Shown: positions 1 through 64,000 of the stretch, one piece after another
How the letters are laid out: each line of letters starts with the position of its first letter
Position numbering within the stretch: the first letter of the stretch is position 1
NCBI RefSeq assembly: GCF_029633865.1
Contig: NC_079211.1
Location: forward strand, 141,837,345-141,901,344
DNA: 64,000 bases
Direction of reading: 5' to 3'
From: Lampris incognitus
Taxonomy: Eukaryota > Chordata > Actinopteri > Lampriformes > Lampridae
Made by a program: the position numbers and the translations under genes
The notes under the pieces: generated by a model
The model's database searches: none
Told to the model about the DNA's origin: nothing
What the model saw: the letters and a program-made list of their open reading frames with translations, nothing else

Positions 1-1
1 C

Positions 2-463
2 TGCACCGTCAGCACATGCTGCCCGGGAACTTTGCTTATGGTGGGCTTCCCCCAGCCGTCCGCAGATTTCCAGGCTTTCCGTGCCAGGCTGGCAGAGAGC
101 ATGGTTGTCCTGGAGAGCTGCAGTGTCACAGAACAGGCCCTACGGGGCATCGTGCGGGTCAGGAACATCAGCTTCCAGAAGGATGTGCACGTACGCGTCA
201 CCTTCAACTCCTGGCAGAGCTACAGGGATGTGCCCTGTACTTACTTGCAGGAACGCTACGGCGGGCCGCAGACGGACGTCTTTCAATTTGACATTGCCGT
301 CCCTAAAGTAATCGATGCCAAAAGGAGCATAGAGTTCTGTTTGCGCTATGTGCCCGGCGGGCACAGCGTGCCCTTCTGGGACAACAACGGCGGACAGAAT
401 TACAACATTATCGTCTGTGTCAATTCTCATTGTCACGGAAAGACATCAAGTGAAAGGGCGTAG
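2..463 (+). CDS. PPP1R3-family glycogen-targeting subunit of protein phosphatase 1, 3' part
   Basis: The reading frame is open from the window edge to TAG at 461-463, so the 5' end lies outside. The 154 visible codons cover most of a CBM21 carbohydrate-binding domain: VRVRNISFQKDVHVRVTF (from about codon 57), then FNSW, and near the end FWDNNGGQNYNI, the family's glycogen-binding signature. Proteins of this family tether the PP1 catalytic subunit to glycogen, where it activates glycogen synthase and restrains phosphorylase. The RVxF PP1-docking motif would be upstream of the window. Only about 15 residues follow the WDNN motif, whereas the R3B and R3C members as I recall them have longer tails. 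I therefore leave the paralogue open. The gene is convergent with phyhip. Family assignment is firm; member identity is not. Confidence 0.85.
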   Translation, partial: CTVSTCCPGTLLMVGFPQPSADFQAFRARLAESMVVLESCSVTEQALRGIVRVRNISFQKDVHVRVTFNSWQSYRDVPCTYLQERYGGPQTDVFQFDIAVPKVIDAKRSIEFCLRYVPGGHSVPFWDNNGGQNYNIIVCVNSHCHGKTSSERA

Positions 464-835
464 CTTGCCCAGCTCGTTCAACCTGAATCTATATTCATTA
501 CAGCCTTATTCTTCTTTTTTTTTTCTTAATTTAAAAACAAAAATCAAAATGAGTGCAAAACCCCATTTAGTACATGGAAGCATTACTAAGTTAAGCAGAG
601 CTGGACGACTGGAGACGAGTTAAGCTATCGAGATGATATTTGCACTGTTTTGTGTCGTTGAAAATGAAATGTTGTGAAATGATTTCAGCCGTAATTATGT
701 GTTTTGTGCACTGTACGTTTCCTTGAACGCTGCAGAATCTGGCAAAAAAACAAAACAAACTTCACGGCTTTGCCTTTTTGCATATTTTACATGCACAATT
801 TTCTTTGAATTATCTTTATTTCTTTCGTTCTTTTG

Positions 836-836
<1 letters not shown>

Positions 837-914
<78 letters not shown>
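837..914. repeat. (TA)n microsatellite
   Basis: An uninterrupted TA dinucleotide tract of about 78 bp in the presumed 3' UTR of the PPP1R3-like gene. Confidence 0.95.
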
Positions 915-919
<5 letters not shown>

Positions 920-1157
920 GGTGAGAAGGGTGTTAAAGGTTATTCAGTGCATGTGAAGACGTCCACTGACGTCACACTCCCCCGCCTCTAAAATGCCGCC
1001 AGCTCCGGCGCTGCGCCACACAGGGATCCCTTTCACCGCAGCCATGTGTTGCTGTCGTCATAGAGGTCATGGACTGCCAGACTGGGGTAAAGAGAGTCCC
1101 CGGAAGGGGGTCGGGGAGAAACTTCTCTTCCCCTCGGTACTGTTTATTTTTTATGGA

Positions 1158-1163
1158 AATAAA
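1158..1163 (+). terminator. polyadenylation signal AATAAA, candidate for the PPP1R3-like gene
   Basis: This is the first AATAAA in a T-rich context downstream of the stop at 463. It implies a 3' UTR of about 0.7 kb containing the (TA)n tract at 837-914. No transcript evidence was available. Confidence 0.4.
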
Positions 1164-2212
1164 GCTTCAGATCGGAGACTGAATGCAGTGTGTTTGTTGT
1201 GTTTGTGTTGTGTTTGTGTTGTGTGGCTTTGCCGGTCGTCTAGTCCGAGGTTCCCCAGGCAGGTCGAGGTTCCCCAGGCAGGCCGAGGTTCAGGGCTTGT
1301 AGTGGTTTTGGCGGCCCTGCCCTTGTTGCCCCACCGCACAGGATCTTTCTGCAATCGGCGCGAGAAAGAGCCCGCGTTTCTTAAGAAGCGGACTTTCCGG
1401 CCGCGTGAAGCAACCCGACCACCTTCCTGGCACGTGCCCCCCCCCCTCGCGCCGCTCCCCCGCGGCTGCCGGGTAGCGCCGCGGAGAAAAGCGCAGGAGG
1501 ACGGCCGGTGGTCTTTACGGAGATCCGGTTTCTTCACAGGGCTTTTCAGACGTTTGCCAGCTAATTCTTGGCAGAGGGAGGAACATCATGAGGTGTGGAG
1601 ATATCTGGACGCCACCGATTGCGTAATGCTAGGACTCCTTTTAAGTGAGCCATCTTTTTTTTCTTCTTCTTTTCTTTTTGCCACCTGCACAGACGCCACT
1701 TGCAGGGTGTGCAACACACAACACGGTAACCTTATAAATCACTGAACATACACTGGACAAGCTACACAAAGCGACGACAGGGCAGCAAATGTAAAACACG
1801 TAAAGAAGGGGGAAATGTAAATGAGACAAAATTGATGAATATTAAAACACGGTGCACATGAGCGACACACACACACAGAAAATTAACTTAATTGGCTCTC
1901 ATCTAAACCCTGTCACATTCCTCAATGACTATTTGTCCCCAGGGTGTGAGACATGTAATTTCAGTGGTTATCACGACGACTAATGGAGATCTGAGATCGA
2001 CAATGGGAGACGTCATTCATCTAACACTGTCTATTTTGGTCCGGGCTGACACGGGGATGGGGGAGAGCAGCATGCACACAACCCAGGAAATGGGTGGTCC
2101 CGGTTGTGTTCCGTGCCACACGAGCTGTGGTCGGTTGTGAAAGCAACATTTCAGCATTCCTATCAGCACTATAGGAATGTCAGTTACTCCGTGCCGCCAC
2201 TTGGCCGCCTCC
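1164..2212. other. intergenic, no gene recognised
   Basis: The convergent interval between the PPP1R3-like gene and phyhip. It has a small direct repeat near 1239-1290 (GTCGAGGTTCCCCAGGCAG-like units) and a GC-rich block at about 1360-1530. No coding similarity was seen on either strand. Confidence 0.6.
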
Positions 2213-3393
<1,181 letters not shown>

Positions 3394-3917
3394 CTAGAAA
3401 ACGGAGCAAGCGTGAGCGGATTTCCTTGCACAGCAGCGCCAGTGGTGCCACTTCCTTTCCAGCAACGCGCAACAGGCTGCTGACTGTGCAGCACGGCCGT
3501 CACGGTGCGTTTCTCGTGTGGCATTTGAGCTGAGGTGAGAAAACCAAAATGCAGGCGCCGTTCGAGTCACCCAACACCCCCGCCCCCCAAAAAAACAACC
3601 CTCAACCAAAGAAAACCAGGGTATTTGCTATGATACATCTAATCAGATCAGTAGCCTTGTTTTGGCGAAGGCCTCTAGCAGCATAGCTGAGCGCTACAAG
3701 CTCGGAGGGCCGGTTGTCCATGGCAACGTGGCTGATGCTGGTTGGTTTTTGTCACCTCTGCATCCGACTGAGAACATTTCCCCCCCAGTCAAAAGCGTCA
3801 GAGCCCTGACTCTGCTCTGACTTCGTAGAGGCAACAGACGTGCTCACGTTTGAATAGGAGGCAACGTCGTAATTACAGTCAGTGTTATTAAAACGATAAA
3901 GCAACTCAGTCTTAATC

Positions 3918-4288
3918 CCCCATCCATCCATCCATCCCCATTATCCTAACCGCTCATCCTGCTCTCAGGGTGGCGGGGATGCTGGAGCCTATCCCAGCAG
4001 TCACTGGGCGGCAGGCGGGGAAACACCCTGGACAGGCCGCCAGGCCACACCACACATTCATACCTAGGGACAATTTAGTATGGCCGATCCACCTGACCTA
4101 CATGTCTTTGGACTGTGGGAGGAAACCGGAGCCCCCGGAGGAAACCCACACAGACACGGGGAGAACATGCAAACTCCACACACAGGATGACCCGGGACGA
4201 CCCCCAAGGTTAGACTACCCCAGGGGCTCGAACCCAGGACCTTCTCACTGTGAGGAGACCGCGCTAACCACTGCGCCACTGTGCCGCC
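3918..4288 (-). mobile_element. tRNA-headed SINE, family A
   Basis: A full-length copy in minus orientation. The tRNA-like head with A- and B-box motifs is at the right end (reverse complement reads GGCGCAGTGGTTAGCGC and GGGTTCGAGCCC), and a (GGAT)n tail is at the left. The flanking target-site duplication CAGTCTTAATC is at 3907-3917 and 4289-4299. Other copies are at 12672, 12743, 15951 and 54056. Confidence 0.85.
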
Positions 4289-4825
4289 CAGTCTTAATCT
4301 TAATCTAACTTAATATCAATCTTAAAATGCAGGCCCATAAAATGAGGGGAAATGTAGGATAATGACAATAACTTTATGCTACTGTCTTGAATATGTATGC
4401 TGAATTAAAAAAAAAAAGTCTTGATTATTGTTGATCCTTTCTGGTTAGCTCAATTAAAAATAATAATCCTGTATTAGACCAGTTCCAAGGAAAACATATT
4501 CAGAAGACGCAGGACGATCTGCGTGCAACAGCTGACACCGAGGCAACCCATGACGACTGCACACATCCGGATGACAACAAGTAAACACTACTTACTGTGA
4601 TATGCTGTACATGTGCACTGTGAATTTAGATCCTACACATTTGTAGCAGCTCAGAAAAGATGGCTGAAGAGTATTTGGTGTGAGGAAGTGGATAAGGTGA
4701 GTCATATGGGTTTACCTCACAGCGCGCCGCCTCCTTTATTGCCTGGTAAGACTCGGTCAGAACCGAATCCCTCATTTATGACTCTTTAGAAAAATTTAAG
4801 TTTTTAAGCTTGTGCTGGTGATCCA

Positions 4826-5586
4826 AACTGGGATTCAGTCCCCCCCTTTTTCTCCCCAGTTGTGCCCAGCCAATTACCCACTCTTCCGACCCAGACAGCA
4901 AAACTGCTGTGGCCCGGACCCGTCCTACACCCGACACTTTCATCCGGCCCACATACCGCGTGGAATGACGGCACTTGGGCGGTCCGCTCCTGTTTGCCAG
5001 ATCTGGGCCAGAACGTAGCCATAGCAATGCCGCATGTGCCACATATTTCTTTTGTGACATTTGGGCCATATTCGCCATTTACCACTCGGGCCACTTCAGG
5101 GTCACAGCCAGATTACATGTTGCCCAGAGCACCGCATCTTTGCCCACGAAGGCCCACATTTGATTTGGCATATTTGGGCCATATTTGCTATTATACATGT
5201 GAGCCACTTCAGGCTCACATCCATTTTGTCAGGGGCCATCAGTGCTGTATCATTGCCTGAACTGGCCCACATCCGGATGCTATCTGGGGAGCCGGCTGCT
5301 CCACCCCCTCCGGGTAGGGTTGCAGACTACCACATGCCTCCTCCGATACATGTGGAGTCGCCAGCCGCTCCTTTTCACCTGACAGTGAGGAGTTTCACCA
5401 GGGGAGCGTTGCACGTGGGAGGATCACGCCCCCCCCACTGAACAGGCGCCAGAAGGTCCAGGACACATACCCACATCCGGCTTCCCACCCGCAGACACGG
5501 CCAATCGTGTCTGCGGGTGGGATTCGAACCGGCGACCCCCGTGTTGGTAGGCAACGGAATAGAGCGCTACGCCACCCGGACGCCCT
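4826..5586 (-). mobile_element. tRNA-headed SINE, family B, split by an inserted MITE
   Basis: The tail half (4840-4889) and head half (5289-5585) of one minus-strand SINE are separated by a 399-bp insertion. The head reads on the minus strand as GGCGTCCGGGTGGCGTAGCG, followed by the B-box-like GGTTCGAATCC. The 8-bp flank GTGATCCA occurs on both sides (4818-4825 and 5587-5594). The intact arrangement is visible in the family B copies at 35326, 38788 and 40323. Confidence 0.8.
4890..5288. mobile_element. MITE inserted in the family B SINE
   Basis: Its termini are inverted, CCCAGACAGC on the left and GCTATCTGGG on the right. The GA dinucleotide flanks both ends, and removing the insert restores the SINE consensus. 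The interior is rich in repeated TTTGGGCCAT-like motifs. It has no coding capacity. The superfamily was not determined. Confidence 0.65.
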
Positions 5587-5723
5587 GTGATCCAGTTCTG
5601 GATCTGTTTTAATACTACTCGCTGTATGATAGTCGCAGATTAGCTCGAGTCGCTCTGATGTTGCGCAATAATCAAGATGGAGGCGGCGCTGTGGCTGTAG
5701 TCTCACCCGTCAGTTTTGGTCCA

Positions 5724-5923
5724 NNNNNNNNNNNNNNNNNNNNNNNNNNNNNNNNNNNNNNNNNNNNNNNNNNNNNNNNNNNNNNNNNNNNNNNNNNNNN
5801 NNNNNNNNNNNNNNNNNNNNNNNNNNNNNNNNNNNNNNNNNNNNNNNNNNNNNNNNNNNNNNNNNNNNNNNNNNNNNNNNNNNNNNNNNNNNNNNNNNNN
5901 NNNNNNNNNNNNNNNNNNNNNNN
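5724..5923. other. assembly gap (200 N)
   Basis: Exactly 200 consecutive N, a conventional placeholder length, abutting a long (CT)n tract that probably caused the break. The true length is unknown. Confidence 0.98.

Positions 5924-6012
<89 letters not shown>
5924..6012. repeat. (CT)n microsatellite
   Basis: A pure CT tract of at least 89 bp starting at the gap edge. It is followed by degenerate CT-rich sequence to about 6152. Long serine/leucine or arginine/glutamate reading frames across it are artefacts of the repeat. Confidence 0.95.
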
Positions 6013-6017
<5 letters not shown>

Positions 6018-6320
6018 CTCTCTCCCTCTCCGTCTGTCTGTCTCTGCTCCTCTCTCCCTCTCTCTTTCAGTCTCTCTCTGTCTCCCTCTCACACGTTTCC
6101 ATGTACACTTACACTAACTCCCTCCCCCTCCCAATCTCTCTCTCTCTCTCTTTTTGTTTTTTTTTTTTGCTCGGGGCTCTGAGCATGATGTTTACTGGAC
6201 TCCTATGCAGCTGCCCAGAGTGAACGGAAATCTTAAAGCGCCAAAATGGAGACTTTCAACTGGGGTGCAACGCCGTGAGGAACTAATCACTCGTCCACAT
6301 CAGCATCACGCTCCCGGCAC

Positions 6321-6353
6321 GCACGCACGCACGCACGCACGCGCGCGTGCACG

Positions 6354-6423
<70 letters not shown>

Positions 6424-6424
6424 C
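6321..6424. repeat. (CACG)n/(CA)n compound microsatellite
   Basis: GCAC repeats grade into an uninterrupted CA tract of about 58 bp. Confidence 0.95.
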
Positions 6425-7308
6425 CAGTGGGCGGTGTGGTCTTGCAGGGCACGGTATCCACAGACTCTCTTTCCACAGGCACCTCATGAGCGAGGTGACG
6501 CGGACCCGGCTGTAGGAATCACACCTGGTCGGGGGCTGTAGTCATGGACAAGGGGGGGAGGGGGGGGACATATGGACAGTTTGTATCCATAAATCACTTT
6601 ATTCTAGAATGCAATAGCTTATCTGACAAAACAGATGTGCCGGGGGGGGGGGGTCTCCAAGCAAATTTCACAGAGCTCCATCAGTGGTACCCAAAGAAAT
6701 ATACATGCGCCAAATGCTATGCCATATGGGCTTCCTCCACAGGCTACCCACCCCTGCCCATCCGGGGGCAGTAGCTGCTGCGGTATAAGTCCACAGTAAG
6801 CAGATTTCCCTGGCATTAATTGTTAAAGGGATGTGTTTTACTGGTTCAACCTCACGCACAAATGAAACCCTTTCACTAAGACGCCATTAGAGATTAAGGG
6901 AATAAATCACACAAGACCTTTTTTTCTCCAGATTAGTGGGTCAATAATCTGTCCCCGAAAGAAAGAAAAAAAAATGCTTATGGGCCACAGAATAAAGACA
7001 AATGTGAGAACACAACAGATAAAAGAATACCGTGGAAATGCAGACCCCCCGTTCCCCGCTGCATAAGATTCACCATATTTGCAGATAAAAGACTGGCTGA
7101 GACATCCAGCAGGACTCTGCAGACACCTCCAGGCTTCACTATTACCCCACTACTGAGCCTCCCGGGTAATTAAACCGCAATCATCCATCATTAGATATGC
7201 CAGGACAGCAGCAAGGTCAGGGTGGAAGTGGGAGCATATAGCCCCCATATCTATGACTTTAAAGGACATCATCGACATGGTGCTGGGTTTGTACATTTAA
7301 GCGTATTG
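6425..7308. other. intergenic, no gene recognised
   Basis: Between the microsatellites and the tRNA-like repeat pair. It has short G-runs at 6550-6567 and 6641-6651. No coding or repeat-family similarity was recognised. Confidence 0.5.
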
Positions 7309-7319
7309 TAGCGAACTCG

Positions 7320-7624
7320 GGAGGCAACCACAGGAAGTGCCGCGGCCGAGACGCGAACCCGTATCGCCCGCACCGCAGGAGACGTCGCTAACCGCTCGAC
7401 TAAAGGGTCGGACTCGACGGCGCGTGGCTAACGTGCCTACTTATCCATGCACGTTACAGTATGGTACATTAAGAACTAGAAACATAAAATCAGGTAAACT
7501 ACTAATACGACACGTTAGCCCCTAGCTAACGGGTCTGACCCTTTAGCCGAGCGGTTAGTGATGTCGCCTTGTGGTGCAGTACACACCGTATCGAATCCCG
7601 CACCGGGCAAGAAAATAACCGGTT
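7320..7624. repeat. inverted pair of tRNA-like units, family C
   Basis: A minus-strand unit at about 7320-7440 (complement contains TAGTCGAGCGGTTAGCGACG) faces a plus-strand unit at 7509-7624 (AGCCGAGCGGTTAGTGATGTC, then TATCGAATCCCGCACCGGGC). The plus unit is nearly identical to the one at 24993-25107 inside a hAT-like element. The B-box-like TCGAATCCC suggests derivation from tRNA. Confidence 0.6.
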
Positions 7625-7813
7625 ATAATCATAATATTATATTCTACCCTCACGTCCCCTCAGTTTGTTAACATTTTCAGATTCATTATACAGACACGTG
7701 ACACATGTAACGTAACTTACAAGGCCACCAAGTCGTATTTTTTATTTTTCATTTTTGTGTTGTTTTGGATTTCCTCATTCCATATTAGTGCAAGTCTAGT
7801 TACTTGAATCAGA

Positions 7814-8047
7814 CGCGTGATTTTTTTCGTACCCGTTTTCCGGGAACTCTGCCTCTGATTGGCTAGTACTCGTTGAGAGAGAGCGTTCACCTGGATTCCG
7901 GGAAGACCCGCCCCCACTCTATCTCTGATTGGCTAACCCTATCCCTAACCCTAACCCTAACCTTAACCAACCTAATCAACGGAGGCAGCGAGTACTAGCC
8001 AATCAGAGGCAGAGTTCCCGGAAAACGGGTACGGAAAAAATCACGCG
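7814..8047. mobile_element. foldback MITE with 59-bp inverted repeats and a telomere-like core
   Basis: The arms at 7814-7872 and 7989-8047 are inverted copies matching at about 58 of 59 positions. The 116-bp spacer contains (CCCTAA)n-like sequence at about 7928-7962 and further copies of the motif TCTGATTGGCTA that is also present in the arms. Confidence 0.8.
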
Positions 8048-8821
8048 ACAAGTTGAACAGGAAGTAGATCAATCTGTCAGACTTTGAACACGTTTGAAAG
8101 AGTTTAGAGACAGGCTTTCTGCTTTCAAATCGAAGATGGGCTAGGCCTTAATAAAAGACAAAAATGCTTTTTCCCCTTATCTAAACAAAATGCAGTATAC
8201 AAACAATATCACATGACTTATAAATTCGCAGTTACTTGGTCTTGGAGCCAGGCACAGTAGGGACATAAACAAAATAAGGAGATATAGAGGGGACCGTCAG
8301 CTCTTTTCTCTCAGGGTCCTCTATCAGCTCATAGTCACAAATAGGGGTAACGTTTTCTTTTCTTTTCTTTTTTGGAAACATTTGTCTTTTTCATACTTTT
8401 AGAGATCCGAAGAAAATTCTTTCTGAAACTTCAAATCAACGTTAAGAAGTTATTGATCATTAAACACCAAAATTTTGTAATCTATAACCAAGCCAAAGAT
8501 ACCGACTCATCTAGTAAGACCAATGGGAATATTTGAGAGTCCCACTCACATGGAGATTGTTTTGTTGCCAATTAGCTGCACATGATGGAGCGCTGCACGT
8601 ACCTTCCCAAAATATAGCAGCGGTCGAAAAACACGTGATCTGCATTTTCAGTGCAGTACTGCACACAATGAAGAATCCTATGGACATTCTCCCGGACACC
8701 ACGTGACCAACCAGGGGAATTTTTTTTTTGTAATTTGTGTCAGCTGTGTAAATACAGATAAACACGACGTGAAAATAACGTTCAATCATACGCAAAAGTA
8801 GCAACATTGACTGCAGTAACA

Positions 8822-8875
8822 GAGGGTTAAGGTTTAGGGTTGAGATTTAGGGCTGAGATTTAGGGTTAAGGTTTA
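8822..8875. repeat. degenerate telomere-like repeats
   Basis: Repeats of GGTTTAGGGTTGAGA type, close to TTAGGG, within otherwise unrecognised sequence at 8048-9000. Probably the core of another decayed MITE. Confidence 0.45.
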
Positions 8876-8969
8876 TTACGACTAAGGTAGCAGTTAAGCG
8901 AGGCTGCCGGTCGCCTCCTCTATCACGTGGTTTTCGAGAAAATGTCTGAAGAGCACGCCCCCCCCCCAG

Positions 8970-9159
8970 TGCGCGGCCAACATCGCTGCGCAATTCTGAT
9001 CCATACGAAGACACTTGGTTGCGTCACACAGGAAGTGTCACAGCGCCATGCAGCATGCCGACTCAAGAGTCAGCGGTAGCAAATAGCAAGCCGGGATTCC
9101 TAAACATTCTCCTAACTATTGTAACCTCCGATTTGTTGAATCCGAAGAAACTAACTAAG
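8970..9159 (+). promoter_or_regulatory. polr3d: candidate polr3d promoter and non-coding first exon
   Basis: A modestly GC-rich stretch with an ETS-type site (ACAGGAAGTG near 9029). It ends in AACTAAG followed by the donor GTAAAT at 9160. A strong pyrimidine-tract acceptor (TTCTTTCAG, ending 10057) precedes the start codon by 30 bp, which implies a spliced 5' UTR. This is inference from splice signals only. Confidence 0.4.
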
Positions 9160-10087
9160 GTAAATGATGGGAAGTATTAATTTGTTAAAAGTTTCTCTTC
9201 CCCCCCCCCGATTTGGTGAACACTAGTATGTTGTCCTCAGTGGAATCATGATGCGATGTGGTCGTGTGTATTGATAAGTTTGCTGCACTGTTGACTCCAC
9301 CATGTTTAATTGCCATTAAAATGTTCGTTCCTGGGTTGTCATCTGTGCAGTGCAAGTGGAATTGTTGCGCAAGAGCTTTTTATTGTGTTGGCATAGAAAT
9401 ACTGATTTATATATATACACCAGAGATGATACCATAGAGCTGACGTGTTAACGACGATAAATGTAACAAATTTCCCTTTCTCTACACATTCCATTGGCTT
9501 TAGATAAACGTTTGTGACCCATGCACTATTTACGAGGTTGAGACAAAGTTTACTTGAATATTGATGTAGATTCAGTGTTGTACTGCAGTTCAGAGTTTTT
9601 TCCCCTGAGTGTTAAGTACAGTAACAAAATTAAAATAAGTTCTTTGTTAAAGTTTGACAAATGTGTTTTTTGTGTGGTGTGACACGTGTGTAGATAAAAT
9701 TAAAGAGAAAAAAACAAAACAGCCATAGGTTCTGTTGAATACTGGTACATTTAAAACACCAGACAGTGTCGAGATCATTGTCAGCTCAATAACTTTCTTA
9801 CCTCCCTCAATTAGTAGATACAACAAGTTTGTCCTTAAAAGTTGTTTATTGTTGGTGCAACACACTTTTTTCAAAAATTGATGTCGGTTCGTTTCCCCTG
9901 CAAGTGGCAGCTTTGCTTGGTGATTTTGAGTGCTGCACTGGGGCATTTTGCAGATGATAATACAGTAAATGTAAAAGTTTTCAGACAGTCAAATCGGGCA
10001 GCAAAGAATTCCTTGTTTTGCACTTGAGTCATTTTTTTTTTCTTCTTCTTCTTTCAGTCACACAGGTTCAACCCCTTGCCTTAAAGG

Positions 10088-13000
10088 ATGGCAGATTCAG
10101 GCTCTGGTGACTCTGGTGGTCGACGCTCACCAGCACTAGGAGGACGCGGTAGAGCGTTGCCAGCTGGCGGCCGACTTCCGTCTGCCATCTCTCCGGGCCG
10201 CCTGCCCACTATGCGCTCCAGAGACCTTACCCTGGGAGGGGTAAAGAAGGTGAGGCCGGTCCCTGATAGGGAGTGGTGGTATTTATATTATATTTTATTT
10301 AATCATCCGTTTTAATGACCTGTTCTACAGCAGCGAAGCAGGTAATGCCGCTATCTTCTAACCGGGTCACTTTGTTGTTCCCGATAGGCACCTTGCTCAG
10401 CTGTACTTCTGACGTACTTTCTGGTCTTTGTTTACTTGCTCGGTGTTGTGCAAGGTGTTCATGCATCCTATCAAACGATGCACTGTTGGACTATTCAAAG
10501 GAAATCAATCTAAACTAAAGCTTTAAAAGACACGTCCCCTGTGGTGCCGAACAGAAATGTAGCTCCCGAATGATAAAAAAAAAAAAAAGTTGTGAAGGAA
10601 ATGCTGCAGCAAATGTTTAAATACACATCCAAAGGAGTTGAATCAAGTGCAAATACCAAGTCCAGTTGCACTTGATTCAGCTCCTTTGGATAACCATGAC
10701 CTGGATGAATGAGGACATTCACAGACATTGAAATGCAGAGTAAATATTTCTATCGTGGTAACGCTTTGATCATTTATGCAAGGGTAGAAAGACCCGCATA
10801 AAGGAACTTGCTTGCACCTGCATGTCTTTGTGGAGGCATTTGCATAGTTAATTTATTTAAAACATTGAGCTGTGCCCGAACATCAGGCGCCTTCACAGTT
10901 CACACAAAATATGACGCCTTAACTCGACACGCATGCACCTTTTTGGCAGGAACACTAACGACAGTACCGTATTTCCCAGACTATAAGTCGCTGTTTTCTC
11001 TACTCGTCTGGTTGGTCCAAAGCGAAGTACCGTATTTCCCAGACTATAAGTCGCTGCTTTTTCTACTCGTCTGGTTGGGCCAAAGCGACGTACCGTATTT
11101 CCAAGACTATAAGTCGCTGCTTTTTCTGCTCGTCTGGTTGGGCCAAAGCGAAGTACCGTATTTCCAAGACTATAGGTCGCTATTTTTTTTCTACTCGTCT
11201 GGCTGGTCCGAAGCGAAGTACCGTATTTCCCAGACTATAAATCGCTGTTTTCTCTACTCGTCTGGTTGGTCCAAAGCGAAGTACCGTATTTCCCAGACTA
11301 TAAGTCGCTGCTTTTTCTACTCGTCTGGTTGGTCCAAAGCGAAGTACCGTATTTCCCAGACTATAAGTCGCTGTATTTTTCTGCTCGTCTGGTTGGGCCA
11401 AAGTGAAGTACCGTATGTCCTAGACTATAGGACGCTGTTTTTTTTCTACTCGTCTGGTTGGTCCGAAGCGATTTATACAATGTAATTTTGTCGGACTAAT
11501 ACACTGCTTATCAACTAAGGCCACTAAAATGCACTGTTTAAGCTTGTGGCTAAATTGAAAATGCTGTACCACCGAAAAAGAAATAACTTTACTTCTACAC
11601 TCAATTGAAAAAAAAACGGCAGTCAATTGAGCCGTCATTTGCGAAAACCTGGTCAAGCCAGCTTGGTTTTTTTTAATGCGCGTCTATTCACGCTGTTACG
11701 GTACGGGTGCTTGGCGCGACCAAAAAGGACGAAATGATTTCTCACGTTATATTACACAAGTTTTGTTGAATGTAATAGAAATAATAGAAAATAAAAGGGA
11801 ACATGAACTCAAATTACAGTATACCATTCAAAATTTCCTCAGATTTGAACTGTCATATTTTATTTTCTTTAAGACGTTTGCTGAAAATTTCAATGGAGTC
11901 CTGTTAAGGATGTCACTGACTCTAACCATGTTAAATCTGGAGTTATTTCACTGTACAGTTTTTGACAAAATTAAGGGAAAGTCAGATCAAATCACATTAT
12001 GAGTCATAAGTATCATATTTGAACTGTCATTTTAAAAAAAATCCCCTCCAGTCGGCAGTACGTCTAGCCATTGATTAATTTAAGGAAATTAAATGACAGG
12101 AAATGATTAAACCTAAGAAAAGTATGTTAGTTATGAATAAATAACTTGGACATTACTCATTTGCAGAGGGAGAAATCACAAGCGCCGCCAAAAAAAAAAA
12201 ATCATTGTGGTACATCTGGACAATTTTTCGCGCTGCATCCGCTCGACTTCACTCACTCGCTTTGTGTTCGGAAGAGGTGTAAGAAGGACTAATTCCAGCA
12301 GTATGCATGTCATGAACTACTTATGCAAGTAATAGTTTTATCCCATACCAAAGTTGGGCGAAAAGGCTTATTTTTCATTTCTGGAAGGGACTTTGACATT
12401 GAATTGGGAATGGTTGCTCACGCTCACCTTCCTGTCCACTCATATTTATCGACATGAATCCCAATTAGTATGATTATATGAAAATAATTGTTGAATTTAT
12501 ACAAGATAGGTATATAATATGTTCGACCTACAAATCTACTACTGTACATCATTCGTAAGTTTCAAACATGTTGAATTAAAAACATCATCTGGTTAAAAAC
12601 GTCTCATATCCCTTTTTCTTGAAAGACCAACTTCGGTGTTATGGTTGTTATGCTGATTAGGATCTGATTATGCCGCACGGTGGCGCAGTGGTTAGCGCGG
12701 TCGCCTCACAGGAAGAAAGTGCTGGGTTTAGGATCTGATTATGCCGCACGGTGGCGCAGTGGTTAGCGTGGTCGCCACACAGGAAGAAAGTCCTGGGTTC
12801 GAGCCCCGGGGTAGTCCAACCTTGGGGGTCATCCCGGGTCGTCCTCTTGTGTGGAGTTTGCATGTTCTCCCCGTGTCCGCGTGGGTTTCCTCCGGGGGCT
12901 CCGGTTTCCTCCCACAGTCCAAAGACATGTAGGTCAGGGGAATTGGCCGTATTAAATTGTCCCTAGGTGTGAATGTGTGTGTGTTTGTCGGCCTTGTGAT

Positions 13001-16000
13001 GGCCTGGCGGCCTGTTCAGGGCGTCTCCCCGCCTGCCGCCCAGTGACTGCTGGGGTAGGCTGCAGCATCCCTGCGACCCTGACAGCAGGATAAGCGGTTT
13101 GGATAATGGCTGGATAGAAGGATCTGATTATAAGCCTGTGCGTATAATAGCTAAGGAACCACCACACAACTCAGTAAACACCTTGAAACGTTGACTTGCT
13201 TCAGAGTTGTTATGGCCGATACATGTGGTGGATGGATGTGTAATATGACAAAATAGTTGATTCCCCAAAGATGTTACTATCTGGGCCCAGAATGGCCCAT
13301 CTACCCAGCTGAGTAGCATATATTAGGGGTGTAACAATCCGATTCAATGGTCCAGTATCATAGATGCAAAGGGAAAACATCGATCTGTATCATTATCTTC
13401 AAGATGTGCCTAGGATGTGAACATTTTAAAGCTCAATATCGCCAAACCACTGAGCACACAGATAGGAGCTTGTAAATCCAACCTGGTGAAGCATAGATGT
13501 GCATGGTTCATGTTCATAAATGAAAGGTCGTTAAGGGTTCGTTAAGTTAACAGATAAAAAAACATTTGCACCGAAACATGAGAAATTATAGTGAACAACA
13601 ATAGAGCTATTTTTATTCTTTTTATTAAAAAGAATAGATTGTGTTACATTGAAATGTCTGGAAGAGCTCAGTAATTTAGTTGTCAAATCAACTAAATTAC
13701 TGAGGCATATGATATCGTCTCATATCGATTGCAGGCCCTTGAATTGAATCAAAATCGTACCGTGGCAGACTTTGTGGTTATCAGCAAATATCGTATCGTT
13801 GTCCAAAGAATTGATGTAATATTGTATCGTGATGCAACTTGTGATTTACACCCCTAGAAAATACACCTGATGATTCCACTTCAGTATAAATCGAATCTCT
13901 TGTCTAATATGATACACTCTCGTACCGCTTTTACATCGAACTGAGAGCCTGGATTTTTTTCCTGAGATTGTGTTTGTTCTAAGTGGGTCGATGGCTCAAA
14001 ATACTTAGAAATAAAGTTGTAGGTACAGGACGGAAATCTTCATAAATTCCTGCATGTTGTTTTCCTCAAGCAGTAGGGCTTGGCCACCTGAATTCAGGAA
14101 ACGGTACATTTTGAACATGCCGCTGGTTTACTCTCACATTTCTTATCTCATCTCGGACTTTTAACTGTCATGTTCTGTTGTCAGCTAGAAGAAGATGAAG
14201 GACAGGATTAGGAACAAGTATATCAGAGGGACGGTTCAGGTTGGATGGTTTGGAGACAAAGCAAGAGAGGCAAGATTGAGATGGCTTGGACATGTGCGGA
14301 GGAGAGATGATGGGTATATTGGGAGAAGGATGCTGAATATGGAGCTGCCAGGGAAGAGGAAGGCCAAAGAGGAGGTTTATGGATGTGGTGAGGGAGGACA
14401 TGCAGGTGGCTGGTGTGACAGAGGAAGATGCAGAGGACAGGAAGCGATGGAAACGGATGATCCGCTGTGGCGCCCCCTAACGGGAGCAGCCGAAAGTAGT
14501 AGTAGTAGTAGTAGTAGTATTAGTTGTTCAGTTTTCAGCTAGACCTAATAGTTCTGTCCTCCAAACTGTTTCAGTTTTAGTGTGAAGTGAGGAAACCATC
14601 ATGTCCGCTGGTAAAGTTCTGTAAACTCCTCGCTGTGCTGACAGGCTTGATCGTCATCTCTGAATGATGAAACCCTCTTTCTCACCAAAATCTTCGGATT
14701 TACCTGGATTGTAAATCCTTGGCTGGCTGTTGATGATCCCCTTTCAGACCGCCAAATTTATTCAAGCTTTCTTTCAGAAAACACCCTTTCACAGACCCCT
14801 ACTAAATCCATGCTACTACTACTTTCGGCTGCTCCCGTTAGGGATCGCCACAGCGGATCATCTGTTTCCATTTCTTCCTGTCTTCTGCATCTTACCTACT
14901 AAATCCATGCATTTTAGTTAAGTCAGACCTCTAAGTTATGTCAGACCTCTATAAGCTATGTCATCCTACTAATATCTAACTGTGATGGAAATAGTTAATA
15001 TGGGGTCGTTCACCATCAGCTCACTGAATTGTGGGTATGGGAGCCAGGGAATGAAAAGGTGAGAATTCAACAACTCCATCATCACCACCACCACCACCAC
15101 CACCTCCTCCCCGCATGTGAAGTAGTGAATCACTACCTTGGCTAGAAAGGCTGTGCAGCACCAGTTTGCTTGCTGTGTTTTTGTAACCTTCACTAAAAAG
15201 CCTTGCTCTTAATTATGTCCCGAGGGCCCTCAGCTTCAAGTATTCGCAGCGTTTTCCGTCCCTCGTAGTGCCCCCCCCCACACACACTCCTCGCCAGTTC
15301 GATATATCTCAACTTTAATCATTCCACTTCAGAGCATTGCTGCGATAACCCATAGGCCTCTGGCTCCCTTATGGATGGTGGTTAGCCGCGAGAGTCTGGG
15401 AAGTAGGGCATAAATGGGATGGTGAGGGAAGCGATTGAGAAACACTAGCCGGCAGAGCTGAAGGAAAAGGACCAGTAGCTGTTCGTTGTCGTGGTGTCAC
15501 TATAGAGTGAAACCGGCGTTGTATGTAACGTAGCAAGTTGTTCATGTTTAAGAGGGCTGTGGGGCCTAAACACGCTTCACCAGTTGTTTGATGGCGGGGG
15601 GGGGGGGGGGTCCTTGCAGAGGTCATTGATACTTGTCCCCTGCTAGAGGAACGTATCAAGAGGAGACGGGCTTAGGTTATGTTTGCCTCCAGTCTGGCAG
15701 AGAGATGGACACCATGCTATTTTAAATCAGAATCAAAATGGCATCCTCTTTTTTTTTTTACTACGTTATTAATCCCCGTGGGGAAATTCGTGCTCTGCGT
15801 TTAACCCTTCCTCGCTGTGTAGCTAGGAGCAGTGGGCAGCCGCCGTGCAACGCCCGGGGACCAACTCCAGTTCCTCTTTCCATTGCCTCGGTCAGACAGG
15901 AGTATTAACCCTAACATGCATGTCTTTTTGATGGTGGGGGGGGGGGGGGGGCGGAGCACCCGGAGAAAACCCACTGCAGATACGGGGAGAACATGCAAAC

Positions 16001-19000
16001 TCCACACAGAAAGGACCTGGGATGAACCCCAAGGTTGGACAACCCCGGGGTTCGAACGCAGGACCTACTTGCTGTGAGGCGACGGCACTGGGCCACCATC
16101 TTATAAAGGCTGTATTCTTGTGAGCTTCCTATTGAGCCCAAAACCATTAACCCTGAAAAAAAAAAGTCTTCAATGTGAATCTTTTGGCTGAAGTACTTGT
16201 GTTTACCAATCAATTCAACAAACTCCAACCGGGTTTGTAAGCCCACAAAACATTTTGTTTGCACAGCAAAGTAAATAGTGGTTTAGCAGAGGCATGGGGG
16301 AGGAGGGGGAGAGATTAATATGTTTAATCAGAGAAGGAACTGTTTGTCTGGCTGAGCGGTTTATTCTCTGGTGGTTGGCTGACGCCATTCAAGTAATTAA
16401 ATCTTGATTGTCTAAGGGGATAGGTCCGTCACATCATCGTCTCTTTCAAAACAAACATCTGGGAGTTACATGGCCCCTAATTTCCTTGTCCTTCTTCCTC
16501 ATTTGTGCAGTATTTGAGCACTGCGTGTGGATTCTGTCAAAATGTTGACTGGTTATCACTGGTAAAAAGTTGCTAATGTCCAGAGCTGCAGACATTTCTG
16601 TTCATTAGGGTGTTAACGATCCATCGATCCGGGTCGATGTATGGATTCAGTGGCCAGTGATCCAATATCATCTACGCAAAGTGAAAACATTGTTCCGTAT
16701 TGCTTAGGTTGTGAACATTTTAAAGCTCGGTATCTTTAAACCACTGAGCAGAGACAGAACCTTGTAAATCCAAGGTGATGAAGCAGAGACGTGCATGGGT
16801 TATGTCCATAGTTGAAAGGTCATCAAGGGCTCATTAAGTTAACCGATGAAAAACATTTGCACTTAAACACTTTATAGTGAACAACAGGAGGTCTATTTTT
16901 ATTCTTTTTCTTAAAAAGAATAGATTGTTTTTTACTTAAATGTCTGGAAGAGCTCCGTAATAAAAATGTCAAATCATATTTTAGTTGCAAAGCAACTGCT
17001 TGTGTTAAATGGGCATGTGATATCGTCTCATATCGATCACAGGCTCCTGAACTGAATCGAAATCGAATCCGTGGCAGACTGTGATATCAGAAAATAGCTA
17101 ATCGTTGTCCAGAGAATCAATGTAATGTTGTATGGTGATGCAACTTGTGATTTACACCCTTAGTATGTATCCCGGTGAGCCCATCTGCAATTAATAGCCT
17201 ATAAAAGGGCAGCTGGAGAGTATCGGGGTTATAGAGCAAAATGGGAGATATGGAGCTGCTGCTGCTGCTGCTATCTCACCACTGTCTCCGCATGTGCCGG
17301 TGGGGTGGGGTGGGGTGGGGGGTTCTTCAACTCCTATTAACAACATAGATAACAGAATGTATTTGCACTTGTTGGCATTGCACTTTGCCTCTTACTTCGC
17401 CTGTATATGATCAATCCTTATATATATATCTAAAGATTGTTGTATATTCTATGTTAAGTACGCTGAGAGAGCCACGAAACCTGAGTCAAATCCCATGTAT
17501 GTGCAAACCTACATGGCCAATAAACATAGTTCTGATGTAACTGAAAAGGGGAAGAATGCACAGTGACCAGTAGTGACCCATGACCAATAATGGACTGTCT
17601 TGTTAATAGCCATTCAACTTCGTGGCTACTCATAATTGCCTCCCCCTCAAATGTTGAAAAGTTGATTAAATGCAGAGGTAACTAATTAATGGGCACATTA
17701 CATTTCCATATATAGAAGGCTGGGGGTAGCCAACGTAAGCCTGTTTTAATTGTAACACTGTTCTGCTACAAATTATAACCATACCAGCACACAGTCTTGA
17801 CGGGGTAGTATTTACATACACATTGGCCACGATGTCGCTCGCCTGCATAATAATATAGTTATACATGAGGAAAAAAACAAAGTATACATCACAAAATATT
17901 TATTTTTGATTGGCCTTCACCCCATGGGTGCTCAAACCTTTCGGTGGGTCGAGCACCGCAGCACCCCCGGGTTAGGCGCCTATGCACTACAGTGCCCAGC
18001 CATATGATTTGCTTTACCTTGTATTTGGCTTTCAAGTTGCCCCACTTTTTTTGGGGGGGGGGGGCTGCATGGCAGTCACCTGCCCCTCCAACCCGGTTTC
18101 CTTCACCACCTACCTGTAGGTCCTAATTAGCTTAATTCGCCATACTCATTTATAATAACACGATAACCCACAAATATTACTCCCAGCCTGATGACTGCAT
18201 TCCCTCCTTGCTGACTGTTTATAACCCTTGCCTCTATTAAGGCAAGTTAAGGCAAGGGTTTCAGTATCTGTGACTGAGGTAAACTTCATTAATGATATTC
18301 CTACATGTTGGCAGTATAATGATGCTCAGAATGAAGTAATAACAAATGCAAACGCTACAACGTTAGCGTCACTTAGATCATTTTACAACAGCAGTGTAAA
18401 GTTCATAGTTCACCTATGGGTTTAACATATTGTTGCGTTGTCCCCCGAATTCGCTACAATATTGCCTATGTTCAAAACATAAGCGTCTGTTACATACAAG
18501 CAAGTTATGGCAAAATATGGAACACGCTTAATAAGCAACGGTATGATGATATGTATCCCTGCTCGCTCATGTTGATTTTTTTTTTTTACCTTTAAGACGT
18601 TTTTTTTAAAAAAAAAATTTTATTGAACAAAACATATAAACAAGAAATTATTACATCACAATGGGACAAAAAGTAGTTACAAAAATATAAATTATTTCAA
18701 AATTAAAATTTACGTATCCATAAAAAAAGAAAAGAAAAGACAAAATAAAAAAGCTCAAGATACAGGATTTAAGTTAAATTATATTCTTCACATAGTCTTC
18801 TGGTTTTGCTGGCTTTAGATTCATACATTCTTTTAAAGATTCTAAATAGGATGAAAGAAGTGCTTTGAATACACTAATGTTTGGACGCTGGTGTGCAAAT
18901 TTGGTACAATGAATATGAAATTTAGCAAATATTAATAGAAGGTTGATAATATAAATTTTTTCTGAACTTATTTCCTCATTTTGTGACAGACCAAATAAAA

Positions 19001-22000
19001 CATGTTGGATGTCCAGTTTACAAGAAGAGTCAATTTTGTAATTTGTGAGATTATTTAGATCAATCCAAAAAACACGAGAGTAGGTACAATCCCAAAATAA
19101 ATGACATATGGTTTCATCCACATTGCCACAAAAGGAACAGAGTGTGTCAATATTAATCTTGTATTTTACAAGAAGGGACTTGACTGGATAACATCTGTGA
19201 AGCAGTTTAAATGTAACTTCTCGTACCTTATTTGTAATACAATATTTTCGTGATAAAATCCAAGTGTTCCTCCAATCTATGTCATTATACATATGATTCC
19301 AGTAGAAAACGGCTGCAGGTTTAGAAACAATGTCTCTCTGAATAATATTTCTAACGCATTGAATAGTGGCTTTATCACTTAATAAAGGACACAAGTTACC
19401 AATATATGTGTCATCAGGAGTTAAACCTGGAATAGTACAACTTTTACCTTTAGGAGCAGACAACAATAACCTTCTAACTCCATCTGATATTGCATCAAAT
19501 ACAATAGAATATTCTCTTGGTGTAACAGGGAAACCATATACAGAGAGAAATTCTTCATAAGTGAAAAGCTGACCATTGGCATTCAGTAGCTCGCTCATGT
19601 TGATTGTTTCCATGAACGGCCGAATAGCGCGTCGCTTTATAAACGTTGCTGCCGCAAGGAATTGTGGGAGGGCATCCTCTCGTTTCCTTTCGTGAACAAT
19701 GGTCCGGCGTACCCTACGCTAAAAGGCGTTAAGAAAGGAAGCGTCTTTCTTTGGCTCTTATCATGGCTGCCACTTAGTTACTTCCGGGTCATTTCACTCA
19801 GGCCACCTTCCTAAACAAAAAAAAGAAAAACACTATTCGAACGCAGCCCGGGTTTTCGCAAATGGCTGCCCGCTTGGCTGCAGTACTGAGAAGCTAGCAG
19901 CCCGCAACCGGCGGTGGTCTTAAAACGAAATGCCAAAGAGAAAGAGCTATACTGCGGAATTTAAACTGCAGATGGTTAAATATGCAGCCGAACACGGCAA
20001 CCGGGCGGCGGAGCGACAGTTTGGAGTCAGTGAGAAAATTGTCAGGGACTGGCGCAGGGCAGAGGCGACGCTCGGCGAGATGAGAAAAACGAAGAGGGCC
20101 AATCGCGGTCTGAAAGCTCGCTGGCCCGAGCTGGAGGGGAAAGTCCGCGAATGGGCACTGGAGCAGCGGGCTGCGGGCAGAGCCCCGTCGACGGCGCAGT
20201 TCCGTCTCCGAGCCCAAGCGATCGCCAGGGAGATGAATATCGACGATTTCGCGGGTGGGCGATCCTGGTGCTACCGCTTCATGCAGCGCAGCCGCTTGTC
20301 CATCAGGGCACGCGTGTGTCCGACGCGGCCGCCGGACGTCCGAGCCCAGACGGCCGGTTTTCGTGCCTTCGTCGAAAAGGAAATCGCCGCGCACGACGTG
20401 TCGCCGGATCATATAGTTAACATGGGCGAGGTGCCCTTCGCTTTCGATGTGCCCACGAGCCGAGGTGTCGCGCGGAAGGGCCGGAGGAGCGCGAACGTCG
20501 CGACGACCGGCCGCGAGAAACTGCGCTTCACGGCGGTGCTGGCGTGCTGCGGGGACGGCAGGAAACTGCCGCCGATGGTCATCTTTAAGCGGAAGAACGT
20601 ACCAAAAGACGCGTTCCCGCCCTCCGTGGTCGTGACCACGAACGCGAAAGGGCGGATGGACGAGGAGACGGCGAGCTCTTGGCTAGCCAAGTGCTACGCC
20701 AAACGTCCAGACGGGCTCTCCAAAACACGCAGAGCCCTGCTGCTGGTGGGCGGCGGCACGCGAACGCGCGTCACGGCACGCGTCCAAGACCTGATCCGAG
20801 CCTGCAACTCCATACCTGTGCTGCCCGGGGGCTCGACTAAGTCGCCGCTGCCACTCGACATCACCGTCGGCCGCAGTTTTAAGGCCGCCTTGCGTCGCCT
20901 GTGGGAAAGGTGGGTGGTGGACGGGGAGCGCAGCTACGCGGAGACCGGGAGGATGTGTCACGCCACTTTTAAGGACGTTGTGGGGTGGATCGACGGAGCG
21001 TGGGCCGCGGTGACAACCGACTCCGTCCTGTCCGGCTTCCAGAAGGCCGGGCTGATCGGAACCGATGCCGTGACGGGGATGGACACGCCGCCTCATCTCC
21101 CCTGGGGGTTACACAGCGACACGGAGGGGGGAGAATTCAGTCGGTTGGGCGATGCAGATGAGGCATGAACTTTTATTTCCTTAATGTGCTTTTGCTTGTT
21201 AGATATGCCCAGTCTGCATTTTCTATAGGCTTTTAGTGTCGGTTCTGGCGAATCAAAAAGCACTTTCAAGTTTGTTTATTGCGGAAGAATGACATAAAAA
21301 AACGAAATATAAATGCGACTTATACACCGAAGCGACTTGTAGTCTGGGAAATACGGTATCTATAATTTAAAAAAAATACATGTAAAAAGCTATAAATCTT
21401 GCCAAACCTTGGAATGTCACCCCGGGATCAAAAGATTGTTCGGATTTGGTGCTGCTTGATGTCTCTTGCTTAATTTTTCCCCCTCTCCCCATTTCAGAAA
21501 ACCTTCACTCCCAACATAATCGGCCGAAAAGCCAAAGAAGAGTAAGTTAACCAAAACCAAAAAGAGGACAAGAAAATTGCTTTGGCAGAATGTTTTCTTT
21601 TTACCTGACTCTTGAAGAATAAAATGTGTCTTTCGTTCCAGACTAAAAGTTGAGAGCGGATATAGAAGAGAGAGGAAGGATGGAGAGCGGGGCGGCAGGG
21701 GTCAGCGGGATCGAGGCAGGGGCCGTGGTCGCCCAGAGATTATCCAATCCCACTCTATCTTTGAACAAGGACCATCGGAGGCGTCGATGAAAAAGAGAGG
21801 TAATCTCTTTTTCACCCTTTCGACCGGTTACCCAGTAACCGCATAACGTTGCTATGGTTGATACTTAGTGATGATTGTTACTGAGTTAATAATGTATTAT
21901 GGTCTGCCATGGCAGTAACATGTGTATCTCTTGGCAAATTTAATGTGATTTGTTAATAATAATAATAATAATAATATTTATATTGCGCTTACAATGTGTG

Positions 22001-23753
22001 AGTGCTGCTCTTGTAATCTGACGATTTGTTCTTGAATTTTACACAGGCGCTTATGAGAGTGAGAGAGATGCCCCGGCTGTGGGTCCCTCACCCATCATCA
22101 ATATCAAAAAGGAGAAGAGAGAGACAGAAGAAGAAACCAAGGAAATTCTGCGCAAGCTGGAACGAGAAAATGTAAGTAACTTGGTATAGATGTTAAATCT
22201 TTTATAAGAAGCTAAAATTTTTTGTTTTTTTCCTCTAGCTTTTTGTAAAAAAAAATGTTTGCTGGTGTTGTTACAGTTTATAGATGATCCTTATTTGAAG
22301 AGTGAGGAGAGAAGCTGCCCTGTCCAACTTCCCCTTGCTGTATCAGGATGGGGATTCAAGGAGGAGTTTAGTGAGCCTTTCCCAAAAATTGAGAAGGTGG
22401 AAGAAGACACTGATGTCATGGAACCTACAGTCAAAGGTAAAAACCCACTTAAGGAGTCATTAAGGTTGATTCCCTCAAGGCTGAAATCTGCTTTACCCAA
22501 TCTGTTCCTCCTTCTGGTAGCAAGAACTACAAATGAGGTGTAGCAGCATTGCCGCTTGTGTGTTTTTAGCTCAGCAGTAAACAGTTACCATCCTTTGACC
22601 AAAGCTAACACAAGCAACGAAATGTATAACAAACTATATTGGAATGCTGTTCTACTATAATATGGTAGTTTAGCTGTCCAACAGAAGCATCGCCACATGG
22701 TCATGTTTCACTCCCTATTCCTGCTTAAGTAAGAATGTGTTTTTGCTTCTGCACCAGTGTGCGTCAAAAATCTCAACAGCAATGTATGGAGTGTCTCCAA
22801 CCATGGTAAAGATGCCAATTCGTATTATGTATCCTGACTCCATGGTCCAGATAGATAAATCATCCCAGATTTCAGGTCTAACACTTATCACACTTTGACT
22901 AAATGTGTCTTTACTCACCTGCTGTCACCATATCAGTAATGGTGTTCTCTTCCCAGTGAAACAGGAGCCAATTGAAGCAGAGATTAAGAAGGTTGAGATG
23001 AATTTTAAGCCTCCACCACTCCCCGACCCTGAGAATTTGCCTGATCTTCTGGACAGATGGAGTCTGAGCAAAGACGAGGAGCTCATTTTTATGCAGCTTC
23101 CTGATTCCCTACCCGGCCAGCCCCCCACCAGAGAGGTCCGGGTAGTGAAGACCGAGGTGCAGCCAGAGGACGGGCAGTCAATGCTACTGAAATCCGAATC
23201 TCAGGTCGATGCCTTTTCCATTGGCTATAAATGCCAGAATATTGTTGAGTTGTGTGTGTGTGTGTGTGTGGGGTGTAGCTTTTGCCTACTTCAGTAAAAT
23301 ATAATAATAAAAAAAAATTGTTTGTAACAGGAAGAGCCAGCTGAGGAAAATAGCTGCCACCTGAATGATCTGCAGGAAGGTCTCGTGGGAAAGATGTTGG
23401 TGCGGAAGTCTGGCCGTGTGCAGCTCATACTGGGGCATATCATACTTGATGTGTCATTGGGAACACCATGCGCTTTCCTCCAGGTGATGGACATAAATAT
23501 TGCATCTATATGCATCTTATCTATCCATCTCTTGTCTTTCTACCTCTCAGCTGTAGTGTCTTTGTCAGGAATTTTCCAAATATTTTTTTCCCCGTTTATC
23601 CTTCTGACGTGGTTTCTTTTGCTTTTTTTCCCTCAGGAACTGGTGTCAGTTGGGACACAGGGCCGAGTGGGTGATATGACTGTGTTGGGGCACATCAAAC
23701 ACAAAATGGTTTGTTCTCCAGACTTTGAGGCTCTCCTAGAAGGCAGAACCTGA
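10088..23753 (+). CDS. polr3d: DNA-directed RNA polymerase III subunit RPC4
   Basis: Eight coding exons: 10088-10249, 21498-21541, 21642-21799, 22047-22171, 22277-22436, 22957-23204, 23331-23483 and 23637-23753. They total 1167 nt, in phase, for 388 aa against 398 as I recall for human. RPC4 pairs with RPC5 in a TFIIF-like subcomplex of nuclear Pol III that acts in initiation and termination of tRNA and 5S genes. Diagnostic segments are PGRLP...RSRDLTLGGVKKKTFTPN spanning the exon 1/2 junction, an RG-rich stretch, GRPEIIQSHSIFEQGP, the acidic/lysine-rich middle NIKKEKRETEEETKEILRKL, and the C-terminal RPC4 domain with GKMLVRKSGRVQLILG, then TVLGHIKHKMVCSPDFEALL. The ATG follows a clear acceptor. 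Intron 1 (11.2 kb) carries the pogo-like ORF and many repeats; the other introns are short. The polyadenylation signal is at 24147. Confidence 0.96.
10627..10691. repeat. 26-bp-stem hairpin in polr3d intron 1
   Basis: The arms 10627-10652 and 10666-10691 are inverted copies matching at 25 of 26 positions around a 13-nt loop. The arm begins ATCCAAAGGAG. The right flank (CCATGACCTGGATGAATGAG) resembles a dispersed fish repeat I recall, so this may be a fragment of a repeat family. Confidence 0.7.
10965..11473 (+). repeat. eight-unit ~63-bp tandem array of pogo-like terminal sequence
   Basis: Units start at 10965, 11028, 11091, 11154, 11219, 11282, 11345 and 11409. Each opens TACCGTATTTCC-AGACTATAAGTCGCT, where the hyphen stands for C or A (unit 8 is more diverged), and continues with a TACTCGTCTGGTTGGTCC-like segment and AAGCGA. 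Because 63 is divisible by three, long reading frames run through the array on both strands, but they are not genes. The unit's first 29 bases are an inverted match to the sequence at about 21327-21360 downstream of the pogo-like ORF. Confidence 0.9.
11474..12658. other. polr3d intron 1, AT-rich, nothing recognised
   Basis: No conserved coding segment or known repeat was seen. The stretch right after the array (GAAGCGATTTATACAATG) resembles the sub-terminal sequence inside the right-hand inverted end near 21314-21330. Confidence 0.4.
12672..13118 (+). mobile_element. SINE family A: a truncated head copy followed by a full copy at the same target
   Basis: The 13-bp sequence AGGATCTGATTAT occurs three times, at 12659-12671, 12730-12742 and 13119-13131. 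Between the first two lies only the 58-bp tRNA-like head (GCCGCACGGTGGCGCAGTGG...). Between the second and third lies a full SINE (376 bp) ending in a GGATAATGGCTGGATAGA tail. Confidence 0.85.
13324..13856. mobile_element. MITE with TAGGGGTGTAA termini, copy 1
   Basis: Ends TAGGGGTGTAAC and GATTTACACCCCTA are inverted. The interior shares several long blocks (for example GTGAACATTTTAAAGCTC and TTTTTATTCTTTTT) with copy 2 at 16606. Non-coding; hAT-like by its termini. Confidence 0.7.
14190..14525 (+). mobile_element. 5'-truncated RTE-like LINE, 3' end only
   Basis: Encodes the C-terminal piece with [20 protein letters not shown] and NMELPGKRK, and ends in an (AGT)n tail. The target-site duplication is GTTCTGTTGTCAGCTAGA at 14172-14189 against GTTCAGTTTTCAGCTAGA at 14526-14543 (16 of 18 match). 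Confidence 0.8.
14814..14894 (-). mobile_element. 81-bp 5'-truncated RTE-like LINE
   Basis: Only the last ~70 bp of the same LINE plus its (AGT)n tail, in minus orientation. A perfect 16-bp target-site duplication, CCTACTAAATCCATGC, is at 14798-14813 and 14895-14910. Confidence 0.8.
14911..15780. other. polr3d intron 1, low-complexity patches, no gene
   Basis: Contains a (CAC)n patch near 15070-15105 and a G-run at about 15594-15611. Nothing else was recognised. Confidence 0.4.
15951..16099 (-). mobile_element. SINE family A fragment
   Basis: The complement has TTTGCATGTTCTCCCCGTAT and a GGTTCGAACCCC-like B-box region shared with the other family A copies. The rest of the element is missing or rearranged. 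It abuts another repeat-like segment at 15770-15930. Confidence 0.6.
16606..17162. mobile_element. MITE with TAGGGTGTTAA termini, copy 2
   Basis: Same family and orientation as 13324-13856, and more diverged at the ends (TAGGGTGTTAACGATCC ... TGATTTACACCCTTA). Confidence 0.65.
17163..18560. other. polr3d intron 1, nothing recognised
   Basis: Has a short (CTG)n at about 17257 and a (GGGGT)n patch at about 17302-17321. No gene or repeat family was recognised. Confidence 0.4.
18578..19588 (-). mobile_element. 5'-truncated Tx1/L1-like LINE, C-terminal ORF2 piece
   Basis: On the minus strand an open frame of about 270 codons (stop near 18774) ends the reverse-transcriptase polyprotein. It includes a zf-RVT-type segment: LSRKYCITNKVREVTFKLLH, then CSFCGNVDETICHLFWDC with the C-x2-C...H pattern. 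A poly(A) tail (T-run) is at 18578-18589. A perfect 17-bp target-site duplication, GCTCGCTCATGTTGATT, is at 18561-18577 and 19589-19605. The first nine codons of the open frame (METINMSEL) come from the duplicated target and flank, not the LINE. Confidence 0.9.
19606..19929 (+). promoter_or_regulatory. CpG-rich leader of the pogo-like ORF
   Basis: GC- and CpG-rich compared with the surrounding intron. It carries an ETS-type ACTTCCGGG at 19780-19788 and GGAATTGTGGGAGGG near 19656. It could be the promoter or 5' UTR of the transposase ORF. No TATA box was seen. Confidence 0.4.
19930..21168 (+). CDS. pogo/Tigger-type transposase-derived protein, intact 412-aa ORF with altered catalytic site
   Basis: An uninterrupted frame from ATG (context AAACGAAATGC) to TGA. 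Residues ~4-45 (SYTAEFKLQMVKYAAEHGNR, then FGVSEKIVRDWRR) form a Brinker/POGK-type helix-turn-helix. Residues ~55-135 resemble a CENP-B-type HTH (AREMNIDDF...WCYRFMQR). Residues ~160-365 resemble a DDE_1 domain. In canonical pogo proteins the first catalytic Asp lies in NMDE; here it is NMGE (Gly166). The second lies in LLV-D; here LLLVGGG (residues 271-276) has no Asp. The third is kept (PLPLDIT, Asp310). The C-terminus ends in the HSDTE...EF tail seen in fish relatives. GC content is far above the flanking intron. It lies in polr3d intron 1 in the same orientation. It could be a recently inactivated transposon or a domesticated DNA-binding protein. Confidence 0.85.
   Translation: MPKRKSYTAEFKLQMVKYAAEHGNRAAERQFGVSEKIVRDWRRAEATLGEMRKTKRANRGLKARWPELEGKVREWALEQRAAGRAPSTAQFRLRAQAIAREMNIDDFAGGRSWCYRFMQRSRLSIRARVCPTRPPDVRAQTAGFRAFVEKEIAAHDVSPDHIVNMGEVPFAFDVPTSRGVARKGRRSANVATTGREKLRFTAVLACCGDGRKLPPMVIFKRKNVPKDAFPPSVVVTTNAKGRMDEETASSWLAKCYAKRPDGLSKTRRALLLVGGGTRTRVTARVQDLIRACNSIPVLPGGSTKSPLPLDITVGRSFKAALRRLWERWVVDGERSYAETGRMCHATFKDVVGWIDGAWAAVTTDSVLSGFQKAGLIGTDAVTGMDTPPHLPWGLHSDTEGGEFSRLGDADEA
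21312..21360 (-). repeat. right terminal inverted repeat of the pogo-like element
   Basis: The minus strand reads ACCGTATTTCCCAGACTA, then CAAGTCGCTTCGGTGTATAA, matching the array units at 10965-11473 in opposite orientation. It is flanked by TA, the expected Tc1/mariner/pogo target dinucleotide. Confidence 0.75.
21958..21977. repeat. (AAT)n microsatellite
   Basis: A short AAT tract in polr3d intron 3, followed by TTTATATTGCGCTTAC, the tail of a common fish repeat. Confidence 0.8.
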
Positions 23754-24763
23754 TGGCCTGTAGATCAGGGGAAGATGAGCCTACTTTCCGCTCTTCGAAG
23801 GAGGGGTCAAAGGTGATCATGTACTACATTGCAGATCCCACAGTTTGACAATCTGTTCACTGTTACTGCGCAAGAACTGTCCCAGAGGAACCCAATATCC
23901 AAACCACAAAAATGTAGCCGTTGTGGATTGCATTTCAGCATACATTTCAAGGATGGCTATAGGCCGAAAAAACATTGGAAGTCATGATTTTCAATAACAC
24001 CATTGTTTACATTTTTATTTTATTGCAGGATGAACATCTCACGGTATATTCAATCTTGGCAAATTTCAGCATTGTCTCTTATTTGAATGACCTTTGCAAT
24101 ACACTAGAAGAAAATTGCTGTTACTGTACATTGATGTAAATGTGTGAATAAACTTTAACTTTGTCCTCCCATTGCATGATCTTGTGACATACTTTGCTTC
24201 CTTTCTTAAAAAGCCCCCTTTTTAACAAATTAAACCATTGAGTTTATTTTTTTCCGTGCGTGTTAAAGGATCATGCTCGTTTTACCTCATTCGTTACAAG
24301 TTACTTCCATTTTGCAAAGTGCACTTAAATGAAAGGTTTTTTTTTAATGCCTTTTTTTCCCCCCTACCCTCCAGCATCGGTTTCCATTCATGCCAGTGCG
24401 AATCAACTGCGTATGCAAATCAATTTGAACAGATTTGAAATTTTGAGATTGGCCGTCCATCATAGCGGGCTCCCTTTTTAGCACGATAAAACGCGGATTG
24501 GCTTTGAGGCGTGTTCCGGGGCGGTGCGCATTATCTCGCAACGAACTTTGATAAAATAATGAAACAAAGGCGATTAAACGCTTATTGTGATAGATTACCT
24601 GTGTCGAGCAAATTCAAATCTGCAGGTTGGTTTTCATACTGACATGAATGGAAACCCAAGGCTGCCTAGAGGTAAGGAGAAGCGTGTCCAGTCATCTAAA
24701 GCAGGGTGGTGGTGTGCTGTGGGACATAATCGGGACTCGGGAGTAATGTAGAGCATACACGAT
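23754..24763. other. polr3d 3' UTR and intergenic DNA
   Basis: Apart from the polyadenylation signal at 24147, no gene or repeat was recognised here. Confidence 0.5.
24147..24152 (+). terminator. polr3d: polyadenylation signal AATAAA of polr3d
   Basis: It lies 394 bp after the stop codon, with T-rich sequence following. Confidence 0.65.
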
Positions 24764-25222
24764 CAGTGGCGCCCCCAAGGGGTGGCCACGGCCACCCTGA
24801 TACTATCCCTGGCCCCCCCAGCCACGAGTCGCGTATGCAGAATATGCTTCTGATTATGCATAATATGCTTCTATCTGATATTTTACATTAGGTGCTGTTC
24901 ATTTAAATCAATAATATATATTTTTCTTAACTCTCATGTTGACAGTTTTCAACTAGCCAGTATACTACAACAGCATTGTAAACTAATAAAACACGTTAGT
25001 CCCTAGCTAACGGGTCTGACCCTTCAGCCGAGCGGTCAGTGATGTCGCCTTGTGGTACAGTACACTCCGTATCGAATCCCGCACCGGGCAAGAAAATAAC
25101 TGGTTACAGCATCATAGAATTCCCGAAATTCAGCCATGGCTTTTGGTTTTGGTGTGCCACCCCAAGATTTTCAGTGGCCCCATTTGGCCCCCCCCTATGA
25201 AAAATTTCTGGGGGCGCCACTG
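24764..25222. mobile_element. hAT-like MITE carrying a tRNA-like unit
   Basis: Termini CAGTGGCGCCCCC and GGGGGCGCCACTG are perfect inverted repeats. The 8-bp target-site duplication is TACACGAT (24756-24763) against TACAAGAT (25223-25230). The family C tRNA-like unit at 24993-25107 is nested within it. Confidence 0.85.
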
Positions 25223-25289
25223 TACAAGATTTGAGGTAAACGGGATAAAAACGTGAGAAAAAAAAAACACCGGTATGGTCATTTCACTT

Positions 25290-26340
25290 TAAATGTTGGC
25301 TGCTGCTGAACATTTCTTCGGAAGAGACTTCTCTTCACCGGCAGGTGTCGGGCCAGATATGACGCCGTGACGAGCAGGCTGCCTGGTCGGGGCCACTGGG
25401 TGGACGTCTGAAACGTTCCCGTCCGCACCGAGTCGTCCCGTTTGTTGTCCGCCGGGTGGAGTTAGCGCTGCCATGGACGAAGACGAGTAATGGTCAGCGA
25501 AACCTTTGCACCGGTTTGCACGGCGAAGGTAAGGAGGGAGTCGCGTTGTACGAAAACACCGGACGCGTGTGTGTGTCGAAGGCGACTTCGACGTTTACCG
25601 CAGTCGGCGACGAAGCTTGCGGAACGGGCTGCGTCGTAGCGGCGAGCTTAGCTAGCCTAGCATGATGGGAGGCGGCGGCGGCGGCGGCGGGCGGGGGTCG
25701 CCGCTAGTATCCTGTGTTTAGCATAGACGGCTAGCCCCGAGCTAGCTTTAGCGCAAACTCTCGGCAGTTTCTTTTTTTTTTTTGCAACAAGTAATCAGTC
25801 TCACGATCTCACGTCGAAGTTTATAACGCCGGCGTCGGCACCAAATTGAGCTTGTTTTTTTTTTTTTAAGGAAGACTTAAACCGGCCCGTTAACGCCACA
25901 TACTGAAAGACGAAGACACGTGTAGTTGCAGTTGGGATGGAGCCCAACTAGCCGCCGTGCCCCTACACAGGAAGGGGAGGGGCCTCCTCTCGCTTCTGTT
26001 GTTTTTGTGATAACGGCGACTCTCACGTTAACGCGCATATAGGCAGCCACGTTCCCTCTTGTGAGTCGCCCCGTCTTCGCACTCTCGGGCGACGCCCGGC
26101 TCCGCGACGACAACGAGGTATCAAATAGCCGCGAGTGGAAAAAAAAATGCCCGCGGTTTTATTTGCGGGACATTTTCGCAGCGCGGGGTCAGAGAAAAGA
26201 GGCGGGGATGGAAGAGGCCGTGGCGTCCCGGTGCAGGCCTGACCCTTTTCTTTGTGTCTCTTTACAGGTCCGTGTGACACTCGGCAGCCGGACCCTTGGG
26301 TCGTTCCCGGCGGAAGGAGGCGCCCGCTGAGCGCCCAGCT
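25290..26340 (+). promoter_or_regulatory. gpat4: CpG island and probable non-coding first exons of gpat4
   Basis: CpG-dense sequence with a (GGC)n run at 25671-25690. A plausible first exon ends CACGGCGAAG followed by the donor GTAAGG at 25529. A plausible second begins after CTTTACAG at 26268. The start codon lies 30 bp after a short pyrimidine/A-rich stretch at 26801. Exact UTR exons need transcript data. Confidence 0.55.
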
Positions 26341-26800
26341 GGTCTGGTCCCCCCCCCCCCTTGAAGCCTCGACACGCCTCGGTGCAGCTGTAGGCTTTTC
26401 TCACGCGAAGGATACCTGGCACGGGTCGAGGGTCCCGTTTTGCTAAAAAAAAAAAAAAACCCAAATTTTGTGGAAAAAGTGGTTTTCTTTTCGTTTCGGA
26501 ATTTGAAGCGTCGGCCAACTAAATAATGCTGCTAGATGTGGGGAAACAATGCAATGCCCTGATATTGCCCGAGAGGGCAACAAGATTCCCACCAGTATAG
26601 AGATGGACCCCCATGTCAGTGGGAGAAGTCGCCTGGTGAACCAGACAGCTTAATGAGGGCCTTGTTCTGACAGAAGAGACTTGGGGCCACTTGGGGCCAA
26701 GACTTGAGGTACTGTCCCTTTGCTGCTGCTGCTGTTGACCAGCCGTTAGTTTTAAAAATTGTGGAGGAAAAAAAATATATCCAATCTGTTGGTCTTCAAG

Positions 26801-29800
26801 ATGGGTTTGTTCTTCGACCCTTTCGACAACCTGCTGTGCATTCTCCTGGGCATCTCCTTCACGGTTTGGTTCACGCTACTGCTAGTCTTCATCATTGTGC
26901 CTGCCATCTTCGGTGTGTCCTTCGGCATCCGACGACTCTACATGAAAACATTGTTAAAAATCTTTGAGGTAAGAGCTGGTAGCACAACCATCAATTGTTT
27001 TTTTGTTTGTTGCCCTGATAAAAATGAGAGAGCATAGGACTGTAACTAGTCAAGTTGATGTGAATGCTTGATTGTTCCCCCCCCCTGCATGTGAAGTATA
27101 AGTGTTCACTGAACCATCATCAAAAGTAATCCTTTTCCACTGTAGTACATTTACATCAAAATGCTGCATTTCTGCACTAAATCAGGCCTGGGTTGACACT
27201 GAGTTCTCTAATGTGTATACCCTGTTTCCTACTGCTGCACAACATCCCCGTAACAGCAAACTGTAGTGCACCAAAGCTGTAGCCTCTCTGGTTTGAAGAC
27301 AGCCTTTTTTATTTCAGCCATACATTACTTTTCTTCAATTTCAGTCAGTAGCTGTTGCTTCCACACCTGGAGGGACGGTTGATTTGATCCATGACATGGT
27401 GTCATTACATCTAATTCTGATGCAAATGCTTATTAGAGTTATCCACTTATTGTGTTTGTCGCTGGAACATTCCTCAGGTACAGACTTTAGTACGTCCTTT
27501 GAGTTAATGGCTGTAATAGATTATGTCATAGACAGAGGGGCTATCTCACCACGCCACTATGACGAGACAAAATGCTGGCCAATACTTGGTTTCTCCTGCC
27601 ATATTGATCCATTAGAGATACAGGGTTTTGCAGTTTACTGTGGTGTTTACTGATTGAGGTACACTGGCCAGAAACAACAGTGTGACTTTCCACAAGTAAA
27701 ACGTGCGTAGTTTAACATTTCAGTCTTTCCTGCTCAATGAGCTGAGATTACTGTAAGATGGAACCTTAGAAGAAACCAGACGGCTATCTTGTCTCCTCTT
27801 ATGCTCTCTGGCATCGACTCATTAAAGCTGTCATCACATTACAGTGTGTTCCTCTGAGAGCAGAAAGTTGTGCCAGAAATAAGTGGACCAGAGGGAGGTA
27901 GGAGAGATGTTCATAGCTCACGACTCCAGTAGCTACTGTCACATTTAGAGAAAATGTGAAGCAACTGATTTTGTGTAAAGATTGTGTGAAGTAGAGGGCA
28001 TGCAAGTGTTTGTTTTTCACGACTTGGCTGCTACATAGTTCCAATATGAAGAGCACGTTGCGCACCAAACTTTATAGTGTTTTCTACAAATACTTTTTTT
28101 TATTGATATGCTTAATTCACCGGGATGTTTACCCCACTACATAGCATGGGTATTGAGTGTGGATTTGGTTTAGATGGTTTATCTTGCTGAATATGATCCA
28201 CCAACGTTATCTGATTGTTGTCCCCAATTTTTTCTAATTTCTGAAGCAATTTGGGAGTGCCATAAAATCACATTATTTCCTGCTCAGTTTAACCCTGTGG
28301 GTGTGTGGAAAAAATCCTGCTTCCAGCTCTTTTTTGGATAATGATTATGTAGCTTCACACCTAACTCCAGAACCATTTGGATGCATGGTTCTCACTACAC
28401 TTTGTCCAGGTTCATTGACTCAAAGGAAGAATACTGGTGTGCTCTGTCTCTACCAAACTGGAGAATGTGTTACCGTCAGCCATAGCTGCATTTTAATGTA
28501 ATGGCTGAGTAATACCACATATCGTGACGAGGTTTAGAGCCAGTCATCGAGGGACACAAAGAACATAGTTTTAAAAGTATTTCAACTAGAGAAATGAGCT
28601 TAATTACAGATGATCACCACAAAATTTTTTCAATCCTTTGTAAATGGGCTTCATGGGGTCTGCCTCCGTCTTCAGTTAAATCACATTGTGAAAGATGGCA
28701 AAAGTGGAAATGTGTTTTCACGAATGGCAGCAATATGCTCAACATTACTGCCATTTTCACAATGCATCTGAAGTCATTATCCCTTTTGCAATTTGCATTG
28801 AAAAACTGTGGGTATACATTAACTGTTCTGGAGCATTCATATTGATATTATAAGCCATTATCGTCGATTCCTTGGGATTTCATGGAGATTGAATCACAAG
28901 CGATGTGTGTCTTTTGTTTGTGTTCCCCTTTAGAAGAGTAGATGTGTGTGAACTGTGGTCTTAGTCTGCGTCTTGACTAAAGAGACTCCTGAACAGCAGG
29001 CCTCCTCCCCCTTTTTCATCACATCTCATCTGTTCTGCCTGTTGTTGCCACGGCAGAAGGGAACACTTTGTCCCATTGCTGCTTCCTGGTTGATATGACC
29101 TCAGTCTTTTGATATATTAAAGAGGATGTCAATTTGCTTTTACTACTTTTATATATCATTTGGTAGAGTTGGATAAATTCTTTCTGAGTTGTTTCATGCA
29201 AGGCTGTTCTGGTTGATCTGCCATGTGCAGTCAGCACAATGTGTACGCTACCTCAGAGTTCAGAACATCTTTCCCTACATTTGGAGTTGCATGGTAAACA
29301 CAAATTAGTGATTATAATCTCCCCCACATAATAATCCCCTTGATGACCTGTCATGGAAATGACAAAAACCTTTGTCTTTTAGAACGGTTTAATTAAAGTT
29401 ACCTATTAATTACTGGCACCCAGCAGTGTGGTTTCATGCCACGAAAGAGCACTACAGATGCAATATTTGCTTTGAGAATGTTGATTGAGAAGTATAGAGA
29501 GGGTCAGAAGGAGCTACAGTGTGTCTTTGTGGATTTAGAGAAAGCATACGGCAGGGTGCCCAGAGAGGAGGTGTGGTATTGTATGAGGAAGTCGGGAGTT
29601 GTAGAGAAGTATGTAGGAGTGGTGCAGGATATGTATGAGGGAAGTGTGACAGTGGTGAGGTGTGCTGTCAGAAAGACGGATGGATTCAAGGTGGAGGTGA
29701 GATTATGCCAAGGATCGGCTCTGAGCCCTTTCTTGTTTGCAATGGTGATGGACAGGTTGACGGATGAGATCAGGCAGGAGTCTCCGTGGACTATGATGTT

Positions 29801-32800
29801 TGCGGATGACATTGTGATCTGTAGCAAGAGTAGGTTGCAGGTTGAGGAGAGCCTGGAGAGGTGGAGGTATGCACTGGAGAGAAGAGGAATGAAAGTCAGT
29901 AGGAGCAAGACGGGATACATACGGGTGAATGAGAGGGAGGACAGTGGAATGGTGAGGATGCAAGGCGTGGAGGTGACGAAGGCGTATGAGTTGAAATACT
30001 TGGGATCAACTGTACAAAGAACGGGGAGTGTAGAAGAGAGTGCAGGAAGGGTGGAGTGGGTGGAGAAGAGTGTCAGGAGAGATTTGCGACAGAAGGGTAC
30101 CAGCAAGAGTTAAAGGGAAGGTTTACAAGATGGTTGTGAGACCAGCTATGTTATATGATTTGGAGACAGTGGCACTGACGAAAAGACAGGAGGCAGAGCT
30201 GGAGGTGGCAGAGTTGAAGATGCTAAGATTTCATTGGGAGTGATGAAGAAGGAAAGGATTAGGAACAAGTATATTAGAGGGACGGCTCAGGTTGGACGGT
30301 TTCGAGGCAAAGCAAGAGAGGCAAGATTGAGATGGCTTGGACATGTGTGGAAGACAGATGCTGGTATTGGGAGAAGGATGCTGAATATGGAGCTGCCAGG
30401 GAAGAGGAAAAGAGGAAGGCCAAAGAGGAGGTTTACAGATGTGGTGAGAGAGGACATGCAGATGGCTGGTGTGACAGAGGAAGATGCAGAGGACAGGAAG
30501 AGATGGAAACGGATGATCCATTGTGGCGACCCCTAACGAGAGCAGCCGAAAGTAGTAGTAGTTGTAATTAAAGTTACCCATTGTTCAGTCTATGAATTAA
30601 TGGAAGTCATTAGGTCAGTACAACATTTTTAAGAATTTGATGGCTAACAGAGACAAACTTAAATTATTTGTCCCCCCCGTCATCTCTTTCCTCTAGTGGG
30701 CCACACTAAGGATAGAGAGAGGAGCTAAAGAGAAGAACCATCCTCTGTACAAGCCCTACTCCAATGGTAAGTTGTGGTGTGAAATTGTTTTCCTCCCCAG
30801 GTGTATGTCAATACGTTCTGTAATTCTACTTGTTGATGTAGTACGCGATAACTGACAGCAACCTGTCTCTCCATGCTGCTCCAGCCATCATTGCCAGGGA
30901 GCCCACCTCCTTAGAGGAGGAAATCAAGGAGATCCGGCGCAGCGGCAGCAACCGAGACCTGGACTCGGCCTCTGAGTTCGAGATGTCTGATATTTTCTAC
31001 TTCGCCCGGCGTGGAGTGGAGAGCATCATGGACGACGAGGTGACCAAGCGCTTCTCTGCCGAGGAACTGGAGTCCTGGAACCTGTTGACCCGCAGCAACT
31101 ACAATTTCCATTACATCAGCTTGAGACTGACTGTCCTTTGGGGGCTGGGAGTGCTTATCCGCTACGGCTTTCTGCTGCCTCTCAGGTATCTGCTCGACTT
31201 CATGTGCCAGAGTTTATATCAGATCAAACGTTTTGGATCACAGTCAGAAATGAAAATAATTCTAGATGTCTGGTTATGTGAATACGTAAAAGTAGACTTG
31301 TCTTTTTTCCATTATCATGATGGTCAGTAAGTGTCACGCTTTGCTGACAAAATTAGCTGTGTGCATGGTTATGGGTTGTGTTTCCATTGTGTTGGACCTG
31401 AAATGAGGACTAGGAAGTCCCACAACAATGCTAAAATGATGACAACAACAGGTGCCAGACCATATTTCGATCAACACCAGCTACTCCTCCACTGACCAAG
31501 ACAGATTCAGATGTTTTTGTCGCAATTGAACAAATAAAACATGGCCTCATTGCGATTTCATTATGCGCCATAGGATCAGTGCAGGATGTAGGAATCGTAC
31601 ACTGTACCAGGTGTGACGTGAATTGAATACTGATTGATAGGGCTGCACGATATATCGTTTCAGCATCATCACAATGTGCACATGCGCAATAGTCACATCG
31701 CAGGACATGCGATGTGAAGCCAAATTAACTCAAGCACCTCATGCTACAACTTTTTGCTGCTTGATACAAAAAGAAAACTCGCACAGGTCTCATTTTCCAG
31801 GACTAATCTACAACAGAAGTCTGTCTGATATAAAATAATAATTCACTCAGTTTTAATGCTTGGAAATTCGTCCTTTCTCGCTCTGTTTGGACAAATGCCA
31901 CATCGACGTGTTCTTCTACTTCTTGGCTAGTGATTCGCGGATCGCAGTTATATCCGCGAGCACTGCAGTTTATCCGTGGATCAGGTGGATCGAATCATAA
32001 AAATTAACATTCTGATGGGTTGGGTGAAATAATACATCATTAATGAGGAAAATATTAATTACATTCTCTAAAATGTGAACATATTTTAAGCTTCATTTTT
32101 TTGTCTGGCACGAATTAGCTGACTAGAGTCGTTGCGCCAATTGCGGCATCCATTTGTCTTAAACAGCAATGGAGGCAAAATAGATTCAAGAGAAAATGAA
32201 AGGAAAATGAAAAAAAGAAAAAAGGGAAAGGCAATAAATTTCCGTGTGGGAGTGATTTAGTGAAATACTTGAAGAGTCAAGTGCTGGGTATGTCCTATGC
32301 AACAGCTGCGCAGTGCTGTATGTATATGATAGCCACAAAACTGGTACCTCAAACATGGTATAATATGTTACCATATCATCACACTTACATATATTGATTA
32401 TACCATTGAGAAATAATGGTAATGTGTGACCGGGTGCGGGTCTCTAAATCAGAAAAAATAATTTGTTTGGTTGGGTGGCGGGTGGATGATTTATGTGTAC
32501 ATGCAGATTCAGATGGCGTCCAAGCCGACCCAGGCATCACTATTCTTGGCCGTAGCTCTGCGTCGTCTAACTGGCTCCATCTCTGCCTCCTCCTATACGA
32601 ATTGTGAATAAAGTTACTGCTCACTTTTCACAACAACTCCCCTACAAAATCACCCTAGTTCTACAAGAGTGGTGCCCAACCCTGCTCCCGGAGAGCTACC
32701 CTCCTGCCGATTTTCACTCCAACCCTGATTTAACACATCTGATTCAATTAATCAAGGTCTTGGTCAGTAGGTAATTAGTAGAATCAGCTATGTTAAATTA

Positions 32801-35800
32801 GGGTTGGGGTGAAAAACGGCAGGATGGTAGCACTCCAGGAGCAGGGTTGGGCACCACTGTTCTAGAATGATTAATTCTTTCCAAATACAGCTATTCAAAT
32901 CATCTGGTGAATTTCTTTATTTTTTCATATCTCAGGAAAAGATATCACAATGTGAGTTTTTTCCAATATTGTGCAGCCCTACTGGTTAAGCCGCCCCACC
33001 GGGACGTTCTGGCTGTGTTGAGCAGTTATCAAATGGTTCCGAAAATCCAGAAACGAGCACAGCTCCACTTCCCCTCTCCAGTGGTGGAATTGAGTACATT
33101 TACTCAAGTACTGCACTTAAGTACAAATTTGAGGTACTTGTACTTAACTTGAGTCTTTCTAAGAGTCTAGACCAGTGGTGGCTAACCATGTGCCACAGAG
33201 AGCCATGTGTATGCAGGTTTTCATTCCTACCCAACTCCACACCAGCTGATTTCACTGATACAATCTTCCTCTTTGGTTGAAGGGTTGCTAATCAGTCAAA
33301 TCACCTGGTGTGGAGTCCGGCTGGAATGAAAACCTGCATACACATTGCTCTCCATGGCACATGGTTAGCCACCCCGGGTCTAGACTCCACTACATTTTGG
33401 ATGGAAATATTTTACTGTTTACTTCGATACATTTATCTGAAAGCTTTAGTTACTTTACATTAAGAATTTCGCCTGGTGTGTGAGAGAAGTACCAGCACGT
33501 TGCCGCAGCCACTAAAGCATGAGGTAGTCTGCAGCCCTCCCGGATTGGCAGAGGGGGTGGAGCAGTGACCGGGACAGCTCGGAAGAGTAGGGTAATTGGC
33601 CAGATACAATTGGGGAGGAAAAAAAAAGTGGATGCTCTAAGGGGTAGTTAAGTTACTTTTGTCAGCCATGGTAAGCGTAATAGTTAACTGAAAGGCCGTG
33701 TATTGTGTTAGCTGTCACGGAAGAGAAATAAAAAGTCCCTGTTCACGCAACATTACTACAGTGTCTGTCTTCCCACATTCTTCACAGCAGATTTGTGTGA
33801 AAAGCTACTTCTCGGCTATAAGACAGGCTAAAGTAAATTATAATAACCTATATTATAATATAAAAACCAGAGATGTCCCAACTACAGTTTTCTTATGTGA
33901 TTTTGTTGTGCTGTGGCGGCAAATGTTTTTCTGTGGCAGCTCGCCACGGAAAAACATCACAAACGACAACACTGATGTACCTTGTTGACAAGAATGGACA
34001 GCCCCTGGCTCTCAGCCTCCTCATTGACACTTGAGCCTTGCCACAGTATGGATAATACAACACTGCCTGGAGATATCAGACACTTACGGAATGTGGAAAA
34101 GAACAAGTTTTGTTATCTGTTTTGACAATGGCTCAGTAAAAGGCCTATTTCACACCGGCATTTGGCTTTGGCAAATCTTTGAGCTTACTGAAGTGAGCAC
34201 ACAAAGATGGTGCCATACTCTATGTCGCTTTTGTTGCACAAAATGCATCTTGTACAATTACCTATGATTGCCATACTTCACTGGACAGAAGATTAGAAGT
34301 TCCCAACAGCTAGAAGTTGTGGGACTTGCCGAGAGAGATTACCTACAACAAACAGGTACCGCCATGGAGTAATGGCCGCAGACAGCGCTGCCGAGATGGA
34401 GTAAATGAGGCGGCATCCTACCTAGCCCCCGATTCCCAGCATACTGCTGTCTGATGTCCAGTCCCTTGACAACAAGCTGGCAAACTTCATTGCTGAATAA
34501 GCTCTCAAAGGGACATGAAGAACTGTTGTGTGTTCTGCTGTACAGAGACTTGGCTGGGCCCTAATACACTTGATAGGGCTGTACAACCCGAGTGTTTTTC
34601 TATGCACCGCATGGACTGTTCCATGACGACTACTGGCAAGATAAAGGGAGATGGTGTATGCTTCTTTGTTAACAATTCATGGTGCACTGACGTGGAAATA
34701 GTATCTCAGTCCTGTTCACCAGTGTTGGAACAATTAATAATAAGGTGCAGACCATTCTATCATCCAACTTCTCAACCACTGTTACTCTACTGTCAAGGCA
34801 GCTTACAGGTCTATCCTACGACCTCACTTTGGGAAAACCAACCACCTGTCCATGCTCTTGCTTACTGCCTACAAGCAGGAAGGGAAGTGTGTGCAGCCCA
34901 CTGTGAGGACAGTACAGTTTTGGAATACAGAACACGAATCCAAACTTCAAGAATCTTTTGAATCAACCGACTGATCAGTCTTCAAGGATTCAGCCTTGAG
35001 TTTGGATGAGTATGCTGAATCAGTCATTGAATATTGTAGGTTCTGTGTGGTTAACTGTATCCCAGTGCTGTCTATTTGCTCCTACCCGAATCAGAAACCC
35101 TGGATTAACCATCAACATTCGCCTAAGGTTGAGGGAGTGTTCCACTGCTTTTAAATCAGAGGACAAGGAAAGCTACAAAAAAAAATCCAGCTATGAATTA
35201 AGGAGAGCCATCAAAGCCGCTAAAAGACAATATTGGGACAAACTGGAAAATGACTACAGTGGCTGTGACTCGCAGTGCATCTGCAGGGGTCTACGTGTGG
35301 TACGGACTATCTAAACCTAGTGTGGGCGTCTGGGTGGTGTAGCGGTCTATTCCGTTGCCTACCAACACAGGGATTGCCGGTTCGAATCCTGGTGTTGCCT
35401 TTGGGCGTCCCTACAGACACAATTGGCCGTGTCTGCGGGTGGGAAGCCGGATGTGGGTATGTGTCCTGGTCACTGCACTAGCGCCTCCTCTGGTCGGTCG
35501 GGGCGCCTGTTCAGGGGGAAGGGGGAACTGGGGGGAGTAGCGTTATCCTCCCACGTGCTATGTCCCCCTGGTGAAACTCCTCACTATCAGGTGAAAAGAA
35601 GCGGCTGGCGACTCCACATGTATTGGAGGAGGCATGTGGTAGTCTGCAGCCCTCTCCAGATTGGCAGAGGGGGTGGAGCAGCCACCAGGACAGCTCAGAA
35701 AATAAGGTAATTGGCCAAGTACAACTAGGGAGAAGAAAAAAAAAATCTAAACCTAGTGTGGTTATCAACACCTCTGCCTCTCTCCCGGATGAGTTTAACA

Positions 35801-38800
35801 ACTTTTATGCCCGCTTTGAAACTCACAACTTGGATCCGGTGACAGCAGCACAGTACCCACCCGATGAAATTGATCTACAGAAATCTTTAAATTTTAAAAG
35901 GGTTAAGGCTTGTAACACTGCTGGCCCAGATGGCATCCCTTCCTGTGTCCTCAAGGCATGTTACACTCGGCTATCTCAAGTTTTTACAGACATTTTTAGC
36001 CTGTCCCTGTCACAGTGTGTGGTTCCACTGTGTTTTAAGAAAACCTCCATTGTGCCTGTACCTAAGAAAACACCTGTCTCTTGCCTTAATGATTACTGAC
36101 CTGTTGCTTTGACCTCTGTTATTATGAAGTGTCTGGAAAGATTGGTATCATATATAAAATGTAACATTCCCGTTACCCGTGAACCATTACGGTTTGCCTA
36201 CTGTTCCAGTAGATCGGTGCATGACGCTATCTCACTTGCTCTGCATACTGCTCTAGTACACCTTGAAAAGAAAAATACCTTTGTCAGAATTTTGTTTACT
36301 GATTACAGCTCTGCTTTTTAATATAATTGTACCATTCAAACTGATGTTAAAACTTGGTATTGGTGTGGGCAACTCTGTCTGTAATTGGCTATTTGATTTC
36401 CTGACAGGCAGGCCCCAAACTGTAAGAATAGGTAGAACATACTCAATCACATTAGTTCTTAGGACCGGAGCACCTCAGGGCTGCTGTCTCAGTCCCCTAT
36501 TGTACATGACGTTTACACAAGACTTTGTTGCCAAATATGAAAACGGCAGCATCATTAAATTCATAGATGACGCCACAGTGATTGGACTAATAAATGACAG
36601 TGATGAGTGGGCCTATAGTAGGGAAGTGGAAAATGTAACCATATGGTGCCATCATAACAACCTCTCTGAATGTCAATAAGACAAAAGAAATCCATTGTTG
36701 ACACTACTACTATTATTTTCGGCTGCTCCCGTTAGGGGTCGCCACAGCAGATCATCCGTTTCCATCTCTTCCTATCCTCTGCATCTTCCTCTGTCACACC
36801 AGCCACCTGCATGTCCTCCCTCACCACATCCACAAACCTCTTTGGCCTTCCTCTTTTCCTCTTCCCTGGCAGCTCCATATTCAGCATCCTTCTCCCAATA
36901 TCGGCCAGCTCTCTCCCTTTACCAGTCATACTGCCGACATCCAAAGTTCCGACTTTCACCTCCACCCTCCTACCCTTCCTCCTTTCCTGCTGCCTCTGCA
37001 CATACCTCCCCCCTATCTTTCTCCTTCGCCCAACAGTAGCATAGTTTCCACTGGCACCCTGCTGGCCAAAAGTAGCGGTGGCAGTCGTTGGTCAGCGGGG
37101 CGTCGACGGATCTGGTATGGAAATCTGATTTATGATCCGCATATTTGATTTGGCAAAGATTTTACGCTGGATGCCCTTCCTGACGCAAATCCATTATTAA
37201 CATTAGTCATTATGAATCGTTATCATTAAAGATCAGAAGAAATCACATTTCTATTTCCATCAATGGTTCATCTGTTAAAATTGTGGACGGTTTTAAATTT
37301 CTTGGTTTGCACATCAGACACCCTCACGTGGCCTCAACACCAATTGCATCCTCAAGAAGGCACAGCAGAGACTGTATTTTCTGAGGCATCTCAAGACCAA
37401 AACCCTTACGAACTTCTCTCACAGCACCATCAAGAGTGTCTTACCACTGGCTGCAAAAGAAGCGCCCAAAACACCAGCCCCCCCCGCTCATGTTCTGTTC
37501 TCGCTCCTAAAGAAACGTTACCAGAGCATCAAATCCCACACCACCCGTCTCAGTAAGTTTCTCTCCACAGGCAGTCAGGTCGCTGAACAGCTGACGCACC
37601 TATATGTACCTAACATTGTGTTATCGTGTACTGTATACTGTGTAAATAATGTTTGAATTCACTGTGTACATGGGCCTTTTTTTTTCTTTCTGGGATGGCG
37701 TGTCCTCGCGTCCCTTGTGATAAGGCAGGGCGAGCCAGAGCACAAGAATTCCATTGTCTTCTAAATATATATGACATAAAATTTGAACTTGAATATGCAT
37801 CCATCCAGTCACTCACAATGGTCCATTTGTGTATAGATGAGACACGTGAAAGTCATGTTTCTTCCAAAGTAATTGCAATTTAGTTTCAACGATTCGGTAC
37901 TTTAGCCCGTAAAAAAAGTTTTTGTACCCTGTTCTGGAAAAAATCGGCCCTGTCAGCAAAGCTGTCAAGTCAACATCTGCAATGTGCGACTCGACTAATT
38001 ATGAAATAAATGTGAAACGTTATCAGTGTTAGCCAAGTGGGCAAAACATGTTAAATGATTACAACATTTGCCCACCAAATATGTTGGCTTGTTGCGAAAG
38101 TTGGTCGTGGCCTAGTGGTAATTTTATTTTATTTTTCAAATATTTCAAATCCAGATGAAAATCAGGGCACTAAACGCAGCTCTGTATTCTTTATGGCTTT
38201 ATGACGAAGCTTGAAGGATAAAGTTAAATGCTGCTAAGTGCTTCTTTTTCCAGTGAGAAGGAGACACGCTCTGACTCACATAATCGATAAACACAGACAC
38301 CCACCCCCCCCTACACACACACACAGACTGAGTAATTCAGGGATAAGAGTTGGTTGAAAGACACACAAGGTCAGTGACTCAGTACGAAGCTAGCCTGGCG
38401 TCACTCCAGTAACCAGTGGGGAGACATCAGGCCACCGCTGCACACATACATTCTGAACTTATCTGTGTAGCACCATCTTTAAACATTTACTCCATACTCA
38501 TCCACTTAAACCTTGGTGTGTCTAACCCTTTGCCCAATACCCTCACCTCATCGAGAATGTCTCTTGATCTAATACTTCCTCAATATAATCTGATCCTTCT
38601 CCAACCTTGTATGATTGGTTCAGGCAGGTTAAGGGTGCCCAGGGTTATCCGGAAGTGTATAGGGTATGGGATTGCCTGGTGCGTGGATTAATGGCAGGAT
38701 TCCCCCTCAGCTGGATAGCATTACTTGTTGTTTCTCCGCTGTTAATAGTTCAGTCCTGAAACAGTTCATTCTGGTTAAACATCAGTTAGGGTGTCCGGGT

Positions 38801-41800
38801 AGCGTAGCGGTCTATTCCGTTGCCTACCAACATGGGGATCGCCGGTTCGAATCCCGATGTTACCTCCAGCTTGGTCGGACGTCCCTACAGACACAATTGG
38901 CCGTGTCTGCGGGTGGGAAGCCGGATGTGGGTATGCGTCCTGGTCGCTGCACTAGCGCCTCCTCTGGTCGGTCGGGGCACCTGTTCAGGGGGGAGGGGGA
39001 ACTGGGGGGAATAGCGTGATCCTCCCATGTGCTACATCCCCCTGGTGAAACTCCTCACTGTCAGGTGAAAAGAAACGGCTGGCGACTCCACATGTATCGG
39101 AGGAGGCATGTGGTAATCTGCAGCCCTCCCCGGATCGGCAGAGGGGGTGGTGCAGCGACCAGGACGGCTCGGAAGATTGGGGTAATTGGCCAAGTACAAT
39201 TGTGGAGAAAAGGGGGGGGGGTGTTAGATTTCGTGTGGATGTCTTGGTTTAGTGGTGTGTGTATGTAACCCGTTTGTTTGTTTGACAGGGTAACTCTTGC
39301 CTTCACTGGGGTAGGCCTCCTCGTCTTCCTCACCTCTATTATCGGGCTGCTGCCGAACGGCAGGTAAGGCACATCTTTTAATTTCATCAGTTAATTTTGT
39401 GTAAACTCGGCTCCTACTCGAGTCGGTAGGTCTGATAATCTGAGGCATTATTTTTCTTCAGTGAATCATCACTGTTCCCTTCTTTTTCCTGTAGGATGAA
39501 GAACTTCCTGAGCGAGCAAGTTCACCTGATGTGTTACAGGATATGCGTCCGTGCCCTCACTGCCATCATCACCTACCATGACAGGTAAACTCGCCATCAC
39601 TTCAGATGCTTTTGACTTCAGCTTCGTGGGAAACAGTACCTGCTTGATTTTAGCTTGCACTCTGCCCACGCTCACATGCAGCGGAAAGAATGTCACTTTA
39701 GTTTTCTTTGCACTGAAAACGCTCATTATCCAGTCCAGTACGCTTCCAGGGGGACTAGTCGAGCAGTGGGCACATCACCTTACCCACAGAGACACGCACA
39801 AAGACCTGATTCAGGTGTCATGGATCGGTGCGCTGCCGTTTGCTTCAGCTTTTACAGTCAAACACAAAGGAAGTCATTCATGCCTTACAAAATGGTTGAC
39901 AAACCTCTTTGGTGGTGGTAAACGATGGGGGTCATCAGTTGTTACGCAAGCATTCTGGGTTAAGTGTGAGTGAGCTGTTGCTCAAGGCTAGTCACTAACA
40001 GTTTATATTCTTTTCTACTGCATGAGACACTGTAAGCCTAAGCGAAGCAGCAAGTCCTAGTGTTACTGCTTTCTCATACAGAAAGCCAGGTCGGGCAGCG
40101 GTCTTCCACAGTGGGGAGGGTAGCCTTCAGAGCCACTGAATCCAAAAAGCCACGACAGAAACTTGAGTATTGGTGTGATAAGTTAAATGGGGTTGTCACT
40201 AGATAGATTACAAGCAATCGATAGATGACTTGATTACAAGTCATCTATCGATTATTCTGACTAGAGTTAATCGGTTGAGCAAAAAGTACTTTTAAGTGTT
40301 TTATTTAAGATTAACAATATAGGCGTCCGGGTAGCGTAGTGGTCTATTCCGTTGCCTACCGACACGGGGATCGCCGGTTCGAATCCCCATGTTACCTCCG
40401 GCTTGGTCGGGCGTCCCTACAGACACAATTGGCCGTGTCTGCGGGTGGGAAGCCGGATGTGGGTATGCGTCCTGGTCGCTGCACTTGCGCCTCCTCTGGT
40501 CCATCGGGGCGCCTGTTCTGGGGGGAGGGAGAACTGGGGGGAATAGCGTGACCCTCCCACGCGCTACGTCCCCCTGGTGAAACTCCTCACTGTCAGGGGA
40601 AAAGAAGCGGCTGACGACTCCACGTGTATCGGAGGAGGCATGTGGTAGTCTGCAGCCCTCCCCGGATCAGCAGAGGGGGTGGAGCAGCGACCGGGGCGGC
40701 TCGGAAGAGTGGGGTAATTGGCCGGATACAATTGGGGAGGAAAAAAAGGATAACATTGTAACGTAAGATTCACTAGAGCCTACAATTTACACTCTGGTTG
40801 GCCACTGTCATGTATTGTCATGTTTATTTGTCGTCCACGATCCGGTTTTGCCCCAGTTTTATTACATCTTTGAATGTAAGGTGACCCTGAGTGTAGAGAG
40901 ATGCACAGTCAGATGAAATTATGTAATTGTAGGCAGGATCCTTTCTGTTAGGTTGCTGCAGTGTGGACTTGGGGCTGTTGTGGTAAAGCAAGTTCAGCCT
41001 CGCAATGCTTGCAGACCACTGCGTTTTCTTATAGTCAAAAAATGGCTCCAAACATTGTGGTTATTTTCAGTAATATTTTGGCCCCTGCCTCTTCTTGCAC
41101 TTCGCTCTACATATCCTGACCTGTTTAGACATGCAGGAAGGCAGGAAACGAAGCTTCGAGGCAGTAAATTTTAATCGAGGATTTTATTTGTATTCGGTTT
41201 ACTTGATTACTTGTGACAGTCCTGTGGTGGAAACAGAGTGATGCAAACGTAGGATGACTTTCCTCTGTTAGTCCCTGGTACAACTGGATAGCGATGGGGG
41301 AGCATTTGAATTAGCAGAGACTTTTTATAGCAATAGGGCGACGTGAGAAACTGATGAAGGCGAGATGTCAGTAGGTGGGATGGCACAACCATCAGGAAGT
41401 AGAACAGAATGTTTAGTTTTTTAGAAAATAATCGCCTATCAGTGATCATCCGTACCAACAAACTGATATGGTGGTCAGGACTGACTGTATTTTTGATTGA
41501 GTTTGAAGTCGGATTGAATGGGATGTGCCGTCTAATCTTTTTGTTTTTTCCATCAGGGCACATTGTAAGTAAGATTAGGCTGCTCTTTATAAAGCCTGCG
41601 TGAAACCTAAAGATCAATGTTATTGATACCGCTGCTGTTAATGTCATGGTGTGTGTTCAAATGTCATGCTGCGTGTTATAACCAGACACCGCCCCGAGCG
41701 GGGGTCTGATCTGGAGCACAAAAAACATTTTGCCTTTGTGTTTAGCCCACTTGTTTGATGGTGGAGCTCTTTAAACATTAGAGAAGAACTGGGAAAACAT

Positions 41801-44800
41801 GCAGATAATGGACGACATTTACAAAGTAACTGACTCGCCTCAGTAATCAGAGAACAAGCTTCATTCATGTAGGTCGAGGTCAAGCACTACAAGGCTGTGT
41901 CGTCTTCTTGATCCTCGGCTACTAAAAAGTGAAACCATAACCTACGTTATCTGGCATGGAACCGTGACTTCCAGAGCACGGGGCTCAGAGTGGAACTTGT
42001 GGCCTGATCCATCATACCTCTTCCTGTTATGAAGTACCGGGCGTGTTGTAGCTTGTGTCCCTCTCTGCTCTGGGAGGGGATAAAAATACACAAGTTTTCG
42101 AGGCCCCGTTGCTGCTTCTGTTTTGAGAGCGGTAACTATCTATGGAACTTTAACTGAGCGATAAGTCCTTGCATGCTCAAGGAGTCAAACTTAACGCGGT
42201 GGTGGTGGTGGTGGTGGGGGGGGTGTTGTTTCATAAGTACTTCCACTGACTGTCTGTGGCTATTGACCATAGTGTCACCATCTTAACACATGCTGAAGTT
42301 TTTTGTTTTTTAGTCCTGTTTGGCCTGGTATCAGCTCTGCGATGCTGTTGTGTCGTTGTGTGTGTTTGCCCGTATACAGTGCCTATAAGAAGTATTCACC
42401 CCCTTGGAAGTTTGCATGTTTTATTGCTTTACAACATTGAATCTCAGCGGATTTAATTTGGCTTTTTTTAACACTGATCAACAAAAAACGACTCTTTCAT
42501 GTCAAAGTGATCTAAATTAATTGCACATTTAAACACAAAATAACTGATTGCACAAGTATTCACCCCCTTAAATATGATTCACCTAAAAAATAAGACACAA
42601 TTAGTTAAATAGAGATTGCCTGAGTGTGCACTCAAGGTGTTTGAAGCGATTGTAGTATAAATACACCTGTATCTGGAAGGTCCAATTACTCGTGAGTTGG
42701 TATCCTGACAAAAACTACACGATGAAGACAAAAGAAGACTCCGAGCAACTCTGAGAAAACATTATTGAAAAGCACAAGTCAGGGATGGATAGGGAAGGTC
42801 ACTGAAAATCCCTTGGAGTCAGTTAAAGAGGTACTTGACACTTAAATTGTGTTTTTTGAGCAGTAAACTGAATGATACGACTGTACGGTGATGAAACACA
42901 CAAATGCTGGTGTTAATATTGACATTTCTTACCAAATTTGTAAAAATTGGCATTTCGTGGGTTGAAAATGGCTCAACACGCCATCTACTGTTTTGAATCA
43001 GCCTTGAACTTGCGAGGTCAGTACTGATGTGGAGTCGACCAGTTGGACTTATCTACGTAATGAAATAAAAAAGTGTTAACGCCCTTTAATCCATGGTGGG
43101 TGACTGACCTCCCCCAGCCCCTGCCCTTGAGCGTGAGTCTGTGAAACCGTGCTCATTTTCAAATATTTGCTGATCGGGACTCATCATTCACAGGAGTTTA
43201 CTCGCTAGCCTTGCGCATTTATTGAATTTTCTACCAAAGTTAAAGTTATATTATTTCATCATTTTCAATCTTGGCTCAATGGTAAGGACGGCTGTAGATG
43301 CACCACTGGACAACTGGGTCAGTCGAGCTGGGCTCGCACCACGGCTGCAGGAGCAGTCGACACGTCACTGGAAAGCTGCAGCCTGTCTCGCGGGGGCCCC
43401 TTCCGTCTGGCACATCCGCGTCCCGGTAGTCGGGGCGGTGTTTGATGCTGTGCCGAAGGTGGCTGGTGGAGTGGACTGGGTACAGCAGTGTGTGGCGGTG
43501 AGCCGGTGACTTGCACCAAGCCCTTCTCATGGATCTCCCCAGTTGCTCCTGCCTCACACATCCTCAGCCCCTCCCCAACCCCCCTTGCCCATTTTTTAGT
43601 ATTTTTCAAAATTATGCAATGGGAGCTAGTCTCAGACCTGGGGGAGAAGTTACACTTTAAGTCAATTATTAAGACACAGAAAGAACATGGCACAGCCGTA
43701 AATCTGCCGAGAGCAGGCCATCCTCCAAAACGGAGTGATCATACAAGAAGGGGATTAGTGAGAGAGGCCACCAACAGACCTATGACTCCTCTGAAGGAGT
43801 TACAAGTTTCAGTGGCTGAGGTGGGAGAGACTGTGCATACAACTGTTGCTCGAGTTCTTCACCAGTGACAGCTTTATGGGAGAGTGGCAAAGAGAAAACC
43901 ACTGTGGGGGGGGGGGGGGGGGAACTTGCATGCATGCATGTGGGTGACTTTGAAATCAGCTGAAAGAAGGTTCTGTGGTCTGATGAGCCCAAAATTGAGC
44001 TTTTTGGCCATCAAACTAGATGCTATGTTTGGAGTAAACCAAAACCACTGCACATCATCACAAATGCACAATCTCCACGGTGAAGAATGGTGCTGGCAGC
44101 CTCATGCTGTGGGGCTGCTTTGCTGCAGCAGGTCCTGGAAGGTTTGTGAAGGCAGAGGGTAAAATGAAGGCAGCAAAATACAGGGAAATCCTGGAGAAAA
44201 ACCTGATGCATTCGGCAAGACAACTGCGACTTGGGAGAAGATTTGTTTTCCAGCAAGACAATGACTACAAGCATACAGCCAAAGATGCGAACGAACAGTT
44301 TAAAAAAAAATGTTTTAATGCCCTGGAGTGGTGCAGTCAGAGTCCAGACCTCAATCCAATTGAAAGTTTGTGGCTGGACTTGGAAGAAGACTTCACTCAT
44401 GATCACCATGCAACCTGACAGCTTGGGTAGTTTAGCAAAGAAGAATGGGGTGGAGGGTGGGGGGAGTTACAGTGTCCAGATGTGCAGTTTTCCTGCCAAA
44501 GGTGCATATTCTAAATACTGACTTGAAGGGGGCGAATACGTGTGCACTCAATTATTTTGTTTAATAATTGTAACAAATTTAGACTAATTCGTAGAAATGT
44601 TTTCACTTTGACATGAGTCTTTTTCTGTTGAACAGTCAAAAAAAGCCGAATTAAATCCACCGCGATTCAGTGTCGTAAAACATAACATAAAGGGGGTGAA
44701 TACTTTGTATAGACTGTGTGTGTGTGTGTGCAGCCCGTTTTGGAGGTTTACCCCTCCTTGCTCGCTGTCTTTGTAAAGTGTATTTGAGTCAGTGGTATTC

Positions 44801-47800
44801 CCAGTCTGTGTATATAGTGTGCAGGTGCCAATCAAAACTTTGTTTTCTCCATCTTTTCAGTGAGAATAAACCCAAGAATGGAGGGATCTGTGTTGCAAAT
44901 CATACGTCACCCATCGACGTCATCATCCTGGCCAGTGACGGGTGCTATGCGATGGTAACGCCGCCATAGTCCAGCAGAGCCTACCAGAACACTGGCACAC
45001 ATCACTTTTTCCAGAGCAGCTGCTTGACTTGTGTGACAGCATTTCTCTTGATATAGTTGTGCTATTATCTGGACGTGTCTCTGTCAGGTTGGCCAAATCC
45101 ACGGGGGTTTGATGGGGGTCATTCAGAGGGCCATGGTCAAGGCCTGCCCACATATTTGGTTTGAGCGCTCAGAAGTCAAAGACCGACATCTAGTGGCCAA
45201 AAGGTAAACCTACACTTGGGATTCTTATTTCTTCTATTTTCTTTTTGTTCTTTTGCAGGAATGTTGATAGATGACTTTAATGACCTTAATTGACTCGTTT
45301 GCCTTGGTGTTCTGGCATGTCCAGAGTAAAACTTGTAGTCAGCGTTTGTCATAAGTCATACACGAGGACCGATGTCTTCAGTGTTGAAGTAGAGCTGCGT
45401 GATACTGGGTAAAAGTGAACAGCACTATTACATTAACATGAACTCATTTAGCAGATGCTTTTATCCAAAGCGGCTTGGAAGAGAACCAGCAATTGGCAAA
45501 TTAAATTTTAGTGTTGCCATAGTGATCGCATCAGTATGTGTGGTGAAATACCATCAATGTAATATTTGTGGTAAAAACAAATTCTGGTATGCTTACTTTC
45601 ACTAGATACAGACAGTCATCACTAATTTCTGGATTATAAGATACTCACATATCTGTTCCTGAACAATATTATTTTTGTGAACCCATAAGCTCCAACAGCA
45701 TGTTCCCAAAGCCAAAATAAGTTATGTTTCGTTGACTTTTTAAAAATAAATTAAAAACTAAAATATAGTGCTTGCGTAAGTATTCAACCCCCATGTATCA
45801 ATACTTTGTTGAGTACCCTATTGCTGCAATAACAGCCACGATTCTCTTGGGGTAAGTATGTACAAGCTTTGCACATTATTCTGGAGTAATTTTTGCCCGT
45901 TCTTCTTGGCAGAATTTGTACAGGTCTTGCAGGTTGGTGGGATGGCGCCTCTGGACTACGATTTTCAGTCTGTCCCACAGATTTTCAGTGGGGTTGAGGT
46001 CCGGACTTTGACTTGGCCACTCCAAAACGTTCACTTTTTTGTTGCTGAGCCATGCCATTGTTGCTTTAGCCTTGTGCTTAGGATCATTGTCCTGCTGGAA
46101 GGTGAACCTTTTCTCAAGCTTCAGTTTTATGGCAGACCTGGAACAGGTTTTCTTCCAATTTCCCTGTATTTAGCTCCATCCATTCTTCCCTCAGTTTGAA
46201 CAAGGTTCCCAGTGCCTGCAGATAAAAAGCAACCCCATAGCATTATGCTGCCGCCGCCATGCTTCACTGTGTGTGTGTGTGTGTGTGGGGGGGGGTTATG
46301 GCATGAGCAGTGTTAGGTTTGCGCCACACATAATGCTTTGAGTTTTGGCCAGAAAGTTCAACTTTTGTCTCATCTGACCATAAAACCTTTACCCACATCC
46401 TAACTGGGTCTCTCTCATGCTCGGTAGCAAACTTCAAGCATGCTTTTGTATGCATAGTTTTGAGCAACGGCTTCTTTCATGCCACCCTCCCATACAGGCC
46501 AGATTTATGGAGAGCTCGTGACATGGTTGACTCATGCACATTTACTCCAGTTTCAGCCACTGACCTCTGGAGCTCCTTCAGAGTGATTGCAGGATCATCT
46601 GTGGCTTTCCTCGCCAGCCCATGTCTTGCTGGGATGCTTAGCTTTGAGGGACAGTGTGTCCTACAAAGCGTCTAGGTGGTGTGAGACAGCTTCCACTTTC
46701 TGACGATGGATCCAACAGTGTTCCGTGGGACATCCACACACTTGGATGCTGTTTTGTGTCCCTTTCCCGCCTTCTGCATTTTAATCACTTTGTTTCTTAC
46801 TTCAGTATTACGCTCCTTTGTCATCATTTCAGATGGAGTTAACGCCCGGCTAATGAACATTACAGAGAGTGCTTTTTATACCCATAAACGAGACCGTTAC
46901 TTTAATATCTTACAGGTGCACACTAATTATGCCCAGTTGTGTTAACCTGAGTTTGTTTTAGGAATAATCTGTCATTTATGTAAACTTGGAGCTTTCAGAG
47001 CAAGGGGTTGAATACTTACGCAAGCGCTATATTTTAGTTTTTAATTTATTTACAAAAATTCCGCGAAACATAACTTATTTTGGCTTTGGGAACATGCTGT
47101 TAGAGCTTATGGGTTCACAAAAATAATATTGTTCAGGGGCAGATGTGTGAGTATCTTATAATCCAGAAAGTAGTGATGACTGTCAAGGGGGTTGAACACT
47201 TGTGCAAGGCGCTGTAGCAGTGATAGGAGGTTTGAATGGAAGTAAATGCTCAGAATAAGAAATGGAACACACAACATATTCTGAGGATTTCGTTTAATTC
47301 CAGCTGGGTGAATGGTGGTTTTTACATTCAGTGAAAGTGAATGAGAAAATATTTGATTGATTATGACAAGACTTAATTTTTGTAACTTGAATTAATTTGA
47401 CTCACCATAGTATGATGGTAAATATTGAGCTTTCATAGATATTTATATTTCTGTTAGCCATTGACATCTACATACTGCAGATAGGTTTGGCTTGATATGT
47501 GCAGTGGTGGGTAGAGTAAACAAAAGCTGTACTCAAGTAAAAGTATAGTAACTGTTTACTCAAGTAGAAGTAAAAGTACTCATAAAAGTAACGAATTGAG
47601 TAAGAGTAAAAAAGTATCTCACAAAACTACTCAAGTAGGGGTAGCGTAGCGGTCTATTCCATTGTCTACTGTCGTGGCAATTATTTAATTCCACTCTGAC
47701 ATTACATGAGGAACGAGACAAAAATCTCTTGCAGTATTGTCACACGATTTTTAATATATGTTCAATGAACAGACGCATCCAAGCCCAGGTGCTTGAATGC

Positions 47801-50800
47801 GTACCGATCAATACAGTACAATCTCTCTTATAGGGCAGTTGTCTATTCTTCCCCTCCTTATCTCATGTCTTCCAGTTCTCATCCACCAAGGCCACTTCTC
47901 AAATTAGTGTGTACAGACTTGCTACACTCAGTGAGTCTCCCATACAGCCAACAATTAACAATAGGCCCTTATTTGTGCACCTGGAGAAGACACTTTATAA
48001 GACTACACATGGACTTTAAGCATCTATCTAAGCAATGTAAGGTCATGGTAAAAGATTAAAGTAAGCAAACATCAAATATGAAATGCCCTCACACCTACCA
48101 ACACAGGGATCCCGGTTCAAATCCCCGTGTTGCCTCTGGCTTGGTCGGGCGTCCCTACAGACACAATTGGCCGTGTCTGCGGGTGGGAAGCCGGATGTGG
48201 GTATGTGTCCTGATCGCTGCACTGGCGCCTTCTCTGGTCAGTTGGGGCGCCTGTTCGGGGGGGAGGGGGAACTGGGGGGAATAGCATGATCCTCCCACAC
48301 GCTATGTCCCCCTGGCGAAACTCCTCACTGTCAGGTGAAAAGAAGCGGCTGGCGACATGTATTGGAGGAGGCATGTGGTAGTCTGCAGCCCTCCCCGGAT
48401 CGGCAGAGGGAATGGAGCAGCGACCGGGACGGCTCGGAAAATAGGGTAATTGGCCAAGTACAACTGGGGAGAAAAAGGGGGAAAGATCCAAAAAAAAAAA
48501 AACATTGACTAAGTGGTGATCTGTAAAACCAACTGGAAATAAGTTGCTCCTGACTAACCTGGTATTAAGGTGTCTGGTGATATACACCCTGTCTAGACTG
48601 ACAGCACTGACCCTGTTCTCTGAAACCTTTACCCATGTGTACTGTCTGGTGTTTGAATTTTTTATTCTCCAAGCATCAATTAAATCAAATTTTGACCATG
48701 ACCTGGATAAAGTGATGAAAGATTGATTCTACATTTGTCCTGTCCTATCAGTTGTCGTCACTGAGAGCCAGGAGGACGATAGCATCCTCCTGGCTCTTGG
48801 TGATAGGCAGGTCCGCTGCCGCCTCCTCCCCGTCACTCTGCACCTCCTTGCCAGCCTTGGCTGCAGCAGCAGCGCCACTAACTCCATGCACAACTTGGTC
48901 CCTCTGATACAATCCCCCCTCCCCCCCCCCAATCTGAACCGTCCCCCCTCCCCCACTCTGAACCGTCCTGGACATGCTCCACCCCCTCTGCCGAGCTGGA
49001 GAGGGCCGCAGACTACCACATGCCTCCTCCGATACATGTGAAGTCACCAGCCGTGTCTTTTCAGCTGACAGTGAGGAGTTTCACCAGGGGGACGTAGTGC
49101 GTGGGAGGATCACGCTTTTCCCCCCAGTTCCCCTCCCCCCTGAACAGGTGCCCCGACCAACCAGAGGAGGTGCTAGTGCAGTGACCAGGACACATAGCCA
49201 CATCCGGCTTTCCACCCGCAAACACGGCCAGTTGTGTCTGTAGGGACGCCCAACCAAGCCAGAGGTAACACGGGGGATTCGAACCCGAGATCCACGTGTT
49301 GGTAATCAACAGAATAGACCGCTATGCTACCCGGGTGCCCCCGATACAGTTTCTACACCATCCACGGCCATTTTGTCTTTCTCCGAATTACTATGGCGTT
49401 TAGGAGACTCCAGGTTTACATTTTGTGGGGTTTCACTTGTTTCCCAATGGCCATCGACTTCGTCCCCCCGCTTCAGCCACCTGGTTGGCAGTTTCTGCAT
49501 CCTCCACTTCCCGCTCTCTATGCGAGGCGCTTGTGTCCCACCTCTCCACACTCAAAACACTTCCTACTACCTGAACTTACATGTACCATTTTGGCTATGA
49601 GCTTAAAATGACATTGTTAGCTACACATTTATAAATCATAAAAATATCAGACTATGGAATCAGAATCAGAATATCTGGATCAGTACGTCATGAATTGGTA
49701 ATGTCAGTCTGATATCTGATGAGTGAATTATACGTCAGCATCGGATCGGTCCCAACTCTAATAAAAGTAGTGAGAAGTGTGTAGTCCAATGTAATGAAGT
49801 AGAGGTATATATATTTTATTGCACATGTACCCCAATAAGAGTCGAAACTATTCTGCAAAACAACTACTCTAAGAAGTACGTACAATTTATCAAAAAAATT
49901 ACTCAAGTACATGTAATAGAGAAATGTAACAAGTTATTACCCACCTCTGGGTTTGTGAATCTATCTTGAACTACTACTTGAATTTACACATTTATTTCTT
50001 TTTCACATTTATGTCTTTGATGTGAATTAGGAATTATCAGTATTATGAATATGTTGGTTTGAATTGTGGCTTTTCAAAATTGAAGTATTAGCATAACTAA
50101 TATTGGATTTGGCTAGGGGGTCGGCTATCATCTAATTTTTAAAATGTATTGTGTGTTGCAGATTGAGTGACCATGCAGAAGACAAATCAAAACTGCCCAT
50201 TCTCATTTTCCCAGAAGGTGAGTTTATTATTTGAACTACTTAAAATGGAAAGACCTTATATGTTTGAACAGTCCTGAGAACATGTGGCAGAAAGCCCACG
50301 AATCTCCACCTTATTCTTGTGCTTTTAACACCCAGGTACCTGCATCAATAATACCTCAGTTATGATGTTCAAGAAGGGCAGCTTCGAGATCGGCTCCAAA
50401 GTGTACCCTGTAGCTATTAAGGTGAGGGTGGTGTGTGATTGACGATAGTTTTTCATCTTTTGTTGGTTTGTTTTTGAGTTGGCAGTGATTCTAAGCCATT
50501 ACCATTCTGGCCCATTGCAGTATGACCCACGGTTTGGAGATGCCTTCTGGAACAGCAGCAAATTTGGAATGGTCAACTACCTGTTACGTATGATGAGCAG
50601 CTGGGCTATAGTCTGCAGTGTGTGGTACCTTCCTCCCATGTGCAAAGAGGTGAGTCTTCCTGGTTTAGCTCGGACATGCCTCAAATAGGATCCATGTGGG
50701 AAAACAAGTGTTTTGATGCTGTAGATTAATATTTTAGGAGAGATTTGGAGACGTCTTTCTTATTCCGGGCCAGATAAACAAATGCCGTAATGGGAATGCC

Positions 50801-52462
50801 AGCGGGCTTCCTTGGTAGAACCGGCAATTAGATTTGATTTTAATGTGCGCGGTACCTGTCTTGTTCATAGACATCACAGTGTTTATCTGGTTAACTTAAG
50901 TAATCCATGTGATTCGCGTTTGGAGATGCAAATTATACTTGCCTTGAGGTGAGTATTAAACAGGATTTGGATTAATAGGTTAGAGGTCCTGGATCTAAGA
51001 CAAACCTCTTCAGAGGAGTAAAATGAGATCAAAATCTTGAAACTACACTGACTGTTTTTAACTCGTTACATCTTATCTGTCCAACTGAGTCCAGCTGGTC
51101 ATTTTACGATTAATAACCACAGGATTTTTCAGGAAAATGCACCGGTGAGTCTTTGTGTGTCTGTATTCAGTTATCCGTGATGGTCAATTGGGTAACTACA
51201 ACCTGATCAGGGAAAGGGATAAGCGCAACTGTCCTTTTCCACAAAGAGCCTGTGTGATGCTTGGCAGCAGGCAGCCTCAGAGCCGTGGTCATTTCCCCCC
51301 TTTTGGATGGCTGAAGCAGACAGAAAGGGAGTTATTCACCTTTTAAATGTCAGAGCTGGATGAATGCGTTGGGCTGTGATCCAGTCGGTCTTCAGAGATG
51401 CTGCACCCTTTTGATCCCAATTTCCACTTGGTGGATGGAAATACCATGTGAACCGGAGATGGCTGAAAGGTTGTTTTGCTGTTCACTCTGGTACCAGTGG
51501 TTTGTTGATTTTGCTGTGTGTGTGTGGGGGGGATTAATTTTTCATGAGCAGAGTACAAGTGACATGGCAAACAACATTGCTCGCAAAAAAGCAACAGGAT
51601 ACACCAGTGGCATGGGCAGGAATAATGGTCAGCCTCCATACAAAGAGGAAACGTTACTGGGTCAAGCACAACTTCACTGTTCTCTTCACTGTGCTCATTT
51701 ACACAAGGAAAAAATGACCATCTCTCACCCCTGTATTTGACTATGTAGCAGTGGCGGCTGGTGCTAAGTTTTTTTTTTTTGAGGGGGGGGGGCGCGCAAT
51801 TTACCTTGGCACAGCACACCTGACAATGTCCACACAGTCATTAAAAAGGACCTCTTAATAACTCTGTGACTGTGGACATTAAAGCAGCTGTCCGGTGTGC
51901 TGTGCCAAGGTAAATTGCGCCCCCCCCCAAAAAATTTGTTAGCACCAGCTGCCACTACTATGTACACGTTTTTCTCCTCTTCGTTGAAGTGCTTTTCTTT
52001 TTAGCCATCCATTTGTCATTGACTTGATTTTCTCACAGATGTGAATCTGTCAATCTGTGTCAATCTGTGTGAACAGGAGGGGGAGGATGCTGTACAGTTT
52101 GCCAACCGTGTAAAGGCAGCCATTGCCAGGCAAGGAGGACTGGTTGACCTGCTGTGGTAAGGCATACCAACCATACAGTTCAGAACAATACTGTCAGTAT
52201 GCCTCTGAGCTATCTGAAGCATTATCTATGACTTGCACACTGTTTCTCTGCATTTCGTTTTGATGCTTGTCTTGAAAGTGGACCATGGCTTGGCTGCTAA
52301 ACAGACCCAATATTTGCTACATGAAAAAAGCTTTTTTTTTTTTCTTTTCATAGGGATGGAGGTTTGAAACGCGGCAAGGTAAAGGATACCTTTAAAGAAG
52401 AACAGCAGAAGCTGTACAGCAAAATGCTGGTGGGAACCCAAGAGGACCGCAGTCGCTCCTGA
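26801..52462 (+). CDS. gpat4: glycerol-3-phosphate acyltransferase 4 (ER)
   Basis: Twelve coding exons: 26801-26968, 30697-30766, 30885-31185, 39289-39363, 39495-39584, 44861-44954, 45088-45203, 50162-50217, 50336-50421, 50521-50649, 52077-52156 and 52354-52462. They total 1374 nt, in phase, for 457 aa; human is 456 as I recall. The enzyme moves an acyl chain from acyl-CoA to sn-1 of glycerol-3-phosphate, the first step of ER glycerolipid and triacylglycerol synthesis. An N-terminal hydrophobic segment (residues ~10-36, [19 protein letters not shown]) and two more near 155-200 are membrane candidates. PlsC motifs are present: block I NHTSPID (His249, Asp254), FPEGTCIN (block III, Glu323) and YPVAIKYDP. 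It ends [19 protein letters not shown], then a basic tail. Introns 3 (8.1 kb), 5 and 7 are swollen by transposons. Confidence 0.97.
26969..29389. other. gpat4: gpat4 intron 1, nothing recognised
   Basis: Unique-looking AT-rich sequence with no coding or repeat similarity that I could identify, up to the RTE insertion at 29404. Confidence 0.5.
29404..30564 (+). mobile_element. 5'-truncated RTE-like LINE with reverse transcriptase
   Basis: A frame from 29436 carries the RT core: [18 protein letters not shown], then a [16 protein letters not shown] segment, and [13 protein letters not shown] with the catalytic Asp pair. Frameshifts near 30040 and 30240 break the remainder ([38 protein letters not shown]), so this copy is dead. 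The tail is (AGT)n. A perfect 14-bp target-site duplication, TAATTAAAGTTACC, is at 29390-29403 and 30565-30578. Confidence 0.92.
31637..32982. mobile_element. decayed hAT-like transposon with AGGGCTGCACGATAT ends
   Basis: Left end AGGGCTGCACGATATATCG and right end CAATATTGTGCAGCCCT are inverted. Remnants of a BED-finger-type N-terminus ([12 protein letters not shown] in one frame near 32330) lie inside. A smaller MITE is nested at 32666. The protein frame is broken by stops. Confidence 0.65.
32666..32858. mobile_element. 193-bp hAT-like MITE
   Basis: Inverted ends AGTGGTGCCCAACCCTGCTC and GAGCAGGGTTGGGCACCACT. The 8-bp target-site duplication is GTTCTACA (32658-32665) against GTTCTAGA (32859-32866). 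Confidence 0.85.
33173..33377. mobile_element. 205-bp hAT-like MITE nested in another repeat
   Basis: Ends CAGTGGTGGCTAACCATGTG and CACATGGTTAGCCACCCC are inverted. A perfect 8-bp target-site duplication, GTCTAGAC, is at 33165-33172 and 33378-33385. The host sequence on both sides (GAGTACATTTACTCAAGTAC ... TCCACTACATTTTGGATGG) is a second repeat of the TACTCAAGTA type, related to the one at 47502. Confidence 0.88.
33521..33629 (+). mobile_element. SINE family B, 3' fragment
   Basis: Matches the last ~110 bp of the family B copies (GAGGTAGTCTGCAGCCCTCC ... GGTAATTGGCCAGATACAAT) and lacks the tRNA-like head. Confidence 0.8.
35326..35744 (+). mobile_element. SINE family B in the Rex1/L2-like LINE
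   Basis: The tRNA-like head (GCGTCTGGGTGGTGTAGCGG, B box GGTTCGAATCC) runs to an A-rich tail. A perfect 17-bp target-site duplication, ATCTAAACCTAGTGTGG, is at 35309-35325 and 35745-35761. Its removal rejoins the LINE. Confidence 0.92.
36706..37184 (-). mobile_element. internally deleted RTE-like element
   Basis: The minus-strand frame 37001-36732 joins the start of the LINE's endonuclease ORF ([20 protein letters not shown]) directly to its extreme C-terminus ([20 protein letters not shown]). It has both the 5' leader and the (AGT)n 3' tail. Imperfect target-site duplication: AAATCCATTGTTGACACT (36688-36705) against AAATCCATTATTAACATT (37185-37202). Confidence 0.82.
37821..38787. other. gpat4: gpat4 intron 3, nothing recognised
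   Basis: Has a short (CA)n at about 38312-38324. No gene or family-level repeat was identified. Confidence 0.4.
38788..39222 (+). mobile_element. SINE family B, full length
   Basis: Runs from GGTGTCCGGGTAGCGTAGCG to AATTGTGGAGAAAAGGGG. The 3' end lies about 65 bp upstream of gpat4 exon 4, so its tail adjoins that exon's branch-point region. Confidence 0.9.
40216..40253. repeat. perfect 17-bp-stem hairpin
   Basis: AATCGATAGATGACTTG, a 4-nt loop ATTA, then the exact reverse complement, in gpat4 intron 5. A small DNA palindrome of unknown origin. Confidence 0.85.
40323..40750 (+). mobile_element. SINE family B, full length
   Basis: Runs from GCGTCCGGGTAGCGTAGTGG, with B box GGTTCGAATCC, to GGTAATTGGCCGGATACAAT plus an A-rich tail. 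Confidence 0.9.
40751..42376. other. gpat4: gpat4 intron 5, nothing recognised
   Basis: Contains a (GGT)n patch at about 42199-42218. No gene or repeat family was identified. Confidence 0.4.
42377..44717 (+). mobile_element. Tc1-like transposon, inactive, with a nested TTAA element
   Basis: The left end CAGTGCCTATAAGAAGTATT follows TA. The right end reads GGGGGTGAATACTTTGTATA. Long inverted arms share the GGTGAATACTT and GTTGATCAGTG-type sub-terminal sequences. Transposase pieces read plus-strand: [20 protein letters not shown] (N-terminal HTH), [39 protein letters not shown] (second Asp) and [17 protein letters not shown] (third acidic residue). Frame breaks and the insertion at 42827 inactivate it. 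Confidence 0.9.
42827..43660. mobile_element. TTAA-flanked (piggyBac-like) non-coding element inside the Tc1 copy
   Basis: TTAA occurs at both junctions (42823-42826 and 43657-43660). Removing 834 bp restores the Tc1 coding sequence GAGTCAGTTAAGTCAATTAT. The ends are weakly inverted (AGAGGTACTT and the complement AGTGTAACTT). No transposase was recognised. Confidence 0.75.
45605..47217 (-). mobile_element. Tc1-like transposon with ~200-bp inverted arms, inactive
   Basis: The arms at about 45608-45790 and 47000-47190 are inverted copies (GTTGAATACTTACGCAAGCG on the right, CGCTTGCGTAAG-like on the left, with AGCTTATGGGTTCACAAAAA in both). Minus-strand transposase pieces: [20 protein letters not shown] (HTH), [20 protein letters not shown] and [19 protein letters not shown]. 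The frame is broken, in part by a (CA)n expansion near 46270. The outermost ~35 bp of the left arm is missing. Confidence 0.9.
47640..48492 (+). mobile_element. SINE family B split by a solo LTR
   Basis: The head (GGTAGCGTAGCGGTCTATTC) stops at 47669 and resumes at 48094 with CCTACCAACACAGGG, continuing to the A-rich tail. Confidence 0.85.
47670..48093. mobile_element. candidate solo LTR of a retrotransposon
   Basis: A 424-bp insertion that begins TG (TGTCGTGGCAATTATTTAAT) and ends CA (GAAATGCCCTCACA), flanked by TCTAC (47665-47669) and CCTAC (48094-48098). These match the TG...CA plus 5-bp-duplication signature of an LTR. No internal gag or pol sequence was seen. Confidence 0.6.
48729..49610 (-). 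pseudogene. CCHC zinc-knuckle ORF remnant (LINE ORF1/Gag-like), interrupted by a SINE
   Basis: Minus-strand fragments: [19 protein letters not shown] (near 49580-49540, a C-x2-C-x4-H knuckle whose final Cys is lost to a stop), a charged region to about 49345, then after the [24 protein letters not shown] and [16 protein letters not shown] before a stop. The pattern suits a Tx1/L1 ORF1 or a Gag. No reverse transcriptase is adjacent. Confidence 0.5.
48915..49340 (-). mobile_element. SINE family B, minus orientation
   Basis: The head lies at the right end (complement GGCACCCGGGTAGCATAGCG). The flanks are similar (CTGATACAAT near 48904, CCGATACAGT at 49341, 8 of 10 match), consistent with a target-site duplication. 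Confidence 0.85.
50650..51747. other. gpat4: gpat4 intron 10, nothing recognised
   Basis: No repeat or coding similarity was seen before the MITE at 51748. Confidence 0.4.
51748..51956. mobile_element. 209-bp foldback hAT-like MITE
   Basis: Ends GCAGTGGCGGCTGGTGCTAA and TTAGCACCAGCTGCCACT are inverted, and a second inverted block (GCGCAATTTACCTTGGCACA and its complement) follows, so most of the element can fold on itself. A perfect 8-bp target-site duplication, ACTATGTA, is at 51740-51747 and 51957-51964. Confidence 0.9.
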
Positions 52463-53761
52463 AGAAGTTGAATGGAGACTTGACTGATGCGGTTGAACGT
52501 CTTGGGGGGACCACTGAAATGACAGCACTGCTCCCTCACCTAGTGGAGTTCCTTGGCAGGAAAACTCCTTTTCTGATGTCAATGATACCCATTTGGCTTC
52601 CTCAGTCACTGCCTAAGCCTGGCATGTCCAGTTCTCATCGCTGTTACAGACTGTCGTGAGTCTCCTGTCCTTGGTTGGAATGGTTTGACAGAGGCCTGGC
52701 TTGTTACTTAGACTGACAGGCATAAATGGGCATAAAGTTGTTGGCAGTCTTTTAATTAAGGGAAAAAATGTATCAGTCCTTTGTCATTAAGTTCCTGTGT
52801 TTGTTTGGTAGTTTAACCTTTTGAGTTCAGTTTAACTGTAATGTCTGTATTGTATTTCTTAAAAGTTAAACATATTTTGACCTGGGAGGTAGGCCAGAGC
52901 TATTGTAGATACAACTAGTTTGTTCGGAAGACAAACCTTGTTGACAGAGTTGGGAGTCGCACGACTGGCTTGCACCCAACACGACTTAGGGCACAGTGCC
53001 GCAATCTGTTACATTTCAACTTATGGATATTTTTTTTTTGGGTCTCTTTTTCCAAAGGAAAAAAAAAATCCCTACATTTTAAGCTTTGCGTTTTACAATA
53101 AGAGTTATATCTGCACATGTCGTTGGTATAGAAGTTACTCTACAGATGACCTGTTGTCTTTATTTCTATGCTATTTTCCATTGAATGTGTAATATCACGT
53201 CATGAAGTGGAAAATAAGCCTGTCTACAGTCACCGCGACGGGGGTTGTGGAAATGTAGTTGTTAATCTTGTCCTTGCTTATATGCAACACAACCTCAATT
53301 TACCATCCCATCCTTGTCGAGCACTAATTTAGGAGGATCTCTAAGCGTTTAACCCTTCAACACTAGGGCACACATTTAGACGAGTAGGGTCATTTTCATC
53401 ACATTTGGACTCCACGCGAAGACATTTCCAAACTGCTAATAACTCATCCTCTCACAAACATCATGGAAATGCTTCCTAGAAGGCTGATAATCATGTTTTC
53501 ATCAGATACGTCCTCAATGCAGGGACATTCTTGCCAAATTTGCTCAAAGTGACCTCTAAGTTATCTACCCCCCCCCCCCCCCAATCATTATCTTCCTCCC
53601 ACTGGTCAGCTTCCTCAAGGAGGCACCAAGGAGAAACAGAATGCAGCTGTAGTTTTGGCAGACAGCCTTTTTGCTCCTCCCGAATTTAGGGGTTGTCATC
53701 CCTCTGGACTTTGCTTTATCAGGGATATTCCTTTAGGTCAAGTGTCATTTCTGTTCACAAA

Positions 53762-53767
53762 AATAAA
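53762..53767 (+). terminator. gpat4: polyadenylation signal AATAAA, candidate for gpat4
   Basis: It follows 1.3 kb of sequence after the stop without recognisable repeats, consistent with a 3' UTR at 52463-53785. Earlier cryptic signals cannot be excluded. Confidence 0.5.
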
Positions 53768-53785
53768 AGTTCCAAGTATGTGACC

Positions 53786-54055
53786 TGATCCATGACGGAT
53801 GTTTTTTTGTTTTTTTTCCCAGTATTGTTCCGTCGAGTTTGTGGTAAGGCCACCACACACCCGCGCAAGCTAACGTGAATCAAGGAGACTCGAGTCATTT
53901 CTATATAATGCCCCACGCTGGCTGCATCTAACCTTTAGTCGATGTGCGTTTACTTGACAAGCTGTGAATTCTCAGGACACTGCTCTCTATTTCCAGGCAT
54001 CAGTGCTCCTACAGAAGATTTTTTTATTCTTTTTTTTTGCAGAGCAGTCAGATCC
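53786..54055. other. intergenic after gpat4, nothing recognised
   Basis: Between the putative gpat4 poly(A) site and SINE family A at 54056. Confidence 0.4.
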
Positions 54056-54138
54056 AAACCACTTATCCCGCTCTCAGGGTTGTGGGGATGCTGGAGCCTA
54101 TCCCAGCAGTCGTTGGGCGGCAGGCCATCACAGGGCCG

Positions 54139-54172
<34 letters not shown>

Positions 54173-54396
54173 ATTTACACTTAGGGACAATTTAGTACAG
54201 CCGATTCACCTGACCTACTTGTCTTTGGACTGTGGGAAGGAAGCCGAGCACCTGGAGGAAACCCATGCAGACATGGGGAGAACATGCAAGCCACACAGAG
54301 GACAACCCCCAAGGTTGGACCACCCCGGCGCTCGAACCCAGGACCCTCTTGCTGTGACTGTGAGGTGACCATGCTAACCACTGCGCCACCGTGCTT
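54056..54396 (-). mobile_element. SINE family A with internal (CA)n
   Basis: The complement has the tRNA-like head (CACGGTGGCGCAGTGGTTAG), TTTGCATGTTCTCCCC-like and CAGTCCAAAGACA blocks, and a (CA)n at 54140-54164. Confidence 0.85.
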
Positions 54397-54403
54397 CTCT
54401 GTT

Positions 54404-55200
54404 CAGTGGCGCTTGAAAGTTTGTGAAGCTTTTAGAATTTTCTATATTTCTGCATAAATGCGACCTAAAACATCATCAGATTTTCACACAAGTCCTAAAA
54501 GTAGATAAAGAGAACCCAATTAAACAAATGAGACAAAAATATTATACTTGGTCATTTATTTATTGAGGAAAATGATCCAATAATAATAATAATATTAAAC
54601 TTATATAGCGCTTTTCTAACACTCAAAGTCACTTTACAATAAACGGCTGTGAAACAAGTCAACAGATAAACATAGACATACAGGGGTGGATGGGAAGGGG
54701 GGGTTACGAGAGGGAGAAGCAGCAGCCACACACAACGCCAGCAGTACTCTCCCACTCAAACAGATACAAAAGGGCAAGGGGGAAAAAAAACCCAGCACTG
54801 TGGACGTTGATTTTCCGTAGGGGTTTACTCCCGTAGCCTATTCTTCTCCCGAGGTATCCACTAGGCAGTGGCACTATTTAACCCATAGCTGGGTTAGCCA
54901 ATGTGAGCGAGGCCTTTAGTTGCTTAGAAGTTACCCTGGGTTCCTTTGTGACCTGGCCGACTATTACACGCCTTGCTCTTGGAGCGATCTTTGATGGTCG
55001 ACCACTCTCCTGGGGAGGCTAACAATGGTCTTGAATTTCCTCCATTTGTACACAGTCTGTCTGCCTGTGGAAGGGTGGAGTCCAGACTCTTAGAGATGGT
55101 TTTGTAACCTTTTCCAGCCTGACGAGCATCAACAACGCTTTTTCTGAGGTCCTCGGAAATCTCCTTTGTTGTTGCCATGATACACTTCCACAAACATGTG
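54404..55200 (-). mobile_element. Tc1-like transposon remnant with an inserted repeat
   Basis: The inverted end CAGTGGCGCTTGAAAGTTTG opens at 54404. A second repeat (TTATATAGCGCTTTTCTAAC, starting with an AAT run at 54579) interrupts it to about 54900. Beyond it the minus strand encodes the transposase N-terminus MATTKEISEDLRKSVVDARQ, then AGKGYKTISKSLD, followed by frame loss. The DDE region is missing. Confidence 0.8.
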
Positions 55201-56900
55201 TTGTGAAGACCAGACTTTGATGGATCCCTGCTCTCCGCGCTTCAGCATATCAACTCCCTCACGCCTCCGGGCGCTGGTGCTTCCGATGGCCTCACGGTCT
55301 CAACCATCCCACTTCTGACATCAACATACATACATTCAACTGAAAACGGGCTCTAGTAGTTACTTATGAGGAATCCGTGTAGTGTGCAACACAGTTTAAG
55401 CATTGATTTCCCTCTTAGGTTACTTGAAGAGTAAGTAGTCACAATAATCAGACCCAAGCCACTTAACCCTGAGGTCTGCGGGGGATTACTGCGTCGTGAA
55501 TGAAAATTTCAATATTTGACGTGGTTTTAAGTGTGTAATTCCTAAGTAGGAGTGATGTCAAAAACTCATTTAGCACAGTTGTGAATGGATAGCCCTTCAT
55601 AACTCGGCAAACAGTTCTTCAGAACTCCAGCACCAATGCAAATATCTGGAAAGCTGTTGATGCCAAAGTAGAACTCAACAACCTCCAGAAATAACAATAA
55701 CTTCACAAAGGTTTAATGTGTGCAAGGGGTTCCTTTGCTTCGAAGCCCAGGACTTTGAGCCTGGTGGGCACAGCGCCTTCGTATTCAATTTATCAGTCAG
55801 TGGGCGCAAAAGTCTCCAGAGCAAAAGTCAGGGTGGGCATGGAGAACTCACTTTAGGGCATTCTGTATATTCTGATTTGATCTGAATGACCACACACATC
55901 CAGGAACAGTCTGTCCTCCCTCGGCGTCTTTCAGCGAATGTCATTCTGCTTAGACGTCCTCCAAAACACAAGTTAATCCCGGCTGTGACAAACTCTTGCT
56001 CACCTTTTCTGAGGGCTTTTCCTTTGAGGCGGTTTTATTTTTCCAACTTGTGGTTGGACAGGGTGACCTTTCTCTACGCTGTTTCGCAATGGACCTATTG
56101 ACAAGGGTGGATAAAGCACACAATGCCTAAAAGGAAGAGTAAGAGGAAGCAGGGAGTAACCTCAAAAGGTTGGTTGTGTAAATGGTGCCATGGTTGAGCA
56201 GCTCTCCACCAGTACTATGGAGAGACACAGTTGGGCCTTTGGCCATCCCCACCTTGGCCCGGGCAAAGCCGGGGGAGGGCGGCCTGCAGAACCACTGAAT
56301 GCAAACAAGGGAGGGCGGCCTGCAGAACCACTGAATGCAAACAGCCACTTCACAGACTTGGATGTTGGTATAAGTGAAACCTAAGCGGTGCAAATCTAAG
56401 ATGACCCTCTGCTGTTCGTCCCTGATGCAACTGGATGGTGATAGGGAGGGCGTTGATAAGGGAAGAGACTTTATCGGCCCTGTGCGTCAGCAGGGCTCCA
56501 GACAAGACCCCAACCACCTCTTAAGAAGTATATTGTCGAACACATTAAGATATGGAATCTCCTATGCACAGTGGGCAAAGTATGTAAAAAGCATTATTGT
56601 GAAATACTGGGTGGATTTATTGTTTTGCAGTTTTTAAGGATTGGAGATTAGGTACTTGTGCCATCTGTACTGTATAGCCATCAGGAATGCTGGGAAGTCG
56701 GGATTTTATGCGTTACTGAAGCAGGACAAGGTCCGTTTTACGTAGGAAACCCCCCCCAACAAATTTAAGTGATAATAAATGGGCAGTGGTGTTCTGTCGT
56801 AAAGATAAGGCGGTGGGCACATATTTTAACAATTATTCCACAAATGTGGATTTGCAGGTTCGAGTGCAATGCCCCCACCTCAGCTGGAATTTCTTGGCCT
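55201..56900. other. intergenic, no gene recognised
   Basis: Contains only the 36-bp tandem duplication at 56273. The modest open frames here show no family features. Confidence 0.5.
56273..56344. repeat. 36-bp tandem duplication
   Basis: Two essentially identical 36-bp units (start GGGAGGGCGGCCTGCAG) at 56273-56308 and 56309-56344. Confidence 0.9.

Positions 56901-56903
<3 letters not shown>

Positions 56904-56943
<40 letters not shown>
56904..56943. repeat. (TA)n microsatellite
   Basis: An uninterrupted TA tract of about 40 bp upstream of the inpp5a CpG island. Confidence 0.95.
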
Positions 56944-56945
<2 letters not shown>

Positions 56946-57179
56946 AAAAAGTTCAGCGTCTAATTCAGCGATACCTAAAATAAGCGGGTACGTTTTCCTT
57001 CCTATAAACATTTCTGTGGAACTCGAGCGACAAGCAACAAAGTCAATTACGCCGCGTTGGCAACGAGGAAGAGTTGGTAATAAAACCTGTCAAGATGCGC
57101 TTCCCCCCCCCTTTTTTTTTTCTTCTTTTTACTCGCACGGCAGAGGGGCGGAGCTCCCGGTTCACAACATAACATGACT

Positions 57180-57671
57180 ATAAACTGCCCTAGCTGGCTC
57201 CGCGGCGTTTCCTTCGCGCGGCAGATGTAAAGGTCCAGGCGTTAAGTCCGCTTAGAGCCCGTAGTCCAATTACCGCCATGAGGGCGCAGGGGAGATCCGC
57301 GCCAGCGCCGCCGTGCCGACGGTGGAGGTGAACGCCGCGCCACAACATGCCCGCGCCGTGAAACGACAACCCGCCATCAGCGAACCAGCCGCGCCGCGCC
57401 GAGACGCGTAACCGAGAAATAACAAGGCCGGTGTGTTGAGTTCATTTTATACCTTTTATTTATTTTTTTGGCGGGGAGCCGTCCTGGTGTACACTTGGGG
57501 CTTAGTACACACGGCAAGGCCCCGGGAGCGGACCAGCCCTCCCCCGGTAAGCCTTTGAAGAGTATATAAGACCTAGACGCGCGCGCGCGCGCGCGCTCAC
57601 ACGCGCGTTCGCGTCATCGGGTGACAGACGGGAGTGTGTGCGGAGCTCCTGCGAGGAGGCCGGCGGTTATT
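57180..57671 (+). promoter_or_regulatory. inpp5a: CpG-rich promoter and 5' UTR of inpp5a
   Basis: CpG-dense DNA with a TATA-like TATATAA at 57563-57569, a 20-bp (CG)n run at 57577-57596, and the start codon about 100 bp further. The TATA-to-ATG spacing suits a short 5' UTR. Confidence 0.55.
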
Positions 57672-60600
57672 ATGGAAACCTACACCGATGTGTTGCTCGT
57701 CACCGCCAACGTCGGATCGCTGTTTGACAACGTAAGTAAACCCACGCGTCTCGACCGCTCTCCTCGCCCGTGTCGTTGTCGTCGTCGTTGTTGTTGTTGA
57801 CGATAACGTTTCGAAATGATGGCAACGGAGGATGGGGGGTAGGGGGGTAGGGGGGGTAGCCCCCCACATGAGTCAACTTCGCTCACAGGATTCACTCAAG
57901 ATAGTGAGAACAGTGAACCAACGGTTCCAGTCAGACGGCTGATGAGCTTTACGTGGGGGGGCGGGGGGGGGCAAGAGAGTTGAGTTCCTTTACTGAAATC
58001 ACACTGACCAGATTGGCGCCATGTGAGTGGTGGCCGAACTGGCGAGGTTAATTCCTGCGTTAGCGGCGCTACTTATAGATGAGCTCTATAGTGCGGGTCC
58101 CTAAGGGGGCCACACTGTTAAATGCCGCTCTCAGACCTCTTAGTTTCAGATGTCTTTGGCACACGGGGTCGTGGAAGCTACGAGCAGGAGTTGGACTGTA
58201 AGAAGCTGCAGCGCTGCCCAACAGGCGCGTTCAAGTCTAGCGGCCGCAAGAACGCAATACTATAGGTATCTCCATTTAGCCCACGGCTCCTTTAATCGTC
58301 GCCACATGACAATGGAGCACTGTTTTGTGATCACAGTTGAATTGGCGGCACGTGCCACATTTTTGGACTTTCTTCACCTTCCTGGACTAAGTCATGTGGG
58401 GCCTTATCAGATGTGGGTCTACTCAGTGTGGAGCTCGGTGACTTGGCTTGTAAATCGTGGAGTTTTTGACATTAGTAAACTTACAGTGGCACGGGTTATG
58501 ATGTAAACGGAGCTTTTGAAATGACTTTGGGCCCCATTTCTAAATGAACACCAGGTTTCTCAACTAGTTTTTTTGGACGAAGCCCGGCAGTCGTGAAACT
58601 TTCAGGCATTGTGTTGGGGGGAGGAGGGAGCATATACTCATGGAAATTTGGCTCGGGACCATGTTTCCGCTCACCATAGCTGGCACCAGTAAAGACATGT
58701 TGGATCCCATTGTGGGAAAAATCTGTAAACAGATGAATATCTTCCCTAGGAGACCAAAGCTTTTCTACTTATTTGGGCCCCCCGGATTTACATAAACAAA
58801 CACTTGTAAACATTCACCCAGTCTTCAGGATAAGGGCAAGACCTTACAGTACATCACTGTACGAATCCAATTGCTTCACAGTACTGACTCCCTGAGTCTC
58901 TTTTATCCCCTACGGGCAAGTTTGACCCATCCAAGATGGCTAATTTTACCCAAATGAGAAAGCTGACCTCTGTTAGAAGTATAGCATATTCTTGAAGACA
59001 ATATTCTTGCTGATATTAAAGACCTGTAAAATGTATAAAATCGTGCAAGAGCTTCGCCTGCTTCGTCAAGTTACACAAAATTAGTTTACACCATCTTAAG
59101 CTTGAGATGGAGAGTACTTGTGTATTTGACAGACCTTTGCCATTACTACGTAGCTAATGCAGCCTAGTACAATCGGCAATGATAGATATTGTGCTTGCCT
59201 CCTCAAAAAGAAGGAGGACATTTTCACGTTGTTTAATTTTATTCAAACAAGTTGTGTTCTTTAAAAAATAAACTTAATATGAAAAGTGAGATCGTTATTG
59301 GAACAGCTCATTGGCAAACTTATTACGCTGTTATTACAGTTCAGCCAGTTTTGCATTGAATTTGAAATACTGAAGGAAAAGCCCAAACTTAATCACATTT
59401 CTGCATCCGGAGGATGGAGCCAGCTTTTACCAAGGCCTCTCTCAAAGGGCATGGTAGAACAGTGTCAGGCATGCTAAGCCAAACATGCCTGGTCTTGCTA
59501 CTTTAAACAGCAAGCATTGTTTGTGTCTGAGGAAAAAAAAAGAAAGAAAGCACGTTACAAAAACAGAACATATTTTGATTTCAGGCATCACACGATTATG
59601 AGGGACACCAGAGGTTTGCAGGTTATGTACTTTCCAAATCTAATGTCACTGTGACTTTTTGAATGGCCAAACATGCAGCATCATGTCTCCAAGTGGGATG
59701 TTGATGGAATTTCTTTACGCATGCGGCATGTCACTGTGTGCAGTTATGAATACCACTCCCCCCTAAAAAACCTTGTTTTACTATATACCTTTTGGTCCTT
59801 GTTAGAATTGAATTATTCTGTCCCAACAAATGAGATTCAGTTTGACAGGGCTGATATTTTTGTGCATGAAATATTCAAGCACACACATATCATTTTTTTT
59901 GTCTTTCATTTTTTGGACACTAGAATAATGCACGAGCTGCCCTTTAGGCCACAGTGGTGGACCTAGCCCTTCCCAACCATACCGTCATGCAAATACATTA
60001 TGCAAAGCCTCTAGTCCCGTGGGAACCACAGGACTCTGCATGCCCAAGCTTCAAGGATATGACGTGTTCAAATGCCACAGCTTTTCTCAAGGACAACTTG
60101 CCGACTTCACGGACAACAGTATGGGACTTGTAATGCTCGGTCAGAAAAAAAGCTTGCTGCAGTATAAGTGAAACATTTTTTTGTAGCAGCGTCAGAATCC
60201 ACTGACGTTAATTCAGTCAGAAATCACACGGAAAACACTTTGAATGCGCAATAAACCAATGACACAACGCTTTTAGTTGCATGTCCACTGAATCTAGCCA
60301 CACTCGAGAGAAATGCGGGCATGTTTAATTTTTTTCACAACAGACCTTTGATTGACAAGTTGAGGGTAAATCAAACTGGAGGGGATATGCAAGTTGTGAA
60401 CAAAGCGCAACCTAAGTGAGAAAAGACGATAGCAAATATTTAACTTATAAAAGCTGGCAGGCCAAATCACGTAATGTTAGCTAAAGAATGGCATGGACAA
60501 GAGTTGCTCCATGCTAATGCTTGTTCCATGAATGAACAAAGTATAGGTTGAGCTTTGCAAGATTCAAAGTTTAATCACAGTGAATAAAGTGTTTGTGACT

Positions 60601-63188
60601 TGCTGATTGTGGCTCACTATCATTAAGAGTTTGAATCTCAATTGCACATACTTGACTCTCACATAATAAAAACCAGAATGCGCTGTTCTCTGGAAATTGA
60701 GCCTTATCCAAAATTGCATGGATATTGCATTGTTTTCCTCCCGTAGGGTTTTTGAGTAGGAGTATGCTGTGGAGTTGATGTGGCCTGCGCTGATGGGTGC
60801 ACCAGGGTCGCTTGTGACCAGACTTTCAGAATGAGAAAAAGGATCCTTTAAGTGATACTGACATGAAAATCTAAAAAGTCTTATTGATAGGCTATGTTCT
60901 GAGTTGGAATGTGACCACGGAGAAATTCCGTGGCCAAAACAGCGCATCTGCGGCCACTCGAGAGAGATCTGTGATTGACTGTAGATGGTGTCCAATGTCA
61001 AATTGTGCCGGTGGATACGTAATACCAGTTAATTTGCATATAGGGTGTGTCCGTAGCGTAGCGAGATGCTATAAAACCATGGAAAAGCCGTTCTTTCACC
61101 CCTTCCTGCTAGCTACTTGGCTCGAGTTTGTGCTATTTTGCTGAAACTTTATTATCGATCTTGCTACGACGTATTGTTATCTATCCATCTATCTAACAGT
61201 TATTTGTATCACCGAATCCTCCTCTTCGAAACTGTAATCCTCGCAGAGGATCTCCCTCTCACCCTCCGACATTTTTTGTAAATAACAAGTGACGAGCAGT
61301 ACCGAGCCCCACCCACCCAGGAAGACAGTAGCCAATAGCTTTGAATTCTTAAAACCACACCTATTTTCGGCTGTGATTCAAACTCCCAATGTTAAAAAAT
61401 GTGTTCAGATGGGGCATGTCAGTCTCTCTTTAAATCCCCGGTCCTTTGCAGACATGCACAACTGAAGCGTAGGAGACTGCAAAGGCACATACTGGGACGG
61501 GGCCCAAGTGGCACTAAACCAAAACCAGTTAAACCACTGATTTATATCAAAATTTGTGTACCACTTAACAATAAGACTACCCTTATAAAGGGTTTATGAA
61601 TGCTTTATAATTTGTTTACTAATTATGTTTTGAAGCATTTATAAATCATCAATAAGCTCTTATAACAGATTAAGATTTAAAAAAAAGCAAGGGACCTGTT
61701 GCTTGCCAAATAGTGAGCCGACATTAACTGTAGTTAAGCCTCTGATCTCATTGCTTCGCTAGCAACTAGCAAGATGAGATTTAACAGAATAGATAAAAAG
61801 TGCAGCAGTAACTTGATCTTGCCAAATAGTGATCCTGCATTGATGTATGATAACTGTTTAAAAGTGTTTACAACCTAATTATAAACCATTTATAAACCCT
61901 TTATAAGGGTAGTCTTATTGTAAAGTGGCACCAAAATGTGTGATGTAAAAATAACATAAAATTTTACCCATTTCAAAGATAACAATCTACTTCTGCATTG
62001 TGGAGATTTTGTCTATACAATGTTTTAGGACGATATCTGAAACGCCAAGACTGTTTTATGACACTAATTTACTTAGCAAATGCCTCCAAACCATCCTGAT
62101 GGCTGGGAATGGTATTTCTCACAACACTCGCAGTCAGTAAGATGTAACTATGTGTGGGATTTTACTATTAGCACCTTGTCATGTATACCGTTAGTAATTA
62201 TAGTTTGTTCTCCATATGCATTCATTACATGTCACTCTGGTTTACAATGTCAGCTAAATGCCTAAGGTGTAAATGGAAATATACCTAACAGGATAGGCGT
62301 AGTTGGTAAATTTCAACCATGACTGACTTATAGTGGTGTGTAAAGTTTATCTGTCCACTTTCCTTATGCATGTTTTATATGCTGTGCTGCCAAGTGGTCG
62401 TGCATTATTAAACTCACTGAGACTGTAAATGAAATTCAGAGCTACACAAATTAACTTGACTAAACCTACTTTTGTGAATGCTAAATTCAAGGGTGGTTGG
62501 ATTAGAAAATGTAACGCTTCACTTATGTAGATGATTATACCTCAAGTAGAGTCATCCTCTGTCATTAGTGTGCAGAAATGATGGCAGGGCAGTAATCAAA
62601 ATGTTTGTTTGGAGCTGGGAATGGATGAGGTTTGTGACATTTGACAATGCAATGAGTACTAAAAAGTTTACACAGACAGTCATTAATATAGAATAGAGTG
62701 GAATGGAACTTTATGGTCCAATAAAGGCTGGATTTTTTTTCCTTTTGTCTCTCCTCAGACACACTAGATAAAAACAGCAGAAGGACATACATAAAAACCC
62801 AGAATACAACACATACTTTACAAAAGCAATCATATACAAGCCACATAAGGTCAAAGGTAATCTAGTTTTGATCAGTTGACTGACTGCCATTGGGGCAATA
62901 GATTTCTTATTTAGGTTCTTTTTTTTTGGCTACTGGCACTCTAAAGTGTCAGCCAGAGGGATATGGAAATATATTTTTTCAAGTTTTTTGTGATACCCTA
63001 TAGACATTATCAGAATTATGTTGGGGTACTCAGCAGGTTGAGATAAAGGCTCACCAGATTGTGTTTCTCAGTATTTCACGATTGATGCTTGAGTGTCATA
63101 GCAAGGAGCATTCTTGAAGTAATAAGGTGTGTTTGTCACTTTGCAGGTGGGCGAAATTCAAAATGAATGGCTACGAGAATTTTATAAG
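57672..63188 (+). CDS. inpp5a: inositol polyphosphate-5-phosphatase A, first two coding exons
   Basis: Exon 1 (57672-57731) encodes METYTDVLLVTANVGSLFDN, followed by the donor GTAAGT. Exon 2 (63147-63188, 42 nt), after TTGCAG, encodes VGEIQNEWLREFYK and ends at GTAAGT. Both junctions are phase 0. The segment LLVTANVGSLFD...WLREFY is the start of the type I 5-phosphatase fold of INPP5A. This membrane-associated enzyme removes the 5-phosphate of Ins(1,4,5)P3 and Ins(1,3,4,5)P4, ending calcium signalling. The catalytic motifs and C-terminal prenylation site are downstream of the window. The first ~7 residues differ from the human N-terminus as I recall it. Intron 1 is 5.4 kb. Confidence 0.9.
57732..60847. 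other. inpp5a: inpp5a intron 1, nothing recognised
   Basis: Has G-runs near 57955-57970. The open frames here (for example 58150-58506) lack any recognisable family feature. Confidence 0.5.
60852..61433. mobile_element. TTAA-flanked (piggyBac-like) MITE in inpp5a intron 1
   Basis: TTAA is at 60848-60851 and 61430-61433. The ends GTGATACTGACATG and CATGTCAGTCTCTC are inverted (about 11 of 14 match). It has no transposase. Confidence 0.7.
61557..61932. mobile_element. MITE with ~40-bp terminal inverted repeats
   Basis: The left arm (CAATAAGACTACCCTTATAA, then AGGGTTTAT) and the right arm (ATAAACCCTTTATAAGGGTA, then GTCTTATTG) are near-perfect inverted copies. The interior repeats CTTGCCAAATAGTGA twice. 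Confidence 0.85.
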
Positions 63189-64000
63189 GTAAGTTTGGGC
63201 TTTGCTTGTCGTCAGCAGTGAGCCTGTGTAGACACAGCCTTTTTTGTAACTATTGCTGAAATGCTTAAAGCTATGCACACAGTGTAAGAGACAGCATACC
63301 ATTGCGTTTTTTTCCGTTCATTATGGCAGAGTATGATTTATCTTCCCAGTTTGTCTGGTTTACATACACTTAGAAGTATGTTTAGTTACGTGTGATGTGT
63401 GTTGTTGAAGCACCCAAACACATTTATCTTGTGCTGGTCCACTCTCTCAAGTTGCTGGCAGGGACGATATTACATTGGCAGGAGGCTCGCATTTCACTCA
63501 GCTACTCAGTATTCCACAGCAAGACCAAACGTTGCTGCTACTTCTCAACTTCTGATTTGATACTAGCACGGCGCCATTTTTACCACTCTCTTAGTGTGGA
63601 AAAAAAAGCTTATCATGGCTTAATGTACCAAATCCTCAACCAAAGACGGACAAATTTCTCTCATACATTTCTTGTCATAAACACTTCCACCTGTCAAAAA
63701 AAAAATCAAAACTGAAATTCTGTCAGAATCATGGTTATCAGCCAAGTAGGTTTGCACATACATGAATTTTGACCCCTGTTTCTTGGTGTACTTAAGACGA
63801 ATAACACAACAACAACACACAGTATGGATGGATGGAGGGAGTATGGATGTCATCCCAACATTGAGCATTTTCCTCTCCATTATAAGGAAAAAGCTTAACG
63901 TGGGTTAATGTTCCAAACCTACTATCAAAGATCACCAAATGTCTCTCAGACGTCTCTTGTTAAAAGCTCTCCCCCATCCTTAAAAAAAAAATCTAATTTA
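63189..64000. other. inpp5a: inpp5a intron 2, nothing recognised
   Basis: Two similar short segments (AAAAAGCTTA-GTGGTTAATG type at about 63604 and 63889) hint at a local duplication. No exon was recognised before the window end. Confidence 0.4.

Follow-up and report, generated by a model that had tools for sequence, protein, structure and literature searches.

A Passer-derived reading frame lacking two catalytic aspartates in polr3d intron 1 of Lampris incognitus, a probable domesticated host gene

Several host genes are known to derive from transposases of the pogo superfamily. In the portions of PMC7386202 and PMC9976928 consulted, the domain order BrkDBD, HTH_Tnp_Tc5 and DDE_1 is given as the layout of the Passer-derived gene POGK, and DD35D as characteristic of almost every Passer element. 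The triad of POGK is partly lost and reads DN35D (PMC7386202, excerpt), and in HeLa cells human POGK failed to mobilise a Passer donor (PMC9976928, excerpt). POGZ is likewise described as of Passer transposase origin, and it carries zinc fingers. CENPB and TIGD3-5 are also pogo-derived, and the same excerpt of PMC7386202 reports that their triad is no longer recognizable; they contain CENP-B_N instead of BrkDBD and stem from other source families (pogoR, Tigger). Teleost Passer transposons, as far as the available part of PMC9976928 describes them, show the BrkDBD, HTH_Tnp_Tc5 and DDE_1 order, 28-bp terminal repeats and DD35D. Their proteins measure 425-434 aa (three fishes), the triad is present, and some fishes hold near-identical intact copies (PMC9976928, excerpt).

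Here we analyze a 412-codon open reading frame (ORF) within a window of 64,000 nucleotides, this being the whole stretch of DNA under study, from Lampris incognitus. The ORF resembles POGK in its domain order and in the partial loss of the triad. In contrast to POGK, which carries a fused KRAB domain, Pfam detected no KRAB in the ORF, and upstream of the ATG the frame is closed by a stop at a distance of two codons; furthermore, both the first and the second Asp are Gly in the ORF, which goes back to an insertion event of its own, in a polr3d intron of a fish. With POGZ it shares the Passer origin but not the zinc fingers, and from CENPB and TIGD3-5 it is set apart by its BrkDBD and its source family. 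A frame elsewhere in the same genome (L023), which we take to be POGZ-like, differs from the ORF by Asp in all three motifs and is about 20% identical to the ORF protein. Unlike the teleost Passer transposons, the element around the ORF stands alone among the copies found, is split and appears disarmed. Judged from its sequence, the ORF most likely joins the group of pogo-derived genes formed by POGK, POGZ, CENPB and others. A description of the locus was not found among the matches listed for teleost pogo domestication, for pogo together with GC-biased gene conversion and for a transposase in a polr3d intron, within the portions of this literature that were accessible.

The sequence-only reading of the window had proposed 412 stop-free codons with a Brinker/POGK-like HTH, a CENP-B-like HTH and a DDE_1-like domain, and both translation and Pfam confirmed this assignment (Table 1). 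The three domains follow each other in the Passer order, and the element possesses terminal inverted repeats and a TA target site, the latter being a trait of the Passer family. By these features the ORF is of Passer origin and belongs to the pogo superfamily. A chance open frame was excluded, since shuffles that keep the composition of each codon position contain 8.8 stops on average. In a PDB search the ORF protein matched CENP-B with E 2.7e-4, beside which isochorismate and anthranilate synthases (E 0.0076-0.0083) were discarded as chance matches. Viral contigs gave eight loci for the ORF protein, all of them matching residues 4-43 alone (38%), and 0 loci for a short Passer-like peptide. 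The location inside polr3d intron 1 was also correctly recognized from the letters: exons were found on both sides, those downstream of the ORF match RNA_pol_Rpc4, and the ORF lies on the sense strand of an intron that extends from about 10250 to 21497.

Table 1 Features of the polr3d intron 1 locus (window positions).
Feature	Position	Strand	Remarks
polr3d exon 1, coding part	10088..10249	+	MADSGSG...LTLGGVKK; splice donor GTGAGG at 10250
63-bp x 8 tandem array, unit starts with Passer terminal inverted repeat	10963..11471	+	5' end of split element
Passer 5' UTR, left part	11461..11612	+	76-78% identical to four sisters (BLAST pieces)
8.3-kb inserted segment in Passer 5' UTR	11616..19884		bounded by inverted repeat
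Dispersed repeat "TE-A"	17577..19842		within 8.3-kb insert, interrupted by LINE
LINE fragment (zf-RVT), apparently 5'-truncated	18578..19588	-	nested in dispersed repeat
CpG-rich leader with ETS-like site	19606..19842	+	terminal part of dispersed repeat
GC-shift tract (approximate)	19848..21190		left limit by eye; tapers in 3' UTR
Passer 5' UTR, right remainder	19885..19929	+	clear sister homology from 19914; weaker, by eye, before
Intact Passer-derived ORF	19930..21168	+	412 aa, stop-free; predicted catalytically dead
BrkDBD (Brinker-type HTH)	19939..20073	+	residues 4-48, Pfam 5e-10
HTH_Tnp_Tc5 (CENP-B-like HTH)	20122..20304	+	residues 65-125, Pfam 6e-12
First catalytic position, Gly166 (GGC)	20425..20427	+	Asp in 5/5 covering sisters
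DDE_1 domain	20524..21039	+	residues 199-370, Pfam 2e-17
Second catalytic position, within Gly274-276	20749..20757	+	Asp in 5/5 covering sisters
Third catalytic position, Asp310 (GAC), kept	20857..20859	+	Asp in 4/5 sisters (L017 = His)
Passer 3' UTR	21169..21331	+	common to sisters
3' terminal inverted repeat CCGTATTT	21332..21358	-	repeat 21332-21356, TA target site 21357-21358
polr3d exon 2, KTFTPNIIGRKAKEE	21498..21541	+	limits from splice-site-like bases

The genome itself (1.48 Gb, 537 contigs) was searched for related copies and the best candidates were scored. With the ORF protein, 23 matching places were obtained from 32 scored candidates, comprising the ORF itself, six sister copies (L017-L022) and distant pogo genes. 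All six sisters are broken by stops and frameshifts. Their amino acid identity to the ORF amounts to about 50-65% in the main stretches, falls to 30-39% where the frame shifts and reaches at most 81% in short pieces, and their DNA identity is 68-72% in the main blocks. Many near-identical copies with an intact DDD triad, which according to the sequence-only reading would have pointed to a recently dead transposon, did not turn up: among the best candidates from the 1.48-Gb genome neither the protein nor the DNA search contained a single one. The ORF is thereby the only intact copy among those found, and its frame is kept while the related copies decay, the pattern of a domesticated gene. A search with the BrkDBD profile returned the ORF alone (1 match; 18 candidates scored); it missed remnants of BrkDBD in the sisters that BLAST makes visible and was dropped as a proof of uniqueness. 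Elsewhere in the genome, a pogo-like DDE_1 frame (L059, G000:C21:11489114-11489602) with 342 aa open was noticed that bears NMDETG, LLILDN and QPLD motifs.

For the catalytic positions, sisters L017-L021 were projected on the window, L022 lying outside the motif sites. The consensus codons GAT and GAC of motifs 1 and 2 correspond to GGC and GGC in the ORF, whose motif 2 is one codon longer than that of the sisters, so that residue 274 or 275, both Gly, is the partner of the second Asp. Between residues 274 and 310 there are 35 residues, which equals the DD35D spacing of Passer with the first two D replaced by G; L018 reads D-35-D at motifs 2-3, and L019-L021 contain indels in this stretch. A wider alignment comprised 12 hand-chosen pogo-like frames of the same genome (10 of 30 loci plus L023 and L025) and revealed Asp in 4/5 covering rows at motif 1 (the other being Glu), in 11/11 at motif 2 and in 10/11 at motif 3. 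Since Asp occupies motifs 1 and 2 in all five covering sisters, the ORF copy has lost both, and since Asp is aligned at the motif sites in the sisters as well as in the pogo-like frames, the catalytic Asp residues are not to be sought elsewhere in the ORF. Both alignments thus agree with the earlier proposal that two of the three catalytic Asp are gone and Asp310 is left, and the comparison with pogo frames suggested at that time verified the replaced residues. With G166, G274-276 and D310 the ORF lacks the complete triad of an active Passer transposon, and the reading as an active transposon was rejected.

A 5' terminal repeat was sought close upstream of the ORF, where none was found. The 5' half of the element is located 8.3 kb upstream and was recognised by comparison with the 5' UTRs of the sisters. 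It stops 26-32 nt before the position of the sisters' ATG, and clear sister homology restarts 16 nt upstream of the ATG of the ORF. The inverted repeat that bounds the intervening segment (11616-11652 and 19848-19884) is identical at 29 of 37 positions and scores 42, compared to a maximum of 29 in 500 shuffles. On account of the matching breakpoints and this bounding inverted repeat, we read both halves as one Passer element split by the 8.3-kb insertion. By eye, a possible 8-bp target duplication accompanies the insert, with three differing bases. Against this reading, the left 5' UTR part also resembles an abundant family of short elements (40 scored of 500 candidates), although the relatives listed end at query base 108-119 and the fragment in the window reaches base 152. 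The split element still has a terminal repeat at either end, which counts against domestication. The 25-bp core of the repeat has 238 matches in the genome at up to two mismatches (0 for the backward control), 12 of them exact, and the array in polr3d intron 1 accounts for 7 of the 238 and 4 of the 12.

The LINE fragment within the insert retains a long open frame and is flanked by a perfect 17-bp target-site duplication (18561-18577 and 19589-19605). The CpG-rich leader with its ETS site had been put forward as evidence of domestication, an argument that does not hold, because the leader is the end of a dispersed repeat with 14 other places in the genome and therefore cannot count as a separate line of evidence for a host promoter. 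A unique host promoter at this position was dropped as an interpretation for the same reason. The ETS-like site is covered by six other copies; it is full in two of them (L043 and L046), and L048 keeps TTCCGGGT. Among the TE-A copies L043-L049, the six other copies inspected continue downstream into quite different sequences. In L049, the TE-A copy is followed by a remnant that resembles the start of a Brinker-type transposase (33% over 30 aa, E 0.003).

The age of the copy was measured by the divergence of its noncoding flanks from the sister consensus. The 5' UTR differs at 15/117 sites (12.8%), compared to 13.9-17.3% in four sisters, and the 3' UTR at 18/169 sites (10.7%), compared to 6.0-18.5% in six sisters; pairwise flank values agree that the window copy is no more diverged than the sisters. 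It follows that the copy would be about as old as the broken sisters, provided that both halves belong to one element. The very young inactivated copy, which the sequence-only reading had left as an alternative, is disfavoured by flanks that are 11-13% diverged and by the nested 8.3-kb insertion that splits the element.

For the analysis of selection, the majority of the decayed sister copies was taken as the ancestor. The ORF differs from it at 236/1177 sites, with divergences of 0.13, 0.16 and 0.31 at the first, second and third codon position. The sisters, each compared with a leave-one-out consensus, show little or no difference between codon positions, the third position yielding 0.12-0.13 in five of them and 0.20 in the short L022 (L017, for example, shows 0.12/0.12/0.12). 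Against the decayed-copy consensus, the dN/dS of the ORF is 0.19 (bootstrap 0.14-0.26), with a dS of 0.77 that is inflated by the GC shift. For L017-L022 the values are 0.79, 0.53, 0.36, 0.89, 0.73 and 0.52, the last being based on 66 codons, and the bootstrap limits of L018 and L019 likewise stay below 1. In a simulation, changes drawn from the ORF's own substitution spectrum were randomly placed over the same 358 codons. The ORF holds 82 codons with silent changes versus 43.3 simulated (maximum 64 in 5000 runs) and 103 replacement codons versus 136.0 simulated (minimum 117 in 5000). After exclusion of CpG sites, 49 silent changes remain versus 28.9 (maximum 42 in 3000) and 56 replacement changes versus 76.1 (minimum 63). 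In the same simulation for L017-L021 the silent excess is absent in L017, L018, L020 and L021, the silent changes of L020 even being fewer than simulated (15 vs 24.5), and mild in L019 (P 0.027). The dN/dS of L018 and L019 and the silent excess of L019 suggest that some constraint predates the insertion. The dN/dS below 1 anticipated for a host gene was hence obtained together with the support of the simulation, although part of a signal measured against a consensus of decayed copies may predate the insertion.

The constraint is unevenly distributed along the protein. Replacements number 4 in the BrkDBD versus 9.1 simulated, 12 versus 18.6 in HTH_Tnp_Tc5 and 65 versus 84.4 in the DDE region; the linker (residues 131-154, 24 codons) shows no constraint with 13 versus 11.7, and the C-terminal tail contains 6 versus 8.4 (P 0.08). 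The changed codons are rarer in the DNA-binding half (19/107) than in the DDE half (65/202, P 0.007). Frameshifts were counted conservatively: neighbouring gaps were merged, and L022, everything in the tail beyond 21060 and one site common to four copies were dropped; 29 events in 5202 nt of five sisters lead to an expectation of 6.3 in the ORF, where none is seen (P about 0.002). This count supersedes a looser one on six copies with 62 events and 13.1 expected. As only 0.8 stops are expected under the GC-ward spectrum, their absence from the ORF is weak evidence of selection. Overall, the data support that the frame is kept by selection on the protein, the constraint extending over the two DNA-binding domains as well as the DDE region.

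The ORF coincides with a tract of strongly directional substitution. At 209/627 consensus sites A/T has changed to G/C, compared to 12/550 changes the opposite way. Of the AT-to-GC changes, 88 are located outside CpG, and for 64 of these the base of the ORF is absent from all sisters. The AT-to-GC rate starts at 0.10 over the first 80 nt, climbs to a maximum of 0.52 in the middle of the ORF and declines to 0.07 in the 3' UTR. The GC content reaches 64% in the ORF versus 44-52% in the sisters, and of the 1254 dinucleotides counted in the window copy 151 (12%) are CpG, versus 1.6-3.7% in the sisters. In contrast to the ORF, the left 5' UTR is normal (AT-to-GC 6/80, GC-to-AT 6/37; P 3e-7 and 4e-4), and the repeat-derived leader is mildly GC-biased (12/117 vs 4/94). 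Purely A/T-to-G/C changes underlie 89 of the 103 replacements, D166G and D274G included. The high GC content, which had been counted as a sign of domestication, is a substitution tract that itself includes both catalytic losses. The AT-to-GC changes affect 111/198 third positions and 98/429 first and second positions (P 7e-16), which points to selection on top of the shift, since conversion bias cannot favour third positions. Of the two inverted-repeat ends of the insert, the one next to the ORF shows 6 AT-to-GC and 2 GC-to-AT differences (counted by eye), which would fit a GC shift that continued after the 8.3-kb insertion. A likely cause of the tract is that GC-biased gene conversion acted at a recombination site rich in CpG and resembling a promoter. 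In swordtail fish, recombination is reported to be more frequent near transcription start sites and CpG islands (PMC5519329, excerpt), and GC-biased gene conversion has been hypothesized to help fix deleterious mutations in mammals (PMC3744432, excerpt). Conversion bias, and not selection, may thus have driven the disarming of the transposase.

Taken as a whole, the locus is best explained as a domesticated, transposition-dead Passer-derived host gene, which we consider probable on the grounds of sequence comparison. Host domestication after loss of catalysis, as proposed by the sequence-only reading, is supported by the six broken sisters, the failure to find a near-identical copy and the frame-specific constraint, even though the leader and the GC content no longer contribute to it. 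Alternatively, the frame might not be a gene but a young copy that lost its catalysis only recently and derives from a diverged, GC-rich Passer lineage; its silent excess and GC shift would then have arisen while that lineage was still active. An active source could gather silent changes before inserting, two sisters also show some constraint, GC-to-AT changes in the ORF are few, and its third positions are 63-67% identical to those of five sisters, which share 79-82% with each other. On the other hand, the best candidates of the protein and DNA searches of the genome included no further representative of such a lineage, the divergence of neither noncoding flank exceeds that of the sisters, and the GC-to-AT changes of the left 5' UTR indicate normal ageing. 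Moreover, the 8.3-kb insertion that splits the element contains a nested LINE of its own, and the inverted-repeat ends of this 8.3-kb segment differ, by eye, as though the shift had continued afterwards; a young GC-rich copy is thus rather unlikely.

We regard it as very unlikely that the frame is a non-functional relic, surviving by GC-biased conversion that removed AT-rich stops and by chance escape from indels. The GC tract is real, and the small number of expected stops renders their absence uninformative; conversion, however, is blind to the reading frame, and yet the changes prefer third positions. The silent excess also holds outside CpG, the linker is free whereas the domains are constrained, and the frameshifts expected from the sisters are missing. 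Preservation of the DNA-binding domains after loss of the triad, in a genome where 238 terminal-repeat-like sites remain, would equally suit a dominant-negative repressor that the transposon family maintains for itself, i.e. a selfish inhibitor acting on terminal repeats and not a host gene. Such an inhibitor would have no visible means of spread, as no second intact copy was found among the best candidates, which makes this reading very improbable.

For the domesticated host gene we propose the following course of events. A Passer transposon would have inserted into polr3d intron 1 on the sense strand, probably during the burst to which the six sisters also belong, and the 8.3-kb segment would have entered its 5' UTR later. 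The CpG-rich repeat end thereby placed before the frame may act as a promoter. Selection would then have kept the frame as a host protein while the sisters decayed. If produced, the protein would bind terminal-repeat-like DNA and regulate or shield such sites, and in this way it would regulate elements or genes that carry them; candidate targets are the 238 near-matches to the terminal repeat, including the seven in the tandem array of the same intron. The AT-to-GC tract would be the product of GC-biased gene conversion in a recombination hotspot rich in CpG. More tentatively, and with some doubt on our part, GC-biased gene conversion could both have disarmed the transposase and helped to make the gene: the CpG-rich repeat end would have established a stable recombination hotspot, where conversion bias fixed about 200 AT-to-GC changes, both Asp-to-Gly replacements included, while selection for DNA binding kept the rest.

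Most studies of domesticated transposases concern cases in which domestication lies far back, and few traces are left of the way in which the enzymes were rendered harmless. At this locus, six sisters of about equal age, as judged by their flanks, serve as near-neutral controls in the same genome, and a single branch records the loss of the triad, the retention of the DNA-binding domains and the GC-biased tract. Confirmation in related fishes would make the ORF one more Passer-derived gene of independent origin, on which it could be tested whether biased gene conversion is able to disarm a transposase. Should the conversion reading be true, domestication would start here with a non-adaptive loss of catalysis.
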